From: Pelobates cultripes
Lineage: Eukaryota; Chordata; Amphibia; Anura; Pelobatidae
Reading direction: 5' to 3'
NCBI GenBank assembly: GCA_933207985.1
Contig: OW240917.1
Span: 119,344,378-119,408,377 of the forward strand
DNA: 64,000 nt
Shown here piece by piece: positions 1 to 64,000 of this stretch; the first letter of the stretch is position 1, and each line of letters starts with the position of its first letter. A model generated the notes under the pieces. The model searched no databases. It worked only from the letters and a program-made list of their open reading frames with translations, and was not told the origin of the DNA. Position numbers and translations under genes: made by a program.

Positions 1-1420
1 GCTCAGAAGTGAGATCATTTAAAAGCTTCTAGTTGGAAGTAAATGCCCTCCTCTGGGCTCCTCTTAGGTCCGCTTAGCATTTGTATCCACTACGCCGTAT
101 TGCAGTGATTATGGATGGTGCAAGGCATCCTTGGGTTTCATCCATTAATTTTCTGTCAAAAATATCGGAGCACTTTTACAGCAAATTGGAGCTCACGAAA
201 AGCCAATATATCGTAGATTATTGTGTACAGATTTACAGGAATATAGCATAATACTCTTGGGATGTCGTCTCTAAGAGTGGCCACAAACTATACAGTATTT
301 ATAGCAAGTACACTAAAATCTCACTATTCTATTGGAAAGGAATGGACATATTCACAAAGCTGCCCAGTTAGTCCACAAGTAGAACATGTGAATTTTGATC
401 ACAAGAACCTATCGTTTTGCATATTTAGAAAAATGCCCTTGAAAACACGCATTCTTTTACATGCTAATTTAAGCCATTCATTTGCAATTTTTCTAAATAT
501 TTGTTTTGTACAGTCACCATAAACATCTATAGTTGCTCAGCTATATCTTAGTTATGTATTGCTCTAAGCTCAGAAAGGGACAGAAGATCAGATTGCACTG
601 TTTTATTAAATAGTACATTATGATATTTATAATAAGATAATAAAATTCTGAAGCATATAATCCATACCTGCATATTTTTATTTCTGACTTGGAAAAGTGA
701 CAGAGCGCTTACAATGTCTTCAGTGTATCAGGATCAATACCACATGTATAACGTGATACATAAACTTTTCTTTTCCGTAGACATCTACAGTCCTTAAATC
801 TGCAGAATAAAAATGATGATGATGATGACAATTTTAATGCTCACTCGTGTTTTTTTTTTTCTTAGACGTGCATTAAAGGTGGAAAACATAGAGGGAGTCA
901 GTAATTCTTTTTCTGTGGTCTATGTTAAGCTCAGCAATAAAAAGTAATGTGTGATTTTACTGACCAACTGGCACGTGATGGCTGCTGTTAGCCTGGCTGC
1001 CAATCCTAGGATGGAAGCTTCTCTATGTATAGAAAGGGAGTCATGCAAAAGGAGATTTAGAAAGAACCAATACACTGTGTCTGTCCTCAATGGACACGAT
1101 TGTGTTTGTTTGCAGCATGTATTAGAAAATTATTATTTCTTATGAACTGTTAACAATACGATTTTCTGTCCATTGTTTATTTTTACACATTTTATGTTTC
1201 AGATTGTCTAATTTAATTCCAAGAATGAACTTGTTATGTAACACCACTCTTTGCCTCATTTGTGTTTTTGTAGACACTGTTTTACTTGGACTCCAAAGAA
1301 GCAGGTAAAGAAAGCATTGCCAGTCGGTACAAGGGAAGAGGGCACAATGAGTAAATTAGGTATTTTAAGGCTTGAAATGAGATATGTCTTGTGTATATAT
1401 TCCAAGTATCGCATAGTTTA
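1..1420. other. AT-rich sequence with no recognised feature
   Basis: I see no gene, repeat family or terminal repeats here. Short open frames at 262-522 and 951-1145 have no recognisable domain and no splice or promoter context. There is a T-run at about 850-860 and a short GAT run near 813-827. It may be old, decayed repeat or unique intergenic sequence. Confidence 0.4.
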
Positions 1421-1716
1421 TTAAAGGGTTACTCCAACCACCATGACCTCTTCTGCTTTTAGAAGTGGTTATGGTGGCAGGAGTCTGTATGTGCAACATT
1501 GCAGAGATATTTTCTATTTGCACCTCTGGCAAACGTGAGTTAGGAAGCCCACAACTCTGTTCCCAGTTGCACTGTCTGTCATCAGCATGATGGCTGTTTT
1601 TATGTTTTTGTTTTTTAAATCCCCTCTCTTGTTCAACCCTACTCCCTCCCCTTACCAGCTCAGAGTGTGTGCCCACGCTCTGAGTAGGTTGAATGATCCA
1701 ATCAAATGCTTCTCCA
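1421..1716. mobile_element. T2-type TTAA MITE, left end and interior only
   Basis: The segment opens with TTAAAGGGTT, which fits the TTAAAGGRR terminus of T2/Kolobok-type MITEs. It continues into a hairpin (CCACCATGACCTCTTCT against AGAAGTGGTTATGGTGG). A second palindrome lies at about 1659-1684 (CTCAGAGTG...CGCTCTGAG). The expected right terminus (CCCTTTAA) is absent. The sequence instead runs into the retrozyme-like fragment that follows. The family name is inferred from termini and the TTAA target only. Confidence 0.55.
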
Positions 1717-1828
1717 TTTAGATAAGCTAAAACTAGCTTGAGAACCCATTGAAGGGCAAACTATTCGTGCAGTTGTTAATTTTCAGTATTCTCTTGCACC
1801 CTGTTGTTTTGGGTTTTTTTTTTTGCTC
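1717..1828 (+). mobile_element. Truncated relative of the 9-kb hammerhead array unit (3' part only)
   Basis: This stretch aligns by eye with the 3' third of the tandem unit at 8,976-9,880. Shared blocks in the same order are GCTAAAAC.AGCTTGAGA, CCCA..GAAGGGCA..CTATT, TCAGTATTCTCTTGC.CCCTG and a T-run followed by TTTTGCTC. It lacks the hammerhead half. Its homology stops at GCTC, the same point where the third unit of the 9-kb array stops. That suggests a family with a fixed 3' terminus and 5' truncation. Confidence 0.55.
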
Positions 1829-1940
1829 CCCCTAAGAAATGATGACATTGGATATTAGAAAATTGAAAAGCCAATGACAGTTCTGATAAGAACAGGTTAT
1901 ACTGTGTTTTTTTTTTCTTTTTCTAATGGATAGACTAGAG

Positions 1941-2139
1941 CAGGGCTGTCCAACCTGCAGCCCCCCAGATGTTGCTGAACTACAACTCCCATGATTCCCT
2001 GGCAGGGCTGTCCAACCTGTGGCCCCCCAGATGTTGCTGAACTACAACTCCCATGATTCCCTGGCTTTATGTTTCATTGAACGAATCATGGGAGTTGTAG
2101 TTCAGCAACATCTGGGGGGCTGCAGGTTGGACAGCCCTG
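1941..2139. mobile_element. Foldback hAT MITE with duplicated left arm, 8-bp TSD GACTAGAG
   Basis: The element begins CAGGGCTGTCCAACCTG and ends with the reverse complement of the same sequence. It is flanked by the 8-bp direct repeat GACTAGAG (1933-1940 and 2140-2147), as expected of hAT transposition. The left arm is present twice in direct tandem (1941-2002 and 2003-2064, period 62). It is followed by a 19-bp loop and one inverted arm (2084-2139). It has no coding capacity. This repeat is recognisable by its 'AACTACAACTCCCATGATTC' core. Confidence 0.85.
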
Positions 2140-2149
2140 GACTAGAGGA

Positions 2150-2735
2150 TTAAGTTACCTGAGTGTGTACATGTTATAATTTTGTTAACATATGGATGTT
2201 CAGGGTGGTTTTACTTGGTAAACACTGGGCATCTTAATGTCATTTTAGTAAAGATTAAATTCACAGAATACACATTACTGACAAATGTATACATTAATTT
2301 GTGGTCACTTGGTATCCATCTGCTAATGAGTGTTTTGTGTAGGATAATGCCTTAAGGACTTGATTAGATTGAAATATGGATTTTAAGGATGACCTCAATG
2401 CAACAAGACAGTATATATGATAGCATTTATATTTTGAGGAATCTTTATAATCACTGATTTATACAATGTTCTATAAACATGAAAGGTAGTCATCAAGTAT
2501 ATACATGTAATACAGGGATTAAAATGTCCACTCACCGCTGGCCATTGGCAATTGAAGATTCCAACCTTGGCTAGCACTGTAGGGCTTGAAATTGTATAAA
2601 ATTTCAAATAACTCAAGAACTAGCAATAGCAATTTATGTTTTATGCTCAAATTAGCAGTTAAATGGCACAACCCCCCAAAAATGCTAGCTCTCCAAGGTC
2701 TATGTAGAAAAAGAAAACTTAACTCGTATTATATT
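2150..2735. other. No recognised feature
   Basis: AT-rich DNA without terminal repeats, coding signature or tandem structure that I can identify. Overlapping short open frames on both strands are unsupported. Confidence 0.35.
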
Positions 2736-2825
2736 ATTCTGATGAACGTTTATATGGTAAAACTGAAACGTTGATACAATAAAAGTTATTTTACTTTTCT
2801 ACAAAGGCCTTGGAGTGCTTGTATG
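2736..2825 (+). repeat. GAAACGTTG-type repeat fragment
   Basis: CTGATGA (2739-2745) is followed 18 bases later by GAAACGTTG (2764 on), then CAATAAAAGTTATTTTAC and CTTGGAGTGCTTG. The order GAAACGTTG ... TTTAC ... CTTG.AGTGC.TG also occurs on the minus strand of the insertion at 8,330-8,523, so the two are probably relatives. CTGATGA ... GAAA matches hammerhead core spacing, but helix II pairs only with bulges, so a ribozyme is not claimed. Confidence 0.4.
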
Positions 2826-4625
2826 TGTGTCTCTAAAAAACCCTGGGAAAAGTTTAATTTGAGTGGTATAACGATGAAACATCATCTGTATCTTTGTTCC
2901 TGTAATATCAATATCTTCAGTGAAACTTCCAAAATTATTTTTGAGATGGCTTACAAAAGAATGCACCTGAAGTATTGCTTTTTATTACATCTATGTTACC
3001 TATGCACAACTACATCTGATGTTACACCCAGGAATGTATGCACCATTTTAACATTAAAATAATCAAAGGAGACTCAACAAATCTCATCAAAATTAATCAG
3101 TGAGAATTCAAAAGATAGATTAAACCTTCTTAATTCACAGTGTTAAAATAAATGTAATTTAATTTTGATTCGGTCAAAGAAATCGCAGAGTCAAATATTT
3201 TATCACACAGAACGGACATCTTTTGTAACCAGTAAAATCTGTAAATACTTTTAGCTTTAACAAGTAATAAAATCTTCTTTGAATTCAACAACGGAACCTG
3301 TGTGATGCTTGGATTGTATAATCCTTTAATACAGGTGCTATGTGTACCATGACTGCAAGGAATATTAATGGGATAGATCTTAGAGATTTATAGAAAAGCA
3401 GAAAATTGGCTTCAAAATCAAGCCAATTACAACTGCAAAAAAGGTCATGTCAAGCAAATGTGAAAGAGCCTAACAAATAATACCAAAAAGATGACAGCTT
3501 TACGGTATATAAATTACAAGGTTTACAAAATACAGAGAATTTGTGCTAACTAAGGTTGCTTTGTCAAACACTTTAATGCAAGAGAACCCCTTAAAACTTT
3601 TAGCAATATCATGAATGACTCTCATTTGTGACAATATATAAGATATATGAAGCATGACTTCCATTACCCAAAAGGAAAAGTTCCATTTGAAAATATGTGT
3701 TTGTCTAGTCCAGAGAGGATGAAATGCGTAGACGTGGGCTTTTTTCATATGCTGTGGATTCTCTACTTAACTTCATTTAGGAGTGTTACTTTTGTCTAGC
3801 TAGGCTATGAATATTTATCCTTTAAGCCTCCTTTTACATTTCACAAGAAGGAGCTTGCCTGCTGTGATTCCATCTGCACCTCTTCTGCTCCTGGGACCTA
3901 TATTGCAATAGAGTGAGCACCCAGAAATTCGGGGACAGGATATTCAGACAAGTATGCTCAAAGTCACTCGAACACTTCCTACATGTTGCCAACTCTATAC
4001 TTACATCCCCTCCCTACTTATAGACCTCCAGTGTGTTAATTCTTTCCCATTATATTATAACCTCCCTCCGAGGAGAGAGGACCCCACACATCAGGAACTT
4101 AGGTCTTATTGTAGACCCTGCATTTATTGTAAACTGGATCAACAGAGTTACAATATGTGTTATATGCAGCCAATTCAGTCATGTTATATTTGTATTCCAT
4201 ATTACCGTTTAGCTAGCTCACTTGGTAACTGCTGGCTAAAGGGATATACTACAATTTTTATGCTAATGCCTTTTTGGTATAGATGATCATTAAGTTATAT
4301 ATTTTATGTTTTAATAAGTTTAATACTTACAATTTATATTAGCAAGACTACTCAATTTTCACCCTTTTTACCCACCCAACTTAATTTCAGACAAGTTCAC
4401 TAATGAAAGAAACAGGGCATCATTGTGCAACAGCAGGAGAGAGAAACCCGGCACCGGAGCCTGGTCTGCATGAATCACACTGATCCCTGTCAGGATGATG
4501 CAAGGTGAATAAATCTTCTAACTGCACATGTGTTAATCTGTCAGTCATGCCAAATGCACTGTTTTCAGCATCCCTAGGGATAGGACACTGATTGGTAAAA
4601 TCAATATCCCCCCTATGAGTATGCA
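2826..4625. other. No recognised feature
   Basis: About 1.8 kb of AT-rich sequence. Open frames at 3500-3748 (minus) and 3954-4286 (plus) have no domain I recognise and no supporting context. Nothing repeats here at a scale that can be seen by eye. Confidence 0.35.
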
Positions 4626-5399
4626 CAGGGGAGGGCTGGCAGCCTTAGGCCTGGGGGGCAAAACCAGTCAAGTGGCCCATTGCACCACCAAATCAGTTCA
4701 CCATCCATGCCCACCTTTTCCTGGTTTTATAACGGATATTGATGTTATGCTAATCAGTAGCTCTTTGCCATACCCGCTCCTTCACGGCTCCAGGCACTGC
4801 TTGTTGTGAGTGTGAGCCACTGTAAATTAGGGGCAGAGGGCACTTGCACTGCGGTAAAGATGGGGCTGGACAGTAGACTGGTGCACCTGCCCAGGATCAG
4901 TGCCGGTGCAAGGATATTTGCAGCCCTAGACAAAATAAAAATTTGCTGCCCCCCATGTGACATCACAATGCCCCACCCATATGAACTAACGCCAGTGCTG
5001 CACACAGTGTGTGTTTACATTAAAAAGCCTGCAGGGACCAGCTATAGACACCAGAACCACTTCATTAAGCTATAGTGTCCCTTTAATGTGAGGTACATTA
5101 TAGATTAGTGTCACTAATAATATACTAGATTGCCTACTTACAAGCAGATGAGGATGATGATGGGCTGCAGTTTGGCTCCACTGGTCTGGTGTAGAACAGG
5201 ATCTCTGGAGGCTGTTTGCAACTGTGGTCACAAAATTCAATGTTCTGGGAGAATTGGAAGCAGCTCCATTTTTTGGGGCCCCTTACACAGCTCAAGGTCT
5301 GGGCCCCAGGGCCTGACGGTGAGTATGCCCATAAGGCCCACTCATAAGTTCCACCCACCCATGAGTTCGCTCACAGGGAGTGGAGTGTGTAGGGGATGT

Positions 5400-5880
5400 G
5401 TTATGTGTTATTGTAGAGGATCTAATATGTGTGCTTATGGTATGTAGTGTATAGGGTTACCAGTTTGTGCAGGTGATGTTGTGTGTTTGTGTGTAGTGGA
5501 AGCAGTGTGTATTTGTGTATAAGGGATGTATTATGTGTTTCTGGTTGTGTGTAAGGGATGCATTGTGTGAATCTGTGTTTGTATGCATAAGGGATGCAAG
5601 GTGTGTGTCTGTATGTGTGTGCATTGAGTGTAAGAGATGCATTGTGTTTCTGTGTGTATGTAAGAAAAGAAGTGTGTGTGTTTGCATATGTGTGTACGGG
5701 TTTGCATTGTCTGTTTCTGTGTATGTGTGCAAAGGATGCATTGTCTTTGTGTGTAAGGGTTGCATTGTGTGTGTGTGTGTAATGGATGCATTGTGTGTTT
5801 CTCTGTTGTCTCATGTAAGGGAAGCATGTTGTGTTTCTGTGTATGTATAGGGATGCATTGTGTGTGTGTGCGCGCGCGTA
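5400..5880. repeat. GT-rich degenerate minisatellite inside hAT A
   Basis: Loose repetition of a unit near GTGTGTAAGGGATGCATTGT, about 28-40 bases with many indels. Both strands give long open frames with no stop-codon pressure, which are translation artefacts. The block ends in a short CG-alternating run (GTGCGCGCGCG). Confidence 0.8.
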
Positions 5881-5959
5881 GTGTGAAAGAGCTCCCTGTC
5901 TTGGCCCCTGTCCTATAGAGCTGCCCCTTCTGTCCCGTAGAGCTCTCCCCTGCACCTTA

Positions 5960-6745
5960 GTGGTCTCTCCTCTCCCCCACCCTCCCCTAGCGGTCTCTTC
6001 TCACACTCACCTCACCCTCCCTGTGTTCATCTTACCCCCCTCCTCCCTGTGTTCTTCATACTTCCCCCCTTGGTCGTCTTACTCCCCCACCTGTTCTTCT
6101 TAAGCCCCCTTCTTCTTATTGCTCCCCCTTCTTCTTCTTATTCTTCTTCCTCTTCCTCCCCCTTCTTCTTCTTACTCCCCCCATTTCTTCATACTCACCC
6201 TTCTTCTTACCCCCTCTTCTTCTTCTTACTCCCCACTCTTCTTCTTCTTACTCCCCACTCTTTTTCTTACTCACCCCTTCTTCTTCTTCTTACCCCCCTC
6301 TTTTTCTTATCTCCCCTCCTTCTTACTCCGCCCTCCCCCTTTTCTTATTCCCCCTCTCCCTCTTACTCCGCCCTCCCCCTTTTCTTATTCCCCCTCTCCC
6401 TCTTCTTACTCCCCCCTCTTTTTCTTACTCCCTCCTCTTCTTCTTCTTACTCTCCCATCTTTTTCTCTCACCCCCCTCTTTTTCTTATCTCCCCTCCTTC
6501 TCTCCCCCTCCCTCTTCCTTGCTCCCCTCCTCCTTTCTTGTTACCTCCCCTCTTCTTATTCCCTCCCTCTTCTTATTCCCCCTTGCACATCCCCCCTCCC
6601 CTCTTCCCATTCCCCCCCTCCTCTTCTTATTCCCTCTCCTCTTTATCCCCCCCTCCCTCTTCTTATCCCCTCTTCTTATTCCCCCACTCTTCTTATTCCC
6701 CCCCCTCTTCTTACCTCCTCCCTCTCTTCTTACCCCCTCCCCTGT
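5960..6745 (+). repeat. Polypyrimidine tract, CTTCTTATTCCCCC-type repeat
   Basis: Nearly 0.8 kb in which the plus strand is almost only C and T, built from variants of TTCTTCTTA(C/T)TCCCCCC. It forms the core of hAT A. Such mirror-like homopyrimidine DNA can in principle adopt triplex (H-DNA) structure. The apparent 232- and 283-residue open frames (Leu/Pro/Ser/Phe only) are not genes. Confidence 0.85.
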
Positions 6746-7100
6746 AGCGTGGCCGAGCTGCACTCCGGTCCGCGGTGGCCGGCCGGAGTGATAGGAAGGT
6801 GCACACTCAGTGTGCACTTCCTGTCAGTCCGGCCGGTTACAGGAAACAGAAACTCAGCGCGGAACAGGAGTTTCTGTTTCCTTAGCCGACGGCTGAGGAA
6901 GTGCACACTTCGTGTGCACCCTCACTCGGCCGGCTGGCAACCCCGGACAGTGCAGCTTCGGCGCTACTGAAACTGCAGCCGCCTGGGGCTCTTAACAGGA
7001 AGCTCAGGCTGCAGTATTAAAGACGACCGGCGGCCTTACAGGAATTTAGGGCGGCCTGGGGGGCAATTGCCTCCCTGCCCCCCGGCCCAGCCCGCCCCTG

Positions 7101-7231
7101 AGTATGCGTGGAAAGCTTAACAAAGAAGAAAAATGTAAATATGAAAATATAGACAGTTCTCTTTAGAGCACCATGACCACTTCAGTGATTTGAAGTGGTC
7201 ATGGTCATGTGACCTAATCACAGCTAAATCC
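7101..7231. repeat. T2-like hairpin fragment
   Basis: Contains CACCATGACCACTTCA and its near inverse TGAAGTGGTCATGGT, the subterminal hairpin seen in other T2-type copies here. Neither TTAA terminus is present. Confidence 0.4.
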
Positions 7232-8770
7232 AAAGGCCATTACTCCATACTAATTCTTCTTGACCTCTCTTCTTGTCCTTCCTCTCCAAACTCTTCAATC
7301 CCTCGGTCTCTGTGACACTGTCCTCTCATGGTTCTCCTATCTCTCTCAATGTTTGTTCAGTGTCTCCTTTTCTAATGACATCTCCTCCTCCCACCCTGTC
7401 TCGGTTGGAGTCCCCCAAGGATCTGCTCTTGGTCCCCTTCTGTTCTCTCTTTATACTGCCTCTCTTGGCAAGCTCATGAACTCCTTTGGATTCCGTTACC
7501 ATCTGTATGCCGACAACACCCAGATATATCTCTCCTCCCCTGATCTCTCTCCCACAGTCTTAAAGGTGTCACTGCTCGCCTTTCTTCAATCTCTGATTGG
7601 ATGTCCTCCCACTTTCTGAAACTCACTCTCTCAAAAACTGAGCTTCTTATTTTCCCCCCGCATAATGCTGATCCTCCTTCTTCGCTTTCCCTGCAAATTG
7701 ATGGTACTTGCATCAGTTTATCCTTGCAAGCTCATTGTCTTGGTGTTATCTTTGATCCTGACCTCACCTTTGCGCCTCATATCCAGAATGTTGCTAAAAC
7801 CTGTCGATTCCACCTTAAAAACATCACCTGCTTCCGCCCTTTTCTCACGCAAGATGCTACCAAGCAGTTTGTTCATGCTCTGGTAATCTCTTGCATGGAT
7901 GTAATTCATGTTGGTCTCCCCAGAATCCAAACTGCCTTGCTACAATTGGTAATGATGGCTGCCACCAGGCTGATCTTTCTCATCCGTTGCTCCTCCCATA
8001 CCTCACCCCTATACCGATCCTTACACTGGCTTAGTGTATCCTATAGGTGTCAATTCAAAATACTGACTCTTACCTATAAAGCTCTAACCAACTCTAGCCC
8101 CTCTTACATTTCTTCCCTGATTCATAGATATGCCCCTTCTAGGTCTCTCCACTCTGCCAGAGCCTTTCTCCTGTCTGCTGCTCGCACCCTTGCTGCTAAC
8201 TCGCGCTTGCAGGACTTCTCATGGGCAGCTCCCTTCTTTTGGAAGAGCCTGCCTACCCCATCAGACTCTCTCCTAGTCTTCAATTGTCTAAGAAGTCCCT
8301 CACAACACATCTGTCTAGAAATGCTTATGCAAAAATGGTTATAAGAACCGCACTCAATCCCAGCAGCCACCGGTGCTCTGGAGCAGGACCAGCAATCCCA
8401 ACACGTAAAGTCAAGAAAAGAGATATCCAGGCACTCAAGTGTTAAAGCCGCAGGTAAATTTTAATTAAACAAAAGGAGCAGCAACGTTTCGACCTTCACA
8501 AAGGTCTTTTCTAAGCATTTTCAAGAAATGCTTATGGACTCCCAGAGTAACTTATCCATATCTGTCTCTTGCTCTCCTAAAGAGCCATACTAAACTCTCA
8601 CCTCCAGTTATGCTACTTTTCCACCTTGTTTGGTGGCTGTCACCCTTGCTGCCCTGTTGTGTATTTGTACCCCACCTCCTCTAGACTGTAAGCTCGTTTG
8701 TGTCACTGTGTAATTGTAATTGTAATTCTCATTTATTGTAAATTTCCCACCCTTTCATAATATTGTAAAA
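7232..8770 (+). pseudogene. L2-like LINE relic: reverse transcriptase C-terminal half and 3' tail
   Basis: Translations across frames match an L2-clade non-LTR retrotransposon. The order is [16 protein letters not shown], a YADD-box variant, then the thumb/C-terminal stretch (LGVIFDPDLTFAPHI, SLHWLSVSYRCQFKILTLTYKAL, RYAPSRSLHSA). The catalytic box reads YADN: the second Asp is an Asn codon at 7515-7517, so the enzyme would be dead even without the frameshifts near 7300 and 7600. The copy is 5'-truncated and split by a 194-bp insertion at 8330. The 3' tail resumes at 8537 with AGACTGTAAGCTCGTTTG. Function of the parent: target-primed reverse transcription. Confidence 0.85.
8330..8523 (-). mobile_element. 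194-bp retro-insertion in the L2 relic, 13-bp TSD
   Basis: AGAAATGCTTATG occurs at 8317-8329 and again at 8524-8536, exactly flanking a 194-bp segment that interrupts the L2 3' region. A target duplication of that length points to a LINE-type or similar retro-insertion. On the minus strand the insert carries a perfect 6-bp hairpin (complement of 8491-8506) directly followed by GAAACGTTGC, then a T/A-rich part and CTTGAGTGCCTGG. It has no coding capacity. It resembles the repeat at 2,736. Confidence 0.8.
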
Positions 8771-8821
8771 CACAAACCATAGTAAAATGGTTTTCTCCAT
8801 TACGAGGGAAAAGCACTATGG

Positions 8822-8886
8822 TTCTCCTAGCATCATAACCACTACATCAGCCTGTAATGGTTATGATGGTTGGAGTATGCCTTTAA
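8822..8886. mobile_element. T2-type MITE, right-end fragment
   Basis: Hairpin CATAACCACTACA / TGTAATGGTTATGATGG, then GGAGTATGCCTTTAA ending in TTAA at 8883-8886. The left end is not recognisable. Confidence 0.5.
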
Positions 8887-8964
8887 GTATCATCATACTT
8901 ATAGAGCTGGATTCATAAGACTGCAGTGTCACTATAGTAAAATGTATCTAGATGTGAATTATTA

Positions 8965-8975
8965 TTATTATAGCA
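8965..8975. repeat. Left copy of 11-bp target duplication TTATTATAGCA
   Basis: Matches 9881-9891 exactly. Together they bracket the hammerhead array, consistent with a target-site duplication made when the array inserted. Confidence 0.75.
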
Positions 8976-9046
8976 GAGATATCAGCTATGCCTCACTGAT
9001 GATGCCTAACAAGGCTGAAACGATCGTCTGGGGTTGCTGTATCTCT
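8976..9046 (+). ncRNA. Type I hammerhead ribozyme, copy 1 (intact core)
   Basis: The conserved core CTGATGA is at 8996-9002 and GAA at 9017-9019. Stem III is ACG/CGT (9020-9022 with 9025-9027, 2-nt loop), followed by the cleavage-site C at 9028. Stem II is GCC/GGC (9004-9006 with 9013-9015) around a 6-nt loop; the pair next to the core is a T-T mismatch where G-C is usual. Stem I is CCTCA with TGGGG (8991-8995/9029-9033, one wobble), then an internal loop, CAGC/GCTG, a bulged T, and GAGATA/TATCTC (8976-8981/9040-9045). Cleavage would fall between 9028 and 9029. Confidence 0.75.
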
Positions 9047-9302
9047 CGTGCAGAGAGAACTTGCTGGCATTTCGGATCTGGACTGCCCGTATGGGTGGGA
9101 TCAGTCTGATATGCTTCCGAGAGGTTTTCTCTGTAAAGGCACAAGATGAACTAAAACCAGTTTGAAATCTGAGCGGGGACCCACCGAAGGGCAGGCTATT
9201 TCATCTGCTGCCCGTTCTCAGTATTCTCTTGCGCCCTGTTTTTTGCTCTCCACAAGTGTGAAGGGTAATCCAGACGTGGACCCCTTGCTCACGGTGCCTA
9301 GA

Positions 9303-9373
9303 GAGATATCAGCTATGCCACATTGATGATGCCTAACAAGGCTGAAACAATCGTCTGGGGTTGCTGTATCTCT
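9303..9373 (+). ncRNA. Hammerhead copy 2 (core C3 changed to U)
   Basis: Same fold as copy 1 but the core reads TTGATGA (9323-9329), stem III has an A-C mismatch (ACA/CGT) and stem I near the core reads CCACA. The cleavage-site C is at 9355. The C3 change normally impairs or abolishes hammerhead activity, so this copy is predicted inactive or slow. Confidence 0.65.
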
Positions 9374-9607
9374 AGTGCAGAGAGAACTTGCTGGCATTTC
9401 GGATCTGGACCGCCCGTAAGGGTGGGATCAGTCTGATATGCTTCAGAGAGGTTTTCTCTGTAAAGGCACAAGATGAGCTAAAACCAGTTTGAAGGGCAGG
9501 CTATTTCATCTGCTGCCCGTTCTCAGTATTCTCTTGCGCCCTGTTTTTTGCTCTCCACAAGTGTGAAGGGTAATCCAGACGTGGACCCCTTGCTCACGGT
9601 GCCTAGA

Positions 9608-9678
9608 GAGATATCAGCTATGCCACATTGATGATGCCTAACAAGGCTGAAACGATCGTCTGGGGTTGCTGTATCTCT
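9608..9678 (+). ncRNA. Hammerhead copy 3 (core C3 changed to U)
   Basis: Core TTGATGA at 9628-9634, stem III ACG/CGT intact, cleavage-site C at 9660, outer stem I GAGATA/TATCTC intact. It shares the C3-to-U change with copy 2, so copies 2 and 3 are closer to one another than to copy 1. Confidence 0.65.
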
Positions 9679-9891
9679 AGTGCAGAGAGAACTTGCTGGC
9701 ATTTCAGATCTGGACTGCCCATAAGGGTGGGACCAGTCTGATATGTTTCAGAGAGGTTTTCTCTGTAATGGCACAAGATGAGCTAAAACCAGCTTGAGAT
9801 CTGAGCGCGGACCCACCGAAGGGCAGGCTATTTCAGCTGCTGCCTGTTCTCAGTATTCTCTTGCGCCCTGTTTTTTGCTCTTATTATAGCA

Positions 9892-10253
9892 ATGGCTACA
9901 TCTCTGTTCTCCACTATAACTGTGTACTTTGTGCATGGGTATGTTTGGGTCTATTCCCTAACACCCCTGGACACTGGAGGTGCTATAGAATGTATCTTCT
10001 ACTGTTCTCAGCCAGTATTTACTTAAATCTGAGTATTCTTTTACCCCAATACCAAAGTCACAAATGTATAGTTTTATACCAATAATAGATATCTATCTAA
10101 TGTTGTTCCAAGAGTGGGACTGGAAAGTATTATCAAATACACTTGGTGATAGTGCTTTGGCCGTTTAACGGTAATTCCAGCATTTTACAAGATCTCCAAG
10201 ATTGACAATGACATGAATCAGGACTTGGGAGATTAGATAGCCTATCCTGAGTA
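9892..10253. other. No recognised feature
   Basis: Ordinary AT-rich sequence between the hammerhead array and the Tc1-like element. It supplies the TA target at 10252-10253. Confidence 0.35.
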
Positions 10254-11814
10254 CAGGGAGTGCAGAATTATTAGGCAAATGAGTATTTTGACCACATCAT
10301 CCTCTTTATGCATGTTGTCTTACTCCAAGCTGTATAGGCTCGAAAGCCTACTACCAATTAAGCATATTAGGTGATGTGCATCTCTGTAATGAGAAGGGGT
10401 GTGGTCTAATGACATCAACACCCTATATCAGGTGTGCATAATTATTAGGCAACTTCCTTTCCTTTGGCAAAATGGGTCAAAAGAAGGACTTGACAGGCTC
10501 AGAAAAGTCAAAAATAGTGAGATATCTTGCAGAGGGATGCAGCACTCTTAAAATTGCAAAGCTTCTGAAGCGTGATCATCGAACAATCAAGCGTTTCATT
10601 CAAAATAGTCAACAGGGTCGCAAGAAGCGTGTGGAAAAACCAAGGCGCAAAATAACTGCCCATGAACTGAGAAAAGTCAAGCGTGCAGCTGCCACGATGC
10701 CACTTGCCACCAGTTTGGCCATATTTCAGAGCTGCAACATCACTGAGTGCCCAAAAGCACAAGGTGTGCAATACTCAGAGACATGGCCAAGGTAAGAAAG
10801 GCTGAAAGACAACCACCACTGAACAAGACACACAAGCTGAAACGTCAAGACTGGGCCAAGAAATATCTCAAGACTGATTTTTCTAAGGTTTTATGGACTG
10901 ATGAAATGAGAGTGAGTCTTGATGGGCCAGATGGATGGGCCCGTGGCTGGATTGGTAAAGGGCAGAGAGCTCCAGTCCGACTCAGACGCCAGCAAGGTGG
11001 AGGTGGAGTACTGGTTTGGGCTGGTATCATCAAAGATGAGCTTGTGGGGCCTTTTCGGGTTGAGGATGGAGTCAAGCTCAACTCCCAGTCCTACTGCCAG
11101 TTCCTGGAAGACACCTTCTTCAAGCAGTGGTACAGGAAGAAGTCTGCATCCTTCAAGAAAAACATGATTTTCATGCAGGACAATGCTCCATCACACGCGT
11201 CCAAGTACTCCACAGCGTGGCTGGCAAGAAAGGGTATAAAAGAAGAAAATCTAATGACATGGCCTCCTTGTTCACCTGATCTGAACCCCATTGAGAACCT
11301 GTGGTCCATCATCAAATGTGAGATTTACAAGGAGGGAAAACAGTACACCTCTCTGAACAGTGTCTGGGAGGCTGTGGTTGCTGCTGCACGCAATGTTGAT
11401 GGTGAACAGATCAAAACACTGACAGAATCCATGGATGGCAGGCTTTTGAGTGTCCTTGCAAAGAAAGGTGGCTATATTGGTCACTGATTTGTTTTTGTTT
11501 TGTTTTTGAATGTCAGAAATGTATATTTGTGAATGTTGAGATGTTATATTGGTTTCACTGGTAATAATAAATAATTGAAATGGGTATATATTTGTTTTTT
11601 GTTAAGTTGCCTAATAATTATGCACAGTAATAGTCACCTGCACACACAGATATCCCCTAACATAGCTATAACTAAAAACAAACTAAAAACTACTTCCAAA
11701 AATATTCAGCTTTGATATTAATGAGTTTTTTGGGTTCATTGAGAACATGGTTGTTGTTCAATAATAAAATTAATCCTCAAAAATACAGCTTGCCTAATAA
11801 TTCTGCACTCCCTG
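10254..11814 (+). mobile_element. Tc1-like DD37E transposon, nearly intact, TA-flanked
   Basis: The 1,561-bp element is bounded by TA (10252-10253 and 11815-11816). Its terminal inverted repeats match over 25 bp, beginning CAGGGAGTGCAGAATTATTA. A second related motif (GTGCATAATTATTAGGCAAC) lies inside each end, at about 10,435 and 11,610, giving an inverted-repeat/direct-repeat layout typical of many Tc1 elements. It encodes one transposase with a single frameshift. Identical ends and an almost open reading frame point to recent insertion. The catalytic spacing and termini suggest the TRT (DD37E) group known from fish, frogs and other vertebrates; that name is from memory and needs a search. 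Confidence 0.9.
10472..11487 (+). pseudogene. Tc1-like transposase (DD37E) with one frameshift
   Basis: Cut-and-paste transposase acting in the nucleus on the element's own ends. The N-terminus (MGQKKDLTGSEKSKIV) begins a helix-turn-helix DNA-binding domain (CSTLKIAKLLKRDHRTIKRFI). It is followed by a basic GRKKRVEKPRRK stretch that fits a nuclear localisation or minor-groove-binding motif. The catalytic domain shows LWTDE, MQDNAPSH and NPIENLW, with exactly 37 residues between the second Asp and the Glu. Without the shift it would be about 338 residues, the usual Tc1 size. Frame 2 is used up to about 10,744 and frame 1 from about 10,747, consistent with loss of one base there. All three catalytic acidic residues are present. 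I chose the start at 10472 because it opens the canonical N-terminus. Confidence 0.9.
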
Positions 11815-12731
11815 TACAATCCTTATTTAATTCAATGGCCTTTCATATAACAGAAACCATGCTATACGACCTTAGTAATAGGGATATTCTTATCGCTTAA
11901 TATTTGTTCAGATGTAATAATCTCAAACATTAAGTGGTTAAAATGCACAAGTCCCAAGAGCCCAATATCACTATGCATAGTCCAGATGCAGATAGTAGCT
12001 CCTTTTAACACTTTCATGAGTTTCTTAATTAATAGATTATATGCTTAAGGCCAAGATGCTGTCATTATTAAACTGAAACTGAGATGGGCTTCTGGGAAGG
12101 TGTTTGTAATTAATGCCTGAAAGTGTTAATCGTGTTTGGCCTGACTGAATGATATTTAGGAATAACCTAGAAAAACAGTACAAAACTAGAGCATGAAAAG
12201 CAGAGAACGTACATGAGCAGTATTTCTTTTTTTATTGCCAAAAGGTGTAATTAATTTGTGCTTCTAGTTATACGAGTGCACTAACAAGCGTATCGTGTTT
12301 TTAAATAGAGTAATTATTTATACAGAATACAATTAGCAACATGTTGCGTTTGTCTGCAAGTGCAGCATGACCTTCATATTTCATATAGTTTGCTGATAAC
12401 CAAGAATATTTAGTATAAAAAAAGTATCCTGAAAGTGTGTGGCCCCACAAAACCTTAATCCTAACACTATAGTGTCCCTCTGACCCCCTCCCTTATTCTT
12501 TACAATCACAATCATTTTCACATAATCAGACAAATCAGAGCTTTCCGTATTCTACCTGCATACTTTCTTCTTCACACTTTACAATCTCTCCAACTTGAAC
12601 TATGTCTACACCAGTCCTTCTCCAGCCTTCTCATCATGCTCTCTGACCATTGCATTCCAGGCAAACACACAATGTCAAGAGTTGCTTCCAGACTGCAGAG
12701 CATCTCTAAAGGAAACCAAACGTTCCAATAC
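11815..12731. other. Mostly no recognised feature; short T2-like scrap near 12,465
   Basis: AT-rich sequence. At about 12,462-12,480, AACACTATAGTGTCCCTCTG resembles the end of T2-type copies at 37.4 and 39.1 kb, but no TTAA termini frame it. No coding signal. Confidence 0.35.
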
Positions 12732-12735
12732 ATAT

Positions 12736-13603
12736 TGTAACCGCAGCTGGTTCCCTTATTTACCACTATAACGTCTTAAAGCATAGAACTTAGTAGGGCT
12801 AACTATACAGATATCTTAGCCATAATTTCAAATAGTTAGTGTAAGAGATCCTCTATTTAACATATATAAATAATTGAAAATACAATATAAAATAAGGATT
12901 GTCTTGGAAGCAATAGTTTTGTCTTTTTGATATTTATTATATAAAAATATAAATATAGACATATAAAATCCATTATAACGGAGTTTATAAAATTAAACTA
13001 AATGCTTGCAAATATCATTAATAGGTTAACATACCCTTCTGAACATGTCATCATGTCAGCCTCTCTATCATTTTAAGATGGAGCAGCGTCTGTCTCCAAG
13101 TCCCTCCTCTGTTTCTTAACATTTAAAAGTACACCTATTTATACCTTAGGTGTCTCCATTTTAGGGTTACCGTAGTTCATATATAAAAAAGTAACTTTTT
13201 TACTTTATTCCTTTTAGGACCTCCCTTAACTTGGCAAAAATACAGGGCCATAACTAAAGGGTGTATACGTCATGGAAATATTCCTGAGATTTAGGTCAAG
13301 ATGGCATCTTAAAGTCTGAACATCCTTATCTACTAAGGTTACCACAGTATATTACATACTGAAAGAGTCGTAGCATAGCCTTGAAGCTTGTTTATGCATT
13401 ATTGTTATTGTAATTCGTCTGGGACAAAATGTCGCAAACATATTATGCACTGAGGTTATTGTTTAAACAAACAGTTATGAAAAGCAATATATTCCATTTC
13501 TAACACCTTGTCAGTTTGCAATATCTCTTAAAGACAGAGTAAACAGTTTAAGAAATACAACATTTCATTCTAAAACTTGTAATATTTGCATTTGCCCATA
13601 ATA
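12736..13603 (-). mobile_element. Solo LTR copy 1, antisense, 4-bp TSD ATAT
   Basis: An 868-bp segment matches 36,427-37,275 in reverse complement along its whole length. Read on the minus strand it starts TATTATGGGCAAATGC (the sister copy has TGTTATGGGC) and ends GCGGTTACA, giving near-canonical TG...CA ends. It is flanked by ATAT at 12732-12735 and 13604-13607, a perfect 4-bp duplication. No gag, pol or primer-binding site is present next to it. It is best read as a solo LTR left by recombination. The retrovirus-like or Gypsy-like clade cannot be told from the LTR alone. Confidence 0.7.
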
Positions 13604-13607
13604 ATAT

Positions 13608-14781
13608 CATCCAACAAAAATTTCATTTTGAGATCATACCATTTCCTGAACCTTGGAAAGCAAAGACATTTTCTTCTTTTACATCAAATAAATCTGCCCA
13701 TGCACATCACATTTACTTCCTCCTTGTCTACTTTCCACCCATTTTATACCCGAGACTTTACCAACAAATAAAAACCAAAATACCCATCTGGCCAACCTGA
13801 ACCCTCCTTCACCCTTCATTTATTTTCTCTTCTTGTTTGAAATTCTTAACCAGACCTAATTCCTGTTTTTAATCTCAGTGTTGCTAGTGTCATATTTACT
13901 CTTCTTATAATTAAACACTTACCACGTGCATGCTAAATAAGCTCACTTCTGACCAAGTTAAGCCCTACACAGTATTCAACCAATATTACTACCAATAGAC
14001 TCCGAATTACGTGAACACTTACTCAATAATTTCCTGAATATCTATTCCAGTTTGGCTTAATCTCCTAATCCATCCACTCTTTGCACATGTATAAACATTT
14101 CATAGCACCACTTTTGTGCGTATGACATTCAGATGTCTCCCTGCCTGTTATTGTTTTATTTCCATAATAAGCTTTTTTACCCACTGCTTGCTTGGAATCT
14201 TCTCCCAGATGGATTCTCACTATATAAAGTTTTGCAAACATTAGTATATAGTGAAATTTTCTTTAGTATCCATTGAGTGAGTATCACTTAGATATGATCT
14301 GATGCTCTACCCCTGCCTCATACTGCAGCGCAGAGAGGAAGGGAGCCAGAGGCAGCTGTGTTAGTGCCTCTGGCTCCCTTAATTTAAACCATTGCAAAAT
14401 AGTTTAACCACTTAAGGTAAAAATGTACCAAATCATTCCGGCCCCCATAACAAACTTAAATGCTCCTAAGATCTTATAGGGGTGGAGGTGTTCTTTTAAG
14501 AACTTTTCTGTATCATACCTCTCATACCCCTGCAGCAGCCCCAAAATCTGCCCACTCCTTAAACATGACACAACCAAGACACCTATCACTTATTGATTAT
14601 AGCTTTCCCACAATACTCATTCTCCCTTTCACTCATCTTTCCTTACCCCATATTCTTCCCCTTCAATTTTTTCATGACATACTCTTTTGATGCTCAACTA
14701 TCACATCCTTGCGTTTCTTCCTACATTATCTAACCTTCTATTGCATATGTTATGTCAATTTATCCCATTTACATTAAGTAA
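13608..14781. other. Mostly unrecognised; one short hairpin
   Basis: A clean 15-bp-arm hairpin, AGGGAGCCAGAGGCA / TGCCTCTGGCTCCCT, lies at 14340-14379. The rest is A/T- and C/T-rich sequence without a recognisable family. The open frame at 14404-14589 (minus) is unsupported. Confidence 0.4.
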
Positions 14782-15013
14782 TTAAAGTGGTTATAGTGCC
14801 TGCAATCACTGGACACCATCCTAAAATTCATTGTTGAACTATTTCTAAATGGCTTAATAATGAATCAGGTTCCTGCACACGTGCATCCCAGCCCCGATGA
14901 AGAAATGACTAAGACAGAGTTACACCCCTCTTTGCACCATACCAAATCATACCAATGATTAAAGGCAATAAGCATCGGTCGAGGCAGTTATGGTGCCTAG
15001 ACTATCCCTTTAA
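14782..15013. mobile_element. Complete short T2-type MITE
   Basis: Starts TTAAAGTGGTTATAGTGCC and ends GGTGCCTAGACTATCCCTTTAA. Both ends carry TTAA, and the subterminal sequences pair (GGTTATAGTGCC with GGCAGTTATGGTGCC region). It is 232 bp and non-coding. Confidence 0.65.
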
Positions 15014-15049
15014 CTTCAAACATAACCTCAAGGCTTGTCCAGAACTAAG

Positions 15050-15560
15050 TCAGTGCAAGGATTTTTGGCTATACAGTTAAAAACGCATATTGCCTCTCCC
15101 CAAAATACATCTTTGTCTTTGTAGACCTGTATGTCTCTTTTGATACTTTTTCACATCTTTTACCACTTTTGTGTATTTACGTTTTTGTGTTACACTCATT
15201 TGTAGTCTTTATCCCCCTTGGTGGTCATTTAGCCCCTCATTTGTCTCTTCCCCTACCCCTTGTCTCCTATAAATCCTTTCAAATATGTTACATTTGGTGT
15301 ATCTTATCCACCCTTTTGCCCCCCTTGTATCTCTTACCCTGCTTTTGAGTCTTTTACACCCCTTGTGTCTCTTGCTCTCCCCCTTTCCCCATTGTTGCTG
15401 TTACCCACTTGTGCAGCGTCACCTGACAGACCAAAGGGGGAGTCTTCTACCCAGTCTGAAAGGAAGCTGCTCGCTGCTCATTCCTTCCCCTACCAGACTC
15501 AACGAGCAGCTACTAGTTTCTATGCTGTCCCTCACTTTACACCCTTCTTCATGTAAAGTA
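15050..15560. mobile_element. Decayed satellite-bearing hAT element (same family as 59,550)
   Basis: The left part, CAGTGCAAGGATTTTTGGC, resembles the end CAG(G/T)GCCGGTGCAA seen at 59,550 and 4,898. It is followed by a degenerate array of CCCCTTGTGTCTCTT-type units (15,110-15,390), like the array at 59.6-60.6 kb. A G/C-richer segment with GAAGCTGCTCGCTGCTC follows. No right end or target duplication is visible. Confidence 0.4.
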
Positions 15561-16619
15561 CCAGCCTATCTGCTCCAATTTACTTATTGCTTACCGAGAC
15601 TAGAAAGACATTTGCAACTATTCCCCACAACATCTCTAGATAGTAGGACCTGTCATAATCATCATTAATAAATTGTGTTCAGTTAGTACCATCTGTCTAC
15701 CTGCTCTTCACAGATATAAAATCCATAAAGTAAATCAAATATTAGAACAATCCATATGTGCATTGACACTTGAACATAGCGCTTGCAGGCAGCTTGATGC
15801 ATCATTGTAATATAAGACAGAGAGGAGTGGGAATTTCCTGTAGCTACAGGCTATTGGCACAAGTCTGAGATTGGCTTAGTGTTTACACCAAAGGGAAATG
15901 AATGACTTGCATGCCTTGATTTGTTGTGCACAATGTCCTGAGCTAAATTTGTTAAACTCACTTTCGAGATTTCCCTGAACATGCATAATAGCAATGCTAC
16001 AGAAACGATTTAAATTACATTTGAGAATTGAATAACATTCAAGATTAGTAAATGGCTGATTTACAAAGTAGTTTTAGTGCTAAATTAATGTGCGGTTTCC
16101 TTTAAGAAATACTGTTTAACCACTGTAACCAATTGATCCAGTATGTAAAATGACATAGATCCATCAATTAGCTGGAGCATTATGGGGGATGTAGTACACA
16201 ATATCTGGAGTGCTGTTTCTGTTTTATTAGTGAGTTATTTTTTTTTTAAAAGAAATAATAAACAAGTGTTTTCCACTAAATTGTGAATTGTAATGAATTG
16301 AAAACCAATTTGGAAACTTTTGACCAAAAGTGGTAATTTGGAAAAATACATCTCAAACCAATGGAAATGCATTAGTTCTATGGCTAACTCTTAGTATAAG
16401 ATGCTCTAGAGTTGTGTGTATGAGTGTTCAGTTGTTCCATCAAAAATTTACACATAAAATGTGATCCTTATAAAAAAAACAAAAAAAAACAAACACGTTT
16501 TTCTTGGGTTTAACTAGGAGAAATTTAAGTACAGTGAGTGGCCGGCATAAATATCATTAGACAATAGGAGGTGGATGAGGGAAAGTATGGGCTTATGGAA
16601 CAAAACATTTTTTTTAAGG
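15561..16619. other. No recognised feature
   Basis: AT-rich sequence, with short A and T runs near 16,240 and 16,480. No supported gene or repeat end. Confidence 0.35.
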
Positions 16620-16915
16620 AAAACTCAAATCACCATAAACATTACAGCATATTGTAGTGGATATGGTGCCAGGCTGTAAAGTTGTAAAAATATTTGGTAA
16701 CAGTTTGGTTTTTTAACTGGGGTCCGCCGGATGCCATACACTGCCTCTCTGCAGCCAAAAGTGGGTGCCAGAATCTCCTTCAATCAGCTTTTGTTAGCAA
16801 TACTAAGCTTAACCTGGCATGTAGAGCCAGCACATTGGATGAGAGTGTCAGCTGATTATCTCTGACAGCAGAGGGGAGCTACACCCACAGACCACAGGTA
16901 AGAAGTCATAATAGG
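16620..16915. repeat. T2-like fragment
   Basis: CACCATAAACATTACAGCATATTGTAGTGGATATGGTGCC forms the pairing seen at T2-type MITE ends. The following segment (GCCAGCACATTGGATGAGAGTGTCAGCTGATT) resembles T2 interiors. Termini are not clear. Confidence 0.35.
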
Positions 16916-16933
16916 AATCTGCTGGGAAATCTT

Positions 16934-17799
16934 GGGACCTGGCATTCATGAGGATGTTACTTTGACATGTACACCCCTTCATGGCAATGGTGTTCCCTGA
17001 TGACCGTAACCTCTTACAGCAGTATAATGCACCCTGTTACACTGCAAAAACTGTTCAGAAATGGTTTGAAGAACATGACAAAGACTTAAATGTGTTGCCT
17101 TGGCCTCTAAATTCCCCAGATGGCAATCAGATTAAACATCTGTGAGATGTGCTGGAACAACAAATCTGATCCATGGAGGCTCCACCTTGCAACTTGCAAA
17201 ACTTAAAGGATCTGCTGTTCAAGTCTTGGTGCCAGATACCACAGGGTAAATTCAGGGGTCTTGTGGAGTACATGCCTTGATGCATCAGAGTTGTTTTGGA
17301 AGCACAAGGTGGATCTACTCACAATATTAGGCAAGTAGTATTAAAGTGGACTGTCACCGTCTCAAAAGTAAAGGTGATTTCTACTTACCTGAACCTGTCC
17401 CTCATAGGTGTGGTCATCTTCCTCCGGTGGATCGTGGCAGGTCCTGACGTCACTGCTGTACTTTCGTGAGAACTTTTGAGTGAGAGTACAGCATTAAACT
17501 CTATGGAGGATCCCACGAGACTGCAGGATCCTCCATAGATAAAGCTAATTCCCTGCAACCATCACCAAAATTGACGCTTCTAGATGGTGGTATCTCTGCC
17601 AAGTGTCTAGAAATTTTAGGGATGGGAAAACAACACAGACAAAGTCCCTAGTTAGTCTCAGTATAACTCTTGACTGGTTTGGAAATTCAGTGTAATTCCA
17701 ACACAGTAAAATTAGTATTTCATAAGATTCTATCTTTATGAAATACTTATTTTTCAGGCGGTAGTTACAGTGTTGCTTTAATGTTGTGCCTGATCAGTG
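16934..17799 (+). pseudogene. Tc1-like transposase relic (second family), with nested T2 MITE
   Basis: Conceptual translation gives the C-terminal half of a Tc1-type transposase. A catalytic region reading LQQYNAPCYTAK (the usual Asp of QDNAP is Tyr) is followed by WPLNSPDGNQIKHL in place of SPDLNPIEHLW, so both catalytic acids are lost, and then IPQGKFRGLVEYMP. The 3' end of the transposon (AATATTAGGCAAG ... TGATCAGTG, then TA) is split by the MITE at 17,341. There are several stops and deletions. The 5' half is missing. Confidence 0.75.
17341..17781. mobile_element. T2-type MITE inserted in the Tc1 relic
   Basis: TTAAAGTGGACTGTCACC at the left and GGTAGTTACAGTGTTGCTTTAA at the right, with TTAA on both sides. 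It falls inside the Tc1 3' terminal sequence, between TAGGCAAGTAGTA and TGTTGTGCCTGATCAGTG. An internal palindrome TCTATGGAGGATCC/GGATCCTCCATAGA lies at about 17,500-17,540. A relative is at about 59,200-59,530. Confidence 0.7.
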
Positions 17800-17801
17800 T
17801 A

Positions 17802-18791
17802 TAACCTAATCAAAACATTGCACTTAACATGTGGGTAAATGGTGTACACTTTAACGACTATACAGACTTCCAGCAGTGAATTGTGCTCACCATAACTTAT
17901 GTCAAAATTAAAAACAACTAAACAGGTTTTTGACTAGGCAATTTGTAAAAAGTCTGCACTAGGATTCTACATTTCTAGTAATATTGAATCCCATAATGAG
18001 ATTGAAATTACTTTTATCTCACTGCCAACTAAAATCTTGTGAATACGCTGGATTTTTTAAACTTTCCACAAACACAACTAAAACTATAAAGTAATAAATT
18101 ATATAGTGGCTTGTAGAATTAAGTTAAAGTGACAAATACATATAAAATTTATATTTTTTTTAAATCTGTTTTATTTGCAGCCATTTAAGGCATGTTATTC
18201 CCAAGGATTTAGGTTACACCATATTTTGGAGACACCCAAAAGGCATGCCTGAAAAAGGGAGCTTTAATTAACAAAGCAAAGGAAAACTTGCTTTATTTCC
18301 ATAAGGCCAATTAGGGGAGACTGACACAAATGTGGATGTATTACAGAATACTCAGAGGGTGATTCAGGTAGTGAGGGAATAGACCATAATAATTCCTACC
18401 TCAGGCAGCACAAGCTTTCAGTACTTTGACGGTGTTCTCACTAGAGAAACAGCTATATTAAGATAGCTGTATGAGATTACGATGTTAATAATACATTGGT
18501 GCTCGGAAGAAATTTTCAATTTCATCAAAGCCCCTTCCCTCTTTACCTGCTGCTTACTCTGTAGAATTACTTAATATGAATTTAAACATAATACAACTGA
18601 ATGTATGACTCACAGTTCTATAAAAGCATATTTCAGACTATGTTGGCTCTCATCCAGGCATACCAGATAAGAATAACAGCACCACCTGTACAATGATATA
18701 AACGGCATTGCATAGACATTCATTTGAAGTGATGCTCCCTGTGACTAATACAGGATTTTTCACTAAAGTGAGAATTGCTTGAAATTCAAAG
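17802..18791. other. No recognised feature
   Basis: AT-rich sequence with no repeat ends or coding signature that I can identify. Confidence 0.35.
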
Positions 18792-19700
18792 TTAAGGGAA
18801 ACTCTACTGCCCAAAAACAAAATCAATAAAAAGCAATAGTTAGCACCAAAAAAGTGTGTGCATTTAAGTATACATTTTTTCATTTGGGGTATATCTAAAA
18901 ACAGCTTGCAAGTTCTGCTGTTTCTTGTCTGCAGCCTTTTTAAGCCCTGCCCTTCTTCCTCAGCCCAGACTTTCTGTGACTGTCCAATCACAGCTTTCCC
19001 AATGCAGATCAATGAGAAGTCTTTGTAAGGCAGGTGCTCTGGGCAATTGCTATCTTTTGGGTTTAGTTCTAACAAAACCAGGAAGTAAGAGGATATGTTG
19101 TCTACTTGAAAGCCAGGGGTTTATCCAAGTTAACTTATCAAAGTGTAATTTTCTATAAAAATATGCACTTTTTGCAAAAATAGGGGAGGAGAAGAGGACA
19201 AACAGTGGCAGCTATAGACTTTGTGAGGCCTTAGGCAAAACTCAAACATGAGGCCCCACTAACACTCAAAGTGAAAGTGAATAGGGGTTGCATTGTCTGT
19301 GTAAGGTGCTGTAGTTATATTGAAGGATGGGCTTGCAGCACTGGATACAGAGAGCTAGTCTTTGTATTCATTGTTCAGAGACTCGCAGTGTCGCAGAACC
19401 CTATGCCACTGCGTTGTGAGCTCTCTGACTGAAATTATGGCATAATTTGCAAACTAAATTAATTTGTAATAAACAAATTTAATTAGCAATTATGCTAATA
19501 ATTTATACACGACTGGGAGATATGGTTACACAGCCTGAGCAGTCATGTATACATAAGTGCCGGTGTGTATATTTCTGAGTGTGTCTGACATTATCTACCT
19601 GTGTGTGTGTCTGACCGAGAGTATCTTTGTGTGTGAATGTATGTCTTTGTGAGCATGTGTCTGTGACCTTTGTGTGTGGGGTAGCTGCTTGCTGTGTGTT

Positions 19701-21342
19701 ACATAGTTACATAGCTGAAAAGAGACTTGCGTCCATCAAGTTCAGCCTTCCTCACATATGTTTTTGCTGTTGGTCCAAAAGAAGGCAAAAAATCTAGTCT
19801 GAAGCGCTTCCAATTTTGCAACAAACTAGGAAAACATTCCTTCTTGACCCCAAAATAGCAGTCAGATGTCTCCTTGGATCAAGCAGCTATTACCCTACTA
19901 ATTAGAAATTATATCCCTGTATGTTATGTTTTTGCAAGTATTTATCCAATTGCAGTTTAAACATCTGTACGTACTCTGATAAAACCACCTCTTCAGGCCG
20001 ACAATTCAATATCCTTATGGCTCTTACCGTGTGACCTTGTGTCCTATGTATAGCGCTGTTTATGAATAGATTTCCAGATAATGGTTTGTACTGGCCCGGA
20101 ATATATTTGTATGATGTTATCAAATCCCCTCTGAGGCGCCATTTTTCCAAACTAAAGAGACTTAAATTTTTTAACCTTTCTTCGTAACTAAAATGCTCCA
20201 TTCCTTTTATCAATTTTGTAGCTCGTCTCTGCACTTTTTCTAGTCTCATGATATCCTTCTTTAGAACAGGTGCCCAAAATTGCACAGCATATTCAAGGTG
20301 TGGTCTTACCAGCGATTTATAAAGAGGCAAAATTACATTTTCATCCCGAGAATTTATGCCCGTATTTATACATGACAAAAATTATTGGCCCTAGCAACTG
20401 CAGATTGACATTGCATATTGCTGCCTAGTTTGTTGTCTATAACAATTCCCAAATCCTTCTCGTGTGTGGTTATCCCTAATTCACCACCATTTATGGTGTA
20501 AATTGCCTGTGCATTCTTGACCCCGAAGTGCCTAACTTTGCATTTCTCTACATTAAATTTCATCTTCCATTTTAGTGCTCAGTCCCCCAATCTATCCAAA
20601 TCCCTGTGAAGCAAAGCAATATCCTGCTCACATTTACAAAGTTTTGTGTCATCTGCAAACACTGAAACATAGCTTTCAGTGCCCATTTCAAGATAATTTA
20701 TAAATATGTTAAATAGAAGCGGTCACAAAACAGAACCCCGAGGGACACCACTTACCACTTTTGTCCAGCCTGAAAATTTACCAATAATGACAACTCGTTG
20801 TACTCTATCCTTAAGATAATGTTCTACCCAAGAACAAGAATATTCATCTAAACCAATTTCTTTTAGCTTGAAGACTAACCTATTGTGAGGAACCGTATCA
20901 AATGCCTTGGCAAAATCTAAGTAGATCACATCCACTGCAACACTCTGATCTATACTTCTACTTATTTCTTTGTAGAATGCAATTAGTTAAGTTTTTCATG
21001 ACCTATGTTTCATAAAACCGTGCTGATTATTGCTAATAACAAAGTTCTTCCCAATGAATTCCTGAATATTATCCCTTAATAGCCATTCAAATATTTTCCC
21101 AGTCACAGAAGTTAAGATCACAGATCTATAATTTCCAGGCAAGGATTTTGAACCCTTTTTAAATATGGGAACAACATCTGCCTTCCTCTAATCCTCTGGG
21201 ACAACACCTGAAACAAAAGAATCTTGAAAAATTAAATACAGAGGTTCACTTATTTCCCCACTTAGTTACTTAAGTACTCGTGGGTGAATACCGTCAGGCC
21301 TTGGAACTTTATTTACATTAATTCTCTCATTTATTTTGTTGT
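19701..21342 (-). pseudogene. CR1-like LINE relic, antisense, 5'-truncated
   Basis: The minus strand encodes, in broken frames, a CR1-type reverse transcriptase. The order is PDGIHPRVLK (near 21,290), PGNYRS region, VDVIYLDFAKAFDTVPHNRL (20,935 downward), SGVPRGSVL, FADDTKL (box at about 20,645-20,665, both Asp present), then INSRDENVILPLYKSLVRPH and LEYAVQFWAPVL. The 3' end lies at 19,701 and reads, on the minus strand, CTATGTAACTATGTAA, a short tandem terminus found on many frog CR1-type LINEs. Several stops and frameshifts make it inactive. It sits within hAT B; a target duplication is ambiguous (TGTGTT on each side). Confidence 0.85.
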
Positions 21343-21388
21343 GTTTATGGAGGCTGTCTGTGGCATTTGTGCACTGTGTTATGGCACA

Positions 21389-23346
21389 CAGGGCCACCAT
21401 CAGGGGGTGACAACCATGATGGTTGTCACAGTCCCGGCATCCTGGGGGGACCAGGACTGCTCTGGCAGCTCCGGGCCCCACATTCCCTCTCTGCACACAT
21501 AGATAGCGAATATTGCTATCTATATGTGCAGCTGCGGGGCCCCGGCTCCCTGTAACTGCAGAGGGGGCCCAGCACACTGCGTCTACTCTTCTCTTCTCCT
21601 CTCTTTTAATAACTCTTGCGAGACCACGCTCAGAAGGCTGCGGGTCTCGCGAGATTTATTAGAAGAGAGGAGAAGAGAAGAGTAGACACAGTGTGCTGGG
21701 CCCCCTCTGCAGTAACAGGGAGCGGGGACCCCCTATGCCACCTGGGGTCCAGTGGGGCTTTTCACAGGAAGGGAGGCATGTGGTTGTCCGGCTAAAAATC
21801 CGGTCGGTCGGGCGGCACTGGCGAAGGAACGTCATATTCCAGCTCCAGGTGACCGGCATCACCCTGCGGCGGGCGAGGGAGCTGTGCAGAGAGCTCAGGG
21901 GAAGGTGCTCCCTCGCCAGCGCCGCCCGCCCGACCCAGATTTTTAGCCGGACAACCGCCTGCCTGAACTGTTAGCTGCCAGGCTAACAAGGCATTTGCCC
22001 TGGGCATTTGGGGGCGGCGTTTTTTGCCGCCCCCTGGAAAATGCCGCCCAAGGCAGATGCCTTGTTTGCCTCGCAGCTAATACGTCCCTGCACTCACTGC
22101 ATACACTAATACAACGCTTACACTAATACAACACACACTCTGCATACACTACAATGACACACACACTGCATACAATAATATAACACCCACTGCATACACT
22201 AATACAACACACACACTACATACACTACACACTAACACACTCTCTGCATTCACTACACTAACACACTCTGCATTCACTACACTAACACACTGCATCCACT
22301 ACACTGACACACTGCATCCACTACACTGACATACACTCTGCATTCACTACACCAATACACACTCTGCATCCACTACACACTAACACACTCTCTGCATTCA
22401 CCACACTAACACACACTCTGCATTCACTACACACTAACACACTCTCTGCATTTACTACACACTAACACACTCTGCATTCACTACACTAACACACACTCTG
22501 CATTCACTACACTAACATACACTCTGCATCCACCACACACTAACACACTCTCTGCATTCGCTACACTAACACACACTCTGCATTCACTACACTAACACAC
22601 ACTCTGCATTCACTACACTAACGCACACTCTGCATTCACTGCACTAACACACACACTACATTAATTACACTGACACACACTCTGCATTCACTACACACTA
22701 ACACACACTCTGCATTCACTACACTAACACACACTGCATTGATTACACACTAACACACACTCTGCATTTACTACACTATGCACACACTCTGCATTTACTA
22801 TACTGACATATACTACGCATTCACTACACTGACACACACTCTGCATTAACTACACTGACACACACTCTGCATTCACTACACTAACATACACTCTGTATTA
22901 ACTATACACACAGCATCCACTACACAAACATCCTGTATTTACAGTGCACACACTACATCCACCATACATTGAAACACTCTGCATTCACTATACAGAGACA
23001 CTGCGTCTAATACACACGCTACATCCACTACAGACACTTCGTCCGCTAAACACATTGCATCTAGTACACACAAACATTACATCCACTACACAAACCCACA
23101 CTACATCACTGTACACACACTACAGCCACTACTCAAACACACTCTGCGTTCACTGCACAAACAGTATCTAATATACACAAACATTACATTCATTGCACAT
23201 ATTCTAATTCACTTCCACTATACACACCACATTCAGTCCTGCATCATTGTCAGCGGACTAGGTAGGGCGTGGGCGAGCCCGGGGGGCGGGGGGGGCCCAG
23301 ACCATGTGCTTTGTCAGAGGCCCCAAAATTTCTGATGGCAGCCCTG
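21389..23346. mobile_element. hAT-type element C with AC minisatellite, perfect TSD ATGGCACA
   Basis: Left end CAGGGCCACCATCAG and right end complementary to CAGGGCTGCCATCAG. ATGGCACA is present at 21381-21388 and 23347-23354. The 1,958-bp element contains two long GC-rich foldbacks (about 21,519-21,725 and 21,783-21,965) and a hAT-like terminus in reverse (ending CGTATTAGC complement near 22,092). A 1.1-kb minisatellite of the unit CACTCTGCATTCACTACACTA follows. No transposase. It is inserted in hAT B. Confidence 0.9.
22090..23220. repeat. AC-rich minisatellite inside hAT C
   Basis: Units near ACACACTCTGCATTCACTAC, about 21-31 bp, with substitutions and an occasional extra ACACACT. Divergence rises toward the right end (ACATCCACTACACAAAC variants). 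Confidence 0.85.
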
Positions 23347-23394
23347 ATGGCACAGCTACGTTTCATGTCTGTGTGTGTACGAATGATGAATGTC

Positions 23395-24065
23395 TTCAGT
23401 TGGTGAGTGTGACAGGGTGAGTTTGACATGGTGAGGGGGGTAAATGAGACATGGCTGGAGGAGGGAGTGTGACAGGATTGGAGGAGATTAATGTGACAGG
23501 ATAAGTGTGGCATAGTTGGGGGGTGTATCATAGGTTTGGCGTGCATGTGCTATATTTGGAGGAGGGAGTGTGACAAGATTAAGGGACAATGTGACAAGGT
23601 GAGTGTGGCAGGGTTGTGGGGGAAAGTGTGACAGGGTTTGGGGTGAGTGTGACACAGTATGAGGACAGGATTGGAGGGGTTTATGCGGTAGGGTGAGTGT
23701 GGCAGGGTGAAGGAGGTGAGTGTGGCAGGGTGAAGGAGGTGAGTGTGACAGTGCGAGAGAAGGTGAGTTTAGCAGGATTGGGGGATTAATATGATAGGGT
23801 AAATGCAGCAAAGCGAGGGTAGGTGAGTTTGGTATGCTTGGAGGGGGTAAGAGTAACCGGATTAAAATAGGTTAATGAGCGTGGAGCTGGGTGAAGGGGT
23901 GACAGTGTGGGGGGGGGCTGAAAGTGATTGGGGATGGTGATAGTGTACGGAGGGTGTGTCAGTGTGTATATGGGGATGATAGAGTATGTGTGGGGTTCAC
24001 AGTGTGTGTGTGAGGGTGACAGGGTGTGTGGGGGGGTGACAGGGTGCATGTATTGGGGGAGTGAC

Positions 24066-24097
<32 letters not shown>

Positions 24098-24470
24098 GAG
24101 AGGTGACATGATGTGTGAGGGGGCTGTGACAGGGTGTGTGAGGGGGACTGTGACAGAGTGTGTGGGAGTGGCTGTGATGGTGTGTGGGGAGGGCTGTGAC
24201 AAGGTGTGTGTGGTGACAGAGTGTGTGGGAGTGGCTGTGATGGTGTGTGGGGAGGTCTGTGACAAGGTGTGTGTGTGTGGTGACAGGTTGGGGTTGGCTG
24301 TGACAGGGTGGGAGGATAGGGTGCAGTGAGATGGTAGGGGGCTGTGAGTGGGTAGGGTGGCTGTGAGTGTGTAGGAGAGCTATGAGTGGGTGGGGGGGCT
24401 GTAAGGTGGGTAGGAGGGCTGTAAGGTGGGTAAGGGTGCTGTGAGATGGGTAGGGGGCTAATTAGAGAGC
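23395..24470. repeat. GTGAC-rich minisatellite inside hAT B
   Basis: Units such as GGTGAGTGTGACAGGGTG and GGCTGTGACAGGGTGTGTG, drifting in sequence along the array. It includes a pure (GT)n run near 24,070-24,098. The open frames on both strands are by-products. Confidence 0.8.
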
Positions 24471-24789
24471 TGCCCCTGAGGACACACTTTTGACACTTTT
24501 AGCTTTCCAGCAAGCTAAAGTGCTTTACGGGTCTTCAGTGTCTCTTTAAATTTGACCAGTGGTTGAAGAATCACTTCACTCAAACATTCTCAGAATGACA
24601 TTGAAATTTGTACCTATAATATAAATGATGGGTGCTGACATATAAAGCACACTGAATTTAATATAAAATTATAAATGGAGTAATGTGAGCTAGCTTTAGT
24701 AAAGCATGCAGAAAATCTTAGATAGATCACTTTACATAACAATGGGAATATAGATTACCCACAACATAAACTTAGAAAAATAAATTAAA

Positions 24790-25981
24790 CAAACATATAC
24801 CTCAATCTGTAAATAATTTTTTGAAGATTGCTTAAGGTCCCACCACATCATTTCAATTGGGTTGAGGTCTGGGCCTTGACTGGGCCATTGCGACACCTTG
24901 ATTATTTTCAAGGTGACCAAGCTTTAGCTGTCAGACAGATGGTCTCACATTTGACTTTAGAATACTTTTTTATACAGAGAAGTTCATGGTCAACACAATG
25001 ACTAGAAGGTTCCTATGTCCCGTGACTGCAAAAAAAGCCCTAATCATAATCACCCCTCCACCACCGTTCTTGACAGTTGGTATGAGGTATTTGTGCTGAT
25101 ATGCTGTGTTTGGTTTTCACCAAACATGGCACTGTGCATTATGGCCAAACATAAACTTGGTTCTCATCTATCCAAAGGTATTTTGTTCCAGACGTTTTGT
25201 AGTTTGTTTAGATGCAATTTTGCAAACCGAAGCTATGCTGTCATGTTTTTTTTTTTTTTAGAGAAAGGCTTTTTCCTGGCAACCCTTTCAAAGAAAGCAT
25301 ACTTGTTCCGATTTTTTCAAATTGTATTGCCATGAACTTTAATGTTTAACATGCTAACTGAGGCCTGTAGTGTCCGAGATGTAACTCGAGTTTTTTGCTA
25401 TTTCTCTGAACATTGCATGGTCTGACCTTGGGGTGAATTTGCTTGGACGTTCACTCCTGGGAAGATTGGAAAGTATCTTGAATGTTTTCCACTTTTAAAT
25501 AATCTTTCTCACTGTAGAATGATGAACTTTAAATTGTTTGGAAAAAGCCTTAGAACCCTCCTCAGCAACAATTGCTTCTCCAAGATTATTGCTGATGTCT
25601 TTCCATCTTGGCATTATGTAAACACACACCTGAATGCTCCAGACCAGCAAACTGCTAAAACTTCGTCTTTCGTAGCGATGGTCACACTTGCTGATGATCA
25701 ATTAATCAAGGATATTTGATTAGCAGCACCTGTCTGCTAGTTAGCCTCTTAATCCCCATGGAAGCAGTAAGGGTGTCCTTCGATTTCCACACATGGCTTC
25801 TCAATTGTAGCTTTATTTTAGTTAAATAGATCATGAAACAGTATAATATGCCATGTGTTGTTCATCTGAGGTTGTATTTACCTAATTTTAAAACCTGCTA
25901 AGGAGCAGATGATTGATATGATGTCCTGATATGTAAAACCATAGAATTCAAAGAGGGTGCACTTTCTTTTTCCCATGACTG
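24790..25981 (-). pseudogene. Tc1-like transposon relic (third family), antisense
   Basis: The right (5') terminus is the complement of CAGTCATGGGAAAAAGAAAG, abutting TA at 25982-25983. The minus strand then encodes a helix-turn-helix segment (MPRWKDISNNLGEAIVAEEG; SKQFKVHHSTVRKII, 25,620-25,495) and, further on, a catalytic-Glu region (QWPSQGPDLNPIEMMWWDLK, 24,890-24,830). The intervening coding sequence is broken by stops, indels and a T-run at 25,248. The left terminus is not found. It is inactive and older than the element at 10,254. Confidence 0.8.
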
Positions 25982-25989
25982 TACATTCT

Positions 25990-27407
25990 CTCACATGCAT
26001 ACACATTCCCATATATGCTATAATATGCTATTTTATATTATACTATTATACTATAATATCATACTAAGCATGTCCTTCCCCCATCTAGCTAAGCTCTTTC
26101 ATTTACGGGTATAATGTCAGTGCACAATCCAGAGATGTCAGTCTTTCCTGTTTTCGCTTGATATTATTATTTTGAAACAAAAGGAGGTCTTACCAATTGT
26201 CTTTGAACCATTATGCCACATTGCTTTAGTTATAGTTTAGCATGTCCTGTTTTTTCAGTTTTTCATTATAGCCTCCTAATCAAGCATGTCCCCCTATTAA
26301 TTGTGCAACTCCAAACTGTCTCTCCCTGGTTCAGGTTTTGCACTTATCGCTCCTAATCTAGATCATGCCTTCAATTTCACTATATAGGGATGCAGACTAG
26401 TAAGCATGGCTTGTTACTACATTACGTTCCTCAGACATGAAAAATCAGACTGATTTTATTATGGTACACGTGGCAGTTTATGGGGGCTTTTTTGTTTTGT
26501 TTTTTAAGCTTGCTACCTTCTCTTATTTTGTATTTATTTATTTTTATTTGTTAAAATAATTTTTCATAAGATTGTGGAAGTACTTTCCATGTTATACTAA
26601 TGTTATCCTATGTTTATTCCAGGTCATGCAAACGTTATCCTATGTTTATTCCAGGTCATGCTAATGTTATTCTATGTACTCAACTGCACAACGAACAATA
26701 AAGATTGACAACAACAACAAAAATCGCACAATAGACGTTTAATTGAACAATTTTTTTTTTTTTATTTCTTGTGCCAGAGAAGTTAAAATGGCTTCTGTTG
26801 ATGGACAATTTCGATTTAAACTGCTGCACTCTTGGTTGACAGTATAAGCAAGTATTTGTTAGCTAGCAAACCTTTCAAGAGGATTTTATACAGCAGAAAG
26901 TGGACGTTCTTATGTAATCCCCACAGGAAGCCATTGCACAGATTCCTGCTATTGAATTTGTCTATTTAGGAGGCCTTTGTAGAAAGCGTCACAAGACTTG
27001 GCTTGCGAGCTGCTTGACTATGTTGATAAACAATAAAAGAGATTTCTTGACTGGGAGAGAATCGGCTGAGCCTAAAGCAAACTGGCACTCTCCAAACGTG
27101 GCAGCCACTACATAAATATAGAGGAAACTTTCATTTATTCTACACACAGCTTCAGACAGGGTGTGTTCAGAGGTACCATCATGTCAGACAATAGAAACAA
27201 GATGTAGCAAGTGCTAGCTATGTGTCTTTGTTCATTTCTCTCCATGTAGAGCCAATGACAGGAAAAAAAAAAAAAACCCTGTTACAATGAAATGGAATTT
27301 GAAATATAATTAAATGAATTTAAGTATTGTATCCTCAGTTTGGGGAAGGGAGGGCGGGGTCATACAAATCAAGACCAAATAATGTTATGAGCCTGCCAAT
27401 ATCCCAA
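25990..27407. other. Mostly unrecognised; short 33-bp duplication and a retro-tail
   Basis: TTATCCTATGTTTATTCCAGGTCATGC occurs twice in tandem (about 26,604-26,660). It is followed by ACAATAAAGATTGACAACAACAACAAAAA (about 26,695-26,724), which looks like the 3' tail of a retroelement with an (ACA)n end. Elsewhere no family is recognisable. Confidence 0.4.
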
Positions 27408-27500
27408 TTAAAGGAACTCCGGGCACCATAACCACCAAAGCACCACAGAGGACCCAGGTAAGACGCCAAACTGTTCTAATATGGTTTATCTCCTTACAAT
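27408..27500. mobile_element. T2-type MITE, left-end fragment
   Basis: TTAAAGGAACTCCGGGCACCATAACCACC matches the left terminus of T2-type copies. The right end is not seen. Confidence 0.45.
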
Positions 27501-27554
27501 GGGGGGCAACAAGGCACTCCTTCACAAAGAACAAACTACAGCGAGTTGTAGTCT

Positions 27555-27800
27555 TTATTGTGCCTGGAGTCTTTCTTTTAAATTTGTAATGTTACAACAA
27601 TAATGGCTTCTGTTTTTTTTTCTTGTTTTAAAATATGAAAAGCAGATGATATGTTTTGGTAAGTTATTCCACATTTGTGGAATTCTATGAGAAAAAGCTG
27701 CTTGAAACACTTTCTTTTGTATTGTGGGATATGTAAGCAAAGCTCTGGCAATAAATCAGAAGTTGTAGGAGGAGAAGGTAGCTGGGCTGAGCACACTGCT
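27555..27800 (-). pseudogene. Possible decayed LINE C-terminal fragment
   Basis: The minus-strand translation contains AAFSHRIPQMWNNLPKHI, which resembles the 'WN.LP..I' end of L2/CR1-type reverse transcriptase proteins. It is short, frameshifted and unsupported by a clear 3' tail, so the assignment is weak. Confidence 0.3.
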
Positions 27801-28000
27801 CAGGTATAATGGGAACATTCCAGAGAGTCGTTAAGAACCAGACAAGACAGGTGAAAGGTAAACTTCCATTAAGTAATTAGCCAGCTACATTATTTTTACA
27901 TTTAACTTGAGGACAAAGTAAAACAATGACATTTATCTTGAGGATAAAGTGAATAGTTGAATTACGCAGAATGTAGCAGATCACTTCAGTACAATACCTC

Positions 28001-28678
28001 CAAGGCCGGCCTTAGGGGTGTGCGAGCTACAGGGCACCAAGGGAGCAGGGGGCACCATGCGGCCGATACAGCTCACAGGGGCGGAGCTTACAGTGCAGCT
28101 GAACTAAATTGCCGGTGGGGGCGGAGCTAAAAGTGCAGGGTAACTGCTGCAGGGGAAGCAGGAAGGAGTCCCTGCTTCCCCAACAACCAGTCTCCAGGAG
28201 CTGCACTGCCTCCACTCCTCCATAATGAACAGAGGCAACTATGTGTAATTGTCTGCCTGTGTGTGTGTGGCTATGTGTGTGACTGTCTGCCTATGCGTGT
28301 CTGTATGTATGACTGTGTGTGTGTGTGTGACTGTCTGCCTGTGTGTGGTGTGTGTGTGTGTGCGTAACTGTCTGCCTGTGTGTGTGTGTGACTGTATGCC
28401 TGTGCGTGGCTGTCTGCATGTGTGTATGTATGTGTGTGACTGTCTGTGTGTAACTGCCTGCCTGCCTGTGTGTGTGTGTGTGTGGCTGTCTGTCTGTTTG
28501 ACTGTCTGTCTGTGTGACTGTCTGCCACCTGTGTGTGTGTGTGTGTGTGACTGTATGTGTGGCTGTATGCCTGTGTGTGTGTGTGGCTGTCTGCCTGTGT
28601 GTGACTGTCTGCTTGTGTGTGTGTGTGTGTGTGTGACTGTCTGCCTGTGTGTGTGTGTGTCTGTGACTGTCTGCGTGT

Positions 28679-28713
<35 letters not shown>

Positions 28714-29861
28714 TGTATGTGTGTTACTGTCTGTACCTATGTGTGTGACTGTCTGCCTGTAATTGTGTGTGTGTGTTTATTTGCCTGTAACTGTGTATGT
28801 GTGTGACTGCCTTGTACCTGTGTGTTTCTGCCTGATCCTGTGTATGTGACTATCTGCCTGCGACTGTGTGCATGTGGTGGATTTGACAGTGTATATGTAT
28901 AACTGTGTGCATCTGACTGTGGAACTGTGTGCACATAACTCTGCAAAAATATACACTTGCATTCACACATAGGCCTAAATGCATATTTTTATCTGAATTA
29001 AATACCCATCACACACAGCCAATAAACCCAGCACAAATATCACATACAACCAATACACGCATACCACACACAGTTAATACACCTATTACACAGCCAACTG
29101 ATAGCATACATATCATAACCCAGTCATCATCACACCTATAACATACACAGACAGCACAAACATGACATATTATAGTGAGATGTATTACAGTGGAGCTCTG
29201 GTATATAAAATGCACATTACTCTGTATTTTATAGTTCGGGAGCTTGATGAAACACTAATAGACACATTACTTAGAGTTGTATTGTTGTGTAGAGTATGCT
29301 CTTGTCACAGAGCTCCACATTACTGGGAGTTTTATTGTTGTGGAGCTCTACGAAAAATGGAGAAGCAGCGCATTACTACAAATTTTTATTCCAAAGAGGT
29401 CAATGTAAATAAGTACAATCCAGAGCTCCAAAGCAAAATCACTCACAGTATTATGTGACATACTTATTATGCTCCTCTGTAATGTAGGGGAGGCAGACTG
29501 GCACTTCTGGCCTGCACTTCTGCTGGCTGCAGACCATAAGTAGCTGTCTTCCTATCTCGGGATAATCAGAGCGCTGCCACAGATTACCACAGGACACTGC
29601 AAGTCCCTGAGCTTGCGAGACAGTTAAGCATGGTCTGTACCCAGTGGAGGGGCAGCCCAGATTCAGATCAGCATGCCCCTCTCCTTACTAGATAACAACA
29701 GGAAAGAAGGAATGAATATTTGTTTTTAAATCATTATTAATTTAATAAATCCCCTATATAATCACTACACTCCTATACACACACACTATGCTAGGATGAC
29801 GGGGTGGGGGCGCTGTAAAGATTTTTCGCACAGGACGCCTAAAGGCCTAAGGCCGGCCCTG
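28001..29861. mobile_element. hAT-type element D with GT minisatellite, TSD AAT(A/G)CCTC
   Basis: Left end CAAGGCCGGCCTTAGG and right end complementary to CAGGGCCGGCCTTAGG. Flanks AATACCTC (27993-28000) and AATGCCTC (29862-29869). The 1,861-bp element has a G/C-rich left part with GGGGGCGGAGCTTACAGTGCAG repeats. A GT-rich array (28,245-28,880), an AC-rich segment (28,960-29,160) and a non-repetitive right part follow. No transposase. Confidence 0.85.
28245..28880. repeat. GTGTGACTGTCTGCCT minisatellite inside hAT D
   Basis: Units such as GTGTGTGACTGTCTGCCTGT with variable (GT)n lengths. The 143-residue Cys/Val frame read across it is an artefact. Confidence 0.85.
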
Positions 29862-29910
29862 AATGCCTCCTGTTGTGGCTAAACAGTTAAAACTCAATAG
29901 ACAATGCTTG

Positions 29911-30377
29911 TTAAAGGGACACTCCTAAACACTGTTTCATATACATAACCCTAATGAAAACATGCATGCATTTAATTATGCTTTTTTTTCCATTGGGGTA
30001 TATCTAAAACCAGCTTGCAAAAGCTGCAGATCATTTTCCGCATCATTTAAAGCCCTCCCCTTCTTTCCCAGCACAGACTTTCTATGGCTGTGCAATCACA
30101 GACTTCCCAATGCAACTCAACGAGAAGTCTTTGCAAAGCAGGTGTTCTGAGCAATTGCTGCCTATTGAGTTTAGGCCCATTGAGCTAAACAACCAGGATG
30201 TAACAAGACTGGTTATCTTATTCACAACTGGTGGGGGGTTACAAGGTGACTTTTATAAAAGTGCCAATTTCTATTGAAACTTGCACTGTTTGTAAAATGG
30301 AAAAAGAGGACACATTCTTCATACCTAAAGAACTTCAGTAAGCTAATGTGATTTAAGGGTATGGAGTGTCCCTTTAA
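29911..30377. mobile_element. Complete T2-type MITE (reference copy for the 18.8-kb nest)
   Basis: TTAAAGGGACACTCC at the left, GGAGTGTCCCTTTAA at the right: terminal inverted repeats that match for 15 bases, with TTAA on both sides. It is 467 bp and non-coding. Its interior matches the two flanks of the nested copy at 18,792-24,549, which is how that nest could be recognised. Confidence 0.8.
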
Positions 30378-33359
30378 CACTTTTTTTATCATTACTTCAA
30401 CTTCCAGTGCCACAGACAAGGGTGTCATGTTGCTCTCCTCTGCCATAGTGAAAGTTTTAATATTACAGTGTATTTCAAGTTAAAGTATTTTTCTAATAGT
30501 TTGTACTATTTATAGAAGCAAACAGTGACAAAGCTCCATATGTATTATTTTTCATTCTTCCATTTTTGGACTTTAAAACACAGCTTGTTAAAAGATTAAA
30601 AAAAATAGCTACCACATGGAAAATGTTGAAATCCTCAGGTATAATCCCACACTGTCAAAAAAAAGTTTGATGGATGCAACACATGGCATTGAACAGCAGA
30701 GCAATTTTTGGGATGAATCCAGATATAATAGTCAGATTTACATCTTCTAGGAGAAAATCCCTCAACCATATTGTACAAAGTAGTATGATGAACAGAATCT
30801 TCTCATAATAGCAATGTTTCTTTCTTAAATAATTTTAAATTATTGTTTTTCGTACCAGATGAATATTTCTGCTATAAAAATATAATTTAGTCGTTTGTCA
30901 TTATGTGAAACCTGTGCACATTTTTGAAGTGTCTTTCTATGAAAGAACATGAAGGAACATTTTTGGTGCAATATTTACCGGTATATGCAAAGAGAAAAAC
31001 CACCTTGAGAATCCAAGTAATTTGGGTGTCCAGGAAAGTAATGTTTACCCCCTTGAGAACCATGGCTGGAGATGCGGCACATTTGTGACGATGGCCTTTT
31101 TGATACTTCTCCCATGCATTCACTCTATTACGATTTTACCTTTTCTGTTTAAGTGCACCTATAAACAGCGTACATATATTAGTTAAATTAAAAAAAAACA
31201 ACACATTTAGTTAGTTATGATTGTTAAAATGCCCTATATGTCTCTGAATTCAATTCATTTTTAAAAGTTTTAGAACAATTAGTGTAAGTAGTAAATTACA
31301 ACTTTAAAGCTAAAACTTTGCAAAATTTGGTAAACTGAGATTACAACTTTAATAATAGTCACAGAATCCAAAACCACCACACAAATTATATACTTGTAGA
31401 TCATCCAGGCTATTTAACTAATAGCGTTTTAACACTTTTCATTTAGCCATTTTGTTGCCAACTTCTGTCAAATCTGCTGGTTGTATTTAATCTTTTTGTG
31501 TTCTTCACACGTGTTTTATTTACATGGGAATTTACACAGACACATGTGTTCCACTACTGCAAAGACTCCATATTTGTATTCTGCTACTGGCAGTTGTACA
31601 AAGGACTAGTAGGGTCAAATAACAGACATGCCCTAACTTTGACTTACCTCTTACTTACAAGAGATGCAATTTGGTAAATAGACACTATCTGCATCACTGT
31701 ACGTGAACAGTATGCCAAACGTTGGCACTATTTCTAAACCTAACTCTATCTCTATCATCAACCCTAACAGAAACCCACTAACCACAACAGCAACCCTTAC
31801 TTTACCTTAAACCCAACAGTAACCCTTTATCATTACTGACAGAGAGATTTCACAGCTCACAAAGTAGATCTCTCTCCTTGCTGTACTTGCCAATCTCTCA
31901 GTGATTGGTGCTGGGCAGCAGGCACAGCCCTGCACAGATCACCTTTCAGACCCGTGGGACTCCCATTCAGGGATTGGAATACTCCAGGATTCCGAGATAT
32001 TTACAGTGGCTGAACGCAATCATTTAGCCACTGTAATTTGAAGGGATAGTTAGAAAGTCTGAGTTGTATAGCAATGGCAACAGTGGGGAAGGGAGGAGAG
32101 CCCCAGTCTTCATTGCCTAATTACTTAATCTTATATACCTTCTTCTGAATTCTACATACTACAGGCCAACCCTTTTCATGTTCACCAATATGTATACGTG
32201 ATACGTGTCCATGAAAAAATGGTGGATCTGCTCACCCTGCATGCAACTCAAAATCTCCATTACGCTGGGCATTGTGATTTCAGGATGGTTATCTACATAT
32301 GCCATAGTCTGTGTATTGTGTGTGACAGTGTGTGTAGGTGACTGTATGTGGAGGTGACTGTGTATGAAGTTTTCTGCCTGTGGAGAAGCAACATTATGTG
32401 TGGCAGTGAATGTATATATAATTATTATTGATTTATTTTTTTCCTATTTCCCCCTCTTGCTTACTGTTTGGGTAGTTTTGGGAGGAGAAGATCAGTTCCC
32501 TGGTGGTTCAGTGAACCTCCCTGGTAGTCCGCTCCAGTGCATTACCTCTCTAGGCAAAAGTTTGTAGTCTTCTACAAATTAGCATGCTTACCTTTTTTTC
32601 CCCTTGACTGTGATTGGCTATCTTCCTCGTATGTTTGTTGAATGAAAGCCTATTCATCAAGTTTTAAATTTACCAGTTTCAGTGCATGTCTGTCTCTAAT
32701 AGTGCAATAAAAAATATTTGCTACTGTCCATGTTTTGTAAGTATTTTCTGGGATTCTATTCAGTCAATATGCAGCTATGGGGAGCTAATAGCCATCTTTC
32801 AAAATTCTGAGCCAAACATGCAGAGTTGAGGATACTTTTTGCAACTAACCAAATTATATCTACATTTTTGTTGTCAACTGAAAAAAAAAAAAATACTGTC
32901 AAAAGTTGGACACAAGCAGTTACTATTTTATGAGTCATGTGGATGAGTGAGGGCTTGAGTTGTACACTGACTAAGAGTAATTGTTAAAGTGTTAAAGTTT
33001 TTTTGAAGGTTGCTTGAGACCCCTACCTCGCTTAGCAAAGCTTTTGTCACTAGTGGGCATGTTCCTTGATAGTTTACTTCATAGTTAATGTTCCTTGATG
33101 TTTACTTGATAGTTAATCACCATTTAGGGAAGCCCAACTGCAAACTAAATTTTAACAGACGATAATGCCTGCAAAGCATGTTTCTGGCTAGGAAAAAATA
33201 AATAAAAAATGTAATATAGTTTCTTAAATTTTTTTATACTGACACAAAATGAAAAACACACTTCACTGCTGTACAAGTTAAAGGCAATTCACAAAGAGCA
33301 GGGAAATCTTAAAACATTTTACAACCAACAAAAAAAAGATGTTAACGTATCTGAAAAAA
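30378..33359. other. About 3 kb without recognised features
   Basis: AT-rich sequence. One small hairpin (ACAGTGGCT...AGCCACTGT) lies at about 32,003-32,034. A short ACAACCCT/AACCCTAAC-like patch is at 31,740-31,830. Short open frames have no recognisable domain. Confidence 0.35.
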
Positions 33360-34480
33360 AAGCCTTTTCCATCCTACTTTACAAAAAACACATGGATCCT
33401 CTAAAATTGTCAAGTATCTGTATTGTTGAATTCATGAGAGTATCATTCATGGCAAGCTCTCCAGATCCTGAGGTTGTATGAAGATCATGTACAACCACAT
33501 TTCCACTGGCACATATATTGGTAGTGGAATTTGCCAACCCCAATGTTCCCTCCAGCATGTGAACTGCTATTTCTCTGATGAGACCAAATATCAGTGCACA
33601 GGCACACATACTATATTTACCCATGAATAAAAAGCACTAAACTAGAGGTAATGGATGCAATATGGGAAAGGCTCACACTTCTAGTGAACCTTGAGTTACA
33701 ACGCATATAAATAAATCACTACACACCAAATGTATTTTAAAAAGTACAATTTGGGTGGCGGGTCTTGGATCTTGACCAAATATGACACAATATTTTCTGG
33801 AATGAAAGCCTACAAAACTTGATTCTGCAGATTCTTTGAGTGAGACAACCTACTGTTCCAGACATACCCTACTGCAATACTGGAATGGGTTGTTTGCAAG
33901 TCAGTGGATGTTTCTTGCAATTTATCTTTTGATTCCTAATGATCTAATTGATTCCTTGCTTGTGGACTGATCTTATCTTCATTTATGCTCTGTTGCCTCT
34001 TCCCCTTGGACCAGTGGGGGATATCGCAGTCCCCACTGGAGAGAATCAGTTTCCTCTTACGTAAGACATTCTGAAAATTAATAGGAGGACACATTTCTAA
34101 ACTGGCTGCTGCAGTCAAGTTGACCCACCAACGCTTTTCCACTATGTGACCTTCACCAAGGTGAAAGCTACTACAAGCATCTGATGGCATATGCGCATGA
34201 TTGGACCAGCAGGTTCTCCACAATAATTCTCATCAGACCCAGATCAAAGGCTCCAAGCAAATTTATAAAGTCACCACATCCACAGCTTTCTCTCGTCCTT
34301 GCCACTACCTGGGCCATAAGCGTTGCAGAGAAGGTACCGTGTGCATGGCTCACACTTCTGGAGGGTTTCTGGTGGTAGACAGTACAGACGTGCAGAGTCT
34401 TCTCAGAATACTGGTTTGGGTGCCAGGAAGCAATGAGCGCAGACTCAAATTCAGGTCTGGGGCTGGTAGCAGGCTTTAAT
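33360..34480 (-). pseudogene. Unidentified decayed coding-like segment (possible processed pseudogene)
   Basis: Minus-strand frames at 34,353-34,171, 34,223-33,936 and 33,624-33,379 have balanced amino-acid composition unlike the surrounding DNA. Between 33,936 and 33,780 the frame also continues with few stops. The pieces lie in one order and are separated by stops and frame changes, as in a dead retrocopy. Motifs read include FINLLGAFDLGLMRIIVENL and HMLEGTLGLANSTTN. I do not recognise the protein. Intron borders were not seen. Chance open frames remain possible. Confidence 0.3.
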
Positions 34481-35455
34481 GGCCCAATGTTTATGTTTCA
34501 CTTGGATTCCTGTAACTCTTCCTGATAGTGTTTTTCCCTCTTGTGGCATAGGCTGATTTCATAACATCTAGTGTAGCCATATCTGTGTGCATGTTTTATT
34601 TTCACATAAAATTTATTTTAAAGAATTTGATAATTATCTTATTATATAAACAGCTGGGGCTGCACATGAGTCTCATTATGTTTAATTTTAATGATTTCAA
34701 GATGTATAGCATTTCTCTGTGCTTCTCTGTTTATATTTACTGGCCTGACAAAAATGTATTCCTAATGCTATAATGTCCCTATGTCCAAAAATGATTGTTT
34801 GAACCCCCCTTCAACACTCTGAAACTGCAATGTCTTATATTGCAGGTTTAAGGGGAGTGGACACGGTACCCAAACTACTTTTATGGGTTACAGTGTTGTG
34901 TCCCTTTAAACTAAATGTTTTTCTTTAATCTTATATTGCTCACCTAGTGGCTACTCGAGTAAATAGTAAATATAAAAACCCTTATTCTGATTACCTATTA
35001 TATGACAATGCAATGTATGACTATATTTGGAGGCAAGGTTATTCACTGTTCATGATATTATTCAATTTGTCTATTTGACTTGATCTTTACTTTCAATTCC
35101 CAGCAACTCTCACTTTAGTGTACACCTCTGCTTGTCAATATCTGATTGCAGATATCCCTGAGACCAAAAATACAAAAAAACTTATACATATGCCTCTAGC
35201 AGCAAAACAAATCAATGTAACAAAAAGTGGCAACAGAAATCTAAAAAGGGCCCCCAAATGTTTAGACAAATGATCTTTATCAATGCACATTTTTTTTGGA
35301 TAGATGCTGTTACAGAAGAAGAGAGCACCAGCATTTGACAGTGCCTACAGAAGCCAAAACGTATAGGTAGCCATACTACATCACAAGGATGACTGGCACT
35401 AGGGCGTGCGCATGTTTGCTTAGAATACTAACATGATGCAAAAAAAAACACATTT
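34481..35455. other. Mostly unrecognised; T2-type right end at 34,840-34,919
   Basis: GGGGAGTGGACACGGTACCC ... GGGTTACAGTGTTGTGTCCCTTTAA ends in TTAA at 34916-34919 and resembles a T2 right end. A matching left end was not found. The remainder is AT-rich. Confidence 0.4.
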
Positions 35456-35875
35456 CATACTTCCCAACATGATTCCTGGGGAATTCGGGACAGGGTGGCA
35501 GTATTCTGATGAGGCAGCGCCAGTGAAATGAGCCGCGTCACAAGTAACGCACTCAATGGGTCGATCTGCCCAGAAAAAGGGCATTCTCTACTCAAAAGGT
35601 GGCAGGCCAACAAAAAAAAGGTGCAGGCTCGGTCACTAACAGTCTGTATAGCTGGCCCTCAGCATTCAGGACCATGCAGGAAGGGCTGCTAAAGTGCTCT
35701 CTGTGAGGTCCTTATGCCCACTTCACAGAGCGAGTGCACCTAATGATGTGCTCATTCTGTGATGCCTGTGGACTGTTCCCTGATGTCCCCAGATGCTGGA
35801 CACCAGGGAACTCAAGTGGAACAAGATCACAAAATTGGGACTGTCCCGCCAAAAGTGGGATAATTCAGAGGTATG
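35456..35875. mobile_element. Element with CATACYTC / GAGGTATG ends and CGGGAC motifs
   Basis: Starts CATACTTCCCAACATGATTC and ends TAATTCAGAGGTATG. Inside each end lies a Gly/Cys-rich motif, ATTCGGGACAGGG at the left and GGGACTGTCCCGCC at the right. Repeats with CATACCTCCCAACTGTCCC-type ends are common in vertebrate genomes. Superfamily and target duplication could not be decided here. Confidence 0.5.
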
Positions 35876-36426
35876 ATATTTGCGTTACTTCGAGTAGGAA
35901 ATGCAGCACACATAGCCCTTTACTGTATCCCCTCTCCAGATTAAAATACTCTATTTTCTCAGTTAGATTAGGAGGGGAGAAGGAAGACTCCAAACGTAAA
36001 ATGAGGCAGCCTATGTTATATACAGGAAATCCCACGAGGGCTGGAGAAGTTGTTTCTTCACCTTTTTTTTTTTTTTTTTAGCTCAGTGCCCTAATTCAGC
36101 ATGTTTGGTATTTGATGATTCAAAATACCCTGTAGCAAAGTAATGTGGTGGGATTGCATTACAGTTTTCTCTATTAAAAAAACTCACTGACAATGTTTAG
36201 TAAATATGCTTTGCATTCAGAGGAGATCGGAGACTGCAGGGTGAGGCACAGGAGCACGTGCGTCTTCTCTCAGGCAACTTTTTGCGGTCAGTCTGGAATT
36301 GTTTGCAGGTTAGAACTGGACTCCTTCATTTTATGTGTTTTGGAGCCTCTTTAAGTTGTTAGCTGGATCAGCTACCTGGATTTGAAGTTTAAATAATTGT
36401 CTCCCTCTGCGGGAACAGGGACACAT
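35876..36426. other. No recognised feature
   Basis: A T-run at 36,063-36,079 and otherwise ordinary sequence. Confidence 0.35.
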
Positions 36427-37275
36427 TGTTATGGGCAAATGCAAATATTACAAGTTTTAGAATGAAATGTTGTATTTCTTAAACTGTGTACTTTGTCTTT
36501 AAGAGATATTGCAAACTGACAAGGTGTTAGAAATGGAACATATTGTTTTTCATAACTGTTTCTTTAAGCAATAACCTCAGTGCATAATATGTTTGCGCCA
36601 TTTTGTCCCAGACAAATTACAATAACAATAATGTATAAACAAGTTTCAAGGCTATGCTACGACTCTTTCAGTACTTAATATACTGTGGTAACCTTAGTAG
36701 ATAAGGATGTTCAGACTTTAAGATGCCATCTTGACCTAAGTCAGGAAAATTTCCATGGCGTATACACCCTTTAGTTATGGACTTGTATTTTTAAGGGAGG
36801 TCCTAAAATGAATAAAGTAAAAAAGTTACTTTTTCATAAATGAACTACAGTGACCCGACACCTAAGGTATTAATAGGTGTACTTTTAAATGTTAAAAGAC
36901 ATAGGAGAGACTTGGAGACAGACGCTGCTCCATTTTAAAATGACAGAGAGGCTGACATGATGACATGTTCAGAAGGGTATGTTAACCTATTAATATTTGC
37001 AAGCATTTAGTTTAATCTTATAAACTCTGTTATTATGGATTTTATATGTCTATATTTATATTTTTATATAATAAATATCTAAAAAGACAAAACTTTATTG
37101 CTTCCAAGACAATCCTTATTTTATATTGTATTCTCAATTATTCATATATGTTAAATAGAGGATCTCTTACACTAACTATATGAAATTATGGCTAAGATAT
37201 CTGTATGGTTAGCCCTACTAAGTTCTATGCTTTAAGACGTTATAGTGGTAAATAAGGGAACCAGCCGCAGTTACA
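36427..37275 (+). mobile_element. Solo LTR copy 2, plus orientation
   Basis: 849 bp, starting TGTTATGGGCAAATGC and ending GCAGTTACA. It matches 12,736-13,603 in reverse complement throughout (for example CATGATGACATGTTCAGAAG, GTAGATAAGGATGTTCAGAC). The flanks ACAT and ATAT agree at 3 of 4 bases. No internal retroviral or Gypsy coding sequence adjoins it. The two LTRs lie about 23 kb apart in opposite orientation, so they are separate insertions and not the ends of one provirus. Confidence 0.7.
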
Positions 37276-37384
37276 ATATTGTAAATCAAATTTGGGGTTG
37301 CCATCACTGCCTTTACAAGGACAACTAATAAAATGAAAGTATACTGAAATATATTGAAATAAATGTATAATATGCAGAGTTCTG

Positions 37385-37741
37385 TGAAAGGAACACTATA
37401 GTGTTAGTAATGCAAAACCGAATTCATAACGCTATACTGTCTTCTGCCTCTGCAACCCCTTCACCCCCTGTGCCAAAAGAGTTAAAACCCCTTTTTCCCT
37501 AAACTTAATACCAGCAATGTCATGCTGATGGAGGATCTAATATGCAGGCACAGGAAAGCACTGAATCAGGACTTTGTCCTCTGGGCATTTAGAAGACACA
37601 GGACATCCTCATGCAAAGCATCCAATGTTCTTTCACAGGGTAAAAATCCTTGAAAATGCAGGAAGTGCCTCTAGTGGTTTTCGTAACCCTTCAAAACAGT
37701 GCAGTTTCTCATGAGATGAAGTGGAGTGGGTGTCCCTTTAA
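37385..37741. mobile_element. T2-type MITE (CACTATAGTG subfamily)
   Basis: Left end TGAAAGGAACACTATAGTG (TTAA worn to TGAA), right end GAGTGGGTGTCCCTTTAA. The interior shares CCTCTAGTGG and ATGAGATGAAGTGG-type blocks with 39,145-39,440. Confidence 0.65.
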
Positions 37742-38529
37742 GTACACATTATATGACAGAGGACCTGTCATTTCAGCTGTATAGGCACATACTAATAAAT
37801 ATCTAAACCCAATCTAGTGCTAGTTTCTGAAAAGTGTTTGAATTCTTTACCTATGTTTCGCAGAGTTTGTAATAGTAGTAGTTTTAAATGCTCGTCTGAA
37901 AAGTGATGCCTTTCGTCTTTGCATATTCTGTCAGTTGCTTGAGCCTCCACAGTTATACACTGCTAGCTAAGTATACTATGTGAATATTCTGTGTGCATTC
38001 TCCTTCGCTTTCTATGCCAAAACTAAAGAGATGTTAGAGAACACAAGAAAATAGAAAACTGTTTTAACACACATAAAGGTGAAGTTATTAATAAATGGTC
38101 TGCACTATACAGAAAGTAATGGGAAAAAAAAGTAAATGGGGAAAAAAACGAGAATGATGCTAAAGTAATAAACCGTGAAAAAAAAAAATCATCAGAATTG
38201 GCAATAAACCAGAAAATAAAATAACAAATGCAGACATTACAAAGATTATACGGCAGGACTTTAAACCTCTCCCAAAGTATCTTGGGGACATGGTGGTAAT
38301 ACCAGTCCTGAATTGCAGCCTAGGTAAGTTTATGTCTACTTACTCCCACTGCATACATCATACCAGTAAACTTTTAAAGAATTCATTAGGGTAACTAAAA
38401 GGTAAACTATCATCAGAAAAAGAAGATAGTTTATAAGATCTCTTAGCATGCATTTTTTATAACCATACCTCATTAACACATGACATCATATTGTAGAACA
38501 ATGTGGAATCTGTTAGTGCAGATATGTTT
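37742..38529. other. No recognised feature
   Basis: AT-rich sequence, A-rich near 38,118-38,190. Confidence 0.35.
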
Positions 38530-38918
38530 TTAAAGCAGCACTGTCACACCAAACTTGGCTTTCTCCTACTGTTTCCTCTTCTCTTCCTCTCTTAGAATCT
38601 GTTCTTTTTTTTCTTCCTTTCTGATCAAGTTCTCTTTAAAACGTTAGAAAAAGTTGGGACTACCTTGTCTTATGTATTTTTCCTATGCTTGACTTTCTCT
38701 GACACAAGGAGCCAGCTCCATTTCCTGTGTCCAGTGAGTGTTGTGGAGCGAACTTAAGCAAGTCTTTGGTCAAAGAAAGTCAAACGTCCCTACTTTGTCT
38801 TATGTTTTAAAGAAAACTAGATCAGAAACGAAGAGAAGAAGATCAGATTCTGTGAGAGGAAGAGAAGCGGAAACAATAGAAAAAAAAAGGTAAGTTCGGT
38901 GTGGCAGTGCCATTTGAA
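38530..38918. mobile_element. Long-armed T2-like foldback MITE
   Basis: Starts TTAAAGCAGCACTGTCACACC and ends GGTGTGGCAGTGCCATTTGAA (TTAA worn to TGAA). The arms pair imperfectly over roughly 150 bases each: AGAATCTGTTCTT with AAGATCAGATTCT, and CTACCTTGTCTTATG with CTACTTTGTCTTATG-side complements. Confidence 0.65.
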
Positions 38919-39144
38919 GGAGTTTATTTAGAGTGACCAAAGCCATGGATGAGGATCAGAATACTAGTGATTTTATCTTTTCATGAAAAGGAAAATAAAT
39001 ATCTGCACTTTTTGGGACTGAGGAAAGGGATAAGTCCTATAACCTAATGTGGTTAGAGGATATTAGGAAAGAGACACAATGGGGTTAAAGAAAATGGAGC
39101 GAGAGACAGAAAGATTGTAAGGGAGATGGGAGACATAACATTGA

Positions 39145-39440
39145 TTAAAGGAACACTATAGTGTTAGGGATCCCTAATAACACTATAGTTTTAGGGGTCC
39201 CTCTGCCTTCCCGTCCACCCCCAGTTATGAAACGGTTAAAAGGTTACCTTCTTATGGGGATATTCAAGACGCTGGACATCTTCCTGCAAAAGGCATCATT
39301 TCACAGAGTTAAACTGCGTGGATTAAAAGAAGCACCTCTAGTGGATGTCTGGTAGATTTAACCCTGCAATGTAAACAGTTTCTCAAAGTCACTCATTGCA
39401 ATGAGCTGACGTGGTCAGGTTGCCTATAATGTCCCTTTAA
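39145..39440. mobile_element. T2-type MITE (CACTATAGTG subfamily), complete
   Basis: TTAAAGGAACACTATAGTG at the left and GCCTATAATGTCCCTTTAA at the right, TTAA on both sides. It is 296 bp. Sister of 37,385-37,741. The open frame at 39161-39355 lies wholly inside it and is not a gene. Confidence 0.75.
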
Positions 39441-40387
39441 GGGAGATAAAAAAAAATAGACACAAGTGAGCATGAAGAGTGGCCCAGGATGTGAGAGGGG
39501 TCATCACATTTTTCAGTGGCCTAAAGTCCCATGTGGTCTTGTAACACAGGAGCACCCATGTGTAAATTTAAATCTTAACACAAATTGACTTATTATGGCA
39601 AAAAACATGTACTTGTAATGTCAGTGCATTACTTGGGTGACAAAGAAAACAAAGCAAAAAAACAAGAAAACCATTCCAACTTATAATAATAATAACAGTA
39701 AAAAAACAAAAAAAGATTTTCTTTATTTATTGTCAAGCGATTACATGATCACCAACTACAACGCAGGAAACACAGTGCTCAGCTTTGCATGGTATATATA
39801 AATAACCATAAATGTATACATGTATTTACACTTTTCAAGGTATTCAGTCACAGCATTCACCTGATTGACCTAAACTTTGTAGTCATTCAGCACCTGCTGT
39901 AAAAACTTGATATGGTTTTGATTTGTTTCAAGTGCAGCCAGAGGATCAAGACTTAATTAGGAGGGATGTATCAGTTACACTGATTAGTTCACTCTAGGTT
40001 CCCCTTAGGGTTGTGGATTTGTCCCTATTTGCAATTTACCATCCTGGCCTCAGTGCTTGCAGTGATTGTCTTTTTTGTTATCTGGCAGGCACTCACTATA
40101 GTGCCTGACTGCCTGATCACTGCCACAAGCAACGAAGATGATTAGTTGCGGGGAAAATCCCAGTGCAATCTGTACAGTAACATGCTATATGATATCACTG
40201 CCAAAGGAATGACAAACCACACAAGTATACAACAAAGCAGTTTAATGGTATGCTTGTCAGTGCTGGAAATAAGGGCTGGCAGTAAGATACTACATTGTAA
40301 TGTTCCGCTTTATTTTTATTATATATGATATTTCTAATATAGAGCCTGTATCCAGGATGCCTTCATAGAAAAAAAATAATATAGTCA
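39441..40387. other. No recognised feature
   Basis: A-rich patches near 39,650-39,715; otherwise nothing identified. Confidence 0.35.
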
Positions 40388-40663
40388 TTAAAGGGACACT
40401 ATATGCAACCAAACAACTTCAGTTCATTAATGTGTTCTAGGTGCACTGTCCCAGCACTCTCTTGCATTACGTTTTCCCTACCGGCTGATGTCGACAAGGG
40501 AGGAGTGGAGGCAGGAATGAGCGACCTCCGAGGGACCTCAGAGCTGGACTCAGATAAATGACAAAAGGGGTTTATAACACCTTTCTGCACTATAGGGATA
40601 CTATAGAGAGCTATAGTGCCAAGAAAACAACTTTGTTTTCCTGGCATTATAGTTTCCCTTTAG
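40388..40663. mobile_element. T2-type MITE
   Basis: TTAAAGGGACACTATATGC at the left, GGCATTATAGTTTCCCTTTAG at the right (last TTAA worn to TTAG). 276 bp, non-coding. Confidence 0.65.
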
Positions 40664-41154
40664 TTTAGCATTTTAAATACAATTATTTTTTCACACTTTT
40701 TCTGTGATTAATATTTCAGTAAATTAATATACAAAAAAAAAAATCACCAAATAACATAAGATCCCAAACTTTTGGAAACAAATCTAAAACTAAAACCATA
40801 TAATAAAGTAATATAGGGCATTGCAGAAGGAAAGCAAAATAAATGGTGAGTTAATTATTGTTGGTCTGGGAATGAATCATACTTTCCAGGAACAGGATAA
40901 GGCAACATACTATTGTGATAGATAACTGGAGATATGCCAGAAACAGGCTGCCTTGCCGGCCATGGTAGGATGCCCATGCTCAGAACATTCCAGGATCACT
41001 GTTATATGGCCAGAAACATCCTGCAATGGCCTTTGTACAACTGTACAACTGTAATGATGCACTTGTGCAAAGCCTTTTAAAGGATTTCTCAGGTGCCCCC
41101 AGAGAAAACAAATTAAAAACACACAGGACAAAGGTCTTGAATCAGGACTGTCTT

Positions 41155-41303
41155 GCAGGCCCCACCACCTCTGTCTAAACACAGCGTTCTCTGCTTGGCC
41201 CTGCCCCCTCAGACTGAACACAGTATTCTCTGCATGGCCATCCCACTCAGAATGAACACAGCGATCTGTGCATGGCCCCGCCACCTCATACTGAACACAG
41301 CAA
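41155..41303. repeat. Four-copy 38-39-bp tandem repeat
   Basis: Units CTCTGCATGGCC..CC.CTCA.A.TGAACACAGC recur at about 41,150, 41,189, 41,228 and 41,266. It is a small array outside any recognised transposon. Confidence 0.7.
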
Positions 41304-41620
41304 TTGTGATGGCTGTAAGGAAAAAAGAAAAGAATAGAAAGAAATGGGATCTCCACACTAATCCCATGCACCAGGAAGGCACTCCAGCAATGCCCAAGGG
41401 CTTAACCCTAGATACTAGCAACAGAAACAAAGAAGCAAAAATTCACAAACTGAATATAATGCTGACTGGAGATAAAGACATAGGCACCAAAACATCCAGT
41501 GGTATGGAACAATGTAACCAGATGGAGACCACTAAATATCTAAAGTAACAGAAAGTATCAACACAAAAATAAACGGACTCCAAATAATAATAAGTACCGG
41601 ACTAGCCTTATAAGGCTTCT
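41304..41620. other. No recognised feature
   Basis: A/C-rich non-repetitive sequence between two tandem arrays. Confidence 0.3.
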
Positions 41621-42220
41621 CCCATGCCTAAGTAAGTGAGGAAATAAAGTTACTAAACACCTAAGTCTACACTATTCATATAGGCTTTATTAGTACTGGC
41701 CCTTTAATACATAGGGTGTTAGTAAATCTCCACGTAGTGCCTAAGCACCAGAAAAAGTGCCAAAGGGAGAAAGGTCACTGTCTAAAAGATTGGCAGCACT
41801 GATAATCAAAAGTAGACAGACGGATAAAGTAAAATAAAGTAAAGAAAGCCACTCTCCTTGTTAGACTTAGTAGATAGGCATTAAAGAAAACATGTAAATC
41901 ATAAATCATAACAAACTCCCATGCCTATGTAAGTGAGGAGATGAAGTGCTAAACACCAAAGTCTGCAATTTACATATAGGCTTAATTAGTCCTGGCCTTT
42001 TAATGCATAATGTGTTAGTAGATCTCCCCTTAATTCCTGAGCACCAGTAAAAATGCTAAAGAGAGAAAAGTTACTGTCTAGAGGATCAGCAGCGCTAATA
42101 ATCAAAAGTAGGACAGATAAAGAAGAGAAAGCTTCTCTCCTTGTTAAACTTACTAAATAGGCATTGAAGAAATAAATTGAAAGGAAAAACTTAAATCATA
42201 ACAAAAATGTGTACCACACA
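41621..42220. repeat. Two-copy tandem repeat, 297-bp period
   Basis: CCCATGCCTA.GTAAGTGAGGA starts the units at 41,621 and 41,918. Further shared blocks follow in order: CATATAGGCTT.ATTAGT.CTGGCC, GTGTTAGTA.ATCTCC, GTAG or TAGG before ACAGA.GGATAAAG, and CTTGTTA.ACTTA. It directly precedes the large palindrome at 42,252. Confidence 0.75.
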
Positions 42221-42251
42221 GTGCAGTGAAGTGCCCATGTGTGTGCAAGTT

Positions 42252-42427
42252 AAAATTGACCCATAGTAAAGAGCCTGAAGCGCATTTCGGTGCAGTATAT
42301 ATGCACCTTCGTCAGATGAAGGTGCATATATACTGCACCGAAACGCGCGTCAGGCTCTTTACTATGGCTCAATTTTGCGTCAGACGAAGGTGCATATATA
42401 CTGCACCAAAACGTGCGTCAGGCTCAG
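42252..42427. repeat. Near-perfect 62-bp-arm palindrome plus a third partial copy
   Basis: Arms 42,252-42,313 and 42,314-42,376 are inverted copies around a centre at about 42,313. A direct third copy, GCGTCAGACGAAGGTGCATA onward, lies at 42,377-42,427. Each copy holds GACGAAGGTGCA ... TGCACCGAAACGCGCGTC. CTGACGA followed by a hairpin and GAAA (minus strand of the left arm) resembles a hammerhead core, but helix I does not pair in my reading. Confidence 0.7.
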
Positions 42428-42842
42428 ACAGACAAACAGTGATATGCACAAGCACACAGGCAGACACTGACACATACATACAAAAACAGGCATACACAGG
42501 CACTGACGGATACAGACAGGTGCAGGCAGGCATACTGAGAGACACAGGTACACAGACAGGTAGACACACAGACAGGCACACTCAGATACAGACAGGCACA
42601 CATAGGCATACGCAGACATGCGCAATAACAAAAGATGGCTCCTGTACTTTGGTTGAGGTAAAGGCAGGCAACCAGGCAATGTTTATGCCAGCGGTCACAA
42701 GTCTTCTGTCAGGAGGGCAATAAGGCAGCATGCTTCTGGCTCTGTGCTTCGTTGTTTACCCACTCTGTGGTCACAGGCTGCTCTTTCTGCCCAAGCCAGT
42801 CTCCTCAGTGAGTCTCAACCAGGAGTGGAAGTAGCACATTAA

Positions 42843-45402
42843 CAGGCCCGGACTGGCCATCGGGCACACCGGGCAAATGCCCGGTGGGCCGCGGTGGCCA
42901 TGGGGCCGAGGCCGGCAGGGGAGGTCACAGGATCTCCCCTGCCGGTCTATGCAGGGCCGGCACTATCCGAGCGCCGGCCCCGCTGTCTTCCATGGAGGGC
43001 CGATGGGGAGATCAAAGATCTCCCTCACCGGCCCATTTAAATAGACCTGCGGCTGGGGAGGGAGAGGACCCGGCGGAGCTCTGTCTTGCAGCTCCGCCGG
43101 GTTTCTCTCGCGAGATCCGGAGCGTTGCCATGGCAACGCCCCGATCTCGCGAGAGAGTTCACTCACCACTGGACCACCAGGGATGGTGTGCGAGTGCCGG
43201 TGCCCCCCCTCCCAGCTACCACGTGCCTGTCCCCCCCTCCCAGGCTAAAGGTAAGAAGGGAGGGGGGGGGTTTAGTTTTTTTTTTGCTTAGTTTTTATTT
43301 TATTTTTTTATATATTTACCCCCACTTAATTTTTTATTTGTTTATTTACCCCCCAACACACAACATTTATACACAGCACTATCACACTCAGCATTCTCAG
43401 CACTCACACAACACTCTCACACACATCACACCCAGGACTCTCACACCCAGCACTCTCACACTCAGCACTCTCACACACAGCACTCTCACACACAGCACTC
43501 TCACACACATCATAGCACTCTCACACCCAGCACTCTCACACACAACACTCTCACACACATCATAGCACTCTCACACCCAGCACTCTCACACCCAGCACTC
43601 TCACACTCAGCACTCTCACACACATCATAGCACTCTCACACTCAGCACTCTCACACACATCACACGCAGCACTCTCACACACATCATAGCACTCTCACAC
43701 ACATCATAGCACTTTCACACACATCATAGCACTTTCACACACAGCACTCTCACACACATCATAGCACTCTCACACACATCATAGCACTCTCACACACAGC
43801 ACTTTCACACTCAGCACTTTCACACTCAGCACTCTCACACACATCACACGCAGCACTCTCACACACATCACACACAGCACTATCACACCCAGCACTCACA
43901 ACACACAACACTCTCACACACAACACTCTCACACACAACACTCTCACACACAACACTCTCACACATCACAGCACTCTCACACATCATAGCACTCTCACAC
44001 ACATCACACGCAGCACTCTCACACACATCATAGCACTCTCACACACAGCACTCTCACACACATCATAGCACTCTCACACACATCATAGCACTCTCACACA
44101 CATCATACACAGCAATCTCACACATCGCAGCACTCTCACACACATCATAGCACTCTCACACACATCATACACAGCAATCTCACACATCGCAGCACTCTCA
44201 CACACATCATAGCACTTTCACACACAGCACTTTCACACTCAGCACTCTCACACACAGCACTCAGCACTCAGGCACATCACTCTCACACACATCACACTCA
44301 GCACTCACACACATCATACACAGCACTATCACACTCAACACTCATACACAGCACTATCACACTCAGCACTCACACACATAACATACAACACTCACACACA
44401 GCACTCTCACACATCACTCTCACACACATCACACATCATACACAGCACTATCACACTCAGCACTCACACACATCACACACACAACACTCTCACACACATC
44501 ATACACAGCACCATCACACACACAGCACCCTCACACACATCACACCTCACACACACATACTGAACCCCTCACATACACACAACCCCCCAATACACTGCAT
44601 CACACACATACACAATACTTCCAAACATATTTATATAAACTATATATATATATATATATATATACACATACACACAACACCCCTCACACACACACTGCAC
44701 CCCTAAACACATTACATTCCAGACACACACTAGATCCTTTAGCCAACTCTGGATCATATACACACACACACTCTGGACCCCCTATATGCACACTAGATTC
44801 CTTGTAAGCAAACACATACTACATTCCCTGAACACACACTCTCTACAAACACTACATCACCTATATACACACACACACACACACACTATAGCCTGTATAC
44901 ACACACTTGCTACATCCCCTATAGACACATTCTCTACAGCCCCTAGCCACATATGCATTACATTACACCACAAACACAACACGACTAAAACCGACCTTAT
45001 TACACAATACCACACCATGACCAGCTCACTCTGCACACACGCAATACCCCAAGCAGGCTCCAAACACATGCACAATACTCTTTCCTGGCCCTTTTGTCTC
45101 CTGGTATCCATTTATAGAAACACCAGAGACAAGTTGCAAGGAAACACAGTGCAAGCATGTTATTAAATTTGCTTGCACTGTGCAGAACAAATACAGGGCT
45201 TTTTTTCTCATGCTAGAGTTCTTCAGCAGAGCTCTGTGCATGGTCTGCCCTGGAAGAGCATTGAACCAACATGCTCACTTTGAGAGGGGGCGTGTTTGTC
45301 ATGAGTGATGACAAAACACACCCTCTCTGCCCCGCCCCCTTCTTAGTGTGCCGCTGTGATAAAAAAATGCCCGGGCTGAATTTTTTTCCCAGTCCAGCCC
45401 TG
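42843..45402. mobile_element. hAT-type element E with AC minisatellite, perfect TSD CACATTAA
   Basis: Left end CAGGCCCGGACTGG and right end complementary to CAGGGCTGGACTGG. CACATTAA at 42835-42842 and 45403-45410 is a perfect 8-bp duplication. The 2,560-bp element contains GC-rich palindromes at the left (GGCAGGGGA...TCCCCTGCC, and GCGGAGCT...AGCTCCGC near 43,073-43,100). A CTCGCGAGA pair brackets GTTGCCATGGCAAC. The 1.2-kb array and a short (TA)n run at 44,640-44,663 follow. No transposase. Element F at 50,845 has the same two ends in the opposite orientation. Confidence 0.9.
43375..44560. repeat. CACTCTCACACACATCATAG minisatellite inside hAT E
   Basis: About 60 copies of 14- and 20-base variants (CAGCACTCTCACAC, CACTCTCACACACATCATAG), mixed in patches that suggest local block duplication. 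The open frames read through it are artefacts. Confidence 0.9.
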
Positions 45403-45410
45403 CACATTAA

Positions 45411-45984
45411 TATTCTAATTGTACTCGCTGGGTATCTCGATCACTGTGCTACAGCTGATTCCTAGACTCACTGAGGTGACCAGGCAGGAAGAGCAGATCA
45501 GTTGAAGAAGGACAAAAAAATCTGGGTTTATAGCCCCCTCCCCAGCCATCCACCATTGATGCTTCTGCTGAGAGATAAACTAGAAAAATAAAAAGAGCAG
45601 CAGTCAATACACTGGGCTTTTCTTAGTTGACCTGATTAGCTCCCAGTATAGTCTATGTAGCAGAGAAATAATGCAGTGTAATAAATATCAGCAGATTCAA
45701 GACACCAATTGTGGCAAATGAGAGAAACATTAAAACATATAAATTATGTATTTGTTCATAAGAAAACATGCATACGAAACATTAGAAACACAAAATATAG
45801 ACATTATTGAAAGCTCCATATACAGCCAATGTCTAAATCTATCCATCTGGTTGCACAAATACATAATAAATGGGGGGTACAAACAAACGAGCTGACAAAA
45901 GTTGTAACTGTTGATCACTGAAAGAGTAACTAATAGGTTTTACTGAAAAAGGACTTCTAGGATTGAAAGATGTGAGCTGTCAAT
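45411..45984. other. No recognised feature
   Basis: Ordinary AT-rich sequence right of hAT E. Confidence 0.3.
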
Positions 45985-46290
45985 GACAGAAGCCAGGGCT
46001 GTTGAAGATTGTAAAGGAAGCTATTAAGGACCCTGTTAAAGGGCAAGAATATTGAGAACAGAGGGGTACTGCTGAGAATGACATACTGTACTAAGACATA
46101 CAAGGTGCTATAAAGAGCAGGGGGCTGGTGAAAAGGACAAGGAACTACCGAAAATGACAAAGTGTTAAGAAAAAGAACAGGAAGACTGGTAATAAGCACA
46201 GGGGCTACAAAAAAGGACAATGGGTGCCTTCAAGGGTAAGGAGAGTTGCAAATGGTATACTGAGAAGGACATGGAATGGAGATTGATAAG
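45985..46290. repeat. Degenerate ~20-bp tandem repeat
   Basis: Loose recurrence of GGGCTG.TGAAAAGGACAA.G (for example GGGGCTGGTGAAAAGGACAA, GGAACTACCGAAAATGACAA, GGGGCTACAAAAAAGGACAA). The drift indicates an old array. The minus-strand frames over it are not genes. Confidence 0.55.
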
Positions 46291-47569
46291 GCTAAGAAGG
46301 GATGACGCTAAACATGGATTTAGGGAATGTACTGAATTACCATGTATGGGGAACCAGAATTTAAATTTTGGACTTGTGATGTCTGGCAGTATCCGTGAAT
46401 TAAATAATAATGAGGAATTCTGGTAGGAAAATCCCCTTATATGAATAGAGATGTACATATGCAAAATATTAAATATAATGAGCAAAAAAAATGAATTAGT
46501 TAATTACACATCTAAGCAGAGATATGAGAGGAAGTTTTCGGGCATTATTTCACCATCTTTAGATTCAAGTTCCTATTTCTGTTTCTTTGTTAAAGTTAAA
46601 TGCAAGCTTGATAAACTCTGTCTATTCTTTAATTGATAATCATTATCATTGCTATTAAGGGGCAGGGTATAAATAAACCAATAATAGCAGTATTGATCTA
46701 TGTTTTATTATATTATCAGTTATACACTGAACTGTTTATTGCCATGAATTTAAATGTTAGGTCAAAATGGTCACGCAGAAACCATATCTGAATCGGACTT
46801 GATTTTTCTAGTTTGGCTACTTATATATAATTATAATAATTGATGGTGTCCTAGCAATGTATTAAAACATAAGGCTAAGAATAATATCACTACAAATTAG
46901 TTGTATCATTGGGATCTTGAAAAGACAGAACAAGTTGGTCTTCTTGAATGACCAGAAACTCAAAAAAAGTCTGAACGTAGATTCAAACAAGCATCACGCA
47001 TAAAGTGAACAAATAAATGCCACGTTTAAGTGGGAGTTCCTAAAGGTTAGCACTAGGAAGTAAATTAGAGTAATTTACACTATTCATTTTAAAAAATAAC
47101 TCGCAGCATAACATTAACTAAAACGTAACATGTAATCACCAACTGCCATTATTCACATTCTTTCTACAGAGACAAAAGGGTAAATACTTCTGTTTGGCAA
47201 TGTTTAACTGAAAGCTACATTAATGGTGTGAGCAATCGGCATCATTCCCAGAGTTCTTTGGTGTGTCAGTATCACCAGGTATATTATAGCCTGTGACTAA
47301 TGTAACTTTGGTATGACCTAACAAGACACACCTCAAGTATGGCAGCTTAAGGCTATGTGTTAGTAAATATAGCCTAGCATGGCCTTCTCATTAGTCAGAT
47401 AATTTTACCTAAAGATCTTCTACTAAAGAAGTTTAAAAAGAAAACCAATATAAAAGCAAGAATAGTATTGCTGTTTCGGTATTCTACACTTAGGCTATTT
47501 CATTGTATTTAATAACATAAAATGATTTTACCATGAAGGATGGATTTAGCTTTTACTATTTAGAGGATA
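46291..47569. other. No recognised feature
   Basis: AT-rich sequence without repeat ends or coding signature. Confidence 0.35.
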
Positions 47570-48240
47570 GACACCATCATTCATTATTATTATTATTATT
47601 TTATTATTTATATAACGAAATAGCGCTGTACAATGGGTGGACTAACAGACATGTAATTGTAACCAGACAAATGGACGCACAGGAACAGAGGGGTTGAGGG
47701 CCCTGCTCAATGAGCTTACATGCTAGAGGGAGTGGGGCATAGTGACACAAAAGGTATAAGTAGGGGTAATGAAATAGGTTGCTAGAAAAGTATTAGGTTA
47801 TTTTTGACAGTTGCAGGAGAGGAGTCATGAGGGGGCGGGAGGAATGAAAACCCGCTAACAGTTTAAATTATATGCTTTCCTGAAGAAGTGTGTTTTCAAA
47901 GATTTTGTGAAGTAATGGAGAGTGGGTGAAATTCTTACGGAGAAGGGAAGGGCGTTCCACAGAAGAGGTGCAGCCGTGGAGAAATCTTGGAGGCGAGCAT
48001 CAGAGGTGGGAGTATGGACAGAGGATAGACATAAGTCTTCGGCAGAGTGCAGGTGCCTCGACGGGACATATTTGTGTATTAGGGAGGATAGGTAGGTTGG
48101 AGCAGCATTATGTAGGGACTTGTAAGCAAGCACCAGAATCTTAAATTGAGCTCTATAACTAACTGGAAGCCATTGCAGGGACTGACAGAGCGGGGAGACG
48201 TGGGAGGTGTGGGCGGACAGGGAAAAACAGGTGCTACCTC
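47570..48240 (-). pseudogene. L2-like LINE 3' fragment, antisense
   Basis: The minus strand encodes the C-terminus of an L2-type protein: FQLVIELNLRFW frame-shifting into LAYKSLHNAAPTYLSSLIHK, YVPSRHLHSA, and PLLWNALPFSVRISPTLHYF ending KTHFFRKAY. The untranslated tail (minus strand) includes AGCTCATTGAGCAGGGCCCT and ends at GCGCTAT.TCGTTATATAAATAATAAAATAATAATAA, a typical 3' end for this kind of frog repeat. It is 5'-truncated. Confidence 0.8.
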
Positions 48241-48887
48241 AATATGTTCCAATGTTTGGTATTGCATATTCCTGCATACTGTTTGCTATTATTACTTTAA
48301 CTCTTCTGTTTTATGAATATGCCCTCATGTGTTTGTACTTCATTAATAATATTTGGAAATAAAAGTGTATGTATCAAGAACCCACCCATCTTCATTTATC
48401 GAAGCAAAAATAATGCAGAGTACCTCCTGTGTATCGAAGGAAATGATTAAAGGTTGTTGGGAATCCTTAATTTAATACATATGGTACAATTAGAGCTATT
48501 GACATTAGAAGATGGGTACCAGAAGGAAATTGTCATGCAAATAATAATACTGTGATTGGATCACACATTGTAAATTGTCATAAGGAAAGAAAGAAACACA
48601 ATAAAAATAAAATACCCATACATTTTAATACAGTAAATAAATTATTTCAGAAAGACAGATGTTTATTGGTATGGACACCTTTCTATAGTGGCTGCATGGC
48701 AGCACATTCATAGATTATTTTACCAAGAAATTAAACTCAGAAAAAAAAAACAGATCAAGACAAATATTTGAACTGAATATTTGTGATTTGAGAGTTAATA
48801 TCACCTCTTACTGTAACCAGTCCCTCTGTAATCTAAAAATGGGACTTCACAATTTGTCTATTCTTGCTTATCTTCTATAGGTAAAAA
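48241..48887. other. No recognised feature
   Basis: AT-rich sequence between two retroelement fragments. Confidence 0.3.
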
Positions 48888-48901
48888 GACCTGCAGTTCA
48901 T

Positions 48902-49370
48902 CACAAAGGTCTCCTTCTCTTCTGCATGCACAGGCTAAAAATGTTAAATAAGTTCACCTTAAAACCATTGCCACACACTCACGTATGTTGTTAATGCAAC
49001 CCAAATGAACAGACCTGCAAGTCTTGTTATACTGTAAATGTGAACCTGGGCCCTGTGTGACCCGCTTTATTTCTCATCTTGAATATAACCTCATGTTCTA
49101 CAATGTGAATCTATTCTGATTCCAACAGGCACTCGAGGGTATTGTACCAATATACATAAGCTATAGGACCTGCGAGTCCACAATATGAATGCTATTAGCG
49201 GTAAATTATGACCTGTGCGTTACCAATATATGCCTATAAGTTGGTATTTTCTCTCTCTCCCGTAAATTAGACATTTTCTAAGTTGAATGGGACCTGCGAG
49301 TCCTCATTGATGCTTTCTATAAAACGACGGTGAAAATATTCAATAAAAATATATTTACAAAAAAAAAAAA
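48902..49370 (+). mobile_element. Poly(A)-tailed retro-insertion with ~14-bp TSD
   Basis: GACCTGCAGTTCAT (48888-48901) and GACCTGCAGCTCAT (49371-49384) flank a segment ending CAATAAAAATATATTTAC followed by A12. An AATAAA signal and a target duplication mark an L1-type retro-insertion. No coding frame remains, so it is a 3'-UTR fragment of an L1/Tx1 LINE or a SINE mobilised by one. Confidence 0.75.
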
Positions 49371-49384
49371 GACCTGCAGCTCAT

Positions 49385-50607
49385 TTAACACTTTAACTGG
49401 ATTACCCACTTGGATCAATAATTGTCGTGCACGTCTGCTCAGGCCTTGTGAGCACAAAATTCACCTGGTATGTTTCATCACCAGAGGCTCAAGATGAGCT
49501 TCGCAGATGGAATCATTAAGACTACATGATCTTGTTATTCTCTTGTAAATGTGTACTCTGTTTACAAATTAGTGACGGCTTTCAAAAGGAAATGCCTGCC
49601 TTAACCTGCCCTTAGTGACCTAGAGTTTACATGAAACCTTAGGAAAGAAGGGGAAGGGTGGGAAGATACCAGTTTAAAACTAACCCCCTAATAAAAGCTT
49701 GAAACCTCATATAATAGTTAAGTGAAGGCATTTACTGTAGGAATTTCCAGCATCTAACTTCTCAGGCAAACGGACCAAAATGTTGATGTAGTTAGTGATT
49801 CTGTGTCTGTCTGCTAAAGTATAGTCAACTGGAAATATTTAAATGCCATTTAGAAAAAGGTCCTATGAAGCAACATTGGTATATTAAGCATATAGGCTTA
49901 CCGCTGGGCTCAAGATTTCCACTCTCCAATAGCCATTGGCGAGGGAAAATATAGCTATGGAGATTAGAAATGTACTTTTAAATAGAATGGCAAAACCCTT
50001 CAGGCTTGCCGTGGCAAGTACCTTTTAATGTTCACTCACACATCAAATTAAATTGTTTTTTTTTAACAATAAATTGTTCTAGTAAACCATGGATGAACTA
50101 TAAAGGTCACTGTGCATATGTAAGCATATAGGTTATGTTGGAGAATTCACAAACATGATTGTCCACCTTAATCCTAAACAGTGCCAACCATAGTTATTCT
50201 AAAGACACCAAACTTTAAATATTAGCTAACATTCGCAATAACCCTTACCTACCCCTAACTTTATCCCCTTAACGTTTTAGATATTAATGTTGTTGTTATC
50301 AGTAACAATGTGTTACCACTCTATCAGGATGAATGCAGCGACATTACTGCGTTGCTACAGTGAAGTCAGTATATAAAACTAGCTGTTTTGATAAGACTAG
50401 CTCATCAACTGCTGTTTAACATCCTATTACCATGGTTTGACACTCACATTATTTGTGTTCATTTCAATACTGCTGTTGTGTATATCATTTAAAGAGCTTG
50501 TTGCTTAAAGTGTTCTGGCGCCATCCCACACCCCCACCTCAGCCGCATTGATAATGGAGTATTAGAGAACAATCTAGCCTTAGAATTACAAACATGTATT
50601 TCTCACA
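49385..50607. other. No recognised feature
   Basis: AT-rich sequence, T-run at 50,058. No repeat ends identified. Confidence 0.35.
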
Positions 50608-50934
50608 TTAAAGTGATACCCTTCCTAAATAGAAAATAGAAGCTGCTCCACCACAGCTAAAATGATCAGTTATGATGATCTCAGTCAATTCAATGCTTTC
50701 CCAAACAGCCAATTTGATTTGACAATCATCACACTGTGCAAATAAGCTTCTCCTCATAGAGATGCATTATACCAATGCATCTTTTTTGGGAATGTTTAGT
50801 GTCTACATGCTGAACGCAAAGGCAACATATGTCGGCCTTGCAAGCAGGGCCTGACTGGGACAAAAATTCAGCCCGGGCAGTTAATGGAAGAGCATACCAC
50901 TGTGAGGGGCGGGGCCAAAAGGGGGAGTGTTAAT

Positions 50935-51344
50935 TGTGTGTGTATGCATATATTGAGTAATGTGTGTATAGAGTGTGTGTGTGTGTGTGTGTGTGTGAAT
51001 GCATGGGGGTGCAGTGTGTATAAGGGATATAGAGTGTGTAGTGTGTGAGTGCAGGGGGTGTATTGTGTGTTCATAGAGGGTATAGAGTGTGTGAGTGCAG
51101 TGTAAGATTAGGGGGTATAGAGTTTGTGTACTGTGTGTATGTGAGTGATGGGTGTGTGGTGAGTGATAAGGGTTACAGAGTGTGTGTAATGTGTGTGTGT
51201 GTAAGTGCAGGAGATGTAGTGTGTGTATTTAAAGGGGTATAGAGTGTGCGTATTGTGTGTGAGTGCAGGGGGTGTACATAAGGGGTATAGAGAGTGTGTT
51301 GTGTTGTGTTGTGTGTAAGTGTAGGGGGTGTAGTGTGTCAATAG
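50935..51344. repeat. GT-rich minisatellite inside hAT F
   Basis: Units like GTGTGTAAGTGCAGGGGGTGTA and GGGGTATAGAGTGTGTGTA, alternating with short (GT)n runs. Confidence 0.8.
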
Positions 51345-52240
51345 GGGGCAGGATGGCAGATTGTGGATTAATATGGGGTAAGATGACAGGGAGTGTAGTG
51401 GGTTAATAGGGGGTATGATGGCAGGCGATGTAGTTGGCTAATAGGTGGTGTAGTGTGTTAATAGGGAGTATGATGGCAGGTGGTGTAGTGGGTTAATAGG
51501 GGGTATGATGGCAGGGGGTGTAGTGGGCTAATGGGTGGTGTAGTTGGTTAATAGGGGGTATGATGGCAGGTGGTGTAGTGGGTTAATAGGGGGTATGATG
51601 GCAGGTGGTGTAGTGGGCTAATGGGTGGTGTAGTGTATTAATAGGGGGTATGATGGCAGGTGGTGTAGTGGGTTAATAGAGGGTATGATGGCAGGGCGTG
51701 TAGTGGGTTAATAGGGGGTATGATGGCAGGTGGTGTAGTGGGCTAATGGGTGGTGTAGTGTATTAATAGGGGGTATGATGGCAGGTGGTGTAGTGGGTTA
51801 ATAGGGGGTATGATGGCAGGGGGTGTAGTGGGCTAATGGGTGGTGTAGTTGGTTAATAAGGGGTATGATGGCAGGTGGTGTAGTGGGTTAATAGGGGGTA
51901 TGATGGCAGGGGGTGTAGTGGGCTAATGGGTGGTGTAGTTGGTTAATAAGGGGTATGATGGCAGGTGGTGTAGTGGGTTAATAGGGGGTATGATGGCAGG
52001 TGGTGCAGTGGGCTAATGGGTGGTGTAGTGTGTTAATAGGGGGTATGATGGCAGGTGGTGTAGTGGGTTAATAGGGGGTATGATGGCAGGGGGTGTAGTG
52101 GGCTAATGGGTGGTGTAGTTGGTTAATAAGGGGTATGATGGCAGGTGGTGTAGTGGGTTAATAGGGGTATGATGGCAGGTGGTGTAGTGGGTTAATAGGG
52201 GTATGATGGCAGGGGGTGTAGTGGGTATATAGGGGGTATG
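51345..52240. repeat. Higher-order minisatellite (35+35+20, 90-bp period) inside hAT F
   Basis: Base units GTGTAGTGGGTTAATAGGGG with TATGATGGCAGGTG (35 bp) and GTGTAGTGGGCTAATGGGTG (20 bp). Blocks of 35, 35 and 20 recur as a 90-bp unit; for example TGGTGTAGTTGGTTAATAAG is at 51,841 and 51,931. Variants within blocks are nearly identical, which indicates recent amplification. Confidence 0.9.
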
Positions 52241-53761
52241 ATGACTGATTAATTAATTTAATCATTAAAATATATATATTCCATCAAGCCCCTAGTAACA
52301 GTTGCATGCAGGATGTAGATTCTAAACAGATCTATAAGAGTACTGTCATGATGACAATCTCATATGAACATCTGAGCTATATTCTGCTTCTGAAAGCAAT
52401 AGTGCCATTTCTTCAATATAATAACTGCTTTTTCAAATTCATTACAAGAATAAAACCACCTGTATGAATTTGAAAGAATCTGTGAATTTTATGATCTGCA
52501 ACATTGGTCACAGACTAAAGGCAGGCTGGATAAATGACGGGAATCTCCCCAGTTGGCCCAATAAATCATATTGGTTTATAATCTGACTAGCCACCGTTTT
52601 CTCCTAATTCTGCTGTTGAAACCTTTATAGCCATAGTTTGTGGACGGTGTGCATGCCATGTTGTTTCATTCCAGGGACTCTGATGACTCCATTCCACTGC
52701 ACAGTTTCAAGTGTATTAGAAGGAAAATACTTCCACAATATTACAAAGTTTAACATTGCCAGCTTTAGATCATTTCTGATTTGCAAATAGGAGATGGAAG
52801 AAACAGCAGTTAGCAGTAAGGTACCAAGGTAGCAAGATACCAAATAGAGTATATAAGTCTATATGTGGACCAGTAAACCCAGTACAGTAAGCACCTTTCT
52901 CTATGCATAATTTTATATATGTAAAATTGGAGTTAAATAACATAAATGATTACACAATAAAAACTCTTATCATCGATCTCAATACAATACAATAACTAAA
53001 TTACTTATAGCTAGTGCCCATAAATATATATGTCCATTTAATTTATATTTAGACTGCCATGCAGCTCGTCTTAGGAGTGGGTTGTCCTCAACACTCCAGA
53101 CAACTGTTTAGTAAACAATATATCTGAAACAGAAGCACAAAGGGGCTTCAGTGGTATAGGAAGGTTTTTAAATTAAAAAAAATAAAGGAGTCAAGACAAG
53201 GGTACTTACAAACAAAGTGCCAATACCCCTACCTGTACTATACTTCAAGGTGCAGACAGTCACAGGGCAGTCTTGTCTGGGCTCAGCTCTGTCTTGCAAA
53301 GCGTTCTGCAGATCTGGAAAGATGCCGCCGCTACGCTGAGCACTGTAGCCGGCCGCCGCGTATGTTGCTGTTCACATTCGACCCATGTTGATGCTGCTCA
53401 AGAAAAATCTATGCGCACTGCTGGCCAGCGGTCGCTGGAGCATTGGCCGCGGCCCACGGCAGGATGAACAAGAACATATTTTTTTTCCTGGCTTGTGGCT
53501 GGGTGCAGCCACGGCTCAAAGGAGGCCCAGGGCAGGCAGCCTACCAGGAAATTTTACAGTATCCCGGTAGGCCAGTCCGGGCCTGCGATATCAGAACCAC
53601 AACAGGAAGTATCCCTAATAGCTGTCTAGGAAGTATTGTAAATAACGTCTTTTCTCAGAAAAGGCAGCGTTTACTTTGCTGACACTGCAGACATAATCTC
53701 TTTGTAACCAGAACCACTAAATTAAGCTGTAGTGATTCTGGTGCTTAGAGTGCCCCTTTAA

Positions 53762-54349
53762 CATTTCCATGTTGCCACAGTTTTTTTGCCAAAAGTGGAA
53801 ATGATGGTTGGATTAGAGTGCTGAGGTTTCTCAAAGTGCAATTCTACTGAGTCACATGTGCCTTTGAAATTGGATAGAGTTAGCAGGATGGCATCTGCAT
53901 AATGCAGCACTGAAAATTTTCACACTAGGATCATAAATAGGAATTCACTAAAAAAGTAAAAGAGAGGGAAAAGGGGGCAAGGAGAAAGAAGGAATAAGAG
54001 GGGAAATGAAAAGGAGTTAATACACAGAAAATACATAATTAGATAGGAAGGATAACAAAGTTAAGGGGAAGAGTGATACTCCAAAAATAACATAATGTTT
54101 TGTAAGTACGTAATAAGGAAGAATGAAAAAAGAACACTTAAAGAACAATTTAAATAACCAACGTGAAATCACCAAGGGAATGGATTTATATATCCCACAT
54201 GACTTTTTTCTTAATTTTTTTTTCTCTCCATTTTTTTTCGTTCTCTTTATTTTTACTATTTTTTTATTTACTCCCCCCCCCACCACCACATTAATAGTGC
54301 CTCCTATTGTGCTTGCCACAGGTCGAGTACCCTCAGCCATATCTGAGTA
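53762..54349. other. No recognised feature
   Basis: Purine-rich to 54,020, then T/C-rich with a C-run near 54,272. No repeat ends. Confidence 0.3.
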
Positions 54350-57300
54350 ATGGGATATGGAAGAAACATTAACAGCATTAGAAGACTGGTCAAGACGTAA
54401 CAATTTAAGAATCAGAGGAATACCATATCCACTACTCGTGATACGGTATGGCGGGAGTTAGCCGTCATACACTGCACTTGCTTTAAGTTGATGCCAATGT
54501 TTTAGATCAATCCGTCTCATCTTTATGTAAACACTAATAAAGAAAGGTTTTTGATTTCTGTATATGTTTGGTAACAGAGAGAGAGAAACCCAGAAAACAA
54601 AAAAATATCATAAATTAAGTTGATGTCTATAAATGCCCGGGGGATAAATACACCATGTAAAAGGTCAATAATTGTAGATTATTTGAAAAAAAATGGGTAC
54701 AAATTTGTGCCCTCCAAAAAACTCACTGGACAAAAGTTAAAGAAAAGACAATAAATTCACCGAGATACCCCATAATTATAAGTGCAGCCTTAGAAAACAA
54801 AAAAAAGGGGTGTTGCACTTATTTTTGCAAAAAATGTTTCCCTAGTTATTAAATACCAAGAACTAGATCCAGAAGGGCGATATATTATTTTAATATGTAA
54901 AATAAACAACAAAGGATTTACACTAGCCAAACAAAGCAACACCAAACAAAGCAACGATAACATTTATATCAAGAGTGCTTAAAAATATAGAGCAGATTAG
55001 ACAAGGGATGATACTAATTATGGGGGATTTTAACTGCGTAGTTGACCCGCTAAGCAATAGAATGAGCCAGAATGATAAGAAAAATGATAAAAAAGATGAG
55101 AATATACTGCAAAACTTACTTAATAATCACAATTTAAGAGATATATGAAGAACATTCCATCTCACAGATTTAGATTATACATGTTATTTCAGAACATTCA
55201 ATTCTTACTCCAGAATAGATTTTAATCTGGGTGATGTGACCATGCTGTATCTTGTTAAAAAAAATAGAAATACAGGATATAGCATAGTTAGACTATAGCC
55301 CCATCATGCTGGAATACAAAGACAATTTTGACAATTTTCGCAAAGAGTGGAGCATAAAAGACTTTATACCACACAAAAAAAGTAATGTGGAAGAAATTTT
55401 AAAAATAACAAATCTCTTTTTTCCTGAAAACAAAAACAAAGGTACACTGGACATTACGGTCTGGTGCACATATAAAAGTGTAGTTAGAGGTCACCTGATA
55501 AAAATGATATAGATTGAAAACAAAAAAGGAATACCGCCCCTACCAAAACTATATATAACATTAAGTGAACAAAAAAGGCAAAATAAATTAACACCTACTA
55601 CACAAATAACAAGTAAGATTGCAGAAATAGAAAAACAGATTAGCAATCAACTATTAAATAAAGCATCCAAACAACTAGAATCAAGTTAAATGGTATTTAA
55701 AAGGCAACAAACCAGAAACAATGATGTCCAATAAACTGAAAAAAGACAAACATAAAAGAGTAATACATAAAATAAAAGAGAACGACACTTATCTAATGGC
55801 CCCAGAAAAAAATCGGTGGAGCTTTTGAAAGATTTTATCAGAATTTATGTAGCTTACTAGAATAAATATTTGGTAAAACAGAAGAGATTAGGAATTTCTT
55901 TTGGCCCATGCCAAAACCAGCCCATAACAGAAGTAGAGGTTAGTAAATCGATATACAAACTTAAAATAAAGACCGCTCCAGGCCCTGATGGCTTTACAAA
56001 TACATTTTACAAATTAATGAAAGATCAACTAAAAGGAAACTCACTAATATTTTTAACTATATAATGGAAACAGGAAACTGTCCTGGAGAGCTGTTGAGGG
56101 CAAACATTGTGCCCATCCCAAAAGCAGATAAAGACCCAGAAAACATAGGCAACTATAAAGCCATATCATTAATCAATACAGATATTAAAATACTATCTTC
56201 CATTCTAGCTAACAGATTAAAACACAGTAACACCACAACTTATTAATAATGATCAAGTTAGATTTATACCAGGGAGGTCCTCAATTAACAATCTTACAAA
56301 AATAATAAACATAATGAAGGAAACGGAGAGAAGTGGAACCCCTCTAATACTTCTGTCAATAGACGCAGAGAAAGCGTTTGACAGGGATGGATGGGATTTC
56401 ATGTTCGCCGCTTTAAACCGGTTCAGACTCACTGGACCAATCCTACAAGCCATGTCTGATCGCTACAGCTCTCCATCAGAAAAGATAATAGGGTCAGGCT
56501 TTACATCACAAAATTTTAACATCAAACACGGGACCAGACAAGGGTGCCCTCTCTCTCCCTTACTGTATATAATGGTGCTAGAACCCTTGGCGATTTCAAT
56601 AAGACAGAATAAAAAAATTAAGGGATTCACAAACTCACTAAGACAAACTAAATTAAACATCTATGCAGATGACATCCTATTAACATCAGAAGAGCCAAAC
56701 ATTTCAGTCCCAGATTTACTGAAGGACATAAGCAATTACTCCAAAGTCTCAGGATATAAAATAAATTTGGAGAAATCTACAGTTATAGCTAAAAAAAATG
56801 AACAAAAGGATAATTAAACTTCTTGTGCAGAACACAGGGCTCCCCAAGAACAGTGATAGGCTAAAATATCTAGGCATCAATATAACTACAGAATTCAAGA
56901 ATTTAATAGAAGCTAACTTTCTACCACTATTAAAACAAACTAATAAAAATAATAAAAATCTAAGGGATTGGAAAGGCATGGGCTTTTCATGGTCGGGCAG
57001 GATTAACATCCTAAATGCATATATCCTGCCAAAATGGCTGTACTTGTGGAGAATGCTTCCAATTAATTTCCCAGAAAACTGGCTGTCCTTACTACATTCT
57101 TCCTTTGCTAAATTTATTTGGGGGAGACAGGGAGCAGGAAACCAAGAGTTAAAATGAAAGTATTAGCCAGGTCAAGACAGGACAGAGGTTTGGGGTGTCC
57201 AGAAGGTTTGCAATGCTATCTGGCCAGCAGACTATTTCACATAATGCTCACACAAAGTAAGGCAGCAACCCAAGAAATGTGGTATAAAATGTAAAAAGCT

Positions 57301-57480
57301 AAAACTGGGGTTGGAAACTTGTCCTCATTATTTTGGGTTGTTGAGGCAATGAGGCAAATAAAAAAATGAATTAGAGAGGCACGAATCAAATCTCAGATAC
57401 TTAAAGAGTTAACGAAATGGTGGGAGAAATTTAACAAGAACATTTGCATAATGTGCAAAATCAGCTTTACCTTAGCTAAT
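54350..57480 (+). pseudogene. L1/Tx1-clade LINE relic (ORF1 scrap, endonuclease, reverse transcriptase)
   Basis: A scrap of ORF1 (WSRRNNLRIRGIP, about 54,390-54,425) is followed, after a deletion, by ORF2. The apurinic-endonuclease-like domain shows INARG-like start near 54,625, LQKTHWTK, GRYIILICKINNKG and MGDFNC (about 55,020). The reverse transcriptase has APGPDGFTNTFYKLM, PIPKADKDPENIGNYKAISL (56,110 on), IDAEKAFDRDGWDFMF, GTRQGCPLSPLLYIMVLEPL and an intact YADD box (56,662-56,673). The C-terminal part includes WSGRINILNAYILPKWLY (57,000). Stops and frame changes are scattered through it. The parent protein copies its RNA at a nicked target. Confidence 0.9.
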
Positions 57481-58330
57481 CTTATTGTCAGCTAGTCCAC
57501 ACAAGTTGTGTTCCCGTACATCCTTAAGCAAGAGCATGAGAAAAGTAGTAAAAAAATAATAATCATTTATTTTTTTAGCAATAGGCCTATTCCATGGACA
57601 TGGGCCTGAAACTGCAGCTCCATCAGCCTCTATGTTAATCCGGCAATGGTCAACAGAATCAAATATAAAATACAAAGATGCCAGCATACCTTGCAAAGGA
57701 TAATAAAATGCACTGGACTAGAAAATGAAAAGGCAGAAGTTTTAAATGTTTTTTTGTTTGTTTTTTTATATTCAGAAAGAAAGGTCTTCTGGTGAAGTTT
57801 AAAGATGTAGGTAAGTTTAACTTCTATCCCCCCTCCCACAATTTTGACTTTGACTCCTTTCATTTTGTGCTCTACTTACCTAACTCCACATTCTTAACCC
57901 CTGGGCCAATGAAATGTCATATTTTGTTTAACACCATAAACCTAATATGTGATGTCAAATATCTTGTTCGAGCAAACTAAGCATGACTGTTGAGTTCAAT
58001 ACCCAGAAAACTGGGCTTTTTTCAATAATACCTCAAAGTCTTGACATAACTGGTTGCTCAGGTTTCCACAACATATCTAGCCATTAATAAGGTTGAGGGG
58101 AAGGAAACTGCAAAAATAATCATGACAGACAACACATGTTTTTCTTTAACACAACTAATCATTAGTTGTTACCATTTCTTTTACATCATCACAGCTTGAC
58201 CCTATGGACCAGCCTCCACTGACTGTAGATATGCAAATCACTGTTATAGATTATACTTTATAGATTTACACAAACATGTGATTGGCTGACACATGATTTA
58301 GCACTAAAACAATTTAATGAAGTTCATGTC
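57481..58330. other. No recognised feature
   Basis: AT-rich sequence with no coding or repeat signature beyond the LINE. Confidence 0.3.
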
Positions 58331-58435
58331 ATGTGATCAAAGCCCCAGGCTCAGATAGTATTCACCCAAAACTACTTAGGGAGCTCAGTGTAGTAATAGC
58401 CAAATCACTGTTTTTACTCTTTCAATAGTCTTTCA
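58331..58435 (+). pseudogene. Short CR1-like reverse transcriptase scrap
   Basis: Translates to KAPGSDSIHPKLLRELSVV with SLFLLFQ following, the same motif region as PDGIHPRVLK in the CR1 relic at 21,290. Only about 100 bp is recognisable. Confidence 0.6.
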
Positions 58436-58449
58436 TTCAGAGATTGGTG

Positions 58450-58995
58450 CCAAATTCAAACATGCAAAACTAAGCCATGCGCTCAAACTCCAAATACTTC
58501 TTGGTGGCAGCAATGACTATACTACTCATCAACCTCAATTTATAGAATAAATACCCCCAAAAAAGTTACCTGAGCACAAACCCAAATCCCTATGCACATT
58601 TATTTAACAGGGGTATTTTAGTATCACTCCAATGGCCATTAAAGTGCACGCTCACCCACCATGTAATGGCAAACATCTGCGGTGAGTCCTACATTAATAA
58701 TTCCCCTTGCTACTTTGTGGTAAAAGGTTAAATCTCTAATGAAAAAGAAAGAGGTGTTTGCTAAATTTCTGCACACTTACACATCCTTAATAGAGCACAC
58801 ATGGAGTGGGCGACAGCACTCTTACATAGCTTTGTAATAAAAAGCAAATACAAACATACAGACTTACGCCCTGCTCTCAAAATCCAACAACTGCTGGCCA
58901 CTCATAAGCCCCAATACATAGAATAAAAAAAATATCACATTTAAATAGCAGGAGGTTTCATAGTATCACTCCAATGGCCATTAAAGTGCAAGCCA
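58450..58995. repeat. Two-copy tandem repeat, ~340-395-bp period
   Basis: GTATCACTCCAATGGCCATT with AAAGTGCA occurs at 58,621 and 58,963. Upstream blocks (GCTCAAACTCCAAATACT and TCTCAAAATCCAACAACT) recur about 395 bp apart. The copies are diverged by substitutions and indels. Confidence 0.65.
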
Positions 58996-59129
58996 TAATT
59001 TAAAAAAATCAAGGGAGGAGTATTTTTTGCACAGAATTGACGTTTTGCAGTCCAGAATAGAGTACCCAGCTGCAAGAGTTACATGTGCCTGGAGTATAAC
59101 TTATACACGGCACAAATCTGCACATACAG

Positions 59130-59192
59130 ATGCCTACTACCATGACCACATCAAGTCACTGAAGTGGTCATGTGATTGGAGTAACCCTTTAA
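59130..59192. mobile_element. T2-type MITE right-end fragment
   Basis: Hairpin CATGACCACATCAAG / CTGAAGTGGTCATG followed by GATTGGAGTAACCCTTTAA (TTAA at 59189-59192). No left end. Confidence 0.5.
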
Positions 59193-59199
59193 TGGAAAA

Positions 59200-59535
59200 A
59201 GTTCAAATTGGCAGTTAGATATACTTACCTTAAGCTGACCCTCCTCAGTGTTGTCATCTTCTTGTCATCATATTTCTTCAGCTCTGGGTGACTTAATCTT
59301 TCAGGCGCCATTGTTACAGTACAAAATGGGTTCTGTGGAGGTTCTTACATGATCACGGGTTTTTGCATAAATTACTTCATGGATGAGTAATAAGGTGTCC
59401 AAAACACCCTACTTTTACTTATGTATACATTTTTCTTGCATTGGAATTTCAAAGATGTCCAGCACAGTCAAAAGTAGCTTTTCATAAAGATTCTAACTTT
59501 ATGAACAGATCAAAAGTAACAGAGCAATGTTAATC
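59200..59535. repeat. Relative of the 17.3-kb T2-type MITE
   Basis: ATACTTACCTTAAGCTGACC, GTTGTCATCTTC and TTTTCATAAAGATTCTAACTTTATGAA line up with ACTTACCTGAACCTGTCC, GTGGTCATCTTC and TTTCATAAGATTCTATCTTTATGAA at 17,390-17,745. The ends are worn. Confidence 0.55.
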
Positions 59536-59549
59536 TGTATAATAATGAT

Positions 59550-60725
59550 CAGGGCCGGTGCAAAACAATTTTGCGCCCTAGGCAAGGTCAGCTACTTGCG
59601 CTCCCTCCCCTCAAAATAACAACAATTGGCAACTCTGTGTGTCTCTTTTTTTCTCCCAGCCCCTCTGTGTGTCTCTTCTCCCCAGTACAGTAGTGTGTCT
59701 CTTTCTCTCCCAGCCCCTCTGTGTGTCTCTTCCCCAGCCCTTTTGTGTGTCTCTTTTTCTTCCTAGCCCCTCTGTATGTCTCTGTGCCCCCTAAGCCCTC
59801 TGTGTGTCTCTTTGTTCCCCAATCCCTTTGTGTGGCTGTTTTTCCCCTTCCCCAGCCCCTCTGTGTGTCTCTTATCTCCCCCCTAGCAATTTTCTGGGTC
59901 TCTTTGTCAGACCAAGCCCATTTGTGTGTCTCTCTTCTCCCAGAAGTCCCTCTGTATGTCTTTTTGTCACCAGCCCAGTCCTCTGAGTTTCTTTTTCTAT
60001 CCTCAACCCCTCTATGTGTCTCTTTGCCCCTCCTACCATTCTGTGTGCCTCTTTGCCCCCTCAGCCCTCTGTGTGTCTCTTCCCCTCCTTTGCCTTCTAT
60101 GTGCCTCTCCCCACTCAACCCTCTGTATGTTTCTATTCCCCAGCCCTCTATGTGCCTCTATACCCCAGCCCTCTGTGTTCCTATCCTCCCCAGCCCTTTG
60201 TGCGTCTTTCCCCCGTCAGCCCTGTGTGTGCCTATGCCCCCTTTCTGCACCTCTATCCCTCAGTCCACAATGTGCTTTTCCCCAGAGCCCACTATGTGTC
60301 TCCTCCAGCCCTTTGTGTTCTTCTCCCCTTAAGTCCTCTGTGTGTCTCTCCCCCCTTAGCAGTGTGTCTCCCCCCTCAGCCCTCTGTGTCCCTCTCTCCC
60401 CCTGAGCCCTTTGTGTGCCTTTCTTCTCCACAGTCCTTTGTGTGCCCCTCTCCCCCTCAGCTCTCTATGTGCCTCTCTCCTACCATCAGTCCCTTGAGTG
60501 CTCTCTTCCCCATAGCACTGGGTGCCTCTCCCACCCACCAGTGCTCTGCATGCCTCTCCTCTGCCCATCCCCACCTTGTGGTCTCTCCCCATCTCACCTC
60601 CCTCCTCAATGCAGCGTAGCCAAGCCGCGAACCTCGGTAGAGGAGCTCGTGTATCATCTACTCGTGAGACAGGAAGCACTGTGGTGCTCTATGTGAGCAC
60701 TTCCTGTGAGACTGGGTAGGGGATA
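59550..60725. mobile_element. Satellite-bearing hAT-type element H, right end not found
   Basis: Starts CAGGGCCGGTGCAAAAC with TTTTGCGCCCTAGGCAAGG. A 1-kb minisatellite and a GC-richer part containing GGAAGCACTGTGGTGCTC...GTGAGCACTTCCTGTGAG palindromic segments follow. No complementary right terminus or target duplication was seen before 62 kb, so it is truncated on that side. The same left end occurs at 4,898 and, worn, at 15,050. Confidence 0.6.
59635..60600. repeat. CCCTCTGTGTGTCTCTT minisatellite inside element H
   Basis: Units near CCCCAGCCCTCTGTGTGTCTCTTT, about 22-30 bp. The frames of 176-203 residues across it, on both strands, are low-complexity artefacts. Confidence 0.85.
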
Positions 60726-60869
60726 CAGAAGCTCCTTTACCATGGTCTGCACTTGGCCATGTTACATTCAGTGACTGGCAGGATGGTAGCACTGTGCAGT
60801 CCACTCCTGCCGTTTACCCAAAGACTCAGCCTAGTCTAGTGCCATGCTGACCCTGTAAATCATCTTAAA

Positions 60870-61110
60870 ATGGACATTGAAAGTCATGTGTTATTGTTTG
60901 CAGATGACACAAAAGTAGAAATGGTAATACATTATGAGCAGGATATGACTTATCTATACAGGGATTTAGCTAAATTACAAGGTTATATAATGGGATGAAA
61001 AACATACAAGCAATTTATAATCTTAGTGGTTAACATGGGGAAAACTGTAAGTGAGAAGGATTTGAAAATATTTATAGAAAACAAGCTAGGCAACAATGTC
61101 AGTCAGGAGC
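60870..61110 (+). pseudogene. CR1-like LINE scrap (catalytic-box region)
   Basis: Translates to LLFADDTKVEM, then YEQDMTYLYRDLAKLQGY, then KDLKIFIENKLGNNV, the same order as FADDTKL...CEQDIALLHRDL...KDLGIVIDNKLG in the 20-kb CR1 relic. It carries stops and is truncated at both ends. Confidence 0.75.
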
Positions 61111-62229
61111 TGTAAAAGCCATTTAGTTAGTTATTATCATGCTTAAAATTTGGTGTTAATTTAGCTGATTAAAATAATTGTTCAAATCATTTTAGCCATA
61201 ATTGTTTTTAACATACACACTTTATTAAGTTTCATTTTGCCAATTTTAAAACCATAGACCTCACCTTGAACAAGTTATAAAGCTATAAAAAAGTCTAGAA
61301 AATTTGTGTTTGTTAACTTCAGATAACCTATGCTGTGGCTTAAAAAGAGCTATTTAAAAGAGCGTCCGTTGCTAACGATACATCCTGAAATGTGGTATGA
61401 AGTCTGAATAACAATGCCTGTATGTGCTCATTTGCATGTCAAGCTTGGAACTCTAAGATAGTTGTGGAAAGATGATTTCTCTAGGATCTATTACCAAGGA
61501 GGACTTTTCAAAGTCCAACTTGAGATATGAAGGTGATGCACACCAGTAATTTCTCTTTTTACTTTAGAGAAAAGACATCTCAGAGGTAGTATGATATAAC
61601 ATATAAGCTTATGCTTTCTGGTAACCTATTTACAAACAAGACTGTACATAGGACAAGATGTCTTCCTTTGAGACTTGAAAAGAAAGGACATTTTCCTGCA
61701 ACATACAAAAGGTTTTTTTTACTGTAAGAACAATAAACATGTGTTATATATACAGTTTTATTCTGTAGAGAAAAAAAGCCTTTTTTCTTGAAACAAAAAA
61801 ATAAATTACCAAGAAGAAATCTGCCATTTTGAAATTAAGATGAGTTCTTTCCTGTTTGTAGTATGATTGGATATTGCTTCAGATAAGATGTTATACCGTC
61901 TTTTTGATCAACAGCAGAAATGAAGGGTGATAGGTTGAACCTGTGTTTGAATATTTCAACCTAGACTAGACATAGGACATTGGAGTGTGCATCTGTATGT
62001 TCTGGAGAGCGTGTATATTTACGCCTAGTTGGTCCATAGTTTGTTTCACAGTTTTTTTTATAGACACCATAATTTGAAACATATACACAGGTCTGAGATA
62101 TTATTTTTAAATGACATTTATGTCTCATTTGGGGCAGTTAGGCAGCAGGCCATGTATTAAAATTGCCCTCACAGACGTATAACAGACATGCATATTTCCC
62201 ACATAACAGACTTCCTTTGCTTACATTGC
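61111..62229. other. No recognised feature
   Basis: AT-rich sequence; no repeat ends or coding signature. Confidence 0.35.
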
Positions 62230-62699
62230 TTAAAGGGATACTATAGTCACCAGAACTATTACAGCTTAATAGTAGTAGTCTTTTCAATCTAAACACGGCC
62301 TATTCAGAGAAAAGGCAATGTTTACCTTGCTGCCTAGGAACACCCCTCTAGTGGCAGACACTCCACGCTCTTCATGGAGGCACTGAACCTTCCCCATTGA
62401 GATGCATTAATTCACTGCATCTCTATGAGGAGATGCTGATTGGCACAGAGTGAGCAGTAGACTTCCAATGCTTTTCTGTGGGAAAACATTAGATTGCCTG
62501 AGATCATCAAATTTGATGATCTCAGCCATGAAGGTGGAGGAAGGAGGGGCCAGACGCAGTGAGACAGGTGCAGTGTGAGAAGAAAGGTTAGTTTAAACAC
62601 CTTTTCATTATATGGGGTGGGGGGGGGCAGACACCTAAATAGTTATTTTAGCACTGTAGTGCCAGGAATACATGTTTGGACACTATAGTGCTAATTTAA
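62230..62699. mobile_element. Complete T2-type MITE (reference for the 50.6-kb split copy)
   Basis: TTAAAGGGATACTATAGTCACC at the left, GGACACTATAGTGCTAATTTAA at the right, TTAA on both sides, 470 bp. It contains two inner palindromes, GAGATGCATTAATTCACTGCATCTC and GATGATCTCAGCC-type. The interior matches, inverted, the halves at 50,608-50,844 and 53,586-53,761. Confidence 0.75.
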
Positions 62700-63410
62700 T
62701 AATGTGGCTAAGATGCCTCTGCCATGAGCTCCTGGAGGAGCCTGCTGGCTAGCCTCTGGCCCAAGTACTATGGGCCATGTAAAAGACCTTTTAAAAAGAC
62801 TTGGTTTGTGGGGTTTCCCTGTAGTGTCCGGGAACCAAACAAACCCACGAACTGCGGGTCACCCCTGTGCTAGTTAACCTTGCTGACCCCTATTGACACC
62901 TTAATAACCGATTCACACCTCAGTGTTCTAAGTGTTTGGCTGGGTGGCCGATGCTCGTATGCACAAACACGTGGGAACTGAGTTGGCGGCCATCTTGTTT
63001 GTATGAACGCAGGCAGCGGTGTTTGGTTGTCGAGTGCATGAAACTAAAATTGGGCATTCTACATCACCTTCCATCATCGCCTGTGTTTGTTTCTTTACAT
63101 CTTAGAAGAGCACTGTTCGGTGAAATCGTTCACATGAATTAGGTGAATTATCTCTACATAAGAACCAGAGGATTGGTTTGGGATTTTGTTCGGTTTTAGA
63201 CTCCCAAAATTGACCAACCGCTACCACTTTTCTTATGGAACTTTTTTGGGCAGAAGCCATGTGTGCGGTCGGTCAAAAGTTAACTTCCATGGAAAATCCA
63301 AACCACTGAACCGAACGGAGTGATTTTTGGATATGATGGTCACACAGATCAGGGCTTTCCGAGGATGTGACTCTTGAGGGCTTTCCATGGATATTGGGGG
63401 TACTTTGGGG
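62700..63410. other. No recognised feature
   Basis: Mixed-composition sequence. A short open frame at 62,936-63,142 has no recognisable domain. Confidence 0.3.
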
Positions 63411-64000
63411 CAGTGGCGGATCCAGAGCCTGATCTCGGGAGGGGCACTTGTAGATTATTTAAAGAAATAATCCAGACACAATAACTACTACAGCTCAGTG
63501 TAGTGGTTATGGTGTCAATAGTGCCGGGACCCCCTCCTAGAGTAAGTAGTCAAACCATTTAAGAACAGTTTGACAATTTACCTGAGGTCTGCTGGGAAAT
63601 GGGGCGGTAGTAGGGCATAGGAGCAGTGGTGTGTGTGAGTGGTGCAATGTGTAAGGGGTGCAGTGTGTGTGTGTGTGTGTGTGAAGGTTGTAGTGTGTGA
63701 GTAGGGGGGGCAGTGTAAGTCAGGGATGCAGTGTATGTGTGGGACAGTATGTGTGTGTAACAGTTGCAGTGTGTGTGTGAATGTGGGCAATGTGTGTGTA
63801 TGGGGCGGCAGTGTATGGGGGCAGTGTGTGTGTATGCGGGGCAGTATGTGTGTATGAGGGCAGTATGTGTATGGGGGGGCAGTATGTGTGTATGGGGGGG
63901 CACCATGGGGGGCAGTATGTGTGTATGGGGGGGCAGCATGGGGGCAGTATGTGTGTATGGGGGGGCAGCATGGGGGGGCAATATGGGGGCTATGTGTGTG
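63411..64000. mobile_element. hAT-type element I, left end, cut by the window edge
   Basis: Starts CAGTGGCGGATCCAGAGCC, a familiar hAT-like terminus. It contains a T2-type left end (TTAA at 63459, then AATCCAGACACAATAACTAC / GTAGTGGTTATGG) and a GT/G-rich minisatellite from 63,620 to the edge (units like GGCAGTATGTGTGTATGGGG). The right end is outside the window. Confidence 0.55.

Follow-up and report, generated by a model that had tools for sequence, protein, structure and literature searches.

How does a small tandem repeat that encodes no protein come to be copied into a new place in a genome? The question is raised by an array of three head-to-tail units, the first with an apparently intact hammerhead ribozyme and the other two with degenerate ones, at 8976-9880 of a 64,000-nucleotide stretch of DNA, the whole of which we analysed and call the window. 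In the published model of retrozymes, self-cleaved RNA circles are the mobile form (PMC7229834), and an earlier sequence-only reading of the locus had derived the array from such a circle. The anatomy of the array makes this step testable. The locus is an element of a known kind, and it carries several signs that run contrary to the circle model or to the view that retrozymes have no promoter, namely a promoter-like site, a 5' end that matches it, a 3' end common to a second locus, and broken ribozymes common to two units.

Architecture of the array

The units and the duplication that flanks them are as follows.

8965..8975, + strand: 5' copy of the target-site duplication, 11 bp, TTATTATAGCA, exact match to 9881-9891
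8976..9302, + strand: unit 1, 327 bp, from repeat search and alignment
9303..9607, + strand: unit 2, 305 bp, carrying a 22-nt deletion, from alignment
9608..9880, + strand: unit 3, 273 bp, body only, terminating in TTTTTTGCTC, from alignment
9881..9891, + strand: 3' copy of the target-site duplication, TTATTATAGCA, exact match to 8965-8975

Alignment reproduced the coordinates that had been given for the three units, which amount to 2.83 units in total, and the 11-bp direct repeat reported around them is indeed exact. Matches of at least 11 bases at a 905-bp spacing occur at 13 of 62,000 positions, namely at 8975 and at 12 positions within a simple repeat at 43.49-43.51 kb. Because seven of the 11 duplicated bases prolong a TTA run, the duplication counts as fewer than 11 independent bases of evidence.

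The claim that the array encodes no protein also held, as no ORF of at least 100 aa touches it and the longest start-codon ORF that overlaps it (79 aa) begins in the flank. The tRNA search found no tRNA gene, and exact-pattern scans of IMG/VR and GTDB contigs, collections in which animal DNA is not expected, returned no matches. A scan for bacterial promoters and terminators was set aside as not applicable.

We are highly confident that the array is a retrozyme, and we place it with the non-LTR retrozymes of vertebrates, nearest to those of amphibians. The part of the sequence-only reading that stands is a small, non-coding, tandem hammerhead element with a long flanking duplication, as described in animals (PMC7229834), and this retrozyme-type non-coding anatomy implies dependence on the reverse transcriptase of another element. 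The unit lengths fall within the 150-450 bp of animal non-LTR retrozymes, and the GC fractions of the two predicted monomers (0.502 and 0.495) are borderline with respect to the retrozyme criterion of less than 50%. The label 'vertebrate' is plausible on sequence grounds, the best Rfam model being the vertebrate HH9; together with a stem III like that of the axolotl elements, this suggests a vertebrate host, probably an amphibian.

Hammerhead ribozymes of the three units

8976..9045, + strand: unit 1 hammerhead of type I, with its core CUGAUGA / GAAA / GUC intact and a predicted cut after C9028, from a descriptor, explicit pairing and an HH9 match below cut-off
9303..9372, + strand: unit 2 hammerhead, degenerate, with core UUGAUGA, an A.G mismatch in stem I and CAAUCG replacing the CGAUCG palindrome, from alignment and pairing
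9608..9677, + strand: unit 3 hammerhead, degenerate, with the same UUGAUGA core and stem-I A.G mismatch as unit 2, from alignment and pairing

Explicit pairing of unit 1 gives a stem I with six inner pairs and 11 outer pairs with a bulge, and a stem II of four pairs over a U.U mismatch; beyond the core A-U, stem III has one C-G pair under a GAUC cap. The C-G pair with a GAUC tetraloop above it is seen in units 1 and 3, and the loop of unit 2 reads AAUC. A strict type I descriptor, which requires five or more pairs in the inner stem I, matched unit 1 and nothing else in the window, and none of 100 dinucleotide shuffles searched on both strands; a looser descriptor found 33 matches in the same 100 shuffles of the window. 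The cleavage-site C had been placed at 9028, 9355 and 9660, which is correct in each unit. The accompanying claim, that all three units fold into type I hammerheads, is too strong, since the core is complete in unit 1 but units 2 and 3 have UUGAUGA and A.G in stem I.

The sequence-only reading had proposed an Rfam search as a check; no model reached its gathering score anywhere in the window. Under relaxed conditions the best match was HH9 (RF02275) at 8981-9047, on unit 1 only, with 18.7 bits against a cut-off of 52 and an E-value of 0.13 in a search of 1,051 bases. In those 1,051 bases no hammerhead model matched units 2 or 3 up to E 10, and the Rfam search of the whole window found none, HH9 included, up to E 5. 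SNORD25 matched all three units at 15.4-16.7 bits (cut-off 39); we read this as a match to the UGAUGA box and rejected it.

The energy model predicts a non-hammerhead fold in all three units (for unit 1, -29.4 kcal/mol for the best fold versus -22.2 kcal/mol for the hammerhead). Since it favours other folds, the hammerhead assignment rests on the core and the helices, not on folding energy. Cofolding hammerheads in pairs was uninformative about a paired ribozyme, all six pairs gaining about 4 kcal/mol.

A change of C3 to U harms the hammerhead, and because units 2 and 3 have in common both this change and a broken stem-I pair, their ribozymes are probably dead. In hammerheads of the Penelope type, the C3G change abolishes activity (PMC11167929).

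Units 1 and 2 differ at 8 of 305 aligned bases, besides the 22-nt deletion in unit 2, units 1 and 3 at 16 of 273, and units 2 and 3 at 10 of 251. Among the 251 columns present in all units 16 are variable, of which six single out unit 1, two unit 2 and eight unit 3; two further differences between units 1 and 3 fall within the unit 2 deletion. As unit 1 has the working base in both ribozyme columns, the direction of change can be assigned there, and the defects that units 2 and 3 share are derived. If all units had been copied from a single active circle, such common defects would not be expected. The changes common to units 2 and 3 could also be due to gene conversion once the array was in place.

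Ends of the array and a second locus with the same 3' terminus

9249..9302, + strand: 54-nt spacer between the body of unit 1 and unit 2, missing from both array ends, from alignment
9554..9607, + strand: the 54-nt spacer again, with no difference from the copy at 9249-9302, from alignment
1720..1828, + strand: locus related to, but diverged from, the final ~105 nt of the body, with the same terminal GCTC (TTTTTTGCTC), from similarity and block score

At its 5' end the array begins with the outer stem of the hammerhead, and at its 3' end it stops at unit position 273, in TTTTTTGCTC. Neither end lies at the hammerhead cut site, which is unit position 53. The 54 nt that separate the 3'-end point from the 5'-end point are found only between units, twice and without a single difference.

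The 3' end recurs elsewhere in the window. The relative at 1720-1828 is identical to the body in 72 of 101 columns over 1720-1809, and its block score of 48.0 was reached by none of 2,000 shuffles. Similarity was absent past the GCTC: the next 20, 30, 54 and 80 nt score 4.0, 4.0, 5.0 and 7.5, where shuffled sequence averages 4.2, 5.4, 6.4 and 7.8. Upstream of the relative the homology is marginal, with a score that 161 of 2,000 shuffles reach, so that its 5' end is uncertain. The 109 bases of this relative fit either a copy truncated at its 5' end or a partner element's tail, and around it no duplication was found except T-runs of 7-8 bases.

Two other features near the spacer were considered and dropped. 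A spacer hairpin that might anchor a reverse transcriptase is no stabler than shuffled sequence (z -1.27; 21 of 200 shuffles reach it), and a similarity of 9236-9256 to the LINE at 8562-8582 (E 8.1) was treated as chance.

A candidate snRNA-type promoter

9247..9265, + strand: PSE-like element TCTCCACAAGTGTGAAGGG, spanning -56 to -38 relative to the unit 2 start, scored with human PSEs, a candidate only
9552..9570, + strand: the PSE-like element again, spanning -56 to -38 relative to the unit 3 start, scored with human PSEs, a candidate only

The PSE-like site, at the 5' edge of the spacer, was spotted by eye and scored afterwards, with human PSEs as the reference. The letters used for U6, U2 and H1 are those that we take to be the human elements. 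The scans for the octamer and the 3' box used their consensus sequences. With four human PSEs, the sites at 9247 and 9552 rank among the top 3 of 127,964, and of 1066 equal tiles 3 attain their score, a count that includes the array's own two copies, as do all the tile counts that follow. Leaving one PSE out at a time gave 2 of 1066 tiles without U6, 5 without U1, 3 without U2 and 31 without H1. With the published letters of U1 and U5 (PMC9758055) the count was 15 of 1066, and with all five PSEs 3 of 1066; single elements discriminate less, with 193 of 1066 for U1 and 145 of 1066 for U5.

The spacing of the candidate resembles that of known elements. By the TBP register of PMC9758055 the human U1 PSE lies at -60 to -42, and on U5 the SNAPc contacts lie at -57 to -35. 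The start predicted from the PSE-like site falls about 4 nt from the array's 5' end. The 40 nt preceding the unit hold no TATA box, which would fit polymerase II. No exact octamer occurs within 8701-9950, and a 3' box behind the 3' terminus was rejected, since it agrees at 7 of 11 positions, a level met by 6.7% of window sites. Upstream of the array, at 8898-8975, the best PSE score is 1.6, versus 12.2 at the candidate site, so that unit 1, the one with the intact ribozyme, would be without such a promoter of its own.

A snRNA-type polymerase II promoter has been described for newt satellite 2 (PMC2220036), and a 2020 review states that retrozymes seem to be promoterless (PMC7761336). Among the matches listed in a literature search that left most subscription papers outside its reach, no paper joined retrozymes with the proximal sequence element.

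Origin of the array

We judge it probable, if narrowly so, that the template of the insertion was a primary transcript, linear and several units long, rather than a self-cut circle. Taken together, the ends of the array and the defects common to units 2 and 3 make a linear RNA template of 2.83 units the simplest reading, which is built on one array and one relative.

The course of events that we infer covers transcription, cleavage, circles, the reverse transcriptase and the linear template, with cleavage, circles and ligation carried over by analogy from axolotl work (PMC7229834). Transcription would begin near unit position 1, driven by an snRNA-type polymerase II promoter in the spacer of 54 nt, and long RNAs would traverse several units. 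Type I hammerheads could cut these into monomers of 327 or 305 nt, perhaps efficiently only when two hammerheads are paired via the palindromic GAUC loop; with such pairing, unit 1 could use its intact core to cleave at the sites of units 2 or 3. The monomers would then be circularised by an RNA ligase of the host. The template for the present array would have been an uncut linear RNA of 2.83 units, running from the transcription start to the fixed 3' terminus TTTTTTGCTC, and the reverse transcriptase of another element would have copied it at a nicked AT-rich site, leaving the 11-bp duplication. A Penelope-like protein is known to use uncut RNA, to initiate internally, and to cut or prefer AT-rich DNA (PMC11167929). 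No Penelope-like gene was found among the 10 window ORFs scanned with Pfam, out of 446 of at least 50 aa in the window, and a LINE is a possible source of the reverse transcriptase.

Origin from a circle, as the sequence-only reading had it, would mean that a self-cleaved, circularised unit underwent rolling reverse transcription, that the multimeric cDNA was inserted, and that the unit differences came later. We consider this rather unlikely here, even though it is the published general model of retrozymes (PMC7229834; PMC7761336) and yields a non-integral number of units naturally. The predicted 327- and 305-nt circles are stabler than shuffled sequences (z -4.4 and -4.5; 100 shuffles each), but their paired fractions of 0.70 and 0.66 are close to the 0.64 and 0.65 of the shuffles. 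Against it, neither end of the array coincides with a cleavage site. The 5' end agrees with the transcription start expected from the PSE-like element upstream of it, a coincidence that the circle leaves unexplained, and the 3' end is common to the second locus at 1720-1828. Units 2 and 3 moreover share two ribozyme-damaging bases where unit 1 keeps working ones.

An improbable course is that the insertion consisted of one unit or a short piece, and that unequal crossing-over or gene conversion later enlarged and homogenised the array in the manner of a satellite. It would account for the changes shared by the neighbouring units 2 and 3, and newt hammerhead repeats were originally reported as satellite DNA (PMC7229834). 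It sits poorly, however, with an array of only 2.83 units whose clean ends lie inside an exact duplication, and an inserted body-only monomer would be without the 54-nt spacer that is present twice inside the array.

That the repeats are the pseudo-LTRs of a Penelope-like remnant is very improbable: such elements do have hammerheads of type I and a tandem arrangement (PMC11167929), but no ORF of at least 100 aa touches the array, no reverse transcriptase or GIY-YIG endonuclease gene lies between the repeats, and Penelope-type hammerheads are minimal and usually without helix III nucleotides (PMC7761336), which the array's stem III has.

If the linear multimeric template is taken beyond this locus, one could speculate that vertebrate retrozymes spread mainly as linear multimers, transcribed from an internal snRNA-type promoter to a fixed 3' terminus and reverse transcribed before the ribozyme cuts. 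The ribozyme would then compete with mobilisation, and arrays with broken ribozymes would travel better. We put this forward tentatively and hold it to be somewhat doubtful. A multimer would be needed in such a scheme because the promoter lies between units and is lost from a one-body copy. If other copies prove to share these ends, the role of the hammerhead in these elements would need rethinking.

Relation to known hammerhead elements

The closest likeness is to the axolotl non-LTR retrozymes Amex1 and Amex2 (Cervera and de la Peña 2020, PMC7229834), which likewise have tandem units of ~330 bp, a type I hammerhead and no protein, and a flanking duplication longer than 4 bp (here 11 bp, exact). 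With Amex1 the array shares a one-pair stem III under a palindromic tetraloop, and with Amex2 the U.U at the base of stem II. Unlike either, it combines both stem features, has two degenerate ribozymes out of three, and has its 5' end at a candidate transcription start and its 3' end at a fixed terminus.

Newt satellite 2 (PMC2220036, PMC6155905), likened here by its description, is a ~330-bp hammerhead repeat with a snRNA-type polymerase II promoter and dimeric cleavage via stem III, whereas the promoter in the array is a motif only. HH9, HH10 and the repeat-associated hammerheads of Xenopus (PMC3088659) enter the comparison through HH9, the best, sub-cut-off Rfam match of unit 1; HH9 itself is described as a single conserved intronic motif, unlike a tandem mobile array. 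This match bears on the proposal that conserved vertebrate hammerheads are descended from such elements (PMC3088659). Penelope-like elements (PMC11167929) resemble the array in their tandem arrangement, type I hammerhead, AT-rich target and uncut RNA template, but they are autonomous and coding, with a minimal hammerhead, and the array has no coding capacity.

Other repeats in the window

The array lies among several other mobile or repetitive sequences. LINE-like reverse transcriptase fragments are present at 7254-8344 and 56221-57162 (RVT_1 in 7254-7616 and 56221-56814), the former stopping ~600 bp upstream of the array. On the other side, a Tc1/mariner-like transposase occupies two overlapping ORFs at 10442-11487 (HTH_38 and DDE_3, Pfam), and the locus has a short inverted repeat, with ~10250-10290 paired with 11780-11817. 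Related hairpins (ACTCCAACCACCAT...) occur at 1421-1495, 8824-8886, 16609-16673, 53686-53761, 59119-59193, 62229-62279 and 63451-63522, and we read these ACTCCAACCACCAT hairpins as the ends of a TTAA-flanked MITE family. A palindromic repeat at 1994-2149, with sub-threshold matches to MIR7724, mir-5408 and mir-991, is also read as a MITE, and a long, near-perfect inverted repeat at 21573-21695 has a sub-threshold match to mir-4716 (56.8 bits versus 76). Finally, a minisatellite with ~35-bp units spans 51322-52243, and a long CACACT-rich array spans 43371-44558.
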